Of a stretch of DNA of 64,000 nucleotides, positions 1 to 64,000 are shown one piece after another. Origin of the DNA: Phalacrocorax aristotelis (lineage: Eukaryota > Chordata > Aves > Suliformes > Phalacrocoracidae); NCBI RefSeq assembly GCF_949628215.1, contig NC_134276.1, positions 102,799,799-102,863,798 of the forward strand, given 5' to 3'. The translations under genes and the position numbers were made by a program. The notes below the pieces were generated by a model. It made no database searches, was not told the origin of the DNA, and saw only the letters and a program-made list of their open reading frames with translations. Numbering within the stretch: the first letter of the stretch is position 1; every line of letters begins with the position of its first letter.

Positions 1-567
1 CAAGTTAGCATTTTGACTGCGGTACGGCCCGCCTCCTGGATCACCTCTATCCTCACAGATCTGCGCTCCTAAACTGAAATCCCAGTGTTTGTTTCCATTC
101 CTCACATCCCGATACCGAAAAGGTTAAGGAGTCTTCCTTCCCAGATGCTAAAATGGTTCTTGAAAGATTCTCCCGAGATCTCATGGGGTCTCAAACTATC
201 ACAGCTCCTTGCAAGGAGGGAGCTGCTGAACTGTGGCTCGCCATCTCTTACGCCAAGGAGGGGGTGGATGATACTAAAGGACATGCTATAAACAGCGGTA
301 GCGCAGCCCTCATCCACCAGAGCAGTTCAACACTTATTCTACAGTGAGCTTCCTTAATACTGTACGGAGTCCCTGCCTATCATTGTAACAACTCCTAAAA
401 TGTATTAAGACAGTGAAACCATCACGATACTCATGTATTGAATAGTGAGTTGACAATATTTAAAAGTATTTTGAACTATTAATAGAACTGTGGCACTGCC
501 GTGTTAAAGGAAAATTAGGACCTGGTTTGGTGTGTCAAAAACTGATCCTGTGTGCGCTTGCCTTCAG
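1..567 (+). other. DONSON: DONSON upstream intron (no exon identified)
   Basis: This stretch precedes a clear DONSON exon and ends in a consensus acceptor (pyrimidine-rich, then CAG) at 565-567. Short open frames exist on both strands, but none has a convincing acceptor/donor pair and none resembles a DONSON exon to me. I read it as intron. An earlier exon near the left edge cannot be excluded. Confidence 0.5.
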
Positions 568-783
568 GCTCGAAGCATTAATGCCAAAGCCAGGGTTCAC
601 TCAGCCTATGAGGATATATTCAGTTTGGAGATCGTAGGCCCCGTCATGCCTCATTCCCTGCACTCACTGACCACGCTGCTCAAGTCCGCACAGAGGGGAG
701 CATTCTCTGCTGTACTGTACACACATGAGCCCACTGCGGTGTTTAACACTAATCTTGACAACGCAAGCCCTGCCTTAAATAAG
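568..783 (+). CDS. DONSON: DONSON penultimate coding exon
   Basis: This exon encodes 72 residues in phase 0 at both ends, from ARSINAK to SPALNK. It contains the stretch [16 protein letters not shown] and the motif HEPTAVFN, which I recognise as the C-terminal part of DONSON (downstream neighbour of SON). DONSON is a nuclear replisome factor that helps assemble the CMG helicase and protects stalled forks. The acceptor is TTCAG at 563-567 and the donor is AAG|GTAAGG at 783/784. It joins in frame to the next exon at 1069. It lies just beyond the 3' end of SON and converges on it, as in human. Only the C-terminal part of the gene is in the window. Confidence 0.9.
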
Positions 784-1068
784 GTAAGGAAACCAGCAGG
801 GAGAGCCTTTCCTGTTGGGAATAGTATATTACAAACCACAGGACAGTGAGTGACACAAAGCTTTCCATTAATATGTGGGTTTGCACCCAATTACTTGTGG
901 TCACCACCTGGCAGTCCTTGTGGATTGTCATTCCCTCAAAAATAGAATAACAGGAAAACTAGCTTTTCTGGAGTTCCCCAGGGGCACAGTAGCAAGCATT
1001 AAAAATTGCAGGTATTTTAGACAGAAATACCAATTGCATGTGTCTCTCCTTCATGTGAATTCCTGCAG
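784..1068 (+). other. DONSON: DONSON last intron
   Basis: This is a 285-bp GT-AG intron (GTAAGG at the start, CCTGCAG at the end) between the last two DONSON coding exons. It holds nothing else that I recognise. Confidence 0.85.
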
Positions 1069-1206
1069 GAAACAGCATGCAAAGATCTTCCTGCGTGTGG
1101 ACTGCATCCTAAGGCTTTGGATCAACTGAGTCAGTGTCCAACATTGGGAAAATCTTCCATCCGATTTCTGGAAATGAAGGATTACACTTACACCTGGAAG
1201 TCCTAG
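1069..1206 (+). CDS. DONSON: DONSON last coding exon with stop
   Basis: This exon encodes 45 residues followed by TAG at 1204-1206, in phase 0 after the upstream exon. The C-terminus carries CGLHPKALDQLSQ and LGKSSIRF and ends DYTYTWKS. It matches the conserved DONSON tail as I know it (cysteine-glycine-leucine-histidine-proline, then GKSS, then an aromatic-rich end). The acceptor is TCCTGCAG|GAA at 1061-1069. An open frame in the +3 register across the same DNA is a shadow. Confidence 0.9.
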   Translation, partial: ETACKDLPACGLHPKALDQLSQCPTLGKSSIRFLEMKDYTYTWKS

Positions 1207-1455
1207 GTATGCCAGCCAGCTCCCCTGAACGGCAAAGAACGCTCTCTAGCATGCAGTCACTGTACATCGTTCAGGTCTGCAGGGGCAGCACCTACGCAGT
1301 ACCGGGAGGGATCCCAGCTCATTGAACGTCACAGACAGCTATGGCACATTGCCCATCATAAAACACTTCAGAGGACTTTTAAAGAAGGCCTTGGGCACCT
1401 CCTTTTGTATTTTAAAAAGCCCTTTTTAAATAAAACTTGATAAAGCCCAGTTATC
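1207..1455 (+). terminator. DONSON: DONSON 3' UTR and candidate poly(A) signal
   Basis: The first canonical AATAAA downstream of the DONSON stop is at 1429-1434, in the context TTTTTAAATAAAACTTG. This would give a 3' UTR of about 250 nt. A second AATAAA at 2157-2162 could extend it to about 950 nt. Which signal is used cannot be told from sequence. Confidence 0.5.
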
Positions 1456-2879
1456 TACTTTATTGGTCTGAATTGCATCTGGAAGGTCTGTATCACACAC
1501 GTGCAAATGCTATTCTGAGGTACAGAATTTCTGCTACTGCTCTGTGTGGTAACTTGTAACCATTTTGGATGGGTGGAATTCTTGGCATAACCCCATCCAC
1601 GCCTGCTCACGGCACCCTGCCAGAAGCTTGACAGCTCCACCTTGGTATGTTGCACCTCTTGGTTTAGAGCAGGCTCTGAACTCAGCACAGCTAGATGAAA
1701 GTCAGCCGGACACATGCAGAGCGTTTGGCCACAGCTGAATCAGATTAAGACTCCCCAGAACTTCTTGGCATAGCTGTCTCGTATTCCCATACCCACCTAG
1801 TTGAAGTGAGGTAGACTTTTTAAAGCTATTTGTACAACGTATAACCTGAATCGGAACGAGTTGGAGCAGTAACATAGTTGTGCCACCTGACGGAAGACCG
1901 AGGAAATGAGGCAGTGAGGGGCTGCTGGGCTGACTCTGTAGGTTCATAGCGATAGCAGTCTATTAACAGGTTTGATGCAGTCTGTTTCACTTCAGGTAGT
2001 CAAAGCTGTTATTTTGGAGCCATGTATGTCACTTTTTACACCGCTGTCAGGTGATCGGCTTCCTGCAGCAGAGAATACTAAATCTGAAGAGCAATTTGTA
2101 GAATACAGTCATGCTTGTGCGCTCCAGCAGGATTTCTAATTCAACTGTGCACGGAAAATAAAGTGGTGCTCATGCCTTCCCCTTGTCTACTACAGTGCTA
2201 GTCTGCTCACCACCCCGGAGTCTGCCTGCAACTCTGGAACAGCCACATTAAGACTGCAGGCAGGTCCTCCTTGAGGAAACAACCTACAGAGACTGAAAAA
2301 CATGGGCGCACAAACAAGTTACTGCAGATCGAGGCATAAGGAAAGCTTCCTGTGCCTTCCCGCTCCTTTTCATCGACGCTACTTGAAGTATCCTACCCCA
2401 AGAGTACAGCGTGCATACAATTCCACTGGAATACTTTACATTTGTTACTTTCGAGTAGCTACCATGACCCTGTCAGCCTGTTGGTACACTGAACAAGACA
2501 ACATCTGGAAAACCTAAGTAAAGGGCAAGTCCCTCTCTTATGATGGAAAAAGGCACCTCAGAACATTAAATACTTCGGTAATGTCAAATACTTTGTTTCT
2601 GGTGGAGTTCAGGGTAGTTCAGACTGACTTTAATTTATCTTTACACTTCTCCCTTAAAATCACCAAACCTTTCACCTTTGATTAGTATCACACACCAAGA
2701 CTGAAAATCCAGGGCCAATGGCATCATGGGGAATACCAGGAGACTGGCTTTCCGAAGCGGCTGGTGTGTTAACTGCGCTTTCATTTCCAGTCACTTTTTA
2801 GGAGAGCAACGTTTCACTCAATGCCTTTTTTTATTGGGCTTGTCTGCCTTGTCAGACAGAGCAGACCACAAGGCCCAGC

Positions 2880-3090
2880 ATCAGGGGCTAAGTTAACCCT
2901 TTGCCCAGCGCTACAGGGCACCAGCAGCACTTCTCACAGTGACCACACTCGGGCACAGGGCAGAGCACAGCTTCCCTCACCATCACGCACAGGGCAGAGC
3001 CCTCTGCAGCCTGCTCGGGACCACAGAGCCCACAGCCCCAGCGCTGAAAGGGGCAGCAGCACCTTCTGAGCGCATGCTCCAGAGCAGGGC
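2880..3090. other. GC-rich patch in the convergent gap
   Basis: This is a locally G+C-rich segment in an AT-rich surround. It contains a 14-bp direct repeat, GCACAGGGCAGAGC, at 2953-2966 and 2987-3000. CpG dinucleotides are few, so it is not a clear CpG island. Its function is unknown. Confidence 0.35.
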
Positions 3091-5399
3091 ATATGTTAGC
3101 AGGTGGAAGATAGCACTGGAAACAGGAGGAAACAGCAATTCTGTGGCTGCCTCTATGGAAAGCAGTTTTAATGAAGCCAATAACCATTCTGGTACATGGA
3201 CTTAAGCCAATCCATTTCTAGGAAATACAGTAATAACCATTGATTTCCACTCAGGTTGTATTTTCACATCTAGCATGTTAAGAGTTATGGAGAGACACTA
3301 ACGCCAATTAACAGCTTGCAGTTGTTTAAAACAAACTGAATTGCAATTACATTCTTGCGACCTAGAACTGTGTAATTTTAAAAATTCACCACCAAATTCT
3401 TTATTACGTGCTCTGCACCACTACCAGAGCTGTAGCTCCTCCTTGCACTGCCAACTGGTTTTAAGTCATAGCTTTGCCCATAATTTCAGAGGTACATTCC
3501 AGTTGCTTAGGGCTCTGGGATTCAGCACTGATCTTGAAGCTTACTTGGCCCCAGTGAACTTTCCCTATAAAAGCTACAGCATTCCACTCCCCCATCTGCT
3601 GCACTCCCACCTAAAGGCTTTTTCAGTAAATGCTACCCTTATTCCAGGTGCTTGTAGATCAGTAAGATTCATTTAACCTGTCGAAGCGGGTGCATTTTCA
3701 TCACAACTATGATTTGTTTGGGAGAGCTACCGACTGTAGCAGTTAGAACTTCATATAATTTCTGCACTTCAAGAGGCAATTTTGAGTTTTCCAAGGCATA
3801 AGAGCTTCACCTTCCTGCTCCTCCAGCCCTAACTACTTAAAAACTACAAATTCAAAGACTGCCAAGGAATTGTTCTAGAAGCTGGCTACAAGTCCTCAGC
3901 ACCTGTTTCAAAATAATGCCCCTCCCTCGCACAACAGGGAAGTCAGAAGCACTTTCAGCAAGGCTACTTCTCGGAAAGTAACAACTGCAGCAAAAGGAAA
4001 TCCAACAGCCAAACGGATCGTGTCTTCCATCAGCAGGAGTCACAGACTGTTCACCTTTAAGTGCTGCATAAACAACCAGGTTCCAAGAGAGTGTTTCCTA
4101 GTTATTATTTTTAATGTATCACTACTTATCTATTCCTGCATGCAAAGGACACTCAAACCAATTCAAATTTACAAGTTTAACAGAAGCACATTGCTGCACT
4201 AGCTTTAGATTCATGTATCATTCTGAACAACAAGGAATGAAACTAAAACAGAAACCTCGAAATCAGCAAGTGTCATAATCAGGGCATTACAGACCTTAAT
4301 TATTTTCTCTTTTTATAAGTCTTCCTCAAGACCAAAGGTTAAATTCACATATAATACCACGTCTTTTAAGGCATGAAATCAAGAACTTGCCTAAAGAGTT
4401 ATTTTTTTAAATGGAGTCTTCAATGGGACCGAGTTCCTCTGCTCCTCGCTGCTGAGATAACATGTATATTTACATTATACATGGGGAATATAGAGCAAAA
4501 AGAGAACAGAACAACAAGTACAAAAGATTGTATGTTCCCAGATTTGATACTGTACAGCTATGAAACCCGGACACCGCATACTAAACAGAACGGTCAACAC
4601 CTCTGGTGCTTTAGCTCTATCAAACCAGGTATTTCAACAAAGTCTGAACAGGAGCTGCCCCCACATCCCGAGTTAATCACTTTAAGTCATACATCAAAAG
4701 CCAGACTTCAGCTAAGACACATACAACACCCAGTTCTCCCAGAGCAGATCTTTCCATTGCTGTACCATCGTGTTTACTCTTGTTTTTCATACACACCTTC
4801 CAACTAGTCCAGCAAATGAGGCAAGGAGATCTTCAAATATTTAGTCAGAGACTGAAGGCGACAAGCCAAAGGGAAAAAAGTTTTAATTAAAAGACAACTA
4901 CGTCCATGAAAATCAAGGTTAACTTAGGCATTTCTAGAGCGCTTTGACAGACTAGTAAGGGGCTTTAGTTCTTGGAAGCGTGTGGTGGGGAACCAAATAC
5001 CATTTCTCTGCTGTACACAACATGAGACATTGATCCTTGTCCCCTAAGGGGAGAGACAGACACCTTGTTCCATAACAGTTGACAGAATACACACAAGTCA
5101 CCTTAGTTTGTGGAAGAAGAGGTACTAGTAATTCTTCACCTCAACATTCCTACTACCATTGCAACGGTCAATTGCTTTAGGCCTGAGCATGGCCTTCCTG
5201 TGTACAAACTGTACTTTGTTCCTGTCCCAGACGAATTTCTGGTCAGTAGGTGTAACAGAGACCTCAAAGAGACTTCTATGAACTACTGGAGTCCATAAAT
5301 CCTGGCAATCTGTTTGTAACTCAGACAGATCTGGCAAGAGGTGTACAATGCCCTTTCCAATTCAAAGTGCACGTAGCTAAAGTACTAATACTTAAGTTT

Positions 5400-5455
5400 A
5401 AAAAAAAAAAAAAAAAAAAGAGGGAAAAAAAAAAAAAGGAGGAGGAAAAGCTTTC
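5400..5455 (+). repeat. Purine-only A-rich simple repeat
   Basis: This is an uninterrupted purine run: two long A tracts separated by GAGGG and followed by GGAGGAGG. On the SON (minus) strand it is a polypyrimidine tract just past the probable SON cleavage site. Confidence 0.85.
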
Positions 5456-5690
5456 TCCTTCCTCTCCCTTGTCAAACTGCCAAAACTCTGGATTAGGCTG
5501 TCTCCTTGAGGGCAGAGTACCATCACGGAAAAATTCAGCCCAAGGAGTTAATTTGGTAATAGTCCAAAGCAACCAAAAAGGACTACAACTGTTGATGATC
5601 TTCATAAAGCATACTTCTATGCTGTGCGTTTCTTCAAAACGTTGTTTTGGCATACATTTTAATTACTGTTTACTGACCAGCGATTAAGAT

Positions 5691-6578
5691 TACGAACTTG
5701 TGCTGCTTTATTGACCAAGTTGGGTACAACAATTTAAGCATCATTCTATCCCCTCCCTCCCCCCCGAATCCAGTTGTAGATTTGTTAGAGTTTAAAATTC
5801 ACATTAACCACAAATTCATACAATCAACATCAGGCAGTGTGTTAATTTGTTTGGAATAGACAACTCCATCCCCTCCCTTCTCAGAACATGCAGGGAGAGT
5901 CACCTTTACATTGCCAGTCTCATCAGTTCTGTTGCTGGACTTTGCCATCTGTTTGAAAGCAAGTCTTTTGCCTAATCGCGTACGTCCTAGAGCATGGGCT
6001 GTATGGCCAGTCGCAGTGCACCACCGAGTTAAACCCCCAAAGAAAATGCAAAGGGAAGCCGCAGTGCTAACGCTGTACAACAGGGCTGCCACCGCGCACC
6101 TCCTCACAGGGGTCACAGTACTGGCCCAGTATCTGTCCAGCAGTACACGCCAGCCTTGACTAGACTAAGGTTAAGCCGCACGACCTTGGACCAGCTGTCG
6201 GCAAAAGTGCAAGAGTAGCTTTACCGAGACCAGGGAAAACTGCAGCATAGTACAAAACAGTATGAAAGTGTTAACATTCCGTATTGAAGAGAAATCGCAT
6301 GAGTTTTCAAACAAGGGTTTAGATTACTGATGCCTCCAGAGTCTGTCGTCTGATTTAGTCATTTAAGAAATAATTACATCACTAATGTAAACAATATAAA
6401 CATACCAAAAACTAAGTATGATTTAAATACATTTTGATGGTACAAAAGAAAAACCTGAAGGTGTCTGTACAGTTTTTACAACGTGGGAATTGCCAATGTA
6501 TTTACAACATGAAAGGGCAAATACCATTTTTGTGCAGAGTAAAATTATCTGAAATAATGTCAATATAAAAAACAATAT
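5691..6578 (-). other. SON: Probable SON 3' UTR with poly(A) signal
   Basis: Downstream of the SON stop codon, the first canonical signal on the minus strand is AATAAA at 5712-5707. This gives a 3' UTR of roughly 0.9 kb. A 105-codon minus-strand open frame at 6116-5799 lies inside this UTR. It has no feature I recognise and I do not call it a gene. Confidence 0.5.
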
Positions 6579-6737
6579 CTAGCGGTGTGAGGCACTCCTA
6601 AACATGGTGGTATTAACCATGCTTTCCTTTGGTACAAGTCCCATCGCTTGGAGAGCCGCAGTTGCTGCTGTGGCTTTAGCATGCTTCTTATTAAGGCTGG
6701 CAAAAGTAGGCCTGTATTCATTTCCATTGACTCTCAC
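6579..6737 (-). CDS. SON: SON coding exon 12 (last): end of dsRNA-binding fold
   Basis: This exon encodes 52 residues and TAG (6581-6579) in phase 0. It starts VRVNGNEY, continues NKKHAKATAATAALQAMG and ends FRSASHR. The KKHAKATAA block is the second helix of the dsRNA-binding motif, whose basic residues usually contact RNA phosphates. The C-terminal FRSAS tail matches human SON. The acceptor on the minus strand is AACAG|GTG at 6738/6737. Confidence 0.93.
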   Translation of the reverse strand: MRVNGNEYRPTFASLNKKHAKATAATAALQAMGLVPKESMVNTTMFRSASHR

Positions 6738-9700
6738 CTGTTTGGGAAAGACGGGAGGAAAAAAGAAAGCGTTAGAAAGTGCCCCTTTGCTTCTGTTTCA
6801 AGGCAGTGCTACAGAGCTGCTGTAAGCACATTCTCTACCTAATTCCTCTCTAGGGGTAGAGAAAACCCGTATTTGGGCCATAAGCACAATCATTTCCAAA
6901 TTGTGACTGCTGATACAAGGCACTATGTGAAAAAGAAAGCCGACATCATAAGGTAACTGAAGGACAAAAATAACTCAATCTTGTTCGCTACCCTTTACAA
7001 CAGTAAGGCTTAACACCACACCTGCAAGTAAAGAGCAAGAATACAATACCCTATATATAGATTAATCATTTTAGTAAGGAGAATAGCATGTTTCTTGATG
7101 TATTTACAGGAAACAGAACACAGAAATTCTAGCATCAAGACACTGCTTGGCAGTCCTCAGCCACCCGAGGTGGCTTATTTGTTTGTATACATATATAAAC
7201 ATGGATTTACATCACCTTTAATAGAGAAACCAACAGCAAAATAAACCTCAAACACACCTTAAAGATAAAATGTTTGCGATGATCAGGCCCACTATCATCC
7301 ACCAACACAAACTCAGGTGGTGACCATCTTCTTTTGTTACAGATCTCCATCAATGCAGAGACTGGATGTTTACCTTAAAGATAAAACGGATAAAATGGAT
7401 TTCAATGTTGCCACCAAAGCAATCATTTTAAATGAGGGTATGAGGGTTTGTTTTTTTTTTTCTTTGACAAGTAATAATCTCACCTGAAAGATCCTTCATC
7501 ACAACATAATGTCCAGATCTCTTTTGTGCCTTCTCTCCCACAGCAACAAGCCCTAAGCAAAACACAAGGAAGTTTACATTACAATTCCCACCTGATTTAT
7601 TTATTCTCATCTGTAAAACAGTAACAACATGTATCAGTAGGGAAGAAACCTGGAGACACCATACAACTGCCTTCTCTGAAGCTTTTCAAACCTCCCTTTC
7701 GTCCAGCATTTTTTCCCTCGATACTACACAGAATATTCTTCTCAACTGCTTTAGTAAGACTCTTAACAAGTCAGGCAGTAGAAAACTTTCAGCAGTCTTA
7801 TGCAAGTCGGGAAACACCTAGTTTTCCGTGCCTTCTTTGGAGAAACACTGAACAAGAGATATATTTAAAAACATTCTCTCATTCAGTATCTGTTTTGTGC
7901 AACCCAAAACTACCGTAGCAGTTTGCCTCTAACGTACTAAGCATTTGAAGTATTTCCACTGAACAGTAAAAAGTGTACCTAGCATATCCTTTTATGATAC
8001 GAATAAAACGGTGGTGTTCTTACACCATGTGCTCTCTTTATCTAACAGCATGTGCAAGCTCACAGCCCAATTACCGTGACTTCAATCACATCTGAATATA
8101 AAGCAGCAAAGCATGCAGCTGGGCCCCAAGTCAATACAAATAGCACAAGTTCCAAAGGAAGTCACTGTGAAACACCGAAGCTGAACATTTTTGGCTTTAA
8201 AATCTTATAAGAATAAGAAATAAAGTGTAGCGATTGCCAAAAACATATCAAATGCCAGTAACCATGCCATGCTCATGAAGTGACTCAGGCTTCTTTCCAT
8301 CCATTCAGCCATAACCTTAACTACACGTAAACAAAATACCTGACTGGTTTTTCAGAATTTCTTGGACTTCAAGCCTTCAATATTACTTTGTTTCTTACCT
8401 CATTTTGTTTCTCTTCCTGGCTTTGATGAATAAAGACAGGGAAATAATGCAACTGTTTCCAGTTTCTTCGTGTTCCTTCAGCTTTCTGTGGTTGGCATTT
8501 TGGTTTGTTTTGCTTTAAAAGAAAATCCTTCCCTTCTTACCAGATTTTCATCCTAATATTCATGCAGCTCCTAAGCAGGGACTTTTCAAGTGGCATGAAA
8601 CCCTCATGGACAACAATCATTGAAACCAAGTTTCTGTGGTTTGTTTTTTGGTTTGGGTTTTTTTTGTGGGTTGGTTTTTTTTTTTCCTTCTTACACAGCA
8701 TTATATCCAAAACAATCAAAGATTTCCACTGAAGGGAAAAAACACTTTTGTCATTCTCCACATTCTCCCTCACTCTAAGTCACTGGCACACATCTTGTCC
8801 CTGGTACCTCAAGAGAGAATTTCAAACAAGCTGCAACAGATGCTGAGAAGCTCTGCTGATGGACCAAGCTTCTTTGAATACGAACAACCAATAGTTTACT
8901 GGCTGACGGCAAAGCTCAATAAGACTCTGGTTTCAGTGCTGTCTGTGACAGAACTACAGATCTCACTCAGTGTCTGGAAAAAACAGGGTCTAAGGGAAAG
9001 CTATGGCAAAGGCAGACAACATTTTGGTTCACATCTTACTGCAGCCTACTGAGTAACTCCTTAGCAAACTCCTTTTTGCTGTATCTAGAAATAGTATTTT
9101 ATTTGGGGACAAGTCCTAGAAACGGTTTAAGAACCCTACCAAACAAAAACAGGTTGGTTACTTAATAACAGACAGGCTCCTTTTAAAAATTTTGCACTTT
9201 TCTTTAAACCTCACACAGAACTTTTAAAACAATTGACTGTTTATACATTTAAGCAAAGAACACTGATTTTTGAGGATGCTTTTCAGCTGTTTGTCATAGA
9301 TAAATAGCCACTGTTCAGTTGCTTCTTTGTAATGCATGAAACCTGCTGCTTCTTTGTAATGTCAGTTGTCTCCCCATATTATAGACTCGGTTGACTCAAC
9401 ACAGTATTCTTTATCAACACAGAACACCTTTAGATTTTCTGTGGAAATTATCAGATAAGACTGCATATATGATAATAATGAAATATTTTTAAACTATGAA
9501 ATTAAAACACAGCCTGGACATCACTAAGTTTATCACTATTTTCAGATTCATCTGTCACATGCCAGAAGAGGCACCCTTTAACTCCATTTAACATTTTTAA
9601 TTGTTGTTGAAGACCCAAGTGTTCTGCAGCAGAAGGAACAAACTATCTGTTACAGAATGCCCAGCACAGCTAGAATCTGACCCTGTCTCAGGCCTTACGG

Positions 9701-12700
9701 CTTGATCCTTGAAACTTCAGTATCAAGTTCTGCAGGCATTAAGGAAATTTCTATCAGAAACTACATGAGGATCCTGGGGCACGCTTCTAGAACTGGAAAC
9801 TTGAGCTGTGACAAAGTTGTGTATCACCAAAATGCTTTCAATATTCAAAACATTCACCGGTTGTGCAGCAATGCTGCCTCTTTCCCATGACGTGACAAGA
9901 AGCAAGCAACATAATGAAGAGAGCTAACTCTTCCCTCTCGCCACAAAAATCCATCACTGTGTTACGCAGGCTGCTTGAGAAAATAATAATGAAATGGTCT
10001 GTTTTCAGTTTCTTCCCTCTGACTGACATTAACCAAGCAAAATTGAAGGAACCCTTACCAGCAGTGAGAACTTCAGAAAACAACATCTACAAAGATCACA
10101 GTAACTAAGCAGAAGTAACAAAATATTTTTCAAAGATTTTCTTGGCCATCACTTTGTCACCAGCCGTATTTTTTTCCTTTCTTTAAACAGAAAGGTTGCG
10201 CAGAAGAAAAACAGCTGCAAAGCAATTTTGGTCATTGTTCATATAAAATGAGTATGTCTGTATTATTGTATTCTTTACTTTGAGACTGTTGCACTTCTCT
10301 GTAAAACTCTATTATGCTGCTAGAAGGTCTTTAGAATTTAGAAAGCAAAGGGTATGTTTCATAACGTAGGCTCGCATTCTCATTTTATGCCTCTATGCAC
10401 TTAATATTTAAATGTTCAAAGTATATTTTCACTGATAGCCTGGTCACCTGAGCAGTACTGAACTATCTCTGTATTGAGAACTAGCGACTGACAGCTAAAG
10501 ATTCCCCCAACAGCATCTCTGCAAATAAACTTCACAACGTTTGCATTTGTGTGCTGTGTTTTCTTCTGAACTCAATTATGAGCATGGACAAAAGCTCATA
10601 CAAACCCATAATTCAAAGTATTTTCATGCTTTAATATTAGATGTGAACTATTTAATATATTAAAGGTTTCTAGTTTTTTAAAAAAATCTTTAGAACAACG
10701 GTAAGGATTTGTTTTACCCGCAGTCGGTATTCAATTGGTTATTTTGGTAACATGCATTATAGAACAATTAAATCATAAATCTTGACTGCTGAAATTCTGC
10801 ATCTTGTATTTTAAATGGTTAGAATTTATATTTCAGGAGGAAAAAGATTCCCTCTGAAAACGGAACTCTTGCTTAATAGGCTGGCGAGATGGCCAATCAC
10901 ATGAGCCACGCTGCCAGCTTAAGCAGCAGCACACTGTCTGTAAATAAAAGGATAGTTCTTTCGAATCAAGTGAGGCGAGTGCAACAGTTCTCCACCTGTG
11001 GCCACGGACTACGTAAAGAAGAGGAGGAAAGACTGCTCAAGCAATCTTTGGAAACAGCAGGGGAACATCACTGTAGTTAAGCACAGGTGCCTGCAACAGG
11101 ATCAAGCTAGGAGATGGAAGAGCAGGGAGATCAGGTGGACAAAAAAGGAAACTGAATCCATTTTGAAGACCTAAAACCATCAGTATGACAGCCTATTTAT
11201 GTCAGGACTGCAGCTGAAAGGCAGCAGTTTCTCAGCTCTGTAGCTCTCACCTCTGACCTTCACCCCAGTTTAAAACTGATCCAACTATTCATTCTTCTAT
11301 CCTGCCCCATTCCTGCTTCAGCCACTTCCTCTAGACCAACCACAATAGCTTTTCCACAATTCGCTCCCCTGTACGTGCCTTCTCTGTACATCCAACTGAA
11401 GCAGCACAGCCCTAACTTGAGAACCACTGAGAAGCACTTTTTAAACTGGAAGGTGACGGTTAGGGAAAGTTAAAGAATGTCTGGAAGAGGTCACAGGCGT
11501 AAGGACAAAGCCTATATACCTAATCCAGGGCTTGAAAAAACTAGTACAGAATCACCTACATCATCCTGTTCATTTTTAGAGTGAAGCTGTACCCAGACAA
11601 AGCAAACTACTTCAAAGTTATTTTGCTTATCTCCAAAACAGACATGAGAAGTTCATACTGCCATAAGTCATTTAAGGAAGGGCTTACCTTTTCGATCTGT
11701 CTTAAAATCGACCATAATAGGCTCAACGCTGCCTTCTTTGTTTTTTCCAAGCCCTTCTCCTTCTCTCCAGCCCATTTTTCTCATCAGCTGAGCTCCCATT
11801 CCTCCAGTTACAGGGGCTGCTCTTAAGAACTGATCCTATCCAGAAAAAGAAAAGTAAAACAAGTCCTGAAGTTAGCACTTGGATTTAAAAAAATAAGCGG
11901 GAGCTTCCAAAACAATGTTTCTAACAACCTTTCACAGACTCAATTCAAAAAAATACACCTTAGCTTTAGATACGTTAACATCTTGTATAAACCAGAATTC
12001 ACGCAGACACACGAGACACAAATCAATATTTTCAAAAAAGAACAACTTAAGAAAATTCTAATGCAATCCAAAAGTGGCAAGTGACCCATTCCAGACATAT
12101 GTACTTAATAAAATGATAACCGTCCATTTTTAAACACGCTACTTTGGTTCCAATGCATCTCTTCTCATCTTGTGAAAGGAGGCAGTGTTAACTGTTTAAC
12201 TGGCAACATGTGTGCCAAGTGTACCTAGTTATCGAACAAAATACAAGCACATTTAGTAATGACATTCACATAGTGTTTAGGCATATTTTAGATAAAAAAA
12301 AAAGTTTCCCCATTTTATTATAATACAGCAGTTGCACATTCAAGTTCTACTCTGAAAATCCACATGAAACATACAGGTTTTGCTTTTCTTTTTTTAAAGG
12401 AAAACAGGCGCTTAGCCACACAGTTTAGCAGCAGTAGTCTTCACATTCTTTCAAATCATCATTAACATAAGAGTTGTTAAATGGTGAAAGCTTATAAACA
12501 GAAATTTTAAAAATCTGTTTTGATGTAAAGAACTTTAAAAACTCCTTAAATGTTTACGTACCTAGGCCTCGATGGCCGCAGTGTTGTGAATAGTAGGGCT
12601 GGCATTGACCGTGGCAAGAAGGCAGCTACAAGGATTTGACCCTGAAACAAGTTTCCATATAGAGGGGTGAAAGTTCACAGGTTATTCTGTGAACTATCAT

Positions 12701-15700
12701 CTCTCTTCTGCCCCCCCCACTGACCCAAGTAAGTAAGTCAATCATTTCCATCACAGCAAAAAATTGCTTGCCTTAAAATATACAAGTTTACACACTGGCA
12801 CTGATAAGTCCATCAGTTATTTCGCATAGTAGGTTAGATGATACAATGCCTAGTATTTTGTGAAAATTTCACTTACTATCAAAGCAAATTAATAGAACGA
12901 TATTTTTTTGCCCTTCATTTTGAGCTGTGCTTGCAAAAGTAAGCATCTTCCAGATTTGGACAAAGGACTGATAGGTCCTTGGTTTTGATTTGTACGTAAA
13001 AAAAATCAGAAGTCTTACTTTTGCAGAGATTAAGGATAATGTATTTTTAAGGGGATTTCAAATTGGCAACTGACACACACTAATGATGCAATGGTGCATA
13101 CGTGTGTAATCCCCACTACATGTGGTGTTTTAAAAAAATTTTTTTTTTAAAAATAATTGCTCAAGATTGTGGCAGGACTTCTCCAAATATTTACCTATTA
13201 AACAGTAAATACCTGTCAATCATGCAACTGGATGCTGCGTTCAACAGCAAAGTGCTCTGATGGAAGAATAGAGAAGCTAAGCGCACCTCTCCAGTTCAAC
13301 TTTTTTTTTGACGGGTGCAGACCATGCAGTGTGTGTGTGTGTGTACACAGAGACAATCAGTTTCTTTGATACTAACTGCCTCAATCTATACACCTAGAAT
13401 GGCTTTTACTTACTTCCATTTTCATCCTCCCCTCTCTTTTCCAGGAACCTCTCATAAGAAAAGGGCAACCATGCCGAGAATGATACAAACCCCAGTCAAT
13501 GTCACCCTGGGTTCCGATTCCTCTTTTGTACCTGCTTTGCAATGATAGAATTTTCAATATAAACATCTGTTTCATTATCACCAGTGTGTATTCAGTTCAC
13601 AAATGACAGAGTGCAATTTCTTGATGAGGTCATTTTAATGTTACACAGCCTTCTCATCACACCTGTAAATGTACCAATTCGGGGAGTAGAAGTGGTGTAA
13701 AGAGGGGAGAACAGAATCAAAATATTGCTATTTGTAGTTAAAAATCAAAGCCCCTTTTCCTACACAGGATACGAATTACCAGAGCCTAAACAAATCCCAG
13801 CTACTGGAAATAAAGAGTTCTACATTCCGAAGTGCCATTTATTCAGAACACTTCTTCCAACATGTGAATTCAGAACCCTATCTGACAACTTTATAGTAGG
13901 AATTTTTTACACTAGGCTGACTCTTTAACATGTACAACAGAACCAAGACAACAAAGAATTAGGAATTAAAGGTTTGTTTCGTTACAGAACAGCTGTACTT
14001 GTGCATCACACAAAAAGGTTAAATGAAGTAGTTCTCTACCAATATGAAAGCAGCCAGGAGAAGCCTACTTTGATTCAGTTTACTGAAGAAGCAAAGAAGG
14101 CCTGCAGCACGGGAAGTTCTTCCTTCCGTTTTTGGGTTTGTTTTGTTTTTTTTCCTTAAATAAAAAAACTGAATATAAATCTCTAATGTCACCTGCATAA
14201 TCATATTCTCTTTCACTATTTCTTTATAATTTGAAGACAACTTCGCTCAGCCCATGATTTAATAGAGTATGGGTAAAAACTGGTGCTGTGTTTGTAATTA
14301 CATTTGAAAACATAAAAATAGTAGAAACATTAACATGAGCAGGGAAGCAAGATCTAAATTTCAGTTTTAAAAATCATAAAAGCTGCTAAATAGTTTTGTG
14401 AGACTGGGCCTGTGTATCCTCGCAGATATGGCCCATAAGGAGGATATCAAGCTGAAGAGTATGCAGTATTATACACCCCCATGTTTACGTATTTGGTTAC
14501 TGTTGTCAGAATTAACTAATTATTTACAAAATAACTGTTCTGTTTCATTCCCTAATCTCAATTTCAGTAAGTCTGCATGAAAATGTAATATCCTTTTTCT
14601 CATCCTTTGATCTCTAAATTCCATGAAAGGTCAGCCAAGTAAAGTACACTTCCATTCTTCCAGCAGATGGAGACAACTAATAAGCCACATTCTTGTGTCG
14701 ACACTTTTTCTTTAAAAAGGCGGCTACATAGTAAAACCTTAAGAGGGTTTTTTAGTTATTTTAATTAAAACTATTCCTCTTTTACCTTAAGGCAACAGAT
14801 TTTGGGGAACGTGAATGCATGAATTAGCATTTATGGGCTTAAACAAGCAAATACCAAAAAAAATAACACCTGAAAGATGATGTTACAGGTTTTTTTGCTG
14901 TAACACAGTACATTGGACAGTTGCTGTTTAACTGCAACAGCTGTCTTTGGGAAAATATTGCATACAGCATTGAACCAAACAATCTATAAAACAGCACCCG
15001 CAACATCCAAAATATTAAAGCCATAATTATTTGAGAGATCTTAAAATACATCATCAAAATTGCCTTCAGAAAATACCCATTCCTTCTCATAATGCTGACA
15101 TGGCACTAAATCTTAAGTTCTGTCAGAAGGAAGGTTTATTTCTTTTGAGCAATAATTTATTAAGCAAAAGACAACAAAGCCTTAAAGACACTAGGTGGAC
15201 AGTTTCAGCTCTAGCACAACAGGCTGCCTTAGAGATTACCTTAAGACTTAAGTCCAAAGAATTTCTCTGAGTCAAGTACCAGGAACAAGCATCTATCTTT
15301 GGCAAAACTTTTGTAGAGTAGCTGAATTTTCCATTAAATAAACTGGCACTTCTAGCAGCAGCTACATCCCTTCCCAAATACAAGAGGAAGAATACCTTTC
15401 TAAAGAATCCCATTAAATGCCTTAGAAAAACTACACTCACAATCGGCTTCAGGATTTCTGTTCACAGCTTTTGCACACAATCAGTAGAAAGCAAGCTGAG
15501 GATAGCTAGAAAAAAAAAAACCCAAACATTTTGAAGACTGAACAGGCAGGCAGTCCAATATAACTAACACAGAGCTGATTCGCCTTGCTGTGTGGCCTCC
15601 ACTTCCAAAGAAAGCTCACTGTGACATGTAAGGCAATAGGAATACAAGTATTTTGGTAAGTGGCCTTCTTAGAAGGTCAGCAGTCCTTGTGCAAGTGACA

Positions 15701-18700
15701 ATCACAAGACTTAGTTTTACCTCCACTGCTAGCATGTTTTACTCATCTGCCATGACTGTGGATGAATGGAAGGAATGCTTTAACTTTTCCGAACTTGCTA
15801 CACAAAGCAGAGCGTTCTAACTGCTATAGTAAAACTGCATGTCACGCTTTAGCACAACTGAATAAAACAGCTTCCAAGCATTACCCTGTGCATGTATAAT
15901 GTTGCAAAAACCTTGTTTTGGAGAGCAAGTTTAGGCTCTAGAATTAAAATGATAAATCCAGAAACCAGTGGTGAGTCTGGAAAGGCTGAATAAGCAGACC
16001 TCAACAGAATTTGCCTGGAAAAGATTTTTGACCACTTCCTCTGATTTGCCATTTATTCAGCAGCATGGTGTACTCGGAAGAAAAAAAGGAAAGAAAAAAA
16101 AAAGAAGCAACCTCCAGAACAAGGTAGTCGTATTTGTGAACTGATTACACCTATGATGATAAACTGAAACAGACACCACTTTTCAAAAGAAAAAGATAAT
16201 ATTGTTCATAAATCTGTTTTCATGATACAAGAAACCTAGCAACATATTATTGCTTTGTGAATACTGCTCAGAACCCTATGCATGAATATCATGAATTAGC
16301 ACATTACTTAGAAAAAATAAGCCATACTTCTAATTGGTATGTCAATCATTCAAGTATACCACGTTAACCACTTCAGTAACTAATTCCCTCAAGACTTTAT
16401 TGAAATAAAATTGAAAGTGCAGGCATACTTTGGTTTGAGTACATATTACCTCTCCAGAGTAATTTTTAAAGTACAAAAAACCCTGAAATCCAAGAAATGC
16501 AAAGTGAAGACAGTGCTTATCAAACAAGTTCCCCAAGTACTTTCATTTTTCTCCCCTCCTGACACCGCTCTTCTCTTTTGTTACATCTATCTCCTTTTGT
16601 GATTACCTCTGTCAAGCACAATGTCTGTACGTGTTCTAACTCTTTGTTTAAACGATACACAAATAACTAGCTGACATGGGTTCTGTTCCTGCTGAACAGT
16701 GCATGTCCACAAGTCCTCTTACAGCAATTGCTTATGGCAATCTCCCAAGCAAAATGCCTTCATAAACAACATCTTCAAAAACAGGCATTAATTTACACAC
16801 CCAACATACCCCAAGAAACTCCACAGCCCTACTAGCAGATGAAAAATTTAGATACTATTTTTTTAAATGTTAAAATGCATTTTCTAACGACAAAGAAAAA
16901 AGGAGTACAAGTCTGACTTCTTAGTGCTACATTGCATAATTAACAGGAACTAAGTTACACAAGTTCAAGTGCCTAAGTAAAATACAACCTGTACTTTGCA
17001 TTTCATGGTTGGTTTGCATTCGTGTCACTGAGAAAGATAACATGCATTCATAACCCATTATCCCTACTTCACTTTTTTCTGCAAAACCATTCTCTAAGCA
17101 CAGGATGTGACTCCACATTGAGTTCATCAAACCTAAGTTTTGTGAGGGCTTTCACAGGCCCCACCTTCCCCCCCCCCCCCCCCGAAAAACCCCACAGGGC
17201 AAGTCTTGTGTAGCCCCTAACACATTTTATAGGGGGCGCGCGACTGTAACTACTTGTCATCTCATGAGTTTGATGGCAATGTGCGTGCAAATATGGAACC
17301 TAGAAAGAGCAAAAGAAGTCAAGCTGAGGAATGCCAGAGCAGGAAAGAGGACTGCGTCCTCATCTTCTTCACCCAACAACTCTTCTTGTTTCCAGTAGCA
17401 GCCTCCCTTCTGGCAAACCACATGATGCTTGCTAGGGAGGACGCCTACTACTGCAAACCACTTCCTTTTTACAGCTATGGGAAGGACAGAAGTGCTACTG
17501 CTGGCTCACTTTTATTTCTAGATTCAACAAAATGTTCCAATATGCTTCTGCTCCTCCCAGCAGTCACGTCCACAAGCCAGAGACCAGTCTGTCACTGGAC
17601 CAAAAATGGTCTTCACTCATTTTCTCCCTATGAAGGGTTTAGTTGAGTTTTTTGTTGGTTTGCTGGGTGTTTTTTAAAGCAGAACGCTGAGTGAAGTTAG
17701 AACACTGAAAACACACTTGCCTTCTCCACTTAATTTTTGTTGGCAGACACTCCTGTTACTGTAAGGCACAGAAGACCACCACAAAACCTCAAGGGATGAA
17801 AACAGAATGAGAAGAGGAGGCTTGGGAAAGAGATGATCAGAGGTGCTCCCTTTCCGTTGCCTTGGGAACCCACCCAAGCTATGCAGAAGGGGAGGACACT
17901 TCGGTTTGCTGATCTCTTTCAAAAGCCTTGTGGTGGAAAAGCTCTCATTTTCTCACCAATACATCCCTGCTGACTGCTTTATATTTCTAAGTTCCGCTGC
18001 CAGGGACAATTAATGTAATCACCAAAGCCAACATTTTGCTACAATCTCAAAAGTTAAGAATTGTTAAAATAAGACTTTATCATCTATGCTCTGCATCAAT
18101 ACTGAGAAGAGCCCAAAAGATTCCCCCTAGCAAGTAACTTGGATCTCTGCATTGTCTGGGTCTCTGTATTGCTTGGCTATATAAAGTGGAAAAACAAGTT
18201 AGTGAATCTCGGCAAAAATATTTCTATTTTTAGGATGTTATAATTCTAGACTTTTGTGTTCAGTTTACACCAAGTTTTATGGAAAATTCTACCTAAGCCT
18301 CAAATCTAACCTACCAGTTTTGAGGGCTGTCTTAACACTGAGCTCTGGAAGGAGAAGCAGATACAATGTATACTCAGCTACATTACTGGCAAGATTGTCC
18401 GCCGTTAACTCATTATTCTTTTTGCCTGGAAGGTGGGTATTGCTTGAATTCCTCAGTTCTACTTCTTGAAAGAGAACCAGTTCAGTATTCATTTTCAAAG
18501 ATGAAGCATGAGTTATTAAACTTGTAAAACGCATGTATGTATGACGCACCACACCCCAAAATAAGTCAGTATCACTCTGCAGTAAGAGGTAACTATTTCA
18601 CTGTAGGATGACATTAAACTTATTAACCCAACTGCAACTCCTGGTTTAAAACTCAAAATCTTTGGCTCCCAGAAAACCCTGGTGATTCAAACAGAGGCAA

Positions 18701-21700
18701 AGCAGCAATCAGACAGAACCAAGTCAAACAAAATGGAAGTTTGGAACTTGGTTCTCTGAAATGGATGCCAAAACATCACTGACTTCAGTAACGTCAGGAT
18801 CAAACCTTAACTGATCTGACCCAATCCCATAAATGTAGTGATGGACCTACCACTGCAACCATAGCAATATCATGAACGTCATTTCAGTGTAAGGTAACGG
18901 TATATATGAACCAATCTGACTCAAATACCAGACGCACACCTTATTGAAATACTCTGTCATGAGCAGCAACCTTAACACACAAGAAAATGGACACAGCAGC
19001 AGCAAGTATCTAAATTCATCGAAGACAATGATTTAACTCAACCTGTTGTATTTGACACATGCATTACCATAGGTTTTTATGGTACATTTTTTGCATTTTC
19101 CGATACTTCCACTGCTATTTAAATTGTGATAGTTAGACAAGTACATCTGCATAACTTCTACCTTTCTAATCCATGCTTGGGGACCACTGTTGGTCAGCTC
19201 ATCCGAGGACAGTATCTGTGCTCCAGTACTTCCCGTGAACTGGCCAGGTATGGAGTTTGATTGAGCCCAGGCATCAATCTACAACATAAAAATCAAATGT
19301 AAGACCAAAATAAAGATTTACACATTCTTCCTTTGCAATTCTCTGTTGCTTCTCAATAATTTTCATCATGAGACCTCACTTATATTTAGTGCTGTCTTCA
19401 TTAACACTCACTTGTAAGCATATAATCCAAAAAGCTGAGCATCTTTGCATGTTAACCCTTAAGCTTGAGTTCAAAGTCTAGCAAATTCACGGTTCATGGT
19501 TTGCTTATCCTCAAAATCAGTGTTATGAAGTGCAAAATAAAGGCAGAATTTTTAAACACGTGCCCATAAACTGGGCTTCCGAAAACCTATACTTAAATAC
19601 ATAAGAAAAATCAGCTGATCTGAAGGGTGAACATTTACGTTCTTCGAGTCCATCAAAATGCTGATGAGTAAGTGCAACATACCTGTTCCTGTGCACGATT
19701 CAACATGCACATGGCCTCTAAATCAAATGTGTTTTCATTAAGCCTTTTCTGAGCCACTGCTCGATCATTCATAGCTGTAGTTATGTCCACACCCTAGGAA
19801 GAAAAAGTTTATTTTTAAAAATATATCAGACCACAATAATATCCATTTGATCTGGAAAAAGCTGTTGCAGAATAAATGCTACAAATACTACAATGTTTAA
19901 CACATTGAATAGTTGGTTTGATATATAAATAGGCAACATGAAAAAATCCTGGGACTATTTCTTAAGTATATACAGTATGGGCTTCCCTAAACAAATACAA
20001 AATCTGAAGTTGAAGTATAACATCCTGATAATTTAGTATCACCTGTACATACAAAATATCAAAAGACATATTTTCAGAGAACTGTTTCGGTCACAAAAAG
20101 CTCTGGTGTATAATACTTAAATAGAGAAGCGTATTATTGTTCAATGGAATCTTATTAACAAACAGAATTAAATGTAATTTAGCTAAGAATCTAAAAAAAA
20201 AAAAGTTTCTTACAGAGCTGTTCACATGAGCACCCTGCTATTAAGTCACACTAAAACTTTAAGTTATATGTATAGAAAAAATTACAGCAAGAATCACATG
20301 TATTCCATGAACTTGGCTTTAGTGTTTTGAATCTTAATCTTCAGCATAAAATAGACTTAGATAAAAGTAAAACCAGCCTGGTAGCTCATAAAATTGACTG
20401 TTTTGGAAAGGATTATTTAGATCTGTGCTGCTGAACTAGAACAAAATATAAAGAAAAATAGATTTTTAACCATCTCACACATACTAATCTGAATCATTTG
20501 CATAAACATATGGAGCAAATGAAGCTCAACGCAAACCTCTACTCTATATGCAAAGCAATCAAGAAAGAAATCCAAAAAACATTTGGGGATACAGAGATGT
20601 CACAAATTATGGCTAGTACATAGCTCTTTTGTAAAATTACTTGTGCCTTGTTCTTCAGATTTTATGCATCATTCTATTCTGAAAGGAGAAAAAGAACAGT
20701 GCTCAGAGAAAAGTGAAATTTCTTTGGAGATGAGCATGTGAAGGAGACTGAAAGGGCTGGAACTGTTTGAAGCACAAAAGAAACCCAATAATCAAAATGC
20801 CAGATGCCACATAGACATCGAGTTAGTCGATGGCTTAATTTTTTAATTTGTATTACAAAAGACTTGTACCTTTTGTTAGTCACCATCTCATAACCTTAGC
20901 CTCTCACACACTATACTAGAATAAAGGGCCAGTAAAAGAAACAAACTAATTTTAATATTGACTCTGCTAAACATTAAAATACAGTTAATCCACAAAATCC
21001 CTGTCACAGGAACCAGGTCAAGAATTTAGTAAATACTGAAAAACACTAAGAGACAGACATGAATGTCTACACTTGCATAAAACCAAGTAATTATTTTTTG
21101 TACTCTGGCTATTAAATCTTATTTTAAGATGGGAGATTTTTTTTTTTTTACTGTTTAGGACAAAAAGTATTTCTGTTGGGAAGATTATTAGTGAAACATC
21201 TGGCACTGAAGTCTTGTGTGTTTATTAAACTGGCTTCAGTGTTTATTTATTGTCCCAGCTGACAAAAACACAGACCATAAGCAAGGCACAATAAAAAATA
21301 AAATATTTTCTAACAATCACCTAGCATGACAGCCCCATATGTAGAAGAATGCCTGTTTATAATACACACTTTCTTGCGTTAATAAGTTTCCCCTATATCA
21401 TTAAAATAATTCTTCAATGTTTTGTCTGTGAAACTGGTTCAGGAGATAAATAAAAGTTATTCTACTCACCAAAAGCTTCAATCCAGCAATACACATAGGC
21501 ATGCAAGTAGTCCACTGAAACCACATGGGGACCACTCACATACTTAAACATACATGTGTACTTTAGTGCTTTACCGGACTGGGGCCTATTAGTAGATACC
21601 CTGGTTAGTTAGAATTCCCATACACTTTCCCCACATGGTCAGTCACCATTTTGGAGACCATCATGGCTTTGTATTATGTCAAGACACTCGATGGCAGCTT

Positions 21701-24700
21701 TGGATCTTGAAAAAAAAAATCTCTGCTTGAAGTATGAAAAGTTGTTATTATTTAGTCAAGTAAAACAGTTTCAAGTTCAGCATGCTATTCTCTGTAAGAG
21801 TTTTGCCTTTCCAATCCTGACTTTTAGTAACATTTTCCCCACAGACACAAATCACAAATATTGAAGCAAGAAGGAAGAGGCTGACAATAGAGAGCAGGCG
21901 CTTCTGACATACTTCGTAGGTCCATCAATACACCAAATGCATTTGCTAGATTTTTAGATCATGGCGACTTCTCTGCATAGTCACCTGTGCATACTCCAAA
22001 GTTAAATACAACACTTCAACTCTATACTTCCAGACTCCCAAATATAGCTTCTTTCTCACAGGTTTCTCTGGCTTCTAGAGACATGCTGATACTTCAGATT
22101 ACTCAAGACCTTTTCCTCCATCTCCTACTACCACAAACAACTCTATTAAAAGCATAATGTTTTATTAAAACAGTTTGTAGTATATTAGCTGGGCCATTTT
22201 AGACTGCTTATTCCCATAACTAGTTCTGTTACTTGAATAAAAACATACCAGTAAAACCAATTATGTATTTTTTTAATGTCAATATAGACTTGCATCAGAA
22301 TTGTCACTATCGGATTTCAAAATCAGCAACAAAATGAATGGACGTAAATTATATCTCAAGCTTTCTGAGGATCCAAGCACACTCCCCCACTACTCTACTC
22401 CAACAGCAAGGGAGCTTATCTGGCTTATTTTGCCAAAGGAAGCCATTTCATCTGTAAAGAGTCCTCGTAAGCATTTAAAAAATTAAGCAGAGAAGCACAC
22501 TGTTACCTTTCAGACTCCCTGGAGAAACATACAGGGATTCTGCTACTACAAGTGCATTGCTGTATTTCAAAATTAAAGATTGCCAAACCCGAGGAGATGG
22601 TATGCTCTGCTGTCAGCTAATGACCCTTGAAATCACCCTTAACACAAACCAAGTTAAGGTAAATGCAAATAAAAGTATTTATTTACAAAATATAAAAAAC
22701 AGACAACATTGTTACAAGCATTTATAAAGATACACGTGACAGGAAGGAAGGAAAGTTATGTTTAATATATTTACTCCAATGTCAATTTTTAAGGCCTCTT
22801 CTACATAATACACAAACCATCAGTGCTTAGCTAACCCAATTTGTCATTGGCAACCTGGATGCAGACATCTACAGAGCTCGCCTAACTATGAGCATATCAT
22901 TAACCATTTGATGGACAAGACTTTTTACCACCTGGTAAAAACACAGCCAAATGTTAGTATACAATATTTCCGTGCTCCAGACTCTTTACATATACACTAG
23001 TAACTGGGAATGACATTCTGCACAAACATTTCAGAATGTTTGTCTTATTAGTGGTTCATGACAAAGACCAAACAGCAGTTACCATCTACACTGAGGGAAC
23101 AATTAATTGGGTGCCTGACCGACAAACTCCAAAGTATACCGTGAAAATGTCCATTGAATGAGTTATATTCGCTGTGCGTTTGTTGCTGCAAGAGACACAG
23201 AAGGAAAGACCTTCTGCACTTCAGGAAGTGAATCATACAATCTTAGAAAGTTCTTGAAAAACAAAATGCATCAAGTGGAAAGACTGTTTCACCAGAAATT
23301 GATGCCAAGGCTTTTATGTTTATTTGCTTTGAAAGGTATGAGAACAAGTCTCCAGATGGAGTGAGGGTAACATCATCTTGAAAAAAATTACATCTACCTT
23401 AAATATTTAATTTACTTAATTACAAAAACCCCACAAAAATATCCTTTTGAAGACATTTCAAGGGGAAAAACATTTGCCTTCTTTTTTCTTTATAAGTTTA
23501 TTATACATACAATTAGATTTCTCCCTTTGGAAGGCCACATGGAAGACAACTATGTAAGAAAATGTGACTGTAAAGCTGAAAACTTAGTAGATACATCCAG
23601 ATGAAATGGCAGTTTTAGAAACTACTTTCAAATCTATTTTTAATGGATTACATTTCAATGCAGTGTTATTGCTCTAAGATCAGTAGGACAATTTTAATTG
23701 TTATTACATCTATAATTATGGAAGTCTCAACTTAGGGTATTAACCTCTGTGGGAAACCGGACAAAAAACTTGCTTTTCATCCTCAAGCAAAGGTCTAAAT
23801 TCTGTTGAGACAAAGTCAGTAATTGACAAAAGCACACAGTACAGGTACACGTTGCTTTCATCATTGCCTACGTGAGCATGGCAACCGAATTTGAAGGCCG
23901 CAGCAGTTTGGATAATTAGCTTACTGAAGCGTTAGATACTACCTATGTAAGTGTTTTTTTTTCACAGACTGCGATTTGATACCAGACTGACCAGGTAATG
24001 GTTTTGGTTTTCTTATATGATATGCTTTCCTTCCCTTCCTTACCTCAATGGATGGTTTGGGGAAAACATCATCCTTGCTTTCTTCTTTGCCTTTTTCAAC
24101 TGGAACCCATTCTCCATAGACACTATCTGCTTCCTTCTTCCGATGTTGAGACCCAGATGAAACAGGAAATTCCTTTGACAGGCTGACCTGATTTTTTGGT
24201 TGTGGTGGTGGTGCTGGTTTTATGCTGGGAGTCTTAAAGAAATAAAATCAGGAAAAGTTAAAAGCTTGAAAACACACAATACTCACAACATGTCTTTGAG
24301 AAACAATTTGGTATCAAAGTTTTCATAGAACAGTCATCCTTCTTACTAACAGCAAACCAATTAATAACAAATCATTTTAGCACAACCATAGAAACATTCA
24401 AGTAGCAACAAATTGCCATAGAGAAGATGAAACAGCTAGAAGCTAAAAACCGCTTAAATCAGCACAGCAGCCAAAAATAAGCAAAACCTCCCTCCCTCTC
24501 AAAATTAACAGCCCTGCTTTCCCTCCACCCCATCATAAAGAGAACAATCTTCATCTGCCACACATGCATTTTGTAATGAAAAGCTCCAAAATGAAAATCC
24601 TGGGCAGCAAAAAACATTGGCTGTGATATCCACATGATAAAAAGCTCTACATTACTACACATAGAGAAAGCAGTTTTCAGCATTTTGTTTTCTAGTTTTT

Positions 24701-27700
24701 GATTATTTTTTAATAGCAGCATGCATTTCAAAGTAAATTAGGCCTATCAGCTTGCATTCCTTAGAAAGTATTGGTAATATATTGAGAGTCCACAGAAATC
24801 TGACAGGTTCCTCTTCTAAGAGGCAAACAGAGCCCAGACAGGTCACAATATTGGGTAAACTCCGATTATCAAAGGATCATGGATGTGAATGGTATCAAGA
24901 TTAGAATCCAGAAAGAATGGACAGAATGATACTAAGAGGGTCACAGCTGTGGAAAACAGGCAGAGCAGCCCATAACCACTAAAGAACATTCCTCTTTGGA
25001 GCCTGTATGGAATCCCAAGATTTGAGTTTCATCATACCACTTTCTGACGGTACAATATAAAGTATAAATCTATTTCTACCTTACATCTTACGTAAATATG
25101 TATTACTGCTTATTTTGTGTATATCACAAGCTATATATATTTGTACATTAAAAATATAAACAGTATTTTTATGTTTTCACTTGGCATATTACTACTTTTA
25201 TAGTACTTTATACTCTGCAAAACCAGAGCAGACTTTCATGAGCACAAAACCCAACAGAGATACAACTGTTAAAAAAATCTAGACAAGTTCTAATCCATGA
25301 TTCAAAGCATACAAATCCCAGACGCATTTCAAGAAACGCTCCCTCATTTTATTCCTTCCAACATACATGCCCATATCCAGCAAGTGTCAACACAAGCTGT
25401 GACAGAGTCAAAAGCAGTCCCCCAAGGAGGGGCTTTAGTGGGACATTTAGACCCTCTTAGTAACAGGCAATTATCAGTCATCCTCATTCTTAACACAGAA
25501 TTTACTTCTCTACTGGCTAATCTCAAAGCTAACAGAACTTTTTTCTCCTTTAGCAAACATTTGACAACTGCTGAAGAAGCAGATGCACAAGATTTGGAGT
25601 CTGCACAAAGCTGATGGCATCATCTTATTTAGAACACCTCAAAATGCTTTTAGAATTTTGCTAGGGTTTTTTTTATTTGTCTTTTGAAGAAAACCAATGC
25701 TGTTACAAAAGCATTTCCCAATTCTAATGCTTGTTTATAAATCTATATCGGTATTTTTGAAACGAAAACATGAAGTAAAACCAATCATCTTTATGTTATT
25801 TAAGCCTTAAAAGTTGCAAAGACTTTAATGAAAACAGTTTCTATCCAATTGTGGGAACTACCACAGTTTCATAGTCTGCAGGTAGGTTTCCTACTGTACT
25901 AAGAGTCTTCTTAGCAACATCCCAGTGCAATTTCGTCATGATTTTCAATCCCTTTTTCATTTCTGGAAAATAACTTGCATTAATTTTAAATATTTAAAAT
26001 TGTTGCTATTTTTAAGTAAAGAAATACTCACACTTAAATTGAAAAAAATAGGTTTTGGTTCACTGAGCTTAAAAGGATGATTATAGAAAGGACGTTCTTC
26101 CTCCTCTTCATCAGAAACATGAGGTTTGTTCACTATCACATCATCTGTGCTTTGAGCAATCTTCTTGCATTTCTAACATTAAAAAAAAGACAGGACAGCT
26201 CTGAATAAACCTGGACTTTCAACCAAAACATACAAAAAGAACATTTTTACAAAACGTGGGGGGGGGGGTTTCTAAATCAGGAGGTATAATCTGAGAAAAT
26301 CTTGTAGCAATGTTATCAATATATGTACTTTTGACATTTTACGCATGTCAAATACCTACCTAGGTTTGCTAGGCACTCATGTAGCAAATAATTTCACAGA
26401 CATAAGATTTCAGCAGCATACTGTAAAACTTGCTACACAGTGCTAGTGGTAAGGCTATAAACATTCCAGAGTAGGAACTCACTGGTTGTTCAGCATCCCA
26501 CATAACTAGCACATTGCAATCTGATAGAAAACTCAGTGTAATTCACAAAACTACTACACAGGAAAACCTAAGAAATAACAGTTAATAAAGCTTTAGTATT
26601 AGTTTTTTCCAGTAGTTTTACTAACAGTTAGTAATCACTGGAGTGCAGGGACCTAGTCAGAAGCAACGGCTCCAAAAGATCTCAGATTTCTTCTGAAATA
26701 TTTTGATATTGGCCAGGAATGCAAGACATTCCTGTTTTATATTCCACAGAAGCTGAACATAAAACAGAGATGCTATGGGGATACTACAGGCAAATGAGAA
26801 CCTCCAGAAGGAGGGAAAAAAAAAAAAAAAAAAAGGGGGGCATTCTACAGAGGCTAGAATGTTATGATGAAAACCTCTTTACTAATCATGATTATCTGCA
26901 CTGAGCATTTACCAGCACTAACTATAACTCAGTCCAAAATGCAAAATGCATCTGAGAACATTATAGTCTAGCATCATGCCTCTATTATGTCCCCATTCAT
27001 GGAAAGTATACTTGCCAGACTTCTAAGACATTTGAGGACTTAATATTTGAGGAAATACCACCAGCAAAGTGAAGCCATCATCTGACTTGAAATTTCATAC
27101 CATTTTAAGTTACATCTGTTTGATGACCTGATTGTTGGATTATAAAGACCAAACAGGCAGCTCCATCACTAAAAATCAAGACGCATTGATGGCACTGTTC
27201 TTATCAGTCCTTAAAAAAAGATTCCTGCACTTTCCTGTGCTAAGATGCCTCCAAACAATTACCGAAGCACATTCTTTAGGCAACAGGAAAGGTCTGCATT
27301 ATTCGGAAAGCTAATCAACAAAATGTATTACCTATAGTTACTAGTTGGCTCCCAGCTAATTGGAAGCAGTTTTTCCAGTTTGCAGGTTACACTGCACAGA
27401 GGAAAGACAATGCAGCTAGCTTTGCAAGGAGCTGAACAGGCTCTGGAAGGGGTTCTCCGCTTGGGCCCACTACAATATGACAATGGCCGGGACTGCTTCT
27501 GTGGCCAATTGTGATTCAACAGAACAGAGACATCATCCAAGATTCCCTCAGTTGGAAACAGCAAGGAAGGGGCAGGTTTGGGGCTTCCAGATCAGCAGTA
27601 GCTACACTGGATCCTGGTCAGGTTACATCGAAAACCACTTAAGATGTCTGCACTGTTTATCTGCACAGCCTCAGCTTTTTTACTAACAAGTCCTTCTGAT

Positions 27701-30700
27701 TCCAATAGCCCACACACCACTAAGAGATTACTTTTGAGCAAATTGAGGTTGCTTGATTTCAGATGTTATTTCTATGAACAGTTATTTCAGAACTGTCACA
27801 CTGATGATGTAATTAATAAACAAAAAAGCACACTTTCTTTCCCCATTCCAAATTTTCTCTAGTTTCTGGGGGAAAAAGCATAGGGGGAAAATTAGCAAAT
27901 GGAACAAGGTGACATTACTACCATAAAACAACAAGTAGCAATTTTTTCTCCACATCAGAACAATAACATCCCATTTATAGACTTGAACTGCAACAGGATA
28001 GAACTGCAACAATAATTCTCTAAAAATATCTTAGAGTGCATATGAAAATATACAGAACCACGTGAAGTGCGCACTGGATTTTTAACCCAGGGATAGCATT
28101 TAACCATGAGAAATTCACTATCAAAAATAAGAGCTTAAATAACAACACCAGAACCATAAAGTAGAAGTGAAAGCTTTGGTTTTATTAACAGGACTGCAAG
28201 GAGAACTATCAATTTGTACACAATTAGAGCAGAATAAAAAAAAAATAAAATAAAAAAAAAATTTGGATTTCATGCATTTCCAGGGAATTAAAAAGCCTGT
28301 TTTCATGACTTAAAAAAAAACCATGTAGAGAATAAGAGCTCAACCCACAAGCCAGCTTACACACCAACCAAGCACACAGAACAACAGCTTGCCTCAAAGT
28401 CACAAAAAAACAACTTGGTTTTTTTCAGGTTTGATACTGTTCTCACTTACCTCAGTGAGCTCCTTTAGTGTATCTCTTGATGACTTCTGATTGGCTTTGT
28501 CGTCTTTCTTTTGAGATAACAAAGGCATCAGGCTTGGTGGTAAGGGAACACCAGACTTAGCACACATGGCGGCTGCATTAGCTTTTGCTATTTCAAGTAG
28601 CTGGGCCTTGTCTAAAAAAAATTGTAATTTTTTTTTAAGAAAAAGTATTATTTTCAGATTCTTGTTTTAACAATAAATAATAATTTCTGGCAGACTAAAC
28701 AAAGTACAAAGAAAAAGCACTAGATTTACCCACACTGTGCGCTTTTATATTCTATGAAACTAACTAAAATTGTACTTAGTTGCTCCAGACTTTTTAAAAT
28801 TTGGTCTACCGAACAGACAAGTGAAATTGCAAATTTAACACAAAGCACCAAATCCAAATTACAGCACTCAAAACCCTCCAAATCCCCGAAGTTCTGATGC
28901 CTATTTTACTTCACTGATCACTCTAGTTTTGGAAATACTGGGTCATTTTACTCAGCATAAATTCCCAAGTCTACTTCCTAGCTACCTCTGAAAAGCAGTC
29001 AAAGGTTTTGAGGAAGTCCCCTCAAGTCCTCCAGTACACAGCCTGAAAGCTACTTGCAACGAACCAACAGAATAAGCACTGAATTAAATGTGTACTTGCA
29101 TAAAATACAATTACACACAGAACTGTTAATAAAACAGTATTTTGCTTTATTAAGGAAAAAAGCACATGTGGCCCTATGACAGAAACAGGGAATGAAAGTA
29201 TGCCTTATTTGATCTGCCAGCTTGCAAAGAAATGAGTTACCACTATCTCTGCAAGCATACAGCTTTACAAAAGATCCTGAAGGACAACATTCTTTTACTT
29301 CTTAAGCAACAGAAGTATATAGATACAGACTTGCTGCATAATCAAAGCATGAAGGCAGATTCAAGGACGCTCATTAATTCTCGTGTTCTTTACAAAAATA
29401 CTTCTCTGGCAGAGGGGCTTCCATGGTAACTTTGAGACTAAAAGGATCAGATCCTGAGATCCACAAAAGGAAGCATCCTCACACACTGTACAAGAGCTCG
29501 TCTTTCAAAATTAAAACCTGCTTTCTCCTTATGCAACTTTCTGCTAAGGAAACTACGAGGCCTTTCTTCTCCAGTCACAGAGAAAAGATGCCATTCATTT
29601 AGGATTTTTTTCTTTTCTTTTTCAAACAGCTGGGTCTGGAAATGTTTTCAGAAACAAGCCTCCCTTTCCCATTAAGTTCTTAACACAGGAAAAGGGCAAG
29701 ACAGAGTAACGGAAACAGATAAACAAGCATTACAGCTGACAACAGAGCTAAGACCTCTCCAACTGGCACTTACTTTTAAATGTTCTTTCAATACTCAGTT
29801 TCTTGTCAGGAAAACTAGAAATTCCTAAGTTTCTTACAGAGTACTTGGCCTTTCCTAACTATTACAATGAACAGTGTTCCTCAAGACTGCAACATACTAC
29901 TGTCACATAAAAGCTCTATAATCAAGACATAACCTGCTCTAAATATGCTTTCATCCACATGGCAAGCACTGATTCAGGTCTGACATAAAAGTTCCTACTG
30001 GAAGTCACTGCCTAAAGGTAGTACACAATACGACTTCCAAAAAATTCCTTACGAATGCTACAGAGATATGTTAAAAATAAAGTATATGTAAATGAACACA
30101 GTTATCACCCAACCATAGAACTACTGAAAATAAAATTATCACTTACCCAAGTCTGTAAGACGTTTAGGTGACCTGCTTGAAAATCGTTCTGACGACCTCG
30201 ACCGACGACGATCAGGTGATCTGCTGTATCTTCTTCTTCCTGAAGATCTTGATCGCCGTAGTCGAATTGGTGATCTACTAGAGCTCCGTCTTCTTCCTCT
30301 TGACCTTGATCGCCTTTGACGAATAGGTGTTCGACTCCTGCTCCGTAATCTGAGTGATATTCTACGATCTCTTGAATCTGATCTTCTTCTTCTTCTGTCA
30401 GTAGATCTTGACCTATTTCTCTGAGATCTCTTACGCCTGTCTCTTGATAAAGAACGCCGCCTTCTTGATGCTGACCTTGACCTACTCCTCCTTCTGTGCC
30501 TTGAACGCGACAATGAGCTAGATCGAGAGCGACGATTAGATTTTGATCTTGATGCTCTTCTGCGTGTTACTGATCTGGAGCGATTCCGTCTGGAGCGAGA
30601 TTCTGTATCATATCTCTGGGATCTGTGCTGAGAAGACCTGGAGCGTCTGCTTCTAGACCTCCGTGAAGATTCTTTGTCTGCTGTTTTTTCAACAGATTTG

Positions 30701-33700
30701 GATCGACTCCTTTGGTGAGCTGTAGACCTGGAGCGCCTACGCCTAGACCTCCGTGAAGACTCTTTGTCTGCTGCTTTTTCAACTGATGTCGATCGACTCC
30801 TTTGGCGAGCAGTGGACCTGGAGCGTCTACGTCTAGACCTCCGTGAAGATTCTTTGTCTGCTGTTTTTTCAACAGATGTGGATCTACTCTTCTGGCGAGC
30901 AGCAGACCTGGAACGTCTACGTCTAGATCTCCGTGAAGACTCTTTATCTGCCACTTTTTCAACAGATGTGGATCGACTCTTTTGGCGAGTAGGAGATTTT
31001 GAGTGTCTGCTTATTGATCTTCCTGGAGACTCTTTGTCAGATGTTTTATCAACAGATTTGGACCTAGATTTTTCACGTTCAGAAGACTCAGAACGCCTAC
31101 TGTCAGGTATAAAGGAAGAGTCCTGTTCCTCCAGCCTCTCATGAGGCATGGAATCCTGTTTATCTTCATCTGCCAAAGAGGGCTCCGCATCCTCGCCCTC
31201 CTCACCAGTGGTAGACCTTGACTCACGGTCATCTGACGATGTGGAATCTCTTCGTTCAGCTGTCAAGGAGGGCTCCGCATCATCTACTTCTTCACCAGTA
31301 GTAGACCTTGATTCACGCCCATCAGGGGATGTGGAACGTCTGTGTTCAGTTGTCAAAGAGGGTTCCATATCCTCTGCTTCTTCACCAGTGGTAGACCTTG
31401 ACTCATGGTCATCCGATGATGTGGAATCTCTTCGTTCAGCTGTCAAGGAGGGTTCTATATCCTCCACATCTTCACCAGTGGTAGACCTCGACTCATGTTC
31501 ATCTGAGGATGTGGAGTGTCTACGTTCAGTTGTCAACGAGAGCTCCTGGTCCTCTGCTTCTTCACCAGTGGTCGACCTTGACTCACGTCCATCAGGAGAC
31601 ATAGAACGTCTATGTTCAGCTGTCAAAGGCGGCTCCAAATCTTCTATTTCTTCGCCAGTTGTAGACCTTGAATCGTGATCATCGGAGGATGTGGAATGCC
31701 TACGTTCAGCTGTCAAAGAGGGCTCCCTATCTTCTATATCTTCACCAGTGGTAGACCTTGACTCACGCTCATCAGAGGATGTGGAATCTCTTCGTTCAGC
31801 TCTTAAGGAGGGCTCTGCATCCTCTGCTTCTTCACCAGTGGTAGACCTTGACTCATGCTCATCAGAAGACACGGAGCACCTACGTTCCGTTGTCAAAGGC
31901 TGCTCCAGATACTCTCCTTCTTCACCAATGCTAGATCTTGACTCGTGCTCATCAGGGGACGTGGAGCGCCTATGTTCAGATGTCAAAGAAGGCTCCAGAT
32001 CATCCATTTCTTCGTCTATGGTAGATTTCTGGTCATGGCCCTCAGGGGACAGAGATCGCCTACGTTCAGAAGTCAAAGAGGACTCTAGACCCTCTTCCTC
32101 CATGGGGGATTTCAGTTCATGACCTTCCTGATATGAGGATACAGAATGTCTACGTTCAGATATCAAAGAGGGCTCTAGGTCCCCTGTTTCTTCACCAGGG
32201 CCAGATTTCACACTGTAGCCATCAGGAGACATGGAGCACCTGCTTTCAGGCATTAGAGAAGGCATTGCATCATCCGCTTTTTCAACAGCGACGGATTTCG
32301 TTTCGCTATCATCAGGGGACATGGAGGCTCTATCATTTAGCGTCAAAGGTTCAAGATCACCTACTTTTCCAATAGTGGGGAATCTCAACTTCTGGCTATC
32401 AGGGGATGCATCAAGTTCATTTTCAGGTGTTGGAGAAAGCTCCTGCACATCTGCTTTTTGAACAGGGGTGAACCTTACCTCCTGGCTCTCAAAAGACAAA
32501 ATATGGTCATTTTCAGATGTCAAAGAAGAATCCATATCCTCTGTTTTCTCAGCATGGGTCAATCTTGATTCATACTCTTCAGGGAACAGAGCATGTTCAT
32601 TTTCAGATGTTAGGGAAGGTTCCTTAGCCTCTACTTTTTCAGCAGGGCTAGACTGCAGCTCCTGACCTTCAGGGGACAGGGCACATTCACCTTCAGACAT
32701 CAAAGACAACTCCTGAACCTCTGCTTTTCCAACAGCAGTAGACTGCAACTCCTGGCTATCAGTGGACACTGAACTTTCACTTTCAGATGTTTCAGAAGGC
32801 TCCTCCATTTCTTCTTTTTCAACAGGACTGGATCTCAAGTCATGGCCTTCAGGGGATACATCATACTCGTTTTCAGACAGCAAAGAACACTCCTGCACCT
32901 CTGTTTTTTCAGTAAGAGAAGAGAGCAACTCCTGTCCTTTGGGGGATGCAGCATATTCACTGTCTGATATTAGTGATGGCTCCTGCACCACTGTGTTTTC
33001 AGCAAGGGTAGACTGTAATCCTTGGCCTTCAGGGAAGATGGTATATTCACTGTCAGAGGGCAGAGAAGGCTCTTGCACTTCTTTTTCAGCAGGACTGGCT
33101 GTCATCTCCTGGCCCTCAGGAGATACAGCATATTCATTTTCAGACAGCAGAGAACACTCCTGCACCTGTGTTTTTTCAGCAAGGGAAGATGGCAATTCGT
33201 GATCTTCAGAAGACACAACATGTTCATTGTCAGGTGCTACAGAAGCCTCCTGCATCTCTACCTTTTCAGGAGAGCTAGATCTTAGCTCCTGGCCCTCCCA
33301 AGATACAGTATATTCATTTTCAGATGTCAGAGCAGGTTCTTGCACTTCTACCTTTGCAACAAGGGGTGACCGCAACTCCTGGCTCTCAATGGACACTGAA
33401 CATCTTTCTTCAGACACCCGATAAAGTTCCCGCATCTCTCTTTTATCAGCAGGGGTTGATGTAAACTCCGGACCGTCAAGCCTGATTGTATATTCATTTT
33501 CACACATTTCGGAAGGCTCCTCTACCTCAGCTTTTTCAAAAGGGATGGATGTCAACTCATGATCATCAGAGGGAACAGAACATCTGCTTTCCAGTATCAG
33601 AGGTGCCTCCTGCACCTGTATTTCTTCATCATAGGCAGGTCTCAACCTGTGGCCATCGGGACATGCAATGCATTTCAGTTCAGATGACTTGTGCACCTCT

Positions 33701-36700
33701 GCTTTTTCAGCAGGGATAGCTCTCAATTCATGACTATCAGGCAACAGGAGAAGCCCACCTTCAGATGTCAGAGAAGTCACTGGAGCCTGCAGTTTTTCAG
33801 TTGGTGTGCTTACTGATTCACAAACATCAGCAGACTCCAAGAACCCACTTTCCAGTGGGAGAGGAGGCTTCTGTATCTCCATTTTTTCAGCTGCAGTGGA
33901 TGTCATTTCATAGCCTTCAGGGAAGACAGAACACCTAAGCTCAGATGCCAATGACAGTTCTGCACCTTCTGTTTTCTCAAAGTAATTGTGTTTTGATTTA
34001 TGGCCATCATGGCACACAGGAATTCCACTTTTAGACACCAAGAAAGACCCTGTACCCTCTATCTTTCCAGCAGGCAAGTATCTCGATTCATGCATTTCAG
34101 AAGATTCAGAGCAGTCAATTTCAAGTACATGTGAAAGTGTCGGACCATCTAAATCTTTGTCCACAGATGATCTGGACTCATGAACTTCAGAAGACTTGCA
34201 GCTTTGTCCTAAAGTTGTAAGTACAACTCCCCGCGCTTTTTCAAAAGATGACGCTGAAGTGAAGTCATCAGAGATCTCAACAGGACCACACTCAGATGGC
34301 AGGGAAACATCTGGAGCTTTTTTTTCAACAGACAAAGGTCTTTGTTCATTTCCATCAGGTGACTTGAAGGACCCACCTGCAGACATCAACAGAAGCTCCT
34401 CTCTTTGTGCAGCAAAGCTGGGTCCTGATTCATGTCCATCAGGAGACTTGAAGCGTCCACTATTAGAAGCCACAGAAGGCTCCTGTATCTGTCCTTCTTC
34501 AACAGGCAAGGACGCTGACTCACAGACATCAGGGAACACAGAGCATGTAACTTCAGGTGCTAGGAATGATTTTTGAGCTTCTACTGTTTCAAAAGATAGT
34601 GACCTTGACTCAGGGCTGTCAGCCGACATAGAAGATTCACTCTCAGGTACCTGCAAAAAGTCCGGATGCTCGTTTTTTTCAACAGGGATATGTCTCAATT
34701 CACGGCTATCAGACAAGTCAGAAAGCACACTTTCAGACGTCCGAGAAGACCCCTGAACCTCTGTTTTTCCAGAGGACGAGGAGATTGTCCTGTAATCATC
34801 AGAAGATACAGAACATCCACTTTCAAGTGTCCGGAGAGGCTCTGGACCCTCTATTTCTTTGAGAGAGGCAGATCTTGACTCATCTTCATGGGATGCGGAG
34901 AGCTGAAATTCTGTTACTGAAGAAGTTTCTGGATCGCCTCTTTTTTCAACAGATGAGGAACTTGATTTGGGTGTGGAGTATGTAAGCTCAGGTAGTGACG
35001 CAGACTCCAGAGCCACTGCTTTTTCAGCTGATCCATTTTCAGATGTCATAGAAAGCTCTGAAACCTGTGTTTTTTCCACAGGAATGGATGTCAATTCCTG
35101 GTCATCTGGGGTTTTGGAGCTGTCAAATTCAGATATCACAGAAGGCTGCAGACCCACTGTTTTTTCAACAGATGAGCTTTCCTCAAGACTATCGGAAGTT
35201 TTGGAAAATCCACTTTCAGATGCTGGTGGCAGCTCTGGGCCATTTACTCTTTCGACAGACAAAGCTACTGACATAGGACCATTAGAAGATTTTGAGGAGC
35301 TGTCTTCACTTGGAAAAGAAGGTTCAGGAACATCTACTTTTTCAAGAGATTTGGTTGACTCCTGAAGTTCAGAAGACTCCACGTGCTTGCTACTGCACTT
35401 CACCGAGGATAACTTACTCTCTCTTTTTTCTACAGATTTGGACCTTGACTTAACACTATCAGAGGACTTGGAACGCTTCCGTTTGGATTTTTTTGAAGAT
35501 TCCTTGCGCTTTTTTTCAACAGACCTAGACCTAGACTTGTAACGTTCAGAAGATTTTGAGCGGCGACGCTTAGATTTTCTTGAGGACTCCTTCTTTTTTT
35601 CCACTGATTTGGATCTAGACTTGTAACGGTCAGAGGACTTTGAGCGCTGGCGTTTAGACTTCCGTGATGATTGCTTTCGATCTCTTTTTTCTACTGATCT
35701 GGATCTAGACTTGTAACGGTCAGAGGACTTCGAGCGTTGACGTTTAGACCTCCGCAGAGATGCCTTTCGACCTCTCTTCTCAACAGATCTTGACCTAGAT
35801 TTCGAACGATCAGAGGAACCAGACCCTCTGTGTCTGAATCTCCATGAGTATTCTTTGCCACCTCTCTTTTCTGAAGACCTAGATCTAGATTTAGAACGGT
35901 CAGAGGACCTGGAACGTCTGCGGCGGGACCTCCAAGAGGACAACCTCTTTTCCACTGACCGTGATTTAGACCTGTAGCGGTCAGATGACCTCGAACGTCT
36001 GCGTCCAGACCTTCGGGAGGACAGCCTCTTTTCCACTGACCTCGACTTAGACCTGTAGCGGTCAGAAGACCTGGAACGTCTGCGCCCGGACCTTCGAGAG
36101 GACAGTCGCTTTTCCACTGACCTGGACTTAGACCTATAGCGGTCAGAAGACCTAGAACGTCTGCGCCCGGACCTTCGAGAGGACAGTCGCTTTTCCACTG
36201 ACCTGGACTTAGACCTATAGCGGTCTGAAGACCTGGAACGTCTGCGCCCGGACCTTCGAGAGGACAGTCGCTTTTCCGCTGACCTAGACTTAGACCTGTA
36301 GCGGTCAGAAGACCTCGAACGCCTACGTCTGGACCTTCGGGAGGACAGTCGCTTTTCCACTGATCTGGATTTAGACCTGTAGTGGTCAGAAGACCTTGAA
36401 CGTCTGCGTCTGGACCTCCCAGAGGACAATCTGCTCCCTCTCTTTTCTGCTGATCTGGATTTAGACCTGTAACGGTCGGATGACCTGGAACGTCTGCGCC
36501 TGGACCTCCGGGAAGACACTCTTCTCTCTCTCTTCTCCACAGATCGGGATCTAGATTTGGAATGCTTTTTTCTGGAATCTGAATAGTTTCTGCTCCTAGA
36601 ACGTGCTCTTTTAGAGGTCAAACGCCTGGAAGTAGAACGTGACCTTGACTTTTTCTTCCTCTTCCTAGACCGGGACTGAGACTTGGAGCGACTCCTTTTT

Positions 36701-39700
36701 TGTTTCTTTGCATCATGTTTTTTATCACTGCTTCTATGGCTACTTTTTTCAATAACTTTTTCAAGCCTCATCAGTGTCTCCCTCATTCGTGCCGCCACAT
36801 CAGGTTGCACATCAGATGTTTCTGAATCTCTTTTCTCTGACTCCTGTTCTGGAGTTGCTTCTTTGGCAGCCTCAGTCTGTGGAATGACTTCTGACTGGCC
36901 TGCCTCTGCCACAAGTACTGGAACGGCTTCTGTAACAGTCTCAGGTACTGGAGCTGCTTCCGAATCTTTTGTCTCAGCCTCCAACCCTGCAGCTGCTTCT
37001 GCATCCTTCAGGTCTACAACAGTCTCAGGAAGAGAAGCTGCTTCCAAATCTTTTGTTTCTGCCACATGAGCTTGAGCTGCTTCCAACTGTTCTGTGTCTC
37101 TGACTATCTCAGATTCAGGAGCCCCTGCTGACTCTTTTTCATCTGCTGCATGTGAAGGACTAAAAACTGTTCCTGCTATTAAAGGCTCAGATGCTTGAGT
37201 TTGCTGCACATCTTTCTTCTCAACCACTATCTCGCATTCCTGAGCTTGACCTGGAACTCCCAGGTCATCTATTTGTTGACCCAGCACCTCTTCTGCATAT
37301 TGTGCTTCTGCTGCCACTTCATGTTCCAGTGTTGTTTCTGCATCTCTCATCTCCCCTGGCTTTGGAACTGCCTCAGACGACTTCATTTCAGCAGTACTCA
37401 ATATTTCTGGAGCCTCTTCCATACTCTTCCACTCTGCAGCAGGTTTTCCTTCTAGAACTGCTTGCAGATGTTCTTGCTTTTCAGAGTGCAAAGATTCTGA
37501 AACAGCTTCTGAAGCATCCTCTAAAACATTAATCGCCCCCACAGCTCCAGACTTCTGGCCAGTTTCCAAACCTTGGATATCCATATCAGGCTCTTCGACT
37601 GTTTCAGAACCTTTCACCCCTACTGTTGCAGACTCTTCCATACTTTCCAACAACCTCACTTCTCTAGCTGGCTCCAAATATTTTGCTTCCATTGATTTCT
37701 CTGTTTCTGAAGCTTCTTCCAAATCTTTTACATTGGTAAACAAGGGCTCATTTTTTTTGGTGCTTGTCCTCCTCGTTGCAATTATATATTCTACAGTAGG
37801 TCCCTGAGTTCTCACATCTGTCGAAATGTAAGATTCCAAAGTTCCTCTCAAGTTCCTCACTTCTGTCACTATTTCTGATGCCACAGTTTTTTCTTCCACT
37901 CTGGGCAAAGACTCTAATACTGCTTCTGAATGACCTACTATTTGTTCCTGGACAGATTTTGAACTTGTTTCTAAGGTTTGCACAGGTTCTAGTATTGCTT
38001 CTTTGCTCCTTGCCTTTGCTTTGTTTGGATCTTCTGGAGCAACTTCAGAATGCCTAATTTCTCTAGCCACCTCAGATGCCAATGTCCTTCCCAAGCCTTG
38101 CATTAGCATCTTCGTTTCAGATCCCGCAACCATTTCCAAATTTTTCATCTCTGTTAAGGGTGAAGTTTTTGATCTCGCTTCCAAATCTTTTACCTCTGCA
38201 ATGGCCTCAACTTCCGACAAGCTGGATAAACCTCTCACTTCTACAGTGGCAGAACTGGTAGCTAGTTCAGAATCCTTTATCTCCCCTGCCACCTCAGTTT
38301 GTGAGGTTCTTGTATGCGTCATGACCTCAGACTGTGAAATGATGGAACTCTTTGTTCTGCTTGCACCAAGAGGTTCTGCATGTTTTGGTTCTCTTTCTGC
38401 TGTGGTTTTCAAATGCATTAGTTCTGCTAGTGCCTCAGACTCTCTAGATGGTTCCATGCTTACACATGCAACCACAGATTCAGGAGTCCTTTCTGACCTT
38501 TCTTCTATGGCAAGACATCCTGGACTTGCTTCCAAGACTTTGCTACCCATTTTGGCTTCAGAACACACATTTTCTCCTAAGCCGCTTACCACTGCAAGGG
38601 TTCTAGGCTGCAAGACTGCTTCCAAAGCTTGTACCTTTGCCATACCTACAGACACTGGATCTCCTAAATCTCTCATGCCTTTCACATGCAGGTGGGATGA
38701 AGATGTCTTCATCTCTGTTTTGGCTCTGTCAAGGTCTGCTTCTGAATCTTTCCTTCCTGTCTCTGCTACAGGTCCTATAGTTGTTTCCAAACTTTTCACT
38801 GGTGTCACAGATCCGACTTTCATAGCTAGGAGACTGGCATCTGAGCCTGCTTCTACTCCTGCCATACTAGCTAGATTTATTTCTGAACCTTTTGACACCG
38901 CTGCTGAATCTATTGTTGCTGCTAAACCTCTGGCCACAGTCTCAGAATGCACTGTTTCTTCTGAAGCTTTCACGCCTTCCATTTGCAAAGACAGTGAAGC
39001 TGTTTGCAAAGTTTCTGCTTCCACCACAGCTGTTGGTCTTAGGGTTCCTCCTGGACTTCCCACGTCTCCTTTCTGCAAAGACAGGAGAGTTGCTTCCAAA
39101 CCTCTCACATTTGATTCACTCAGCATTTCTGGCTGTCTCAGTAATGAAGTACCTTCTGAATCTTTTGCCTCTGTTACAGCTACAGGCTTGAGAGTAGATT
39201 CTGAAATTTTTGAAGCATTAGTATTTTCCAGTTGCAGAGTAGCTTGACTTGTTTCTAGACCTTTTATTCCTATTAGTGCTGCAACTTCTGTGGTTGCTTG
39301 TGGACCTTTAAAACCCTGCACCATCTGGATTTCTGGGGTTGTTCGGGGAACGAAGGTCTGCACAACTGCTACAGGTTCTGAAGTTGCTTTTAAAACTTTT
39401 GCCTCTGCAACCACATTCACATCTGTCAATTCTGCTGGAAGCGCAGATCCCTGGGTTCTATCCACACTTCTTGTTTCTGTCAAGACTTCACGTTGTAGGA
39501 ACACTCCTGGTGCATTCAGCACTGTTGCAGGATCAGTGGTACCCTCCACACCTTTGAGTATTTCAACTTGCAGAGATTCCTGAGCTGCTTTGACATCTTT
39601 TGCTGTAACGCCCACAGGTTCCATGACTGTTTCAAAAGTTTTGGGCTTTACTACAGCAACTGGCTGTAGAGCTTCTTCCAAAGTTTTCACATTTTCTGTA

Positions 39701-42700
39701 CGCGCGGAGCTTCTAGCTGGTTCAGTATCCTTCGCTTTTGTAACAGCTCCTGGTCCCAGAGGTATTTTGGCACTTTGTATTTCCACCTGGGTCACAGCGG
39801 GGCTGCACGGTGTCACACTCAAATTATCAGATATAATTGAGGGCTTCAGGGCTGGCTCCAAAGTTCTGCTCACGCCCCCCAGTTCCAAAGATCTTTCCAC
39901 ATTTTTCACATTTCCCATACTGAGAGATTTTTCAGTTGCTTCTGGAATTTTCACTCCTTCCATGGCCACAGACATGTGAGCTACCTTCACAGTACTCAGA
40001 TCTGCCTGATTTGCAGATTCAGGAATTCTTGTCACATCACTTCCCCAAGACACAGATGCTGAAGTTGCTTCTACCTCTTTTTCTCCACCCTGTGCCACAG
40101 ATTGTAGAGATGCTTCTGAATATTTCAACACCTCCATGGTCTTAGACTCAAGCACTGTATCTAAAGCTGCTACTTCCTCAGTGCCTTTAGATTTCAGAAA
40201 AACCTCGGAACTTTTTAGTGCTTCTGTAACCTCTGAAGCTAGAGTTGCTGCTGAATCTTTCTGAATCTCAGATTTACTGGCAACCCCAGATGGGATGCTA
40301 GAGGAAGTATCATTTCCAGTATCAGCAAAAACACCCTTTTCACCTGCATTAATAGCTATAGGATAAATATTTTCATGAGACTGTTTAATTTGTTCTTCTC
40401 TAGTGCAAATTTGAGTTATACTAGCATTTTCTTGGATATCACACTGGCTGCCTTCTAAATTAAATGGAGGATTTGTTGCACACAGAGTCCCTTTGTCACT
40501 TCCAAGATTTTCTGTAGATTGCTGAGAATCAGTTCTTGACTGAGAAACAAGTCCTAAAGCTTGTCTATCAAGCTCCTCACTTGCCTTTAAGCACAGTTCT
40601 TCTGGCTGCACATGGACAGCCAGATTTGCATCTCCAAATCCTCCCTGCTGTACACTGGAGGTTGATTTCTCTGGCATCAAGTGAGAAGCAGGCTGCAAAC
40701 CTGCGTGTTCTCCATGACGTGTACTCAACTTGGACTCCTTTGGCTGCTTTTTATGCTTTTTCTCTTTCTTTCTTTTCTTCTTCTTTTTCTTCTTCTTCTT
40801 GCTTTTGTGTTTCTTGTTCTTTTTTGATTTTTTCCTAGGAATTTCATCTTCAGCCGTAGAGCTTCTTTTTGTAGACTGAGTACTACTTTTCACAGTATTT
40901 TTGTCTACATCTAGAAAAAATGATATTTTCCTTGTAAATGTTATTAAAAGTACATTTTAAAAATTCTTTTAGACTAGTGACCAAGTATATGGACAGAGAT
41001 ACAAAAAATTTAAACTTGAAACGCGTTCCTTCTTCACTGAAGTACCACACACAAGCCCCCTTTCAGCCCTCTTACCCTTCCTCTCAGGAATTACATTAAG
41101 TAAAAATAACTAATTCTTCTTCCAAAAAGTTAACCAAATCTTCTCAGTCAGCAACCCAGTTCCAATGGGAACATGACTCTTTCCAATAAGCAGTTGGATA
41201 TACTTCCACCTATCTAACTGGGCAGTGCACTCTTCCAGGAGGCTGGAGATGTGCTTTTAACACCAAGCTGCACATGGAAGTGAAACAACTCCCATTTTCC
41301 AGGCAAATTATCTAAGAAGTGGTATGCTTATCGTGTAGAATGGGGCCAGCCCATTATCCTCTACTATGCTTTAACTTGTGAGCAAGCCCAATATCGCTGG
41401 TGTGTTAGAAATTATCTAAGCATATTTACCAATTAAGTTCCTGATGGCAAAGTTCTGCAAACAAATTTGGGGAAACAGCACCTACTTCCCCAGTCCCAAA
41501 CAAGCTTTAAGGCACTGCAAGCAACCAGCTGTTCAGAGGGGACTGCAGTTGCCAGAAGCAGCTGCAAATATGCGAGTATCCAGTAGGGCTTTTCCTTCAA
41601 ATAGGAAAGTAACCAATAAATTCAGGTGACTGCAGGGACAAGCAATCACTGAGAGGGAAAGATGAAGATGAGGTTTCAATCACCTTCTTTTAATTCTGTA
41701 TCTCACTTCCCTCCACATTTAACCTGTGTTAGGTTCTTACCCTTCACTGGATCTAATGCCATGTTTTCATGAGAAAGGCACTTCTATTAAAGGCAATATG
41801 TTACCATTCTCTTAAATATGAGCTATATATTCAAGTCTGCTTGCATGCTATCTTCAATGATTGTATTTATACTGGCCAATGCAGCAATATGGATTCTCCA
41901 GCTATCATCTGGCTGTTATTACAAAGCATACTCTTTCAAGCAAACAACGAAAAATCATGCAAAAACTGTTGGTAATTACAATACTAGTAACTTAAGATTC
42001 CATAAAAAGCATCTCAGGTAGTTCTAAACACACACGTTTTTACAGGATAAACAGCTTAATAAAAAATGTTTCCACTAACACTGCTGTGAATGCAATGAAA
42101 GAGGACAACGAAGCTGCATCAAATGACCTTTCCTACACAGCATTTTCAGATAATCTCTGTTGTCCAACAGCAACATTAACTCCTTTCCAGATATGAACAC
42201 TGGGAACATTACCATAGGTTAGGTTTATTTACTTGCAGGTTAATACGTTTCACTTATTTATTACTATGTTAGCATGTCTCATTCTTCCATGACAGCATAA
42301 CAAAAATACAAAAAGATGCCAGCTTGAAGTGCTGCTTGTACAGTGTAAGTGAAAGACTGTTGAAAATGCTCATGGTAAACAATCCACTGTGCATAAAAGA
42401 AAGAAAAAGCAATTCTAAAACCTTGCAAACAGTATCTTTGAAATAAACAATTCTCTACACTGCATCTTAAAAAAAAAATCACTCGAACTATATTTACCAA
42501 GCACATACCAGTCACCTAATGTGTCAACTCAAAAAAAAAATTAGAAATGCAATAATTAGAGCCTTCATCTCACTAACTCTCCCAATTCAGAAATTTTACA
42601 GAAAGGACTAGTCCCATGGGAAGGGAAACTCATATGCAACTTTTTTGGCATAATAAATCCCATAATTTATTGAAGTTATGAGATTGCTACATAAAAATTT

Positions 42701-44333
42701 CATTACCTTTGGAAGATTGCAATCTGAGTATCTATGTTTTAAAGATAAGGGCATTATTCATTTTAAAACAACACAGCATCTTACTCTGACAGAATAGTTA
42801 ATATCATACAGGTCTGCATTCTAATAATTGATTTTTAGAAATAATCTTGCAAACCAATCCAAAACAACACAATAAACAATGCTTCTGCCCATCACTACCA
42901 GCTTTGTTAGTAAGAACTGCTAATTGAAACTGTAAAATAAATATATACAAAATAAAGCAGTTATATATGTATACACACATTATTTATAAGCTTTGTTAGT
43001 AAGAACTGCTAATTGGAACTGTAAAATAAATATATACAAAATAAAGCAGTTATATATGTATACACACATTATTTATAAGTTTTAGCATTGTTGTAACAGA
43101 GAGAAAAGAAAAATAACTTTTTCCCACACTAGGTAATGCTTTCGTATGATAACCAGCTTCAATTTTTAAATTGCATATTTCTCTGTCCATCTATGGTTGT
43201 AAATCACAGCAGACAAAACAAAAATACTTAATAAACATTACAATAAATGTACAGCTTGTCAGATGAAGCTCAGTGAGAGGAACAGTACTAAAAAGTACTT
43301 CTTCACCTCTGTAAAGCTGATCCAATTTTAAGCATAATGACAACCTTCTTAAACAAGAACATATTTGCCATTTACCTGATTTGCACTGCAGCTCTGTATC
43401 AAGGGCTCCAGAGAGCACTTCCTCTATTTTCTGCACTATCTGATCATTCTGACGACTCCCAGCACCAGCAACAGTGTCATCTGAAGGGTTGGCTTGCTCA
43501 GCTGGGACTGTGTCACCATTGGGCTGGCCTTCTACCTTTCCACTAACCAAAAAAAAAAAAAAATTCAACATCGTACAAGTAATTTTGAGCCTTTTTGACC
43601 TTTTTTTAAAACTCATAAGCACTTATTACACTTAACCCTTTGAAACGGTATTTTAGCCTCCTGAAGAAGCCACACTTTTAGCAAAGCATCTACCTCTTGA
43701 CTGATTTTCACTTATTTGCTACAGAACACATTGTGGCAACTGAATATTAGGCACGAGAGGGGAAAACATGTTCTCGAATGTGCCACTGTCCCTGTCTTTT
43801 ATGCAAGAACTTGTACAGGCTCCCCTCACAAAATAAGCACTCATCACTCACTCTTCTCCAGCAGATTTTAAGAGGTAAGGCTAGGGAAAACTAGGCGAGC
43901 TTAAATGCAGGAAGACAAATCGCAGACGCTCACCCCTTTCCCTCCTTCCCCCACCTAAGAGACCAACACTGACAACCCGTGAGTGAAAAAGGGTGCGCGT
44001 TCTCCAGGAGACAAGGCGTGCGTCTGCCCCCCCCCCCCCCCCCCCGTGTTTTCGCTCAAGGCGCTTGCAAGGGCCCTAGCCCCTGGGCCCCGCCATGTTG
44101 ACGCCGAAACGACCGGCAAAAGGCCTGGGCTCATCTCCCCCCGTCCCGAAGCGGGGCCCGCGCGCTTCCCTCCCTTCCCTTGCACCCCTCCTCTCCCCGC
44201 GCACTAGGCCCCGGTGCGAGCGCGGCTGCGCCGCCGGCCAGGCTCGTTACCCGCTGTGCTGCTGCTCTTCCTGGATCTCCCGGAATTTGCTAACCACAAA
44301 GGACCGAAAGATCTGCTCGATATTAGCCGCCAT
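6579..44333 (-). CDS. SON: SON, nuclear speckle splicing cofactor (gene span, 12 coding exons)
   Basis: The whole SON coding region is present on the minus strand. Twelve exons join with matching phases into 12,225 nt, coding 4,074 residues plus TAG. Layout: N-terminal block starting MAANIEQIF (1-83); lysine run (about 109-140); low-complexity repeats (about 145-1455); first RS domain (about 1485-1920); acidic Ser/Glu repeats (about 1920-3340); second RS domain (about 3350-3670); conserved acidic and linker segments (3672-3911); G-patch (from about 3920, finishing around exon 10); dsRNA-binding fold (about 3985-4055). SON is a large speckle protein that binds RNA and supports splicing of introns with weak sites, notably in cell-cycle and chromatin genes. 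The ends match human SON closely. The centre does not: human SON is about 2,430 residues and carries different tandem repeats. All introns are GT-AG. The start is chosen by the match to the human N-terminus and by the CpG-island location. Confidence 0.93.
6738..7257 (-). other. SON: SON intron 11
   Basis: This is a 520-bp GT-AG intron (donor AAG|GTGTGT). A 15-bp sequence, ACCTTAAAGATAAAA on the + strand at 7256-7270, spans its donor junction and is repeated at the acceptor of the neighbouring exon. Nothing else is recognised. Confidence 0.85.
7258..7373 (-). CDS. SON: SON coding exon 11: dsRNA-binding fold, first half
   Basis: This 116-nt exon (phase 1 in, phase 0 out) encodes GKHPVSALMEICNKRRW, then PPEFVLV and DHRKHFIFK. 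This is helix 1 and the first strands of the double-stranded RNA-binding motif, nearly identical to human SON. The exon is bracketed by a perfect 15-bp direct repeat, so acceptor and donor junctions share the same AAG|GT core. Confidence 0.93.
7374..7483 (-). other. SON: SON intron 10
   Basis: This is a short GT-AG intron of 110 bp between exons 10 and 11. Its donor is CAG|GTGAGA and it ends ATCTTTAAG. Confidence 0.9.
7484..7552 (-). CDS. SON: SON coding exon 10: G-patch to dsRBM linker
   Basis: This 69-nt exon (phase 1 to 1) encodes LVAVGEKAQKRSGHY, then MKDLSG. It closes the G-patch region (KG-LVAVGE) and leads into the dsRNA-binding fold. It is close to human SON over its whole length. 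Confidence 0.92.
7553..11687 (-). other. SON: SON intron 9
   Basis: This 4.1-kb intron holds no exon, RNA gene or mobile element that I recognise. A T/G-rich low-complexity stretch lies at about 8633-8690. Open frames here (up to 138 codons on + at 8636-9052) run through that low-complexity DNA and lack support. Confidence 0.7.
11688..11835 (-). CDS. SON: SON coding exon 9: G-patch domain
   Basis: This 148-nt exon (phase 0 in, 1 out) contains the glycine pattern of a G-patch: VTGGMGAQLMRKMGW, then EGEGLGKNKEG, then PIMVDFKTDRKG. G-patch domains bind nucleic acid or activate DEAH-box helicases. In SON the domain supports its splicing role. The aromatic after the second glycine block (GW) and the GLG turn, both family hallmarks, are intact. 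Splice sites are GATAG|GAT and AAAG|GTAAGC. Confidence 0.94.
11836..19161 (-). other. SON: SON intron 8
   Basis: This is the longest SON intron, at 7.3 kb. It holds a 16-bp poly-C run at 17168-17183 and small A/T-rich simple tracts such as 13130-13155. A 130-codon plus-strand open frame at 17254-17646 starts at TTG and has no recognisable similarity or splice context. No mobile element is recognised. Confidence 0.7.
19162..19278 (-). CDS. SON: SON coding exon 8
   Basis: This 117-nt exon (phase 0 to 0) encodes IDAWAQSNSIPGQFTGS, then GAQILSS and GPQAWIRK. It is the conserved segment immediately before the G-patch in vertebrate SON. Splice sites are TGTAG|ATT and AAAG|GTAGAA. Confidence 0.93.
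19279..19682 (-). other. SON: SON intron 7
   Basis: This is a 404-bp GT-AG intron (donor CAG|GTATGT). Nothing else is recognised. Confidence 0.9.
19683..19793 (-). CDS. SON: SON coding exon 7
   Basis: This 111-nt exon (phase 0 to 0) encodes VDITTAMNDRAVAQKRL, then FDLEAM and LNRAQEQ. It has the conserved DIS/T-TAM...AQKRL...FDLEAM pattern of the SON C-terminal region. It is probably helical, and no function is assigned to this segment alone. Confidence 0.92.
19794..24043 (-). other. SON: SON intron 6
   Basis: This is a 4.25-kb AT-rich intron. No exon with acceptable borders, RNA gene or transposable element is recognised. There are short A or T runs only. Confidence 0.7.
24044..24232 (-). 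CDS. SON: SON coding exon 6
   Basis: This 189-nt exon (phase 0 to 0) starts TPSIKPAPPPQPKNQ. It includes KEFPVSSGSQHRKKEAD and SVYGEWVPVEK, nearly identical to human SON. The run of PPP plus lysine suggests a flexible linker. Splice sites are TTAAG|ACT and GAG|GTAAGG. Confidence 0.93.
24233..26031 (-). other. SON: SON intron 5
   Basis: This is a 1.8-kb AT-rich intron (donor AGT|GTGAGT). A 105-codon plus-strand frame at 25297-25614 has no support. Nothing else is recognised. Confidence 0.75.
26032..26172 (-). CDS. SON: SON coding exon 5
   Basis: This 141-nt exon (phase 0 to 0) encodes KCKKIAQSTDDVIVNKP, then VSDEEEEE, FKLSEPKPIFFNLS. The acidic run followed by the hydrophobic PIFFNL motif is a conserved signature of SON. 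The donor is set at AGT|GTGAGT because only this keeps frame with exon 6. Confidence 0.93.
26173..28450 (-). other. SON: SON intron 4
   Basis: This 2.3-kb intron holds a poly-G run near 26260 and a poly-A run followed by Gs at about 26817-26840. No gene or mobile element is recognised. Confidence 0.7.
28451..28611 (-). CDS. SON: SON coding exon 4
   Basis: This 161-nt exon (phase 1 in, 0 out) encodes KAQLLEIAKANAAAMCAKSG, then VPLPPSL, ending TLKELTE. The LLEIAKANAAAMC helix directly follows the RS domain in all SON proteins I know, which anchors the C-terminal exon chain. Splice sites are TTTAG|ACA and GAG|GTAAGT. Confidence 0.94.
28612..30146 (-). other. SON: SON intron 3
   Basis: This is a 1.5-kb AT-rich intron (donor TTGG|GTAAGT, acceptor TTTTTTTAG). 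Nothing else is recognised. Confidence 0.8.
30147..40910 (-). CDS. SON: SON coding exon 3: giant repeat and RS-domain exon
   Basis: A single uninterrupted exon of 10,764 bp (phase 1 in, 1 out) encodes residues 84-3672. It opens DVDKNTVKSSTQ, then has a lysine run, like human SON after its second exon. About 1,300 residues of loose roughly 15-residue repeats follow (LExxLxPVAVxxxK style). Next come an RS domain with a tight 81-bp array, about 1,420 residues of acidic Ser/Glu repeats ending in a tight 90-bp array, and a second RS domain that starts with a 90-bp array and ends SPKRLTDL. Human SON also has one giant exon 3, but with unrelated repeat types and about two-thirds the total protein length. 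RS dipeptides are expected to be phosphorylated by SR-protein kinases and to target the protein to speckles. The frame stays open throughout and both ends splice in phase, so I see no sign of decay. Confidence 0.93.
30610..31065 (-). repeat. SON: 90-bp tandem array in SON second RS domain
   Basis: About five units of 90 bp (30 residues) carry the core SRSTSVEK-ADKESSRRS-RRRRSRS. On the + strand the marker AACAGAT (AACTGAT in one copy) recurs at 30691, 30781, 30871, 30961 and 31051, exactly 90 bp apart. The unit is basic, and the period keeps the frame open. Confidence 0.92.
31150..31935 (-). repeat. SON: 90-bp acidic tandem array in SON
   Basis: At least eight close copies, plus degenerate copies toward 32100, encode a 30-residue acidic unit with the core ESRSTTGEE, then EPSLTAERR, then STSSD. 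On the + strand the marker TCACCAGT (or a near match) recurs every 90 bp at about 31202, 31292, 31382, 31472, 31562, 31652, 31742 and 31832. Coding residues are about 3077-3337. Confidence 0.93.
31936..35400 (-). repeat. SON: Degenerate acidic ~30-residue repeats in SON
   Basis: This is a long series of diverged units with the pattern E-[PL]-S-L-x-SE, then S-x-S-x-[DE]-x-[HQ]-E, then S-x-x-x-EK. Where alignment is easiest (about 32000-33400) spacing is about 29-30 residues. Farther left in the protein the spacing becomes irregular. The region is rich in Ser, Glu, Asp and Pro and is predicted disordered. It links the two RS domains. Confidence 0.8.
35885..36445 (-). repeat. SON: 81-bp tandem array in SON first RS domain
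   Basis: Six or seven 27-residue units carry the core SKSRSVEKRLSSRRSGRRRS then RSSDRYR. The + strand marker CTTTTCC recurs at 35947, 36028, 36109, 36190, 36271 and 36352, exactly 81 bp apart. The central copies are nearly identical, suggesting recent expansion or homogenisation. Flanking units at 35430-35880 are 28-30 residues long and Lys-rich. Confidence 0.93.
36800..40740 (-). repeat. SON: Loose 15-16-residue repeats in SON N-terminal half
   Basis: Coding residues about 145-1455 are built from weakly conserved short units such as LEATLLSLQ, LEEALQPVAV and FETVMEPVGV, roughly every 15-16 residues. They alternate hydrophobic and acidic positions. Human SON has proline-rich short repeats in the equivalent place, but of different sequence. 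The boundaries are approximate. Confidence 0.6.
40911..43375 (-). other. SON: SON intron 2
   Basis: This is a 2.5-kb AT-rich GT-AG intron (donor CAG|GTAAAT, acceptor TTTTCTAG). It contains the 89-bp tandem duplication listed separately. No gene is seen. Confidence 0.85.
42901..43078. repeat. 89-bp tandem duplication in SON intron 2
   Basis: Two adjacent copies, at 42901-42989 and 42990-43078, both start GCTTTGTTAGTAAGAACTGC. I find one difference between them (TTGAAACT versus TTGGAACT). The unit is AT-rich and contains two AATAAATAT/AATAAAG motifs. One substitution in 89 bp suggests a recent event. Confidence 0.95.
43376..43542 (-). CDS. SON: SON coding exon 2
   Basis: This 167-nt exon (phase 2 in, 1 out) encodes GKVEGQPNGDTVPAEQ, then NDQIVQKIEEVLSGALDTEL. 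The IVQKIEEVLSG-LDTEL block is almost invariant with human SON. The acceptor GGTTAG|TGG follows a long T tract on the minus strand. The donor is TCAG|GTAAAT. Confidence 0.94.
43543..44250 (-). other. SON: SON intron 1
   Basis: This 708-bp intron begins inside the CpG island (donor GCGG|GTAACG). It includes a poly-C run (poly-G on the SON strand) of about 19 bp at 44027-44045. Nothing else is recognised. Confidence 0.88.
44251..44333 (-). CDS. SON: SON coding exon 1 (start)
   Basis: This exon holds 83 coding nucleotides. ATG is at 44333-44331 in the context GCTGTCATGGCG. It encodes MAANIEQIFRSFVVSKFREI, then QEEQQHS, matching the human SON N-terminus almost residue for residue. It ends in phase 2 and joins exon 2 in frame. 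It lies in a CpG island, so 5' UTR and TSS are probably just above 44340. Confidence 0.94.
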
Positions 44334-44560
44334 GACAGCCCCCCCTCCCCGCCCCGCGCTCCGCTTTCCTTCCTGCCGAGACGCGAGGCCTCCGATATCC
44401 CAGAAGCCCCCACCGCAGCGCTAGGCCCAGGGCCCTCGCTGACGTGCTCGCTAGATGCCCTCTCGCCATTGGCTGCCCTCTAACGGATGACGTAGGCCGG
44501 AGGGGCGGGGGGGGGGGGAGAACGGCTCGGGCCTCCGGAAGGCCGCTCTAACCGAGAAAA
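44334..44560. promoter_or_regulatory. SON: SON proximal promoter, possibly bidirectional
   Basis: This CpG-rich DNA lies immediately upstream of the SON start. It has a CCAAT box on the minus strand (ATTGG at 44469-44473), CRE-like TGACGT at about 44440 and TGACGTAG at about 44488, and a ZNF143-like ATATCCCAGAAGCCC near 44395. No TATA box is evident. In human, SON and GART fire divergently from one short shared promoter. Here the GART side is less clear. Confidence 0.6.
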
Positions 44561-45146
44561 AGCCATAGAGCGCCGGCCCCGTCTAGCTTCCGGGGGGGGG
44601 AAGGGGGGGGGAGTCTCGTGTCTCAGAGAAGTTCGCCGCTCCCCGCCCCCCCCCCCCCCGCCGGAGCGCGCCCCGCCGCCATGTTGTTGCGCCCCACCCC
44701 CACCCCACCGGCCCCGCGCCCCATCCCTCCTCTCCCCGCGAGAGGCAAAGACCCGGCGGGCTGCCGTGCTTCACCCCCCACCCCGGACAGGTTGAAACCG
44801 TTAACTGCCGTACTGCCCCCCCGCCCCGCCACACAAACACACACACACACACCCCCCGATGACCCCCTCCCACACACACACCGCCGCCGTCCTCGGCCCC
44901 TCTCGCGCCCCGTACACCGAAAAGCCGCGTCCGGGCTCCCGGGAGACCGGGGGGGGGGGGGGAGTTGGAGGGCGCCATGGCGTCGGTGACCGCCGGTCCC
45001 TACGGCCCTGCTGTCCCCGTGTGTGTGTCATTCACCCACCCACCCTCGCCCCCCCGTCCCCCGCGGCGATCGCGGCCCTCCCCAGGAACCACCGGGTCCC
45101 GGAGCCATTTAGGCCTTCTCGGAAAAACCCGGCGGCCAGCACTCAC

Positions 45147-45259
45147 CTCGCCGAGGGCCGGAGCGGCGGCGGCGGCGGCGGGGCCATGGTGGGCTGAAGC
45201 GTGCGTCCGTGGGTGGCGGCGGGCTCGGGGCCGGCGGGGGTGGGCGTGAGTGATGCCAT
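45147..45259 (-). CDS. Candidate alternative SON first exon (speculative)
   Basis: A minus-strand ATG at 45259 opens 37 codons (MASLTPTPAGPEP at the start, MAPPPPPPLRPSA at the end). They run into a strong donor GCGAG|GTGAGT and end in phase 2. SON exon 2 needs phase 2, so joining 45147 to 43542 would be in frame and would give SA-S-GKVEGQ. The true SON exon 1 would be skipped. It could instead be part of a non-coding 5' exon or chance in GC-rich DNA. Confidence 0.25.
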
Positions 45260-45342
45260 TGGTCTCCATGGAGCGGGGCCAAGCCCCGCGCCTCCTCCGT
45301 CGCCCCGTCCGCCGAGCGCCTAGCAGGGGGGCCGGCCCGCAC

Positions 45343-45381
45343 ACTGCTGCCGCTGCTGCTGCCGCTGCTGCTGCTGCTGCA
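45343..45381 (+). repeat. CTG/CCG trinucleotide repeat in CpG island
   Basis: About 12 triplets of CTG with CCG interruptions lie in island 1. On the minus strand this reads as GCA/GCG and could encode an alanine run. It is likely polymorphic in length. Confidence 0.9.
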
Positions 45382-45550
45382 TCACAGGGCCCAGCCCGGC
45401 GCGGCGCGGCGCTGCCCTCACTCACCGAGCGGATCCATGCGAGAGGCGCCCTCCCTTCCCTTCCCCCTCTTCCCGCCCCGCCGAGAGAGCGGGCAGGCCG
45501 GCTGTGACACGCACATGTGCGCCGGGGGCTGGCGGCGGGGCCGGCGCCCC

Positions 45551-47600
45551 GAGAGGCGGCAGGAAAATTAAAGGAACAAAGAAAGAGAAGGAAAATGCCG
45601 CCGCAACCGTGAATAAATAAATGACACTGGAGTGAAAGCCGGCCCCGGCCTCAGCCCACCTGCAACGCCAACGTCTTCTGTGAGGCGTTTTGCTGGAACG
45701 CGCCAAAATCCATTTGTCCCAAGTACAGCTGCCCGCCGCACTGCCCCAAAAGCCGTTCTCATGTATGCCTGTGTGCAAACACGGCTTTGTCAGCCTCGGT
45801 CCTGTAAAACCAAATAATCCTACAGCTGGAAGACTCATCCCGCATAAGAGTTTCTTCTGGTGTCATGAAGCAGCAATTTAAGGGGGTTAGCTGACCTGAA
45901 ATAAATTTAAAAGCCCTCAAAGCCTAGGTGTGGCTGTTTCATTGCCCCTGGGGTCTTCATTTGCAACATCAGCTTCAAGTTCAACGAGGTTTAATAATCA
46001 CTTGCAAGACCCTTTAAAAGCAGCATTGTTCTTTACTGTGTGCTTTAATATTAACTTTGAAAAAACAATGGATTTGACGCTTGGATCAGTTTGCCTCCTT
46101 TTATGCCACAGACCATTTATTACATTTATAACAGAAAGCAGTTATATTTAAGAGGCCCTTTTACAAATAACCTGTACCTTTCATGCCATGCCAACATGGA
46201 TATATTTGAGATCTTACCAGCAGAATATGGTATCTAATTTATGGTATTCAATGAGCTGAAGATTGAAAACGTTTCACTTGAACAATTTCAGACATATTTA
46301 GATTCCCCTGATGCAAATGGCCTTGTCTAGACCAGGCATGCTTTTACCCAGAAACGAGTAGTGATGTTCTACATAGGCATAAGGTTGCTCATGGGGGCCT
46401 TGCCGTAACAGCAAAGCTGGGAAGGCTTTCAGCACGGTATGATCGTAACTTACACCTCCCCAAAAAAACCCCAGCTGTACTAAGGATAAAAGTAGGTTTG
46501 ACTGGCATAACTTAGCCTGCATTAGGGGCTTCAGGCAGAAAAGCTGTTCCAGGCAGGGATCACATCTCAGACACAGGCCGAGGGGAGCCCACACCACTGA
46601 CCTGCCCACCCTCCAGAAAGGGGCCCTTTTCAGATGCAGTTGATTCATTCCCAGAAGGAACACATGTAAATTTATATGTTAAAGAGCTTAACTAAACTGA
46701 TACCCCTACCAGTGTAGGCCTCCATCTATTCAAGGAAAACCATGGAAAAAGGTGCAAAAAAAAAAAGCCAGGGAAGTATTTTAGTCCATGCTGTATATTT
46801 TGCTCTGGTTCCCTAAAACTTAGCACAGACAAAGTAATAACTATAAAAATCACTATAGAAATGAGGATCCACAGCTCCACAGGAAAACAAGTATTCCCAC
46901 GCTCCCTTCCCAACTCTGCTGTAAAAGAACACCACAACCCTTTAGTTAAACAACTTAATTCAGTTAGATGTTGGGTAGTTTTCAGATTAATTAAATGAAA
47001 TATTTTACTTTAATCTTGTCAAGATGAACGATTGTTGCTGATACGTTTAGTGTTCAATTTGTAAACCTAGCATTATGGGACTTTAGTAATAGCAGTTCTG
47101 CTATTTTTGCTGTAATTTATATTTCTGCTGCAATTGTCTGTACTACTTACAGCATTTATTCATGTGACTGTTCCCTTTTAAAGCAAGAGTCAAAGATGTG
47201 CTTAAATATGCAAACAATATTTATTAAACCTGCATTTCATAAGCTAATTTACAAAGAACAGTGAGGTTTTCACATTATAGCTGGGGGGGGGTAAGGGGGG
47301 AAAAGCAAAGCTACGGATGAAATCTGTTTTCATTAACAGTCTCACTGCAATTTTAATGCTAAATTAGACTAAATATTGCCCAACACTCTTTGGTTTCATA
47401 AAGTAGAAAGTTCAGCACTGTACAAACTAAGGAAGTGCTCCTAGAAGACAGAGAGGAGCATTCCCCCGAAAGGACACACAAACAAGATCAACTAAGTCCT
47501 ACCCAGCCAACTTAATAAACTAACCACCTTTACCCGCTGAAGCGATACTCTATACTTCCATAGATAAAAGCAATAACCTACATACAGGCAAGGTTTATTC
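45551..47600. other. AT-rich spacer between the two CpG islands
   Basis: About 2 kb separate the islands. The longest open frame is 121 codons on minus at 46663-46298, with no exon-like borders. A G-run lies at about 47283-47300. No gene is recognised. It may be a GART 5' intron if GART starts in island 1. Confidence 0.5.
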
Positions 47601-47740
47601 TGCCGGCCCTAGCACCTTCCCGGCCCGGCTCAGGACGCTCCGCAGGCAGCGCCCACCCCGAGGTGAAGATATTTCTAGACTTGAAGAATTTACGTGCAAA
47701 ACCAATTAATCGGTCTCAAGGGGGAGACGTTAATTACCCT

Positions 47741-47848
47741 GCCTACCTGCCTCCCTCCCTTCCTCCCTCCCTTCCTCCCTCCCTTCCTTCCTCCCTTCCT
47801 TCCCCCTTTCCTTCCCCCTTTCCTTCCCTCCCGCCTGCCCGCCCCCAG
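47741..47848 (+). repeat. Homopyrimidine (CCCTT)n tract
   Basis: This is roughly 105 bp of nearly pure C/T built from CTTCCTCCCTCC-type units, broken by only a few purines near its ends. It ends GCCCCCAG and could serve as a giant polypyrimidine tract for the exon candidate that follows. It could also form triplex DNA. Confidence 0.9.
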
Positions 47849-47947
47849 GCCGACCCGCCGCCATGTCGCGGTGCCGTCTGGGTGCTGTAGTTTTCGGCGG
47901 CCCAGCGGAGGATGCCTTCCCGTTCCTTAAAATCCCCCTGAAGGAAA
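47849..47947 (+). other. GART: Candidate GART 5' exon containing a uORF
   Basis: A 99-bp segment is bounded by a CAG after a long pyrimidine tract and by a donor AAGGAAA|GTAAGT at 47947/47948. It contains an ATG in strong context (GCCGCCATGT, 47863). That frame reads 28 codons and would, if spliced to 56362, stop at TAA overlapping the GART ATG. It may be an internal 5' UTR exon or the end of exon 1. No transcript evidence is available to me. Confidence 0.35.
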
Positions 47948-50159
47948 GTAAGTTTTTCTTTCGCTCCGGAGAAGGGCGTGATCGGCAGGCCGCTCCGTCT
48001 CGCTGTCGCTGCCCGTAGCCAACCTCCCGCGGCTGGGCTGTTCGGCGGCGCCCCGGGAGAGGCGAGGAGGAAGCGGCAGCGGCGGGGCCATGGCTGTGGC
48101 CATGGCTGTGGCCATGTGCTCCCCGCTACCCCTGCGGTAAAATGGCGGCGTGGCCCCTGCTGTGCACGGGCCGCTACCCGGAGCGGGCCTCGCCTCAGGA
48201 GCCGCGTGGCTTTGGTTTAGTCCCGGTCCTGCTTTGCCCCGCACCTGCGGCCGTGGAGGGGCGTCTGGAGATCTGGTTGTTGCTAACGGCTTATTTACTT
48301 CTACTTTTATTTTAACTGCCTGCCTCCTGTCCAGATTTACTTCTGGGAAGCTTGGTGTGTGGTATTTTTTAAACGTACCGCACTTTAAATTGTTTTAAAA
48401 CGCACGTGGCCTTTATTTCTACGGGTTTTAATCTCTGCTCTGTTTGGCTTTGAAAAAGTGATGAAATATTTGCTTTAAAGTAAATGTTAAACCTCTAACC
48501 TCTCATGTTGTGGACTTTGACTCACTTTGAGTCTTTTCCCTGATGTTTGCAAAGCTGGGGGCTTACCAACTAACATTGGCCATCTTTTTTTTTTTTTTAG
48601 TCTATCCAGTGGATATTTGAAATTAATAAGCAGAGTTAGTATGTATTTCGCTGTGTTGTGTGTATAAATGAAGTAACACAGAAAGGGCATTTATCCCCCC
48701 CCTCTTTTCATTGCAGTTCTCCCCACGTAGCTTCTGCTGATGTGAGCACTTCCAGCTTCCTACATAGAGTTTGACATGTCAAAATTTCGTACTTTGGGGA
48801 GGGTGATAAAACTTTTAAGGTCCACTTACTTTCAGTAGTGAAACTTGCAGTAGTATTTTGCCTAGGAAACACAAAATCCAGCTGTTTGGAGGATCACACC
48901 AGGAGGCAAGACACCTGCCTTGCAGATCCACAATTCAAGCCATGAAAGACTTATCATTTATTTTCAACTCTGTTTTCCGCAGGGGTGAAACACAGATAAT
49001 AATGAGTGTTCTTGGTGTTTTTTTTGTTTCATAAAGCTGTCTGATGCAGCATACTGTATGGCCAGGTGAGAGTCAGGAATTAGTCCTAAATAAAACGCAT
49101 GAACAAAAGAAGCTTACTTAAACCCAAAGCTATAACTATAAAAACCATAATTGCCACCTGATTCTGGAGGCTTCTGTACTGCTTAAGCAACTCTCTACAG
49201 TAGTGAAAGATGAGGAAATTAGAAGTTCTGTAAGGCAATGCTGTTTTTCATCAGGTTGAGCCTAATGCTGCCCTAGCCTACACTTGCAGTTCCATCATGG
49301 TATTTTGGCCATTTTGCCAGTTTAGGCACTATGGCTGTTTGTTTCTGTACCTTGTATTGCACCAACAGAGCTGCCTGCACAATTGGTATGGTGAATTCCT
49401 TCAGGAAACTGATCCATATAGGAAAAAATTTGGAAGGACATGGATCTGTCCCCTCCCCAGCTCTCATTTGATTCTCTGGTCTGACTCGGCCTGTGATCAT
49501 AAACAGGCTGGGGCAAGAGGTGGGAGCAAGCAGTTGGGTGAGAGGATAAATTAGGAAGTAGTGTTTGCAACCAATTGCAATATGGTCACTCAGTCAATCA
49601 AGACAATCTGATGGTGCAGTACACAGGATAGCTAGGCTGATGAGCAGTTTGCTGCAGAAAAAGCCGAGCTCTTTTCACCCTCTCTGGCTGCCTTCTGTTG
49701 CTACTTCCCTTGTACTGGCTGTGGTGATCACGTCATCCCTCATTGAGTTAGTTTAGCTCACTAAACTGGCAGAAAAGTATGTCCTTAATGTGTGCATATA
49801 TATTTGCTTTACTACGTTGGTTATTGTTGTAGTGTTAGTTTTCAAGTGTTACTGGCTGCCTGATCCAAGTGAGTGCCTGCCCTTGGCACACAGGAGTGGG
49901 AGAGGTGAGGAAAGATTGGAGGTGGAGAAGTTGTTGGGACCAATGGGAAGCTGCACCAGTAAAGGGCAGCACGAGCCAATTGTGAAACAACAGTCAGTGA
50001 ACCTGCAGCTTGCTCATTTCAGCCTCCCGTTGGTTTCCAGGCTTGAACAGGGTCCAGCAGCTGGCAGAGGTTCACCGAGAAGGCCAGCTTGGAGCTCACC
50101 TCATGTGTATTGAGACCCGTGTACACTCGTAACATGAAGTGGACTCTTAAGAAATTACT

Positions 50160-50230
50160 TGACCTGCTGATTAGAGCATTAATTTAGAAAGCAGAAGAGC
50201 AGGGTTCAGGCTGAGGGGATTGGGACTGTG
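50160..50230 (+). repeat. tRNA-like segment, possible old SINE
   Basis: An A-box-like TGATTAGAGCATT at about 50167-50180 is followed about 35 bp later by a B-box-like AGGGTTCAGGCTG. This is the spacing of a tRNA-derived SINE head. It does not fold into a clear tRNA and no full element is delimited. Confidence 0.3.
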
Positions 50231-50579
50231 CGATCTCGCTGCTGGCAAGTTCGGAAGCCAAGTAAAGGATGTCAGGTTCCTGGGAGGGAGTATGGCAGCA
50301 GCCTAGCTCTTGAAGTTGGGATGAGAAAGTCCTAGGTTTTGACTTCTCTTCCAAGGGGTTCTGTCAATATTTTATCCTATTACAGGTCTATGATAAAAAT
50401 CTGCATAAATGGTCCTGACTGCTAGGGCTAGAAACTAATACTACACTCAGTGGGGAGGCAGCTGAATTGCAGAGTCTTCCCAGTTTTGTGTTCTTTTTGT
50501 GTCCTGTGAGTCTTCATTTCTTTTCCTGCTCCTGCCTAGCTTCAAGAGGAAGAATGAACCATCTCCTTTAGTCCAAAGC

Positions 50580-50645
50580 CAAGTGATAAGAGCTTTTGTC
50601 CAGGGACTGGAGGGTGTGGGTTTGAACCTTCTCAGTGATACTAGG
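50580..50645 (+). repeat. Second tRNA-like segment, possible old SINE
   Basis: An A-box-like GTGATAAGAGCTT at about 50583 and a B-box-like GGGTTTGAACCTT at 50618-50630 have the same spacing as the segment 400 bp upstream. The shared layout suggests two decayed members of one tRNA-derived family. A chance match cannot be excluded. Confidence 0.35.
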
Positions 50646-53600
50646 CTTGAGTTCTTTGTGTTTGGGTTAAGTGCTGTCACCCTGGGCCATTTTGTAGCCT
50701 AAGTTCTAGGAAAGGTAGAAGTTAAGATGCTCTGGGTGAGGACCATATCTTTTGTATAAAGAAATTTGAATGCCTGCATCAGGTTTTCTGAATCCCAATG
50801 TTGGGAAGCTAAGGAATTGCAGCTTTTAAATAGGCTGCAGCTAAGGTTAAATGTTATGCATGCAATGATAAGAGTAAATTGCTGCTGCCTGAAAGGCAGG
50901 TCTTGCCCTCAAGTTCTGCTCTGCTGGCCTTCCATTCACTGTTAGTGTCTCTAGACCTTGACTGATGGCACTTCAAGCCAGTTTAGCTTACAGAAATCTG
51001 TTTTGGATTGGGTTGGTTTTTGGTTTTTTTCCCTTCTCTGGTTAGTTTTATGAAATCTCAGTGAATTGACTATGTTCCGGTGAGCACTGGAGCCAGTACA
51101 AAGAAGGGGAAAATGTGTCTGGGTTCACAACATCCCTTTCAGTGACAACAAGGTATATGAGTGGTCCAGCGTTAACACGTGTAAATTTTTGCAGCAGAGT
51201 CTAAGCTTGCTTGAGCAGCAAATACCTTTTAGTGAAGGGCTGAAGCACCTTGGCTGCTGCACAGTGCAGCATTTTAACTATACCTAAGTGTTACCATTGT
51301 CACTCCACTCTCAGCTCAGATTTTGTTGGAACTAAGACACTAAAAAGTATCTTTTTAAACTACTCTGTTTTGTGGCACCTTTTCCACACAGGTTTTCAAG
51401 GTTTGGTGGTGTTTGGCTCATCAAAGCAAAACATGCTCCACCCAGGTCTCTCAATCAAGGAGCACAGAGAAGGCCAACAGTATTGGAGCTTAACTTAAAA
51501 AAAAAAACCAACAAAAATGTCTGAGCAGTGAGCTGCCACCAGTCATGTCCTTTACTGTTTGTGCTATATTGCATAGAGTGTATTTTAATTGCACCTTTTT
51601 ACTGCTTTAGTTTGGGCTGAGGTAATAAGGCAGTGGCTTATAATGAGACTCCACCTAGTCGAGATAAAATATTTAGGTAACTTGCACCACGCATTTATGA
51701 TATGAAACTGAAACTTGGAAAGAAATTGCTTAATGAGTTTACATTTTCTTATATAGTTATCTTCATAAATACAACCAATGATCTTAGTTTAACCCCCAAG
51801 TCAGCGCACAGGCTCAATTCAATAAGAGTCAATGGCTCCTGTCCCTTCCTGGTTAATAGGGTGAGAAGGGGCAGCAACTGAGTGAGTAACCTTGTCTCAC
51901 TTCTACCTCTATTTGAAATCTCTCTGTGCCTTGTGGAGGAGTCAGGATGGAGAAAGCTATCAGACACTGTTGGATTTGCCTTCCTCACTTTATTTTTTCT
52001 GCTCCACAGGCCTTGACCTAGTGGAAGAGTTGCCCAGCTTCTTGGTGAGCCCTACCTTTTGTGGAGGATAAAGGTCACTAGGCTGATGCTCATCCCTGCT
52101 GACTTTCCACTGGCAACCTCAGGGACAGGCTCTAGAAATCGACTTGTCTTCACTCTATCCTCATGTCCTCTCCTCTTGGATACATGGAGTGATTAGCTTG
52201 TTTCTGCTTTCCTGTTCTAATTTCCTACAAGGGTCTAGTAATAGACCCTTGCCCAAAATGACACCTATCCTTATTTTAAAACACCTTTCAAACAAACATA
52301 TCTTCCTTTTTTACAATAGCAGACAATGGTTGCTTAAGGTAATTATGTACTGTGTGTTGGAATCTGCTTGGAGTTTAAGGATTTTACATACTGCTTCCAA
52401 AAAACCCTGAGTGTATGGTAGTCCTCACAGAAGAAATATCTACCTTGTGAATGGCTTTTGGCGTTTTGAGAACAAATTTTTGACTCCTGGATTACTGACA
52501 AAATAAAAAGACATGTCATCTCTAGGAATTTCCATTTTTAAGACAAGATATTGCTGGGCAGCAGAGGGCCTACATGGCATCTTTTTATGTCAGAGTGAAA
52601 AAGAAAGGCTGCAACTTCTAGATGTGAGCCTCCTAAACTGGGATTAACACCAGAAGTTCTTCTCCAGCCACATCCCTGAGTAAAAGTTGCTAGGATACCG
52701 CTTGTGGGATGCACAAATAACATTGAGTTTCAAAACAAATGGCTGAAACTTATTTTTTACTCACATTTTGTTATAAAATGGTTAAATTTTATTTCAACAT
52801 ATCATATATGGCTCATTCTATTCACCTGCTACTATTGATTTTTCCTTCAGCTGACAGTAGTAGTAGAATGAATATGTTTCCTTTGGGGACAAAAGGAAGT
52901 GAATATTTGAATGAGTTGCCATCATGGTGAGTTACTTCAGCTGGCAGCAGTGTCACTGGATTTTCAAGCCTGTCCTACTATTTTTAAGCAGGAGGCTTAA
53001 TGGAGCGTGAATGTGCATCATACACCTTATTCTTTCATACTGTTGATATGCATAGGACTATGCATAGCCTCATTTTTATGCATAGCAAAAATGTGTAGCC
53101 TCATTTTTAGATAAAAAGTGAATGCTTACAATCTGATTAGTAAACAGTTTTGAACTGCAAAAAAAACCTGGGATGCGACAGAATTTATTTTGTATGTTTA
53201 GAAACAACAGGATGGGCTTCTGTTCTGCGGAGTTTTTGCTCCTCGCTCCTAGACCATTTGTGTGTGAGTTTCTGTCCCCTCTTCCCAGCTGGAATGACTG
53301 AACTTTCCCATTCATTGGCTAGCTGCACAGTGTCATCAATGGGGCGGTAATATTGGGACAGGGGTACTACATTTTAACCAGAGGCTGCTTATTGCCTCTC
53401 TCTTTGTGCATCTGAACTCTTGAGTACTACTTTCCTCAGAACAGCAGCACATAGGTAGAGTAAGTATGTTCTCTGTTCGGGTTTGAATCTCTGCACTCAC
53501 TTCTGAGGTACTTGTAAGAAAATGCCATAATGTGTATGGTTCAAGTTATTATTGATAATTTGGCCATAAAGTTGTTATTTAATGACGACTGTCTGTGGAC

Positions 53601-56311
53601 AGCACTGGAAACATGCTTGTTTGGTGTAGGGGATAACTGCCTGCTACATGATAAACGTTTATTCTTTTATATTGCATTATTTTGTCCTAGGTAGCTGTCT
53701 TTATCTAATTCATCCCTTCATTGTAGCCAGCCCCTTTTATCTTTTCTTTTTGCTTGAATTGTAATATAAAAGAGGTTTAGCATAACTTGACATCCCAGAT
53801 ATGTGTACCATAACTGATACTTTATATCCCAACATATTTTTTTTTTATTGTAAGTAATCCTGGAGTTTTTTAACTAAAACATCTCTGCAACACATATGTT
53901 TTGTCAAACAGTGTGATTAGAAAGCTACTGGTCTCCCCCTACCTGAAACTACAATTAAATTTTAACTCTAGTGTGTTTAGTTCATGGTGATCAAATCAGT
54001 GTTAATTTTCTGTATTTTATCCTCCTAGTCAGGTTTGTTTTGTCCAGCAGTATCACTCTGAACAAATCATTCTTTTGTTAATGGATTAAAATACATTAGC
54101 AAATGGCATAGGAATACCTTCTAAAACACATGTGGGCTCTTCACGTCCAGAGTTTATTACAGAGGACTTGGATTTAAGAATCAGGCTCACTGTACTCATC
54201 ACATAGTGACCGCAGAGCAGAAGCCATTTCCTGCATAGTCCAGGCCCTTGGGAAGGACTGGTTTCTCCAGGGTCAGAGCTATCAGAGCAGCTTTATTCAA
54301 GTTAAGCTGTAGCACCTGATGTGGGGGAGAGGCACATGCCCCTGCCTTATCAGTTGGCTGAAAATCTGCTTTCTGTCATGTCTTTTTGCTTTTCCCTTAG
54401 AAATCTGTTGGGGTTTTGTCTTTTCTTTTGTTTAAGATGTGCTTTATGCTAGTCGTCCTCTCTTGTCCTCTTGCAAAGGAGGGGACCGCAGAGGAGTTCT
54501 GACTTTTCGCTGCTTTTGGAGATGGACCTGTCACCTGCATGTATTCAGGCTGCATCATGTGTTGGGGTTCTTTCTGTAAGCTCGCCGAGGCACTGTACAC
54601 ATTGGCAAGCACAGGTCAATGACCAGCTGCTTAACGGAAGAGGCACAGGGAGCGACCAAGGGTTGTGTGTTACGTGTGCCGGGATTACAGCAGGGAGACT
54701 GGTTGTTCCTTTTGACCAAAACTCTTATCTGGGCTGCGTTCCTCCCCCCCGATGAATGGGAGGTCATTCATACAGCAGAGGGGACACATTAGGCTTCTTT
54801 GCTGGCCATGCAAAGTCCTTTAAAAAAATCGTACTGGTTTCCACGTGAAATTCTTTTTGTTTATTCTCATTACTTAAAATGCTTTAAGCCTTTTTTTATA
54901 GGTTTAGATGGTTATTTTGCATGTGTTATGATTTAAAGCTTTTAGATTTTTTTCCTGCTGCACTTGGGTGTAGGACCAACTACTGATTTGTAGCTGCTCA
55001 CTTTCTGCTTAACTGAATAGATTCTTCAGGGACCATTTGACTTCTGTGAATAAAACTCACTTTAACCAGTGCAGTGGTTTGTGTATGTAATTTATGTACA
55101 GTGGATTAATGTGACTGTAACAACTTATTCTTTGAATAGCTTAGGAGGCTAGCCTTTGCTTTCCAAGGAATTCCGAATAAAAACATATATACTTATTTTA
55201 TAAATACTTTATTTCTTTATATACTATTTTCTGAATTCCAGGGGTTTTTTTTCAGTGTAAGTGAACTCTTCTATTCCCTTGCTAGTTGTGTGGTATCATT
55301 GCCGGGTAGCAATTCTGAGGTGACGTACATCAGTAAATATGTACACACAGAATACACAGAAGTAAACGTGTCTTAAAAAGCAAAGGCTAACTCTCAGAGC
55401 TGCTCAAAGGAAAAATTGTAACAATGACATGGATCCAATATGTGTAAATTATGTGTACGCACACACATAAGGACATAGCAAGGGTGAAACAGAGTTTGTT
55501 TCATTTTGTGACCACTTTGTTTCCAAACGCTGAAAAGGTTTTGGACAGTTTATAACAAAATTGCAGCCTTCGTTCATACGCCTACTTTCTGCGGACCAAG
55601 AGAGTGCTAATGTGTTTTTCTAAAACTCAAGCAGGGTGACAGAAAGGAGCAGACACCCTGCAGTACATTCTCAGAGCGAGCTCCTTTATTAATGACACCT
55701 GGTCTTTCCTGCTGTTTGACTCATGGTTGTTCTCTCCTAAGGAAAGCCAGAGCTGCAAGTTGATTTCCCTGTTTCATTGCTCTTAGCCTTCCGTTTTCCT
55801 GAAGTATTTAGAGCTCTTTCAGATATTACCTCTTAAAAAGTCTTGAGTGGTCCCATTCAGCTCCCTAACGCTGTAATACTGTGCTCCTACAGTTAGCTCA
55901 TGAGAAGGGATTTGCCCTTTGCAGGCTTGGATTCTCCATGAATTTCTAGAGGTCACAAATCACAGCCCACTCACTCATAAGGGCTTTTCCTATATGACAG
56001 ACTTCTGCGTAACTTGGAGCAGTCGCCAATCTGACTAAAGGAAAACAAGGATGGATTGCCCTGTGGGTTAATTCTGTTTTCTGGAGCAGTACAGCCTTTG
56101 ACATTTAGTTGATATCACATCTGATTAAGTCAGTTATCCATTTTCGTGCACCTATCTCCTTCTTTTTTTTTTTTTTTTTTTTTTCCTAAAACCAACAGAA
56201 CCCTTATAGAAATACTGTTGCCTGAGACAAAGTCACATCATTCACTTCTGTTACGAGTTGTGTTGCATCCAGCGCTTAGAAACATGGTCTGTGAAGCTCT
56301 TGCTTTCCTAA

Positions 56312-60610
<4,299 letters not shown>

Positions 60611-60706
60611 CTGTTTCAGTCAGCAATCATGCTGCACTTGCCCAGTTCTGCAGAGATCAGGAGGTCAGGCTGGTTGTGGTTGGTCCGGAGGTTCCTCTTG
60701 CTGCTG
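60611..60706 (+). CDS. GART: GART coding exon 2: GARS N-domain
   Basis: This 96-nt exon (phase 1 to 1) encodes AVSVSNHAALAQFCRDQEVR, then LVVVGPEVPLAAG. The VVGPEVPL motif is the conserved GARS segment (PurD: GPE-PL-GI-D) completed by the next exon. Splice sites are TTTGACAG|CT and GCTG|GTAAGA. Confidence 0.95.
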
Positions 60707-61449
60707 GTAAGAGAAAGCAAGCTAAAAATCATAGCCTTTGTAATTTAGGAAGAAAAGTAAATTTTAGCCCCCATCTTCTGTGCACCACTCAATAGTAACC
60801 AAGTATCTTCAATAGGAATGGAAACAGATCCTCTGTGGCAGTTTCCCTGAAAATCAGGGTTGTGTTGTGATGCAAATTGATTTCTGAAGGGTATTGTGTG
60901 AGCCATATAACAGTTAAAATATCCTTAAATGTTCAGTTTCTTTTGAAGTGCTTGGGATTAGTAAAAGAGATATCAAAGTGTTTCCATATAGGAACCTTAA
61001 CTAGAGTTTTGATTTTTCTGTAGAGTTTTCTTTTTTTGAAATAATAATAATTTGGGACTTGGTAAAAAAAAACCCCAAACATATTTATAAACACGTTGAT
61101 AATTTTTCTGCTTTAAGCTTTTACATGATCAACAATTGTCATCTTCACAAAAGACTAACGTTGACTTTTTAGCTAAAAGCTATAATAAAACAAGGGGAGA
61201 TTGTAGTCTCTTACCAAATGTGGCAGATCTACTTAGCCCCAGGTATCACAGGGTTACCTGCTCCTGATTACAGTGAAGAATGCACCTTTTTTACCATCCA
61301 TCTGCTAAAACAGGCACTGGATAGACATATGTGGCTTATCATTCCCAACATACTTGTTCCCACAAATCAGTGCATCTATAGACTTGGACTACGTGACTCC
61401 TATAAATCATCTGGTGACTTATAAAATTCTTTTGTGTTGTCATTTTCAG
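60707..61449 (+). other. GART: GART intron between coding exons 2 and 3
   Basis: This is a 743-bp AT-rich GT-AG intron. No other feature is seen. Confidence 0.88.
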
Positions 61450-61624
61450 GAATTGTTGACGACTTGACAGCAGCTGGAGTAAGTTGTTTTGGTCCAACAG
61501 CAGAGGCAGCTCAGCTGGAGTCCAGCAAAAGCTTTACCAAAGCCTTTTTGGATCGTCATGAGATCCCAACTGCGAGATGGAAATCTTTTACTGATCCTAA
61601 AGCAGCCTGTAGCTTTATTAACAG
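61450..61624 (+). CDS. GART: GART coding exon 3: GARS N-domain to ATP-grasp
   Basis: This 175-nt exon (phase 1 in, 2 out) encodes GIVDDLTAAGVSCFGPTAEA, then AQLESSKSFTKAFLDRHEIP and TARWKSF. GI-DDL closes the N-domain. FGP-AAQLE-SK-F-K-F is the conserved entry into the ATP-grasp domain of GARS. Splice sites are TTTCAG|GAA and AACAG|GTAAAA. Confidence 0.95.
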
Positions 61625-62316
61625 GTAAAATTCTTGTCATTTTAGAAATACTTTTTTTACAGTAATGTAAAGCATCCTAGGTATCCGAAACAAACAATTA
61701 AATGATTACTAATGTATGAATACTTTTGGCTGTGATATGACATCTGTAAAGGTTTTGAAGGAGAATCTAACATGACACTATCAGACTGCAATAAGTGATA
61801 ATTAAATGGTTCTTATCTACTGCTCTTCAATAAAAATAAAGTTCAGTGTTCAGTTTACAGGAGAATATAGGGCAAGTTTTTATTTTTTTCAAATTGCCCA
61901 TTGTGGAAACCCAGCTTGCAGTCTGATAGTCATGTGTTCTGACTTCTTTGTACCTTTTCTCCACAAATATAAATTCTGCATTGGAGGCTTACTCAGCAGA
62001 TGACGATCTACTCATCAGAATACGGTCCAGGTGACCCAAAAATGATACAACAGTAAATTATGAAAATGAAAGCAACCTTTCAGAACAGTAGTGAAGTTTA
62101 GTGGTAGGGAAAAAACAGGAAGCAGAAATCCTTTACAGCCATAGCATAACAAGAGAAGCCTCGGTTTTATTTGTGTGTTATTCAATAAGGTAAAACGGTT
62201 GCTGTGAAAACTGATAAGTATTTTGATCTTCAAATATTGAAATGTTCAAAATGCCTACAAAATATATTTGCAATACAGAGTGTTTGCTGTTGAATCTCTC
62301 TTATCTATCTTTGAAG
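61625..62316 (+). other. GART: GART intron between coding exons 3 and 4
   Basis: This is a 692-bp GT-AG intron, ending CTTTGAAG. Nothing else is recognised. Confidence 0.88.
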
Positions 62317-62428
62317 TGCAAACTTCCCTGCTTTAGTTGTAAAAGCTAGTGGCCTGGCAGCTGGCAAAGGAGTAATTGTGGCTTCAAACAAGGAAGAAGC
62401 CTGCAAAGCTGTTACTGAAATCATGCAG
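62317..62428 (+). CDS. GART: GART coding exon 4: GARS ATP-grasp, ATP-binding loop
   Basis: This 112-nt exon (phase 2 in, 0 out) encodes ANFPALVVKASGLAAGKGVI, then VASNKEEACKAVTEIMQ. The VVKASGLAAGKGV motif is the ATP-grasp glycine-rich loop, with the conserved lysine that binds ATP phosphates. It is intact. Splice sites are TTGAAG|TGC and CAG|GTGAGT. Confidence 0.95.
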
Positions 62429-63624
62429 GTGAGTAGAAATGTCATGTACTAACTGGAGGAGTTCTCACACAAAATAAGTTGTTAACCATCTCAGAGTCTC
62501 AAAGATATTCTTTATGCCTATGTAATAGGGATTTGTCTAAAAGACATCAAGTCTTTTACCCATTATTTGGACAGCTATGAAGCTGTTGTATTTATTGCTT
62601 GAGGCAGGGTACTCTTTCACGGCAGAGTTCCTGTAGGCTAAAATAAAATCATTCCTTTTTTTTTTTTTTTTTAACCATTTGGGACTACTGCAGTCAAACA
62701 AGTACTACAGTACTGTAATATTAACACCGTGATTGAGCTGGATCTTGACAAGCAGCATCAGCTTTAGGACTCCAGATGCACAGCATTTAAATGTGTAGTA
62801 AAATTCCAGTGGAATTCTTTCAAGTTAAGTGTATATTTAGGTAGGATATTCAACAAATATATTAGGACCATCAAAATCTGAAAAGAAGCAAAATGAAGCA
62901 ATTTCATCTGAACAGTTGGGAACATAGAGCTGGAAAATCAGACACATACGGGTTGGGTCCTCAGCTGGTGTCAGCAGCACAGCATCTTACAATTCAGTGG
63001 AGCTATGCTGATTCGTGGGAGACATTATCTGACATAATTGTATTTCAAGGGTTAGAATATAGGGCCCGCACTCACCTTTCGGTGTGTGTGTATGTGTGGG
63101 TGTGGTTATTGGACAAATAGACGTCTTAACATGTGGCCCAATGTCTTGAACAAAAAAAGTATGTTGGAGAGTCTTACAGACCCACAAAATTATCTTGTCA
63201 GTGTGAGGTGGTAGTTCTTAATTGCCTGAATATGCAGTGTTCAAACATTGCATTGAAATATGAAAATATCGCCCCCTTCCAATGTATTCTATAGAATTGT
63301 ACTTTCTTATAAAGTAAAAATTTGGATTATAAACTTGACAGTCATTGCTCTCAGTATCATGGGCCCAAACTTCAGAAGGTAGAGCATGAGGAATTGCTCA
63401 GTAATTCATAAATATAATCTGCAATTTGAAAAATATTCAGGCATAAAACCTGCATTCATTTAAGAATAAAGAGAAAAGAGAAGCAAAGATTTTACCATTG
63501 TTGACATACCCAGGATGGAGAATGCTGCATTTTTCTTGCTATTTTAAAAGTATTTTTTCTGGTTGCATTTTGAATATTTTAAAATAACTGAAACAGAACT
63601 GAAGAGATTTTTCTTTTACTGTAG
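62429..63624 (+). other. GART: GART intron between coding exons 4 and 5
   Basis: This is a 1.2-kb AT-rich GT-AG intron with a T run at about 62656-62672 and a short TG-rich stretch at about 63080-63105. No other feature is recognised. Confidence 0.85.
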
Positions 63625-63693
63625 GATAAGGCTTTTGGCACAGCTGGGGAAACCGTTGTTGTTGAAGAACTTCTTGAAGGAGAAGAAGTTTCT
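63625..63693 (+). CDS. GART: GART coding exon 5: GARS ATP-grasp, VVEELLEGEE motif
   Basis: This 69-nt exon (phase 0 to 0) encodes DKAFGTAGETVVVEELLEGE then EVS. It carries the EE-L-GEE-S motif that positions ATP in GARS-type ATP-grasp enzymes. It brings the GART product in this window to residue 199. The rest of GARS and the AIRS and GART transformylase domains lie beyond the right edge. The donor is TCT|GTAAGT. Confidence 0.95.
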
Positions 63694-64000
63694 GTAAGTG
63701 TGCATCTCACTGTAACGCTTTGATTATACCGTTCTAAATGATTTAGGAAACTCTATGTAAGTACATACAGTAGGGATGTGTAAGATTTTATTACTTGAAC
63801 TAAAAATAGTTATCTATATCTTAGTTTATAAATAAAATTGTATTAATTAAAGACAGCTGTGTTAAGAACTAAACTTCCTGCAGTCTGTTAAAATAATTCA
63901 AATTAAATAAAAATAACTCAAACAGTAATCAGTTGCTGCCACATGGAAAAAAATCAAACCTTAAAAATTTTGAGTGTTATTGAGCATGCAGTTCCATGTT
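63694..64000 (+). other. GART: GART intron, cut by window end
   Basis: The intron starts GTAAGTGT and is AT-rich. The window ends inside it. Confidence 0.88.

Follow-up and report, generated by a model that had tools for sequence, protein, structure and literature searches.

SON of human and other mammals is described, in the available part of PMC4394511, as carrying an RS domain, a G-patch and a dsRNA-binding motif, with repetitive motifs that make up one third of the protein and are reported to maintain speckle organisation. The human SON antibody peptide MDSQMLATSS given in that source represents a repeat different from the 30-residue repeat analysed here. Across animals, SON length ranges from 610 to 5561 residues, with growth of disordered regions (PMC7671692). 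The available part of that paper connects SON with speckle formation and leaves the forces behind its length evolution to be discovered; it contains no repeat anatomy, whereas in the present locus a single module accounts for approximately 1977 residues. Ki-67 offers a possible parallel, as it has disordered tandem repeats whose charge blocks are altered by phosphorylation and promote condensation, and its droplets increase with repeat number (PMC9106583). In mitosis, each Ki-67 repeat turns into a plus/minus diblock with blocks of about 30-40 residues (PMC9106583), whereas charge in SON is mainly segregated at the scale of whole runs, which span 5 to 49 units (150 to 1430 residues). In the available part of PMC9324279, Arg-rich mixed-charge domains are, like the SON array, charged low-complexity sequences that are rich in Arg and belong to a speckle protein. 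They intermix opposite charges, whereas the ends of the SON array are strongly basic before phosphorylation and its middle is acidic.

The window, i.e. the whole 64,000-nucleotide stretch of Phalacrocorax aristotelis DNA that was analysed, contains a giant exon with an RS domain. This exon was assigned to SON because of a G-patch exon, an exon with a double-stranded RNA-binding motif (6579-6797; Pfam dsrm, 26.4 bits against a cut-off of 23, profile positions 30-65 of 66) and a GART neighbour, recognised by a Pfam GARS_N domain on the opposite, plus strand (56312-56632). A GART neighbour on the opposite strand is a known feature of the SON locus. No Pfam family was found in the giant exon at E-values up to 1. 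More than half of the exon is occupied by approximately 68 copies of a 30-residue (90-bp) module (Table 1), a module which is not known to occur in human SON. The reading that we favour, by a modest measure, is that this coding tandem array arose from one 90-bp module, split into blocks of different charge that are separately constrained, and may act as a spacer-scaffold in speckles.

Table 1. Features of the SON locus, with positions in the window.
Feature	Position	Strand	Remarks
SON giant exon	30139..40956	-	open reading frame of 3605 codons between stops; ends RS-rich
SON G-patch exon	11686..11835	-	Pfam G-patch, E 2.3e-17; downstream of giant exon
Whole array	30622..36552	-	68 units, U02-U69; 45 of exactly 30 residues
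N-basic RS block	35362..36552	-	U02-U15 (14 units); 397 residues with a net charge of +138
81-bp sub-array U04-U09	35893..36378	-	three residues lost; U05-U08 almost identical
Degenerate acidic middle	32305..35361	-	35 units, U16-U50; weakly constrained
Acidic block	31162..32304	-	13 units, U51-U63
Junction unit U64	31072..31161	-	not assigned to any block; net charge -4; contributes to claimed hybrid
C-basic RS block	30622..31071	-	U65-U69 (5 units); 150 residues with a net charge of +41
RS tail of exon, outside array	30139..30621	-	57-bp repeat at 30232-30346

In U52 two inserted residues were removed before counting, as were the insert of U69, an 8-residue lead (U01) and two rows of the RS tail with a poor fit (U70-U71). 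All three kinds of unit described in an earlier, sequence-only reading, the acidic and the basic one of 90 bp and the basic one of 81 bp, were present. As that reading had proposed, the 81-bp unit corresponds to the 30-mer minus three residues, and its Lys-rich neighbours are 28-30 residues long. The degenerate units U16-U50, a 3-kb stretch that separates the arrays of that reading, belong to the same 30-residue repeat, with a lag-30 identity of 0.268 versus an expected 0.092 (35420-32620), and both flanks of the array are RS-type. In the acidic block, TRF also reported a 270-bp period (31165-32013) with a higher score than that of the 90-bp period (1052 versus 858). Amplification in steps of three units may have taken place in this block, but unit identity at lag 3 (0.74) was not above that at lag 1 (0.74).

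Block tests covered 67 of the 68 units, with U64 omitted, and all four blocks shared one register. With the maximum across all 30 offsets as the statistic, column permutation of the proteins gave p = 0.0002 in all six block pairs; all units had been aligned together to define the columns, and the placement of gaps, but not the scan of offsets, could favour agreement. Masking of K, R, D and E left p at 0.0002-0.0012 in the six pairs. When serine and charged residues were both masked, offset 0 was best by identity in just three of the six pairs, and the best offset for the acidic/C-basic pair was 22, indicating that serine and charged columns underlie the match in this pair. At the DNA level, a codon-permutation null yielded p = 0.0003 in every pair (0.0003-0.036 for third positions alone), and pooled Ser and Arg codon families were concordant in all six pairs (p 0.0005-0.030). 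A genome search with the N-basic block as query matched the acidic array (E 6.3e-13). Because such E-values lean on composition and two of the cross-block matches (30625-31239 and 30628-31257) also cover the acidic units U63-U64, clean blocks, from which U15 and U63 were further omitted, were compared by composition-adjusted BLAST; the E-values were then weaker (0.034 for acidic/C-basic, 0.043 for acidic/N-basic). In the acidic/C-basic, acidic/N-basic, N-basic/C-basic and middle/acidic comparisons none of 300 shuffles equalled the real score, while shuffles reached the real score in 3 of 300 cases for middle/N-basic and 1 of 300 for middle/C-basic.

The register, DNA and codon-family tests, together with the clean-block comparison, support common descent, and the acidic and basic units almost certainly share an origin, as far as sequence comparison can tell. 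The single register claimed for them in the sequence-only reading was confirmed against column-permuted controls. It is very improbable that they are unrelated low-complexity arrays, alike through composition and a common period. Such a resemblance would fit the offset of 22 in the masked acidic/C-basic pair, the weak clean-block E-values and the N-basic/acidic identical-codon rate of 0.356 (0.263-0.469), which is indistinguishable from the background of 0.328. However, all block pairs outscored column-permuted controls in protein and DNA, the Ser/Arg codon families agreed, the period is continuous through 68 units, and the middle connects both ends. Units of one and the same array had a DNA identity of 0.64-0.82, depending on lag, in the acidic array and both basic arrays, versus 0.44-0.60 between blocks; middle units, at 0.53-0.57, lacked this step of within-block over between-block identity. 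This step suggests that the charge types split before the acidic and basic arrays were last amplified block by block, with weak tree support: among 200 unit trees (in each tree set, 199 resamplings and the original), separate clades were formed by the N-basic block in 67, the C-basic block in 139 and the acidic core in 83. Of the earlier proposal of amplification followed by charge divergence, common descent therefore stands, whereas these identities speak against the order. A further possibility, on balance unlikely, is that there were two origins of basic charge, one at either end of an array that was acidic or mixed at first, instead of a single ancestral basic state that an acidic middle interrupted. 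Compared with the middle, the C-basic block had an identical-codon rate of 0.519, above the 0.418 found against the N-basic block, with overlapping intervals, and a basic clade appeared in only one of 200 third-position trees. Conversely, one basic group was recovered in 167 of 200 all-site trees and in 158 of 200 trees from positions 1 and 2, and the array has RS-type flanks on both sides.

Net charge formed three runs along the array, with means per unit of +9.9 (N-basic), -4.0 (49 acidic units) and +8.2 (C-basic), compared to a mean of 28.4 and a minimum of 14 runs when the 68 units were permuted. The alternation of polyanion and polycation blocks that had been proposed was not borne out, since the basic blocks flank one acidic block. 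Per residue, net charge was +0.348 in the N-basic block and -0.138 in U16-U64 (phosphates not counted), which places the array outside the near-balanced, intermixed pattern of Arg-rich mixed-charge domains. Five serine columns were kept in 41-54 of the 68 units and, in the middle, E7, K8, E13, E19, D/E27 and several serine columns were still the commonest residues. A half-and-half unit had been claimed at approximately 31050-31120, but neither half of U64 scored above +1.2 bits with any block, and the DNA identity of U64 to all four blocks was 0.48-0.50; the position of the U63/U64 boundary is uncertain. The first half of U65 was C-basic (+30.2 bits), the second half weakly basic. The mixed unit is instead U15, at the other junction, whose first half matched the N-basic block (+29.2 bits) and whose second half scored negative with all four blocks.

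Constraint differed between blocks, with pN/pS values of 0.29 (0.20-0.39) for N-basic, 0.36 for C-basic, 0.45 (0.33-0.59) for acidic and 0.80 (0.67-0.97) for middle units, the middle exceeding the N-basic block in 2000 of 2000 column bootstraps. Selection is thus very probably block-specific, tight at the ends and loose in the middle. That the middle is simply the oldest part was unsupported as a sole reading, as its pS (0.544) was not above that of the N-basic block (0.625). Much of the middle may be filler in view of its weak constraint. Under neutral expansion, the RS ends would matter in the manner of any other RS domain, and the middle would be an acidic coding minisatellite that drifted with little constraint and contributes at most length. 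Such a history would agree with the pN/pS of the middle, with its JC dN/dS of 0.68 (0.48-0.95) and with the 9 of 20 units in U16-U35 that deviate from 30 residues. This account appears the less likely one, since all 49 units U16-U64 hold a net charge of -8 to +1, the charged and serine columns named above keep their commonest residues in the middle, and the acidic block itself is constrained. In the favoured reading of one module split by charge, the array probably grew by unequal exchange or slippage; several serine positions would mostly have been kept while charge columns became Lys/Arg at both ends and Glu/Asp in the middle, and constraint would afterwards have acted on each block by itself, tight at the ends and loose in between. 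Such module repetition with charge segmentation suggests one growth route for the size-variable SON.

As to function, a tentative model is a disordered cation-anion-cation spacer-scaffold in speckles, switched by phosphorylation. AlphaFold modelling of four units (pLDDT 51, pTM 0.12; input of seven stretches of approximately four units each) weakly supported disorder of the array. SRPK/CLK-type phosphorylation could switch the RS ends between strongly cationic and about neutral or anionic; by arithmetic over candidate sites, the N-basic block would change from +138 to -20 if every Arg-adjacent serine were phosphorylated. In the cationic state, the RS ends could bind RNA as well as the acidic middle. 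The latter, by its length and charge, would determine spacing, solubility and counter-charge. Any mutual attraction of the blocks would depend on phosphorylation. It is doubtful that charge-reversed module blocks made SON a self-complementary triblock, in which RS-end kinases would set end-middle binding; if so, speckle cohesion would be adjustable via array length and block balance. According to the available part of PMC9324279, segregated charges moved Arg mixed-charge domains from speckle to nucleolus and net negative ones dispersed, a result that speaks against block attraction promoting speckle residence. Retention of the repeat for its RNA, through a feedback loop in which speckles capture purine-rich, multivalent mRNA, is most improbable. 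Speckles retain GA-rich mRNAs, many of them encoding Arg mixed-charge domains, when the level of such proteins goes up (PMC12629991, available part), but sense-strand purine content of the four blocks was just 0.52-0.57, and constraint on the basic blocks acts on amino acids. SON is a speckle core protein, and unit number, block balance and serine columns of its array provide countable variables for the evolution of speckle condensation.

Among the open-licence papers listed, judged by title and abstract start, none dealt with SON repeats in birds. Neither the RS tail nor the 15-residue repeat at the N terminus matched a two-unit profile of the array above shuffled controls, and no relative of 31225-32304, within the acidic block, was found in viral contigs. 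Genome searches revealed no further locus with the 30-mer among the candidates scored (65 of 352 and 111 of 2948). The basic query gave two weak matches in C13 (E 1.2e-4 and 0.0045), the first of which lay in a 42-bp satellite, open in several frames and without a 30-residue period.

The giant exon of the window (genome of 1,278,995,914 bases) is identified as SON, since a G-patch exon, a dsRNA-binding exon and the neighbouring GART gene all fit. A cyclic profile used to divide its translation into columns of 30 residues yielded 68 units, of which 45 were exactly 30 residues long and 23 differed through indels. The arrays described in the sequence-only reading were located at U65-U69 (basic, 90 bp), U04-U09 (81 bp) and approximately U51-U63 (acidic); U16-U50, nearly 3.1 kb that it had missed, proved to be further copies of the same repeat, and lag-30 identity over 35420-32620 was 0.268 versus an expected 0.092.

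Features of the SON locus and matches in genome-wide translated searches
Feature	Coordinates	Strand	Description
SON giant exon	30139-40956	minus	single open exon, 3605 codons
30-residue array, U02-U69	36552-30622	minus	5931 bases, 1977 residues
15-residue repeat	36577-40686	minus	degenerate, N-terminal part of exon
57-bp repeat	30232-30346	minus	two copies, in RS tail
Open stretch downstream of giant exon	28400-28666	minus	with SON exon
Match to query 31225-33288	35287-36126		N-basic end; E 8.8e-4
Match to query 31225-33288	30625-31239		C-basic plus acidic U63-U64; E 1.1e-11
Match to N-basic query	30628-31257		C-basic with U63-U64 and some of U62; E 5.3e-13
Match to N-basic query	31201-32295		acidic array; E 6.3e-13
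Satellite, contig 13	~415797-416687		42-bp unit

Net charge per unit was +4 to +12 in U02-U15 (N-basic block, mean +9.9), -8 to +1 in U16-U64 (49 units summing to -198) and +6 to +9 in U65-U69 (C-basic, mean +8.2). Only three charge runs occurred along the array, whereas 10000 random reorderings of the units averaged 28.4 runs and never gave fewer than 14. This large charge-segmented coding repeat is real; SON is known to tend to carry repeats, and the charge-segmented variant of that habit is new. Serine was kept at columns 3, 15, 18, 23 and 25 in 41 to 54 of the 68 units. Column 0 held Lys/Arg in the end blocks and mostly Glu between them, and column 8 mostly Lys, but mostly Glu within the acidic block.

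Block profiles (67 of 68 units, junction unit U64 excluded) were compared at all 30 cyclic offsets, with the maximum over offsets in 5000 column-permuted controls as null. The common register proposed for acidic and basic units held: it was the best offset in all six block pairs (p = 0.0002 each, the test floor), in columns derived from a joint alignment whose gap placement could bias towards agreement. It remained best in 6/6 pairs with K, R, D and E masked (p 0.0002-0.0012). With serine masked as well, it was best in three pairs (middle/acidic, p = 0.0002; middle/C-basic, 0.027; N-basic/C-basic, 0.051) and not in the other three. At the DNA level, in-register identity was 0.44-0.60 versus permuted maxima averaging 0.31-0.37 (p = 0.0003, 6/6 pairs), and third positions alone gave p 0.0003-0.036. 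At columns where both blocks of a pair carry Ser or Arg, their codon families agreed more often than under column permutation in all pairs (p 0.0005-0.030, residues pooled); singly, Ser fell below 0.05 in two pairs and Arg in one.

Genome-wide translated searches scored 65 of 352 candidates for query 31225-33288 and 111 of 2948 for the N-basic query, with E-values that were partly composition-driven. Among scored candidates, the former gave six matches, all inside the giant exon, and the latter five: itself, two in the array and, on contig 13, two weak matches. Of these, the first lies in a satellite that lacks a 30-residue period, is open in several frames and resembles charged low-complexity protein. 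Clean blocks were re-compared by composition-adjusted BLAST with 300 shuffles per pair. E-values were weak for acidic/C-basic (0.034), acidic/N-basic (0.043) and N-basic/C-basic (0.001), and 4.9e-34 for middle/acidic; real scores exceeded all 300 shuffles in these four pairs, and were matched by 3/300 for middle/N-basic and 1/300 for middle/C-basic. The acidic-basic link thus rests more on register, DNA and codon tests than on plain similarity. A common origin of the blocks is well supported.

Within-block pN/pS was 0.29 [0.20-0.39] in N-basic (0.31 without the nearly identical U05-U08), 0.36 [0.20-0.60] in C-basic, 0.45 [0.33-0.59] in acidic and 0.80 [0.67-0.97] in middle units, with pS of 0.625, 0.407, 0.517 and 0.544, respectively. 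The middle value was higher than that of C-basic in 1997 of 2000 column bootstraps, and than those of N-basic and acidic in all 2000. These values indicated that the likeness of N-basic units is maintained by selection on the protein, beyond mere recent copying. Unit identity in the middle block was flat (0.53-0.57 across lags 1-8). Basic charge at the two ends may have had one origin or two: basic units from both ends clustered in 167/200 all-site trees and 1/200 third-position trees, support for individual blocks was weak (67 of 200 trees for N-basic, 139 for C-basic and 83 for the acidic core), and the identical-codon rate of C-basic was 0.519 with the middle versus 0.418 with N-basic, with overlapping intervals. 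The suggested hybrid unit was not borne out, as the U64 profile was not half acidic and half basic; charge switched near the U64/U65 boundary. At the opposite junction, the first half of U15 was basic and the second fitted no block.

An AlphaFold model of four units (pLDDT 51, pTM 0.12, shallow alignment of 7), for which DSSP gave nothing, is consistent with a disordered repeat. By analogy with RS domains in general, SRPK/CLK-type kinases would presumably act on the array. Arithmetically, phosphate on all 79 Arg-adjacent serines would shift the net charge of N-basic from +138 to -20, and full phosphorylation of such serines would shift C-basic plus RS tail from +103 to -29, so that a putative end-middle attraction would hold mainly in the hypophosphorylated state. 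Published work points both ways: repeat charge blocks favour condensation in Ki-67 (PMC9106583), whereas Arg mixed-charge domains relocate to the nucleolus when their charges are segregated (PMC9324279). Any function of the charge segmentation is offered as a proposal.

Elsewhere in the exon, the 15-residue repeat (lag-15 identity 0.140 versus a shuffled maximum of 0.107) had no detectable relation to the 30-mer, and the 57-bp repeat represents a third type. The downstream open stretch matched Pfam RSRP at 24 bits, just under the cut-off of 27, which hints at a possible short motif common to SON and RSRP1.
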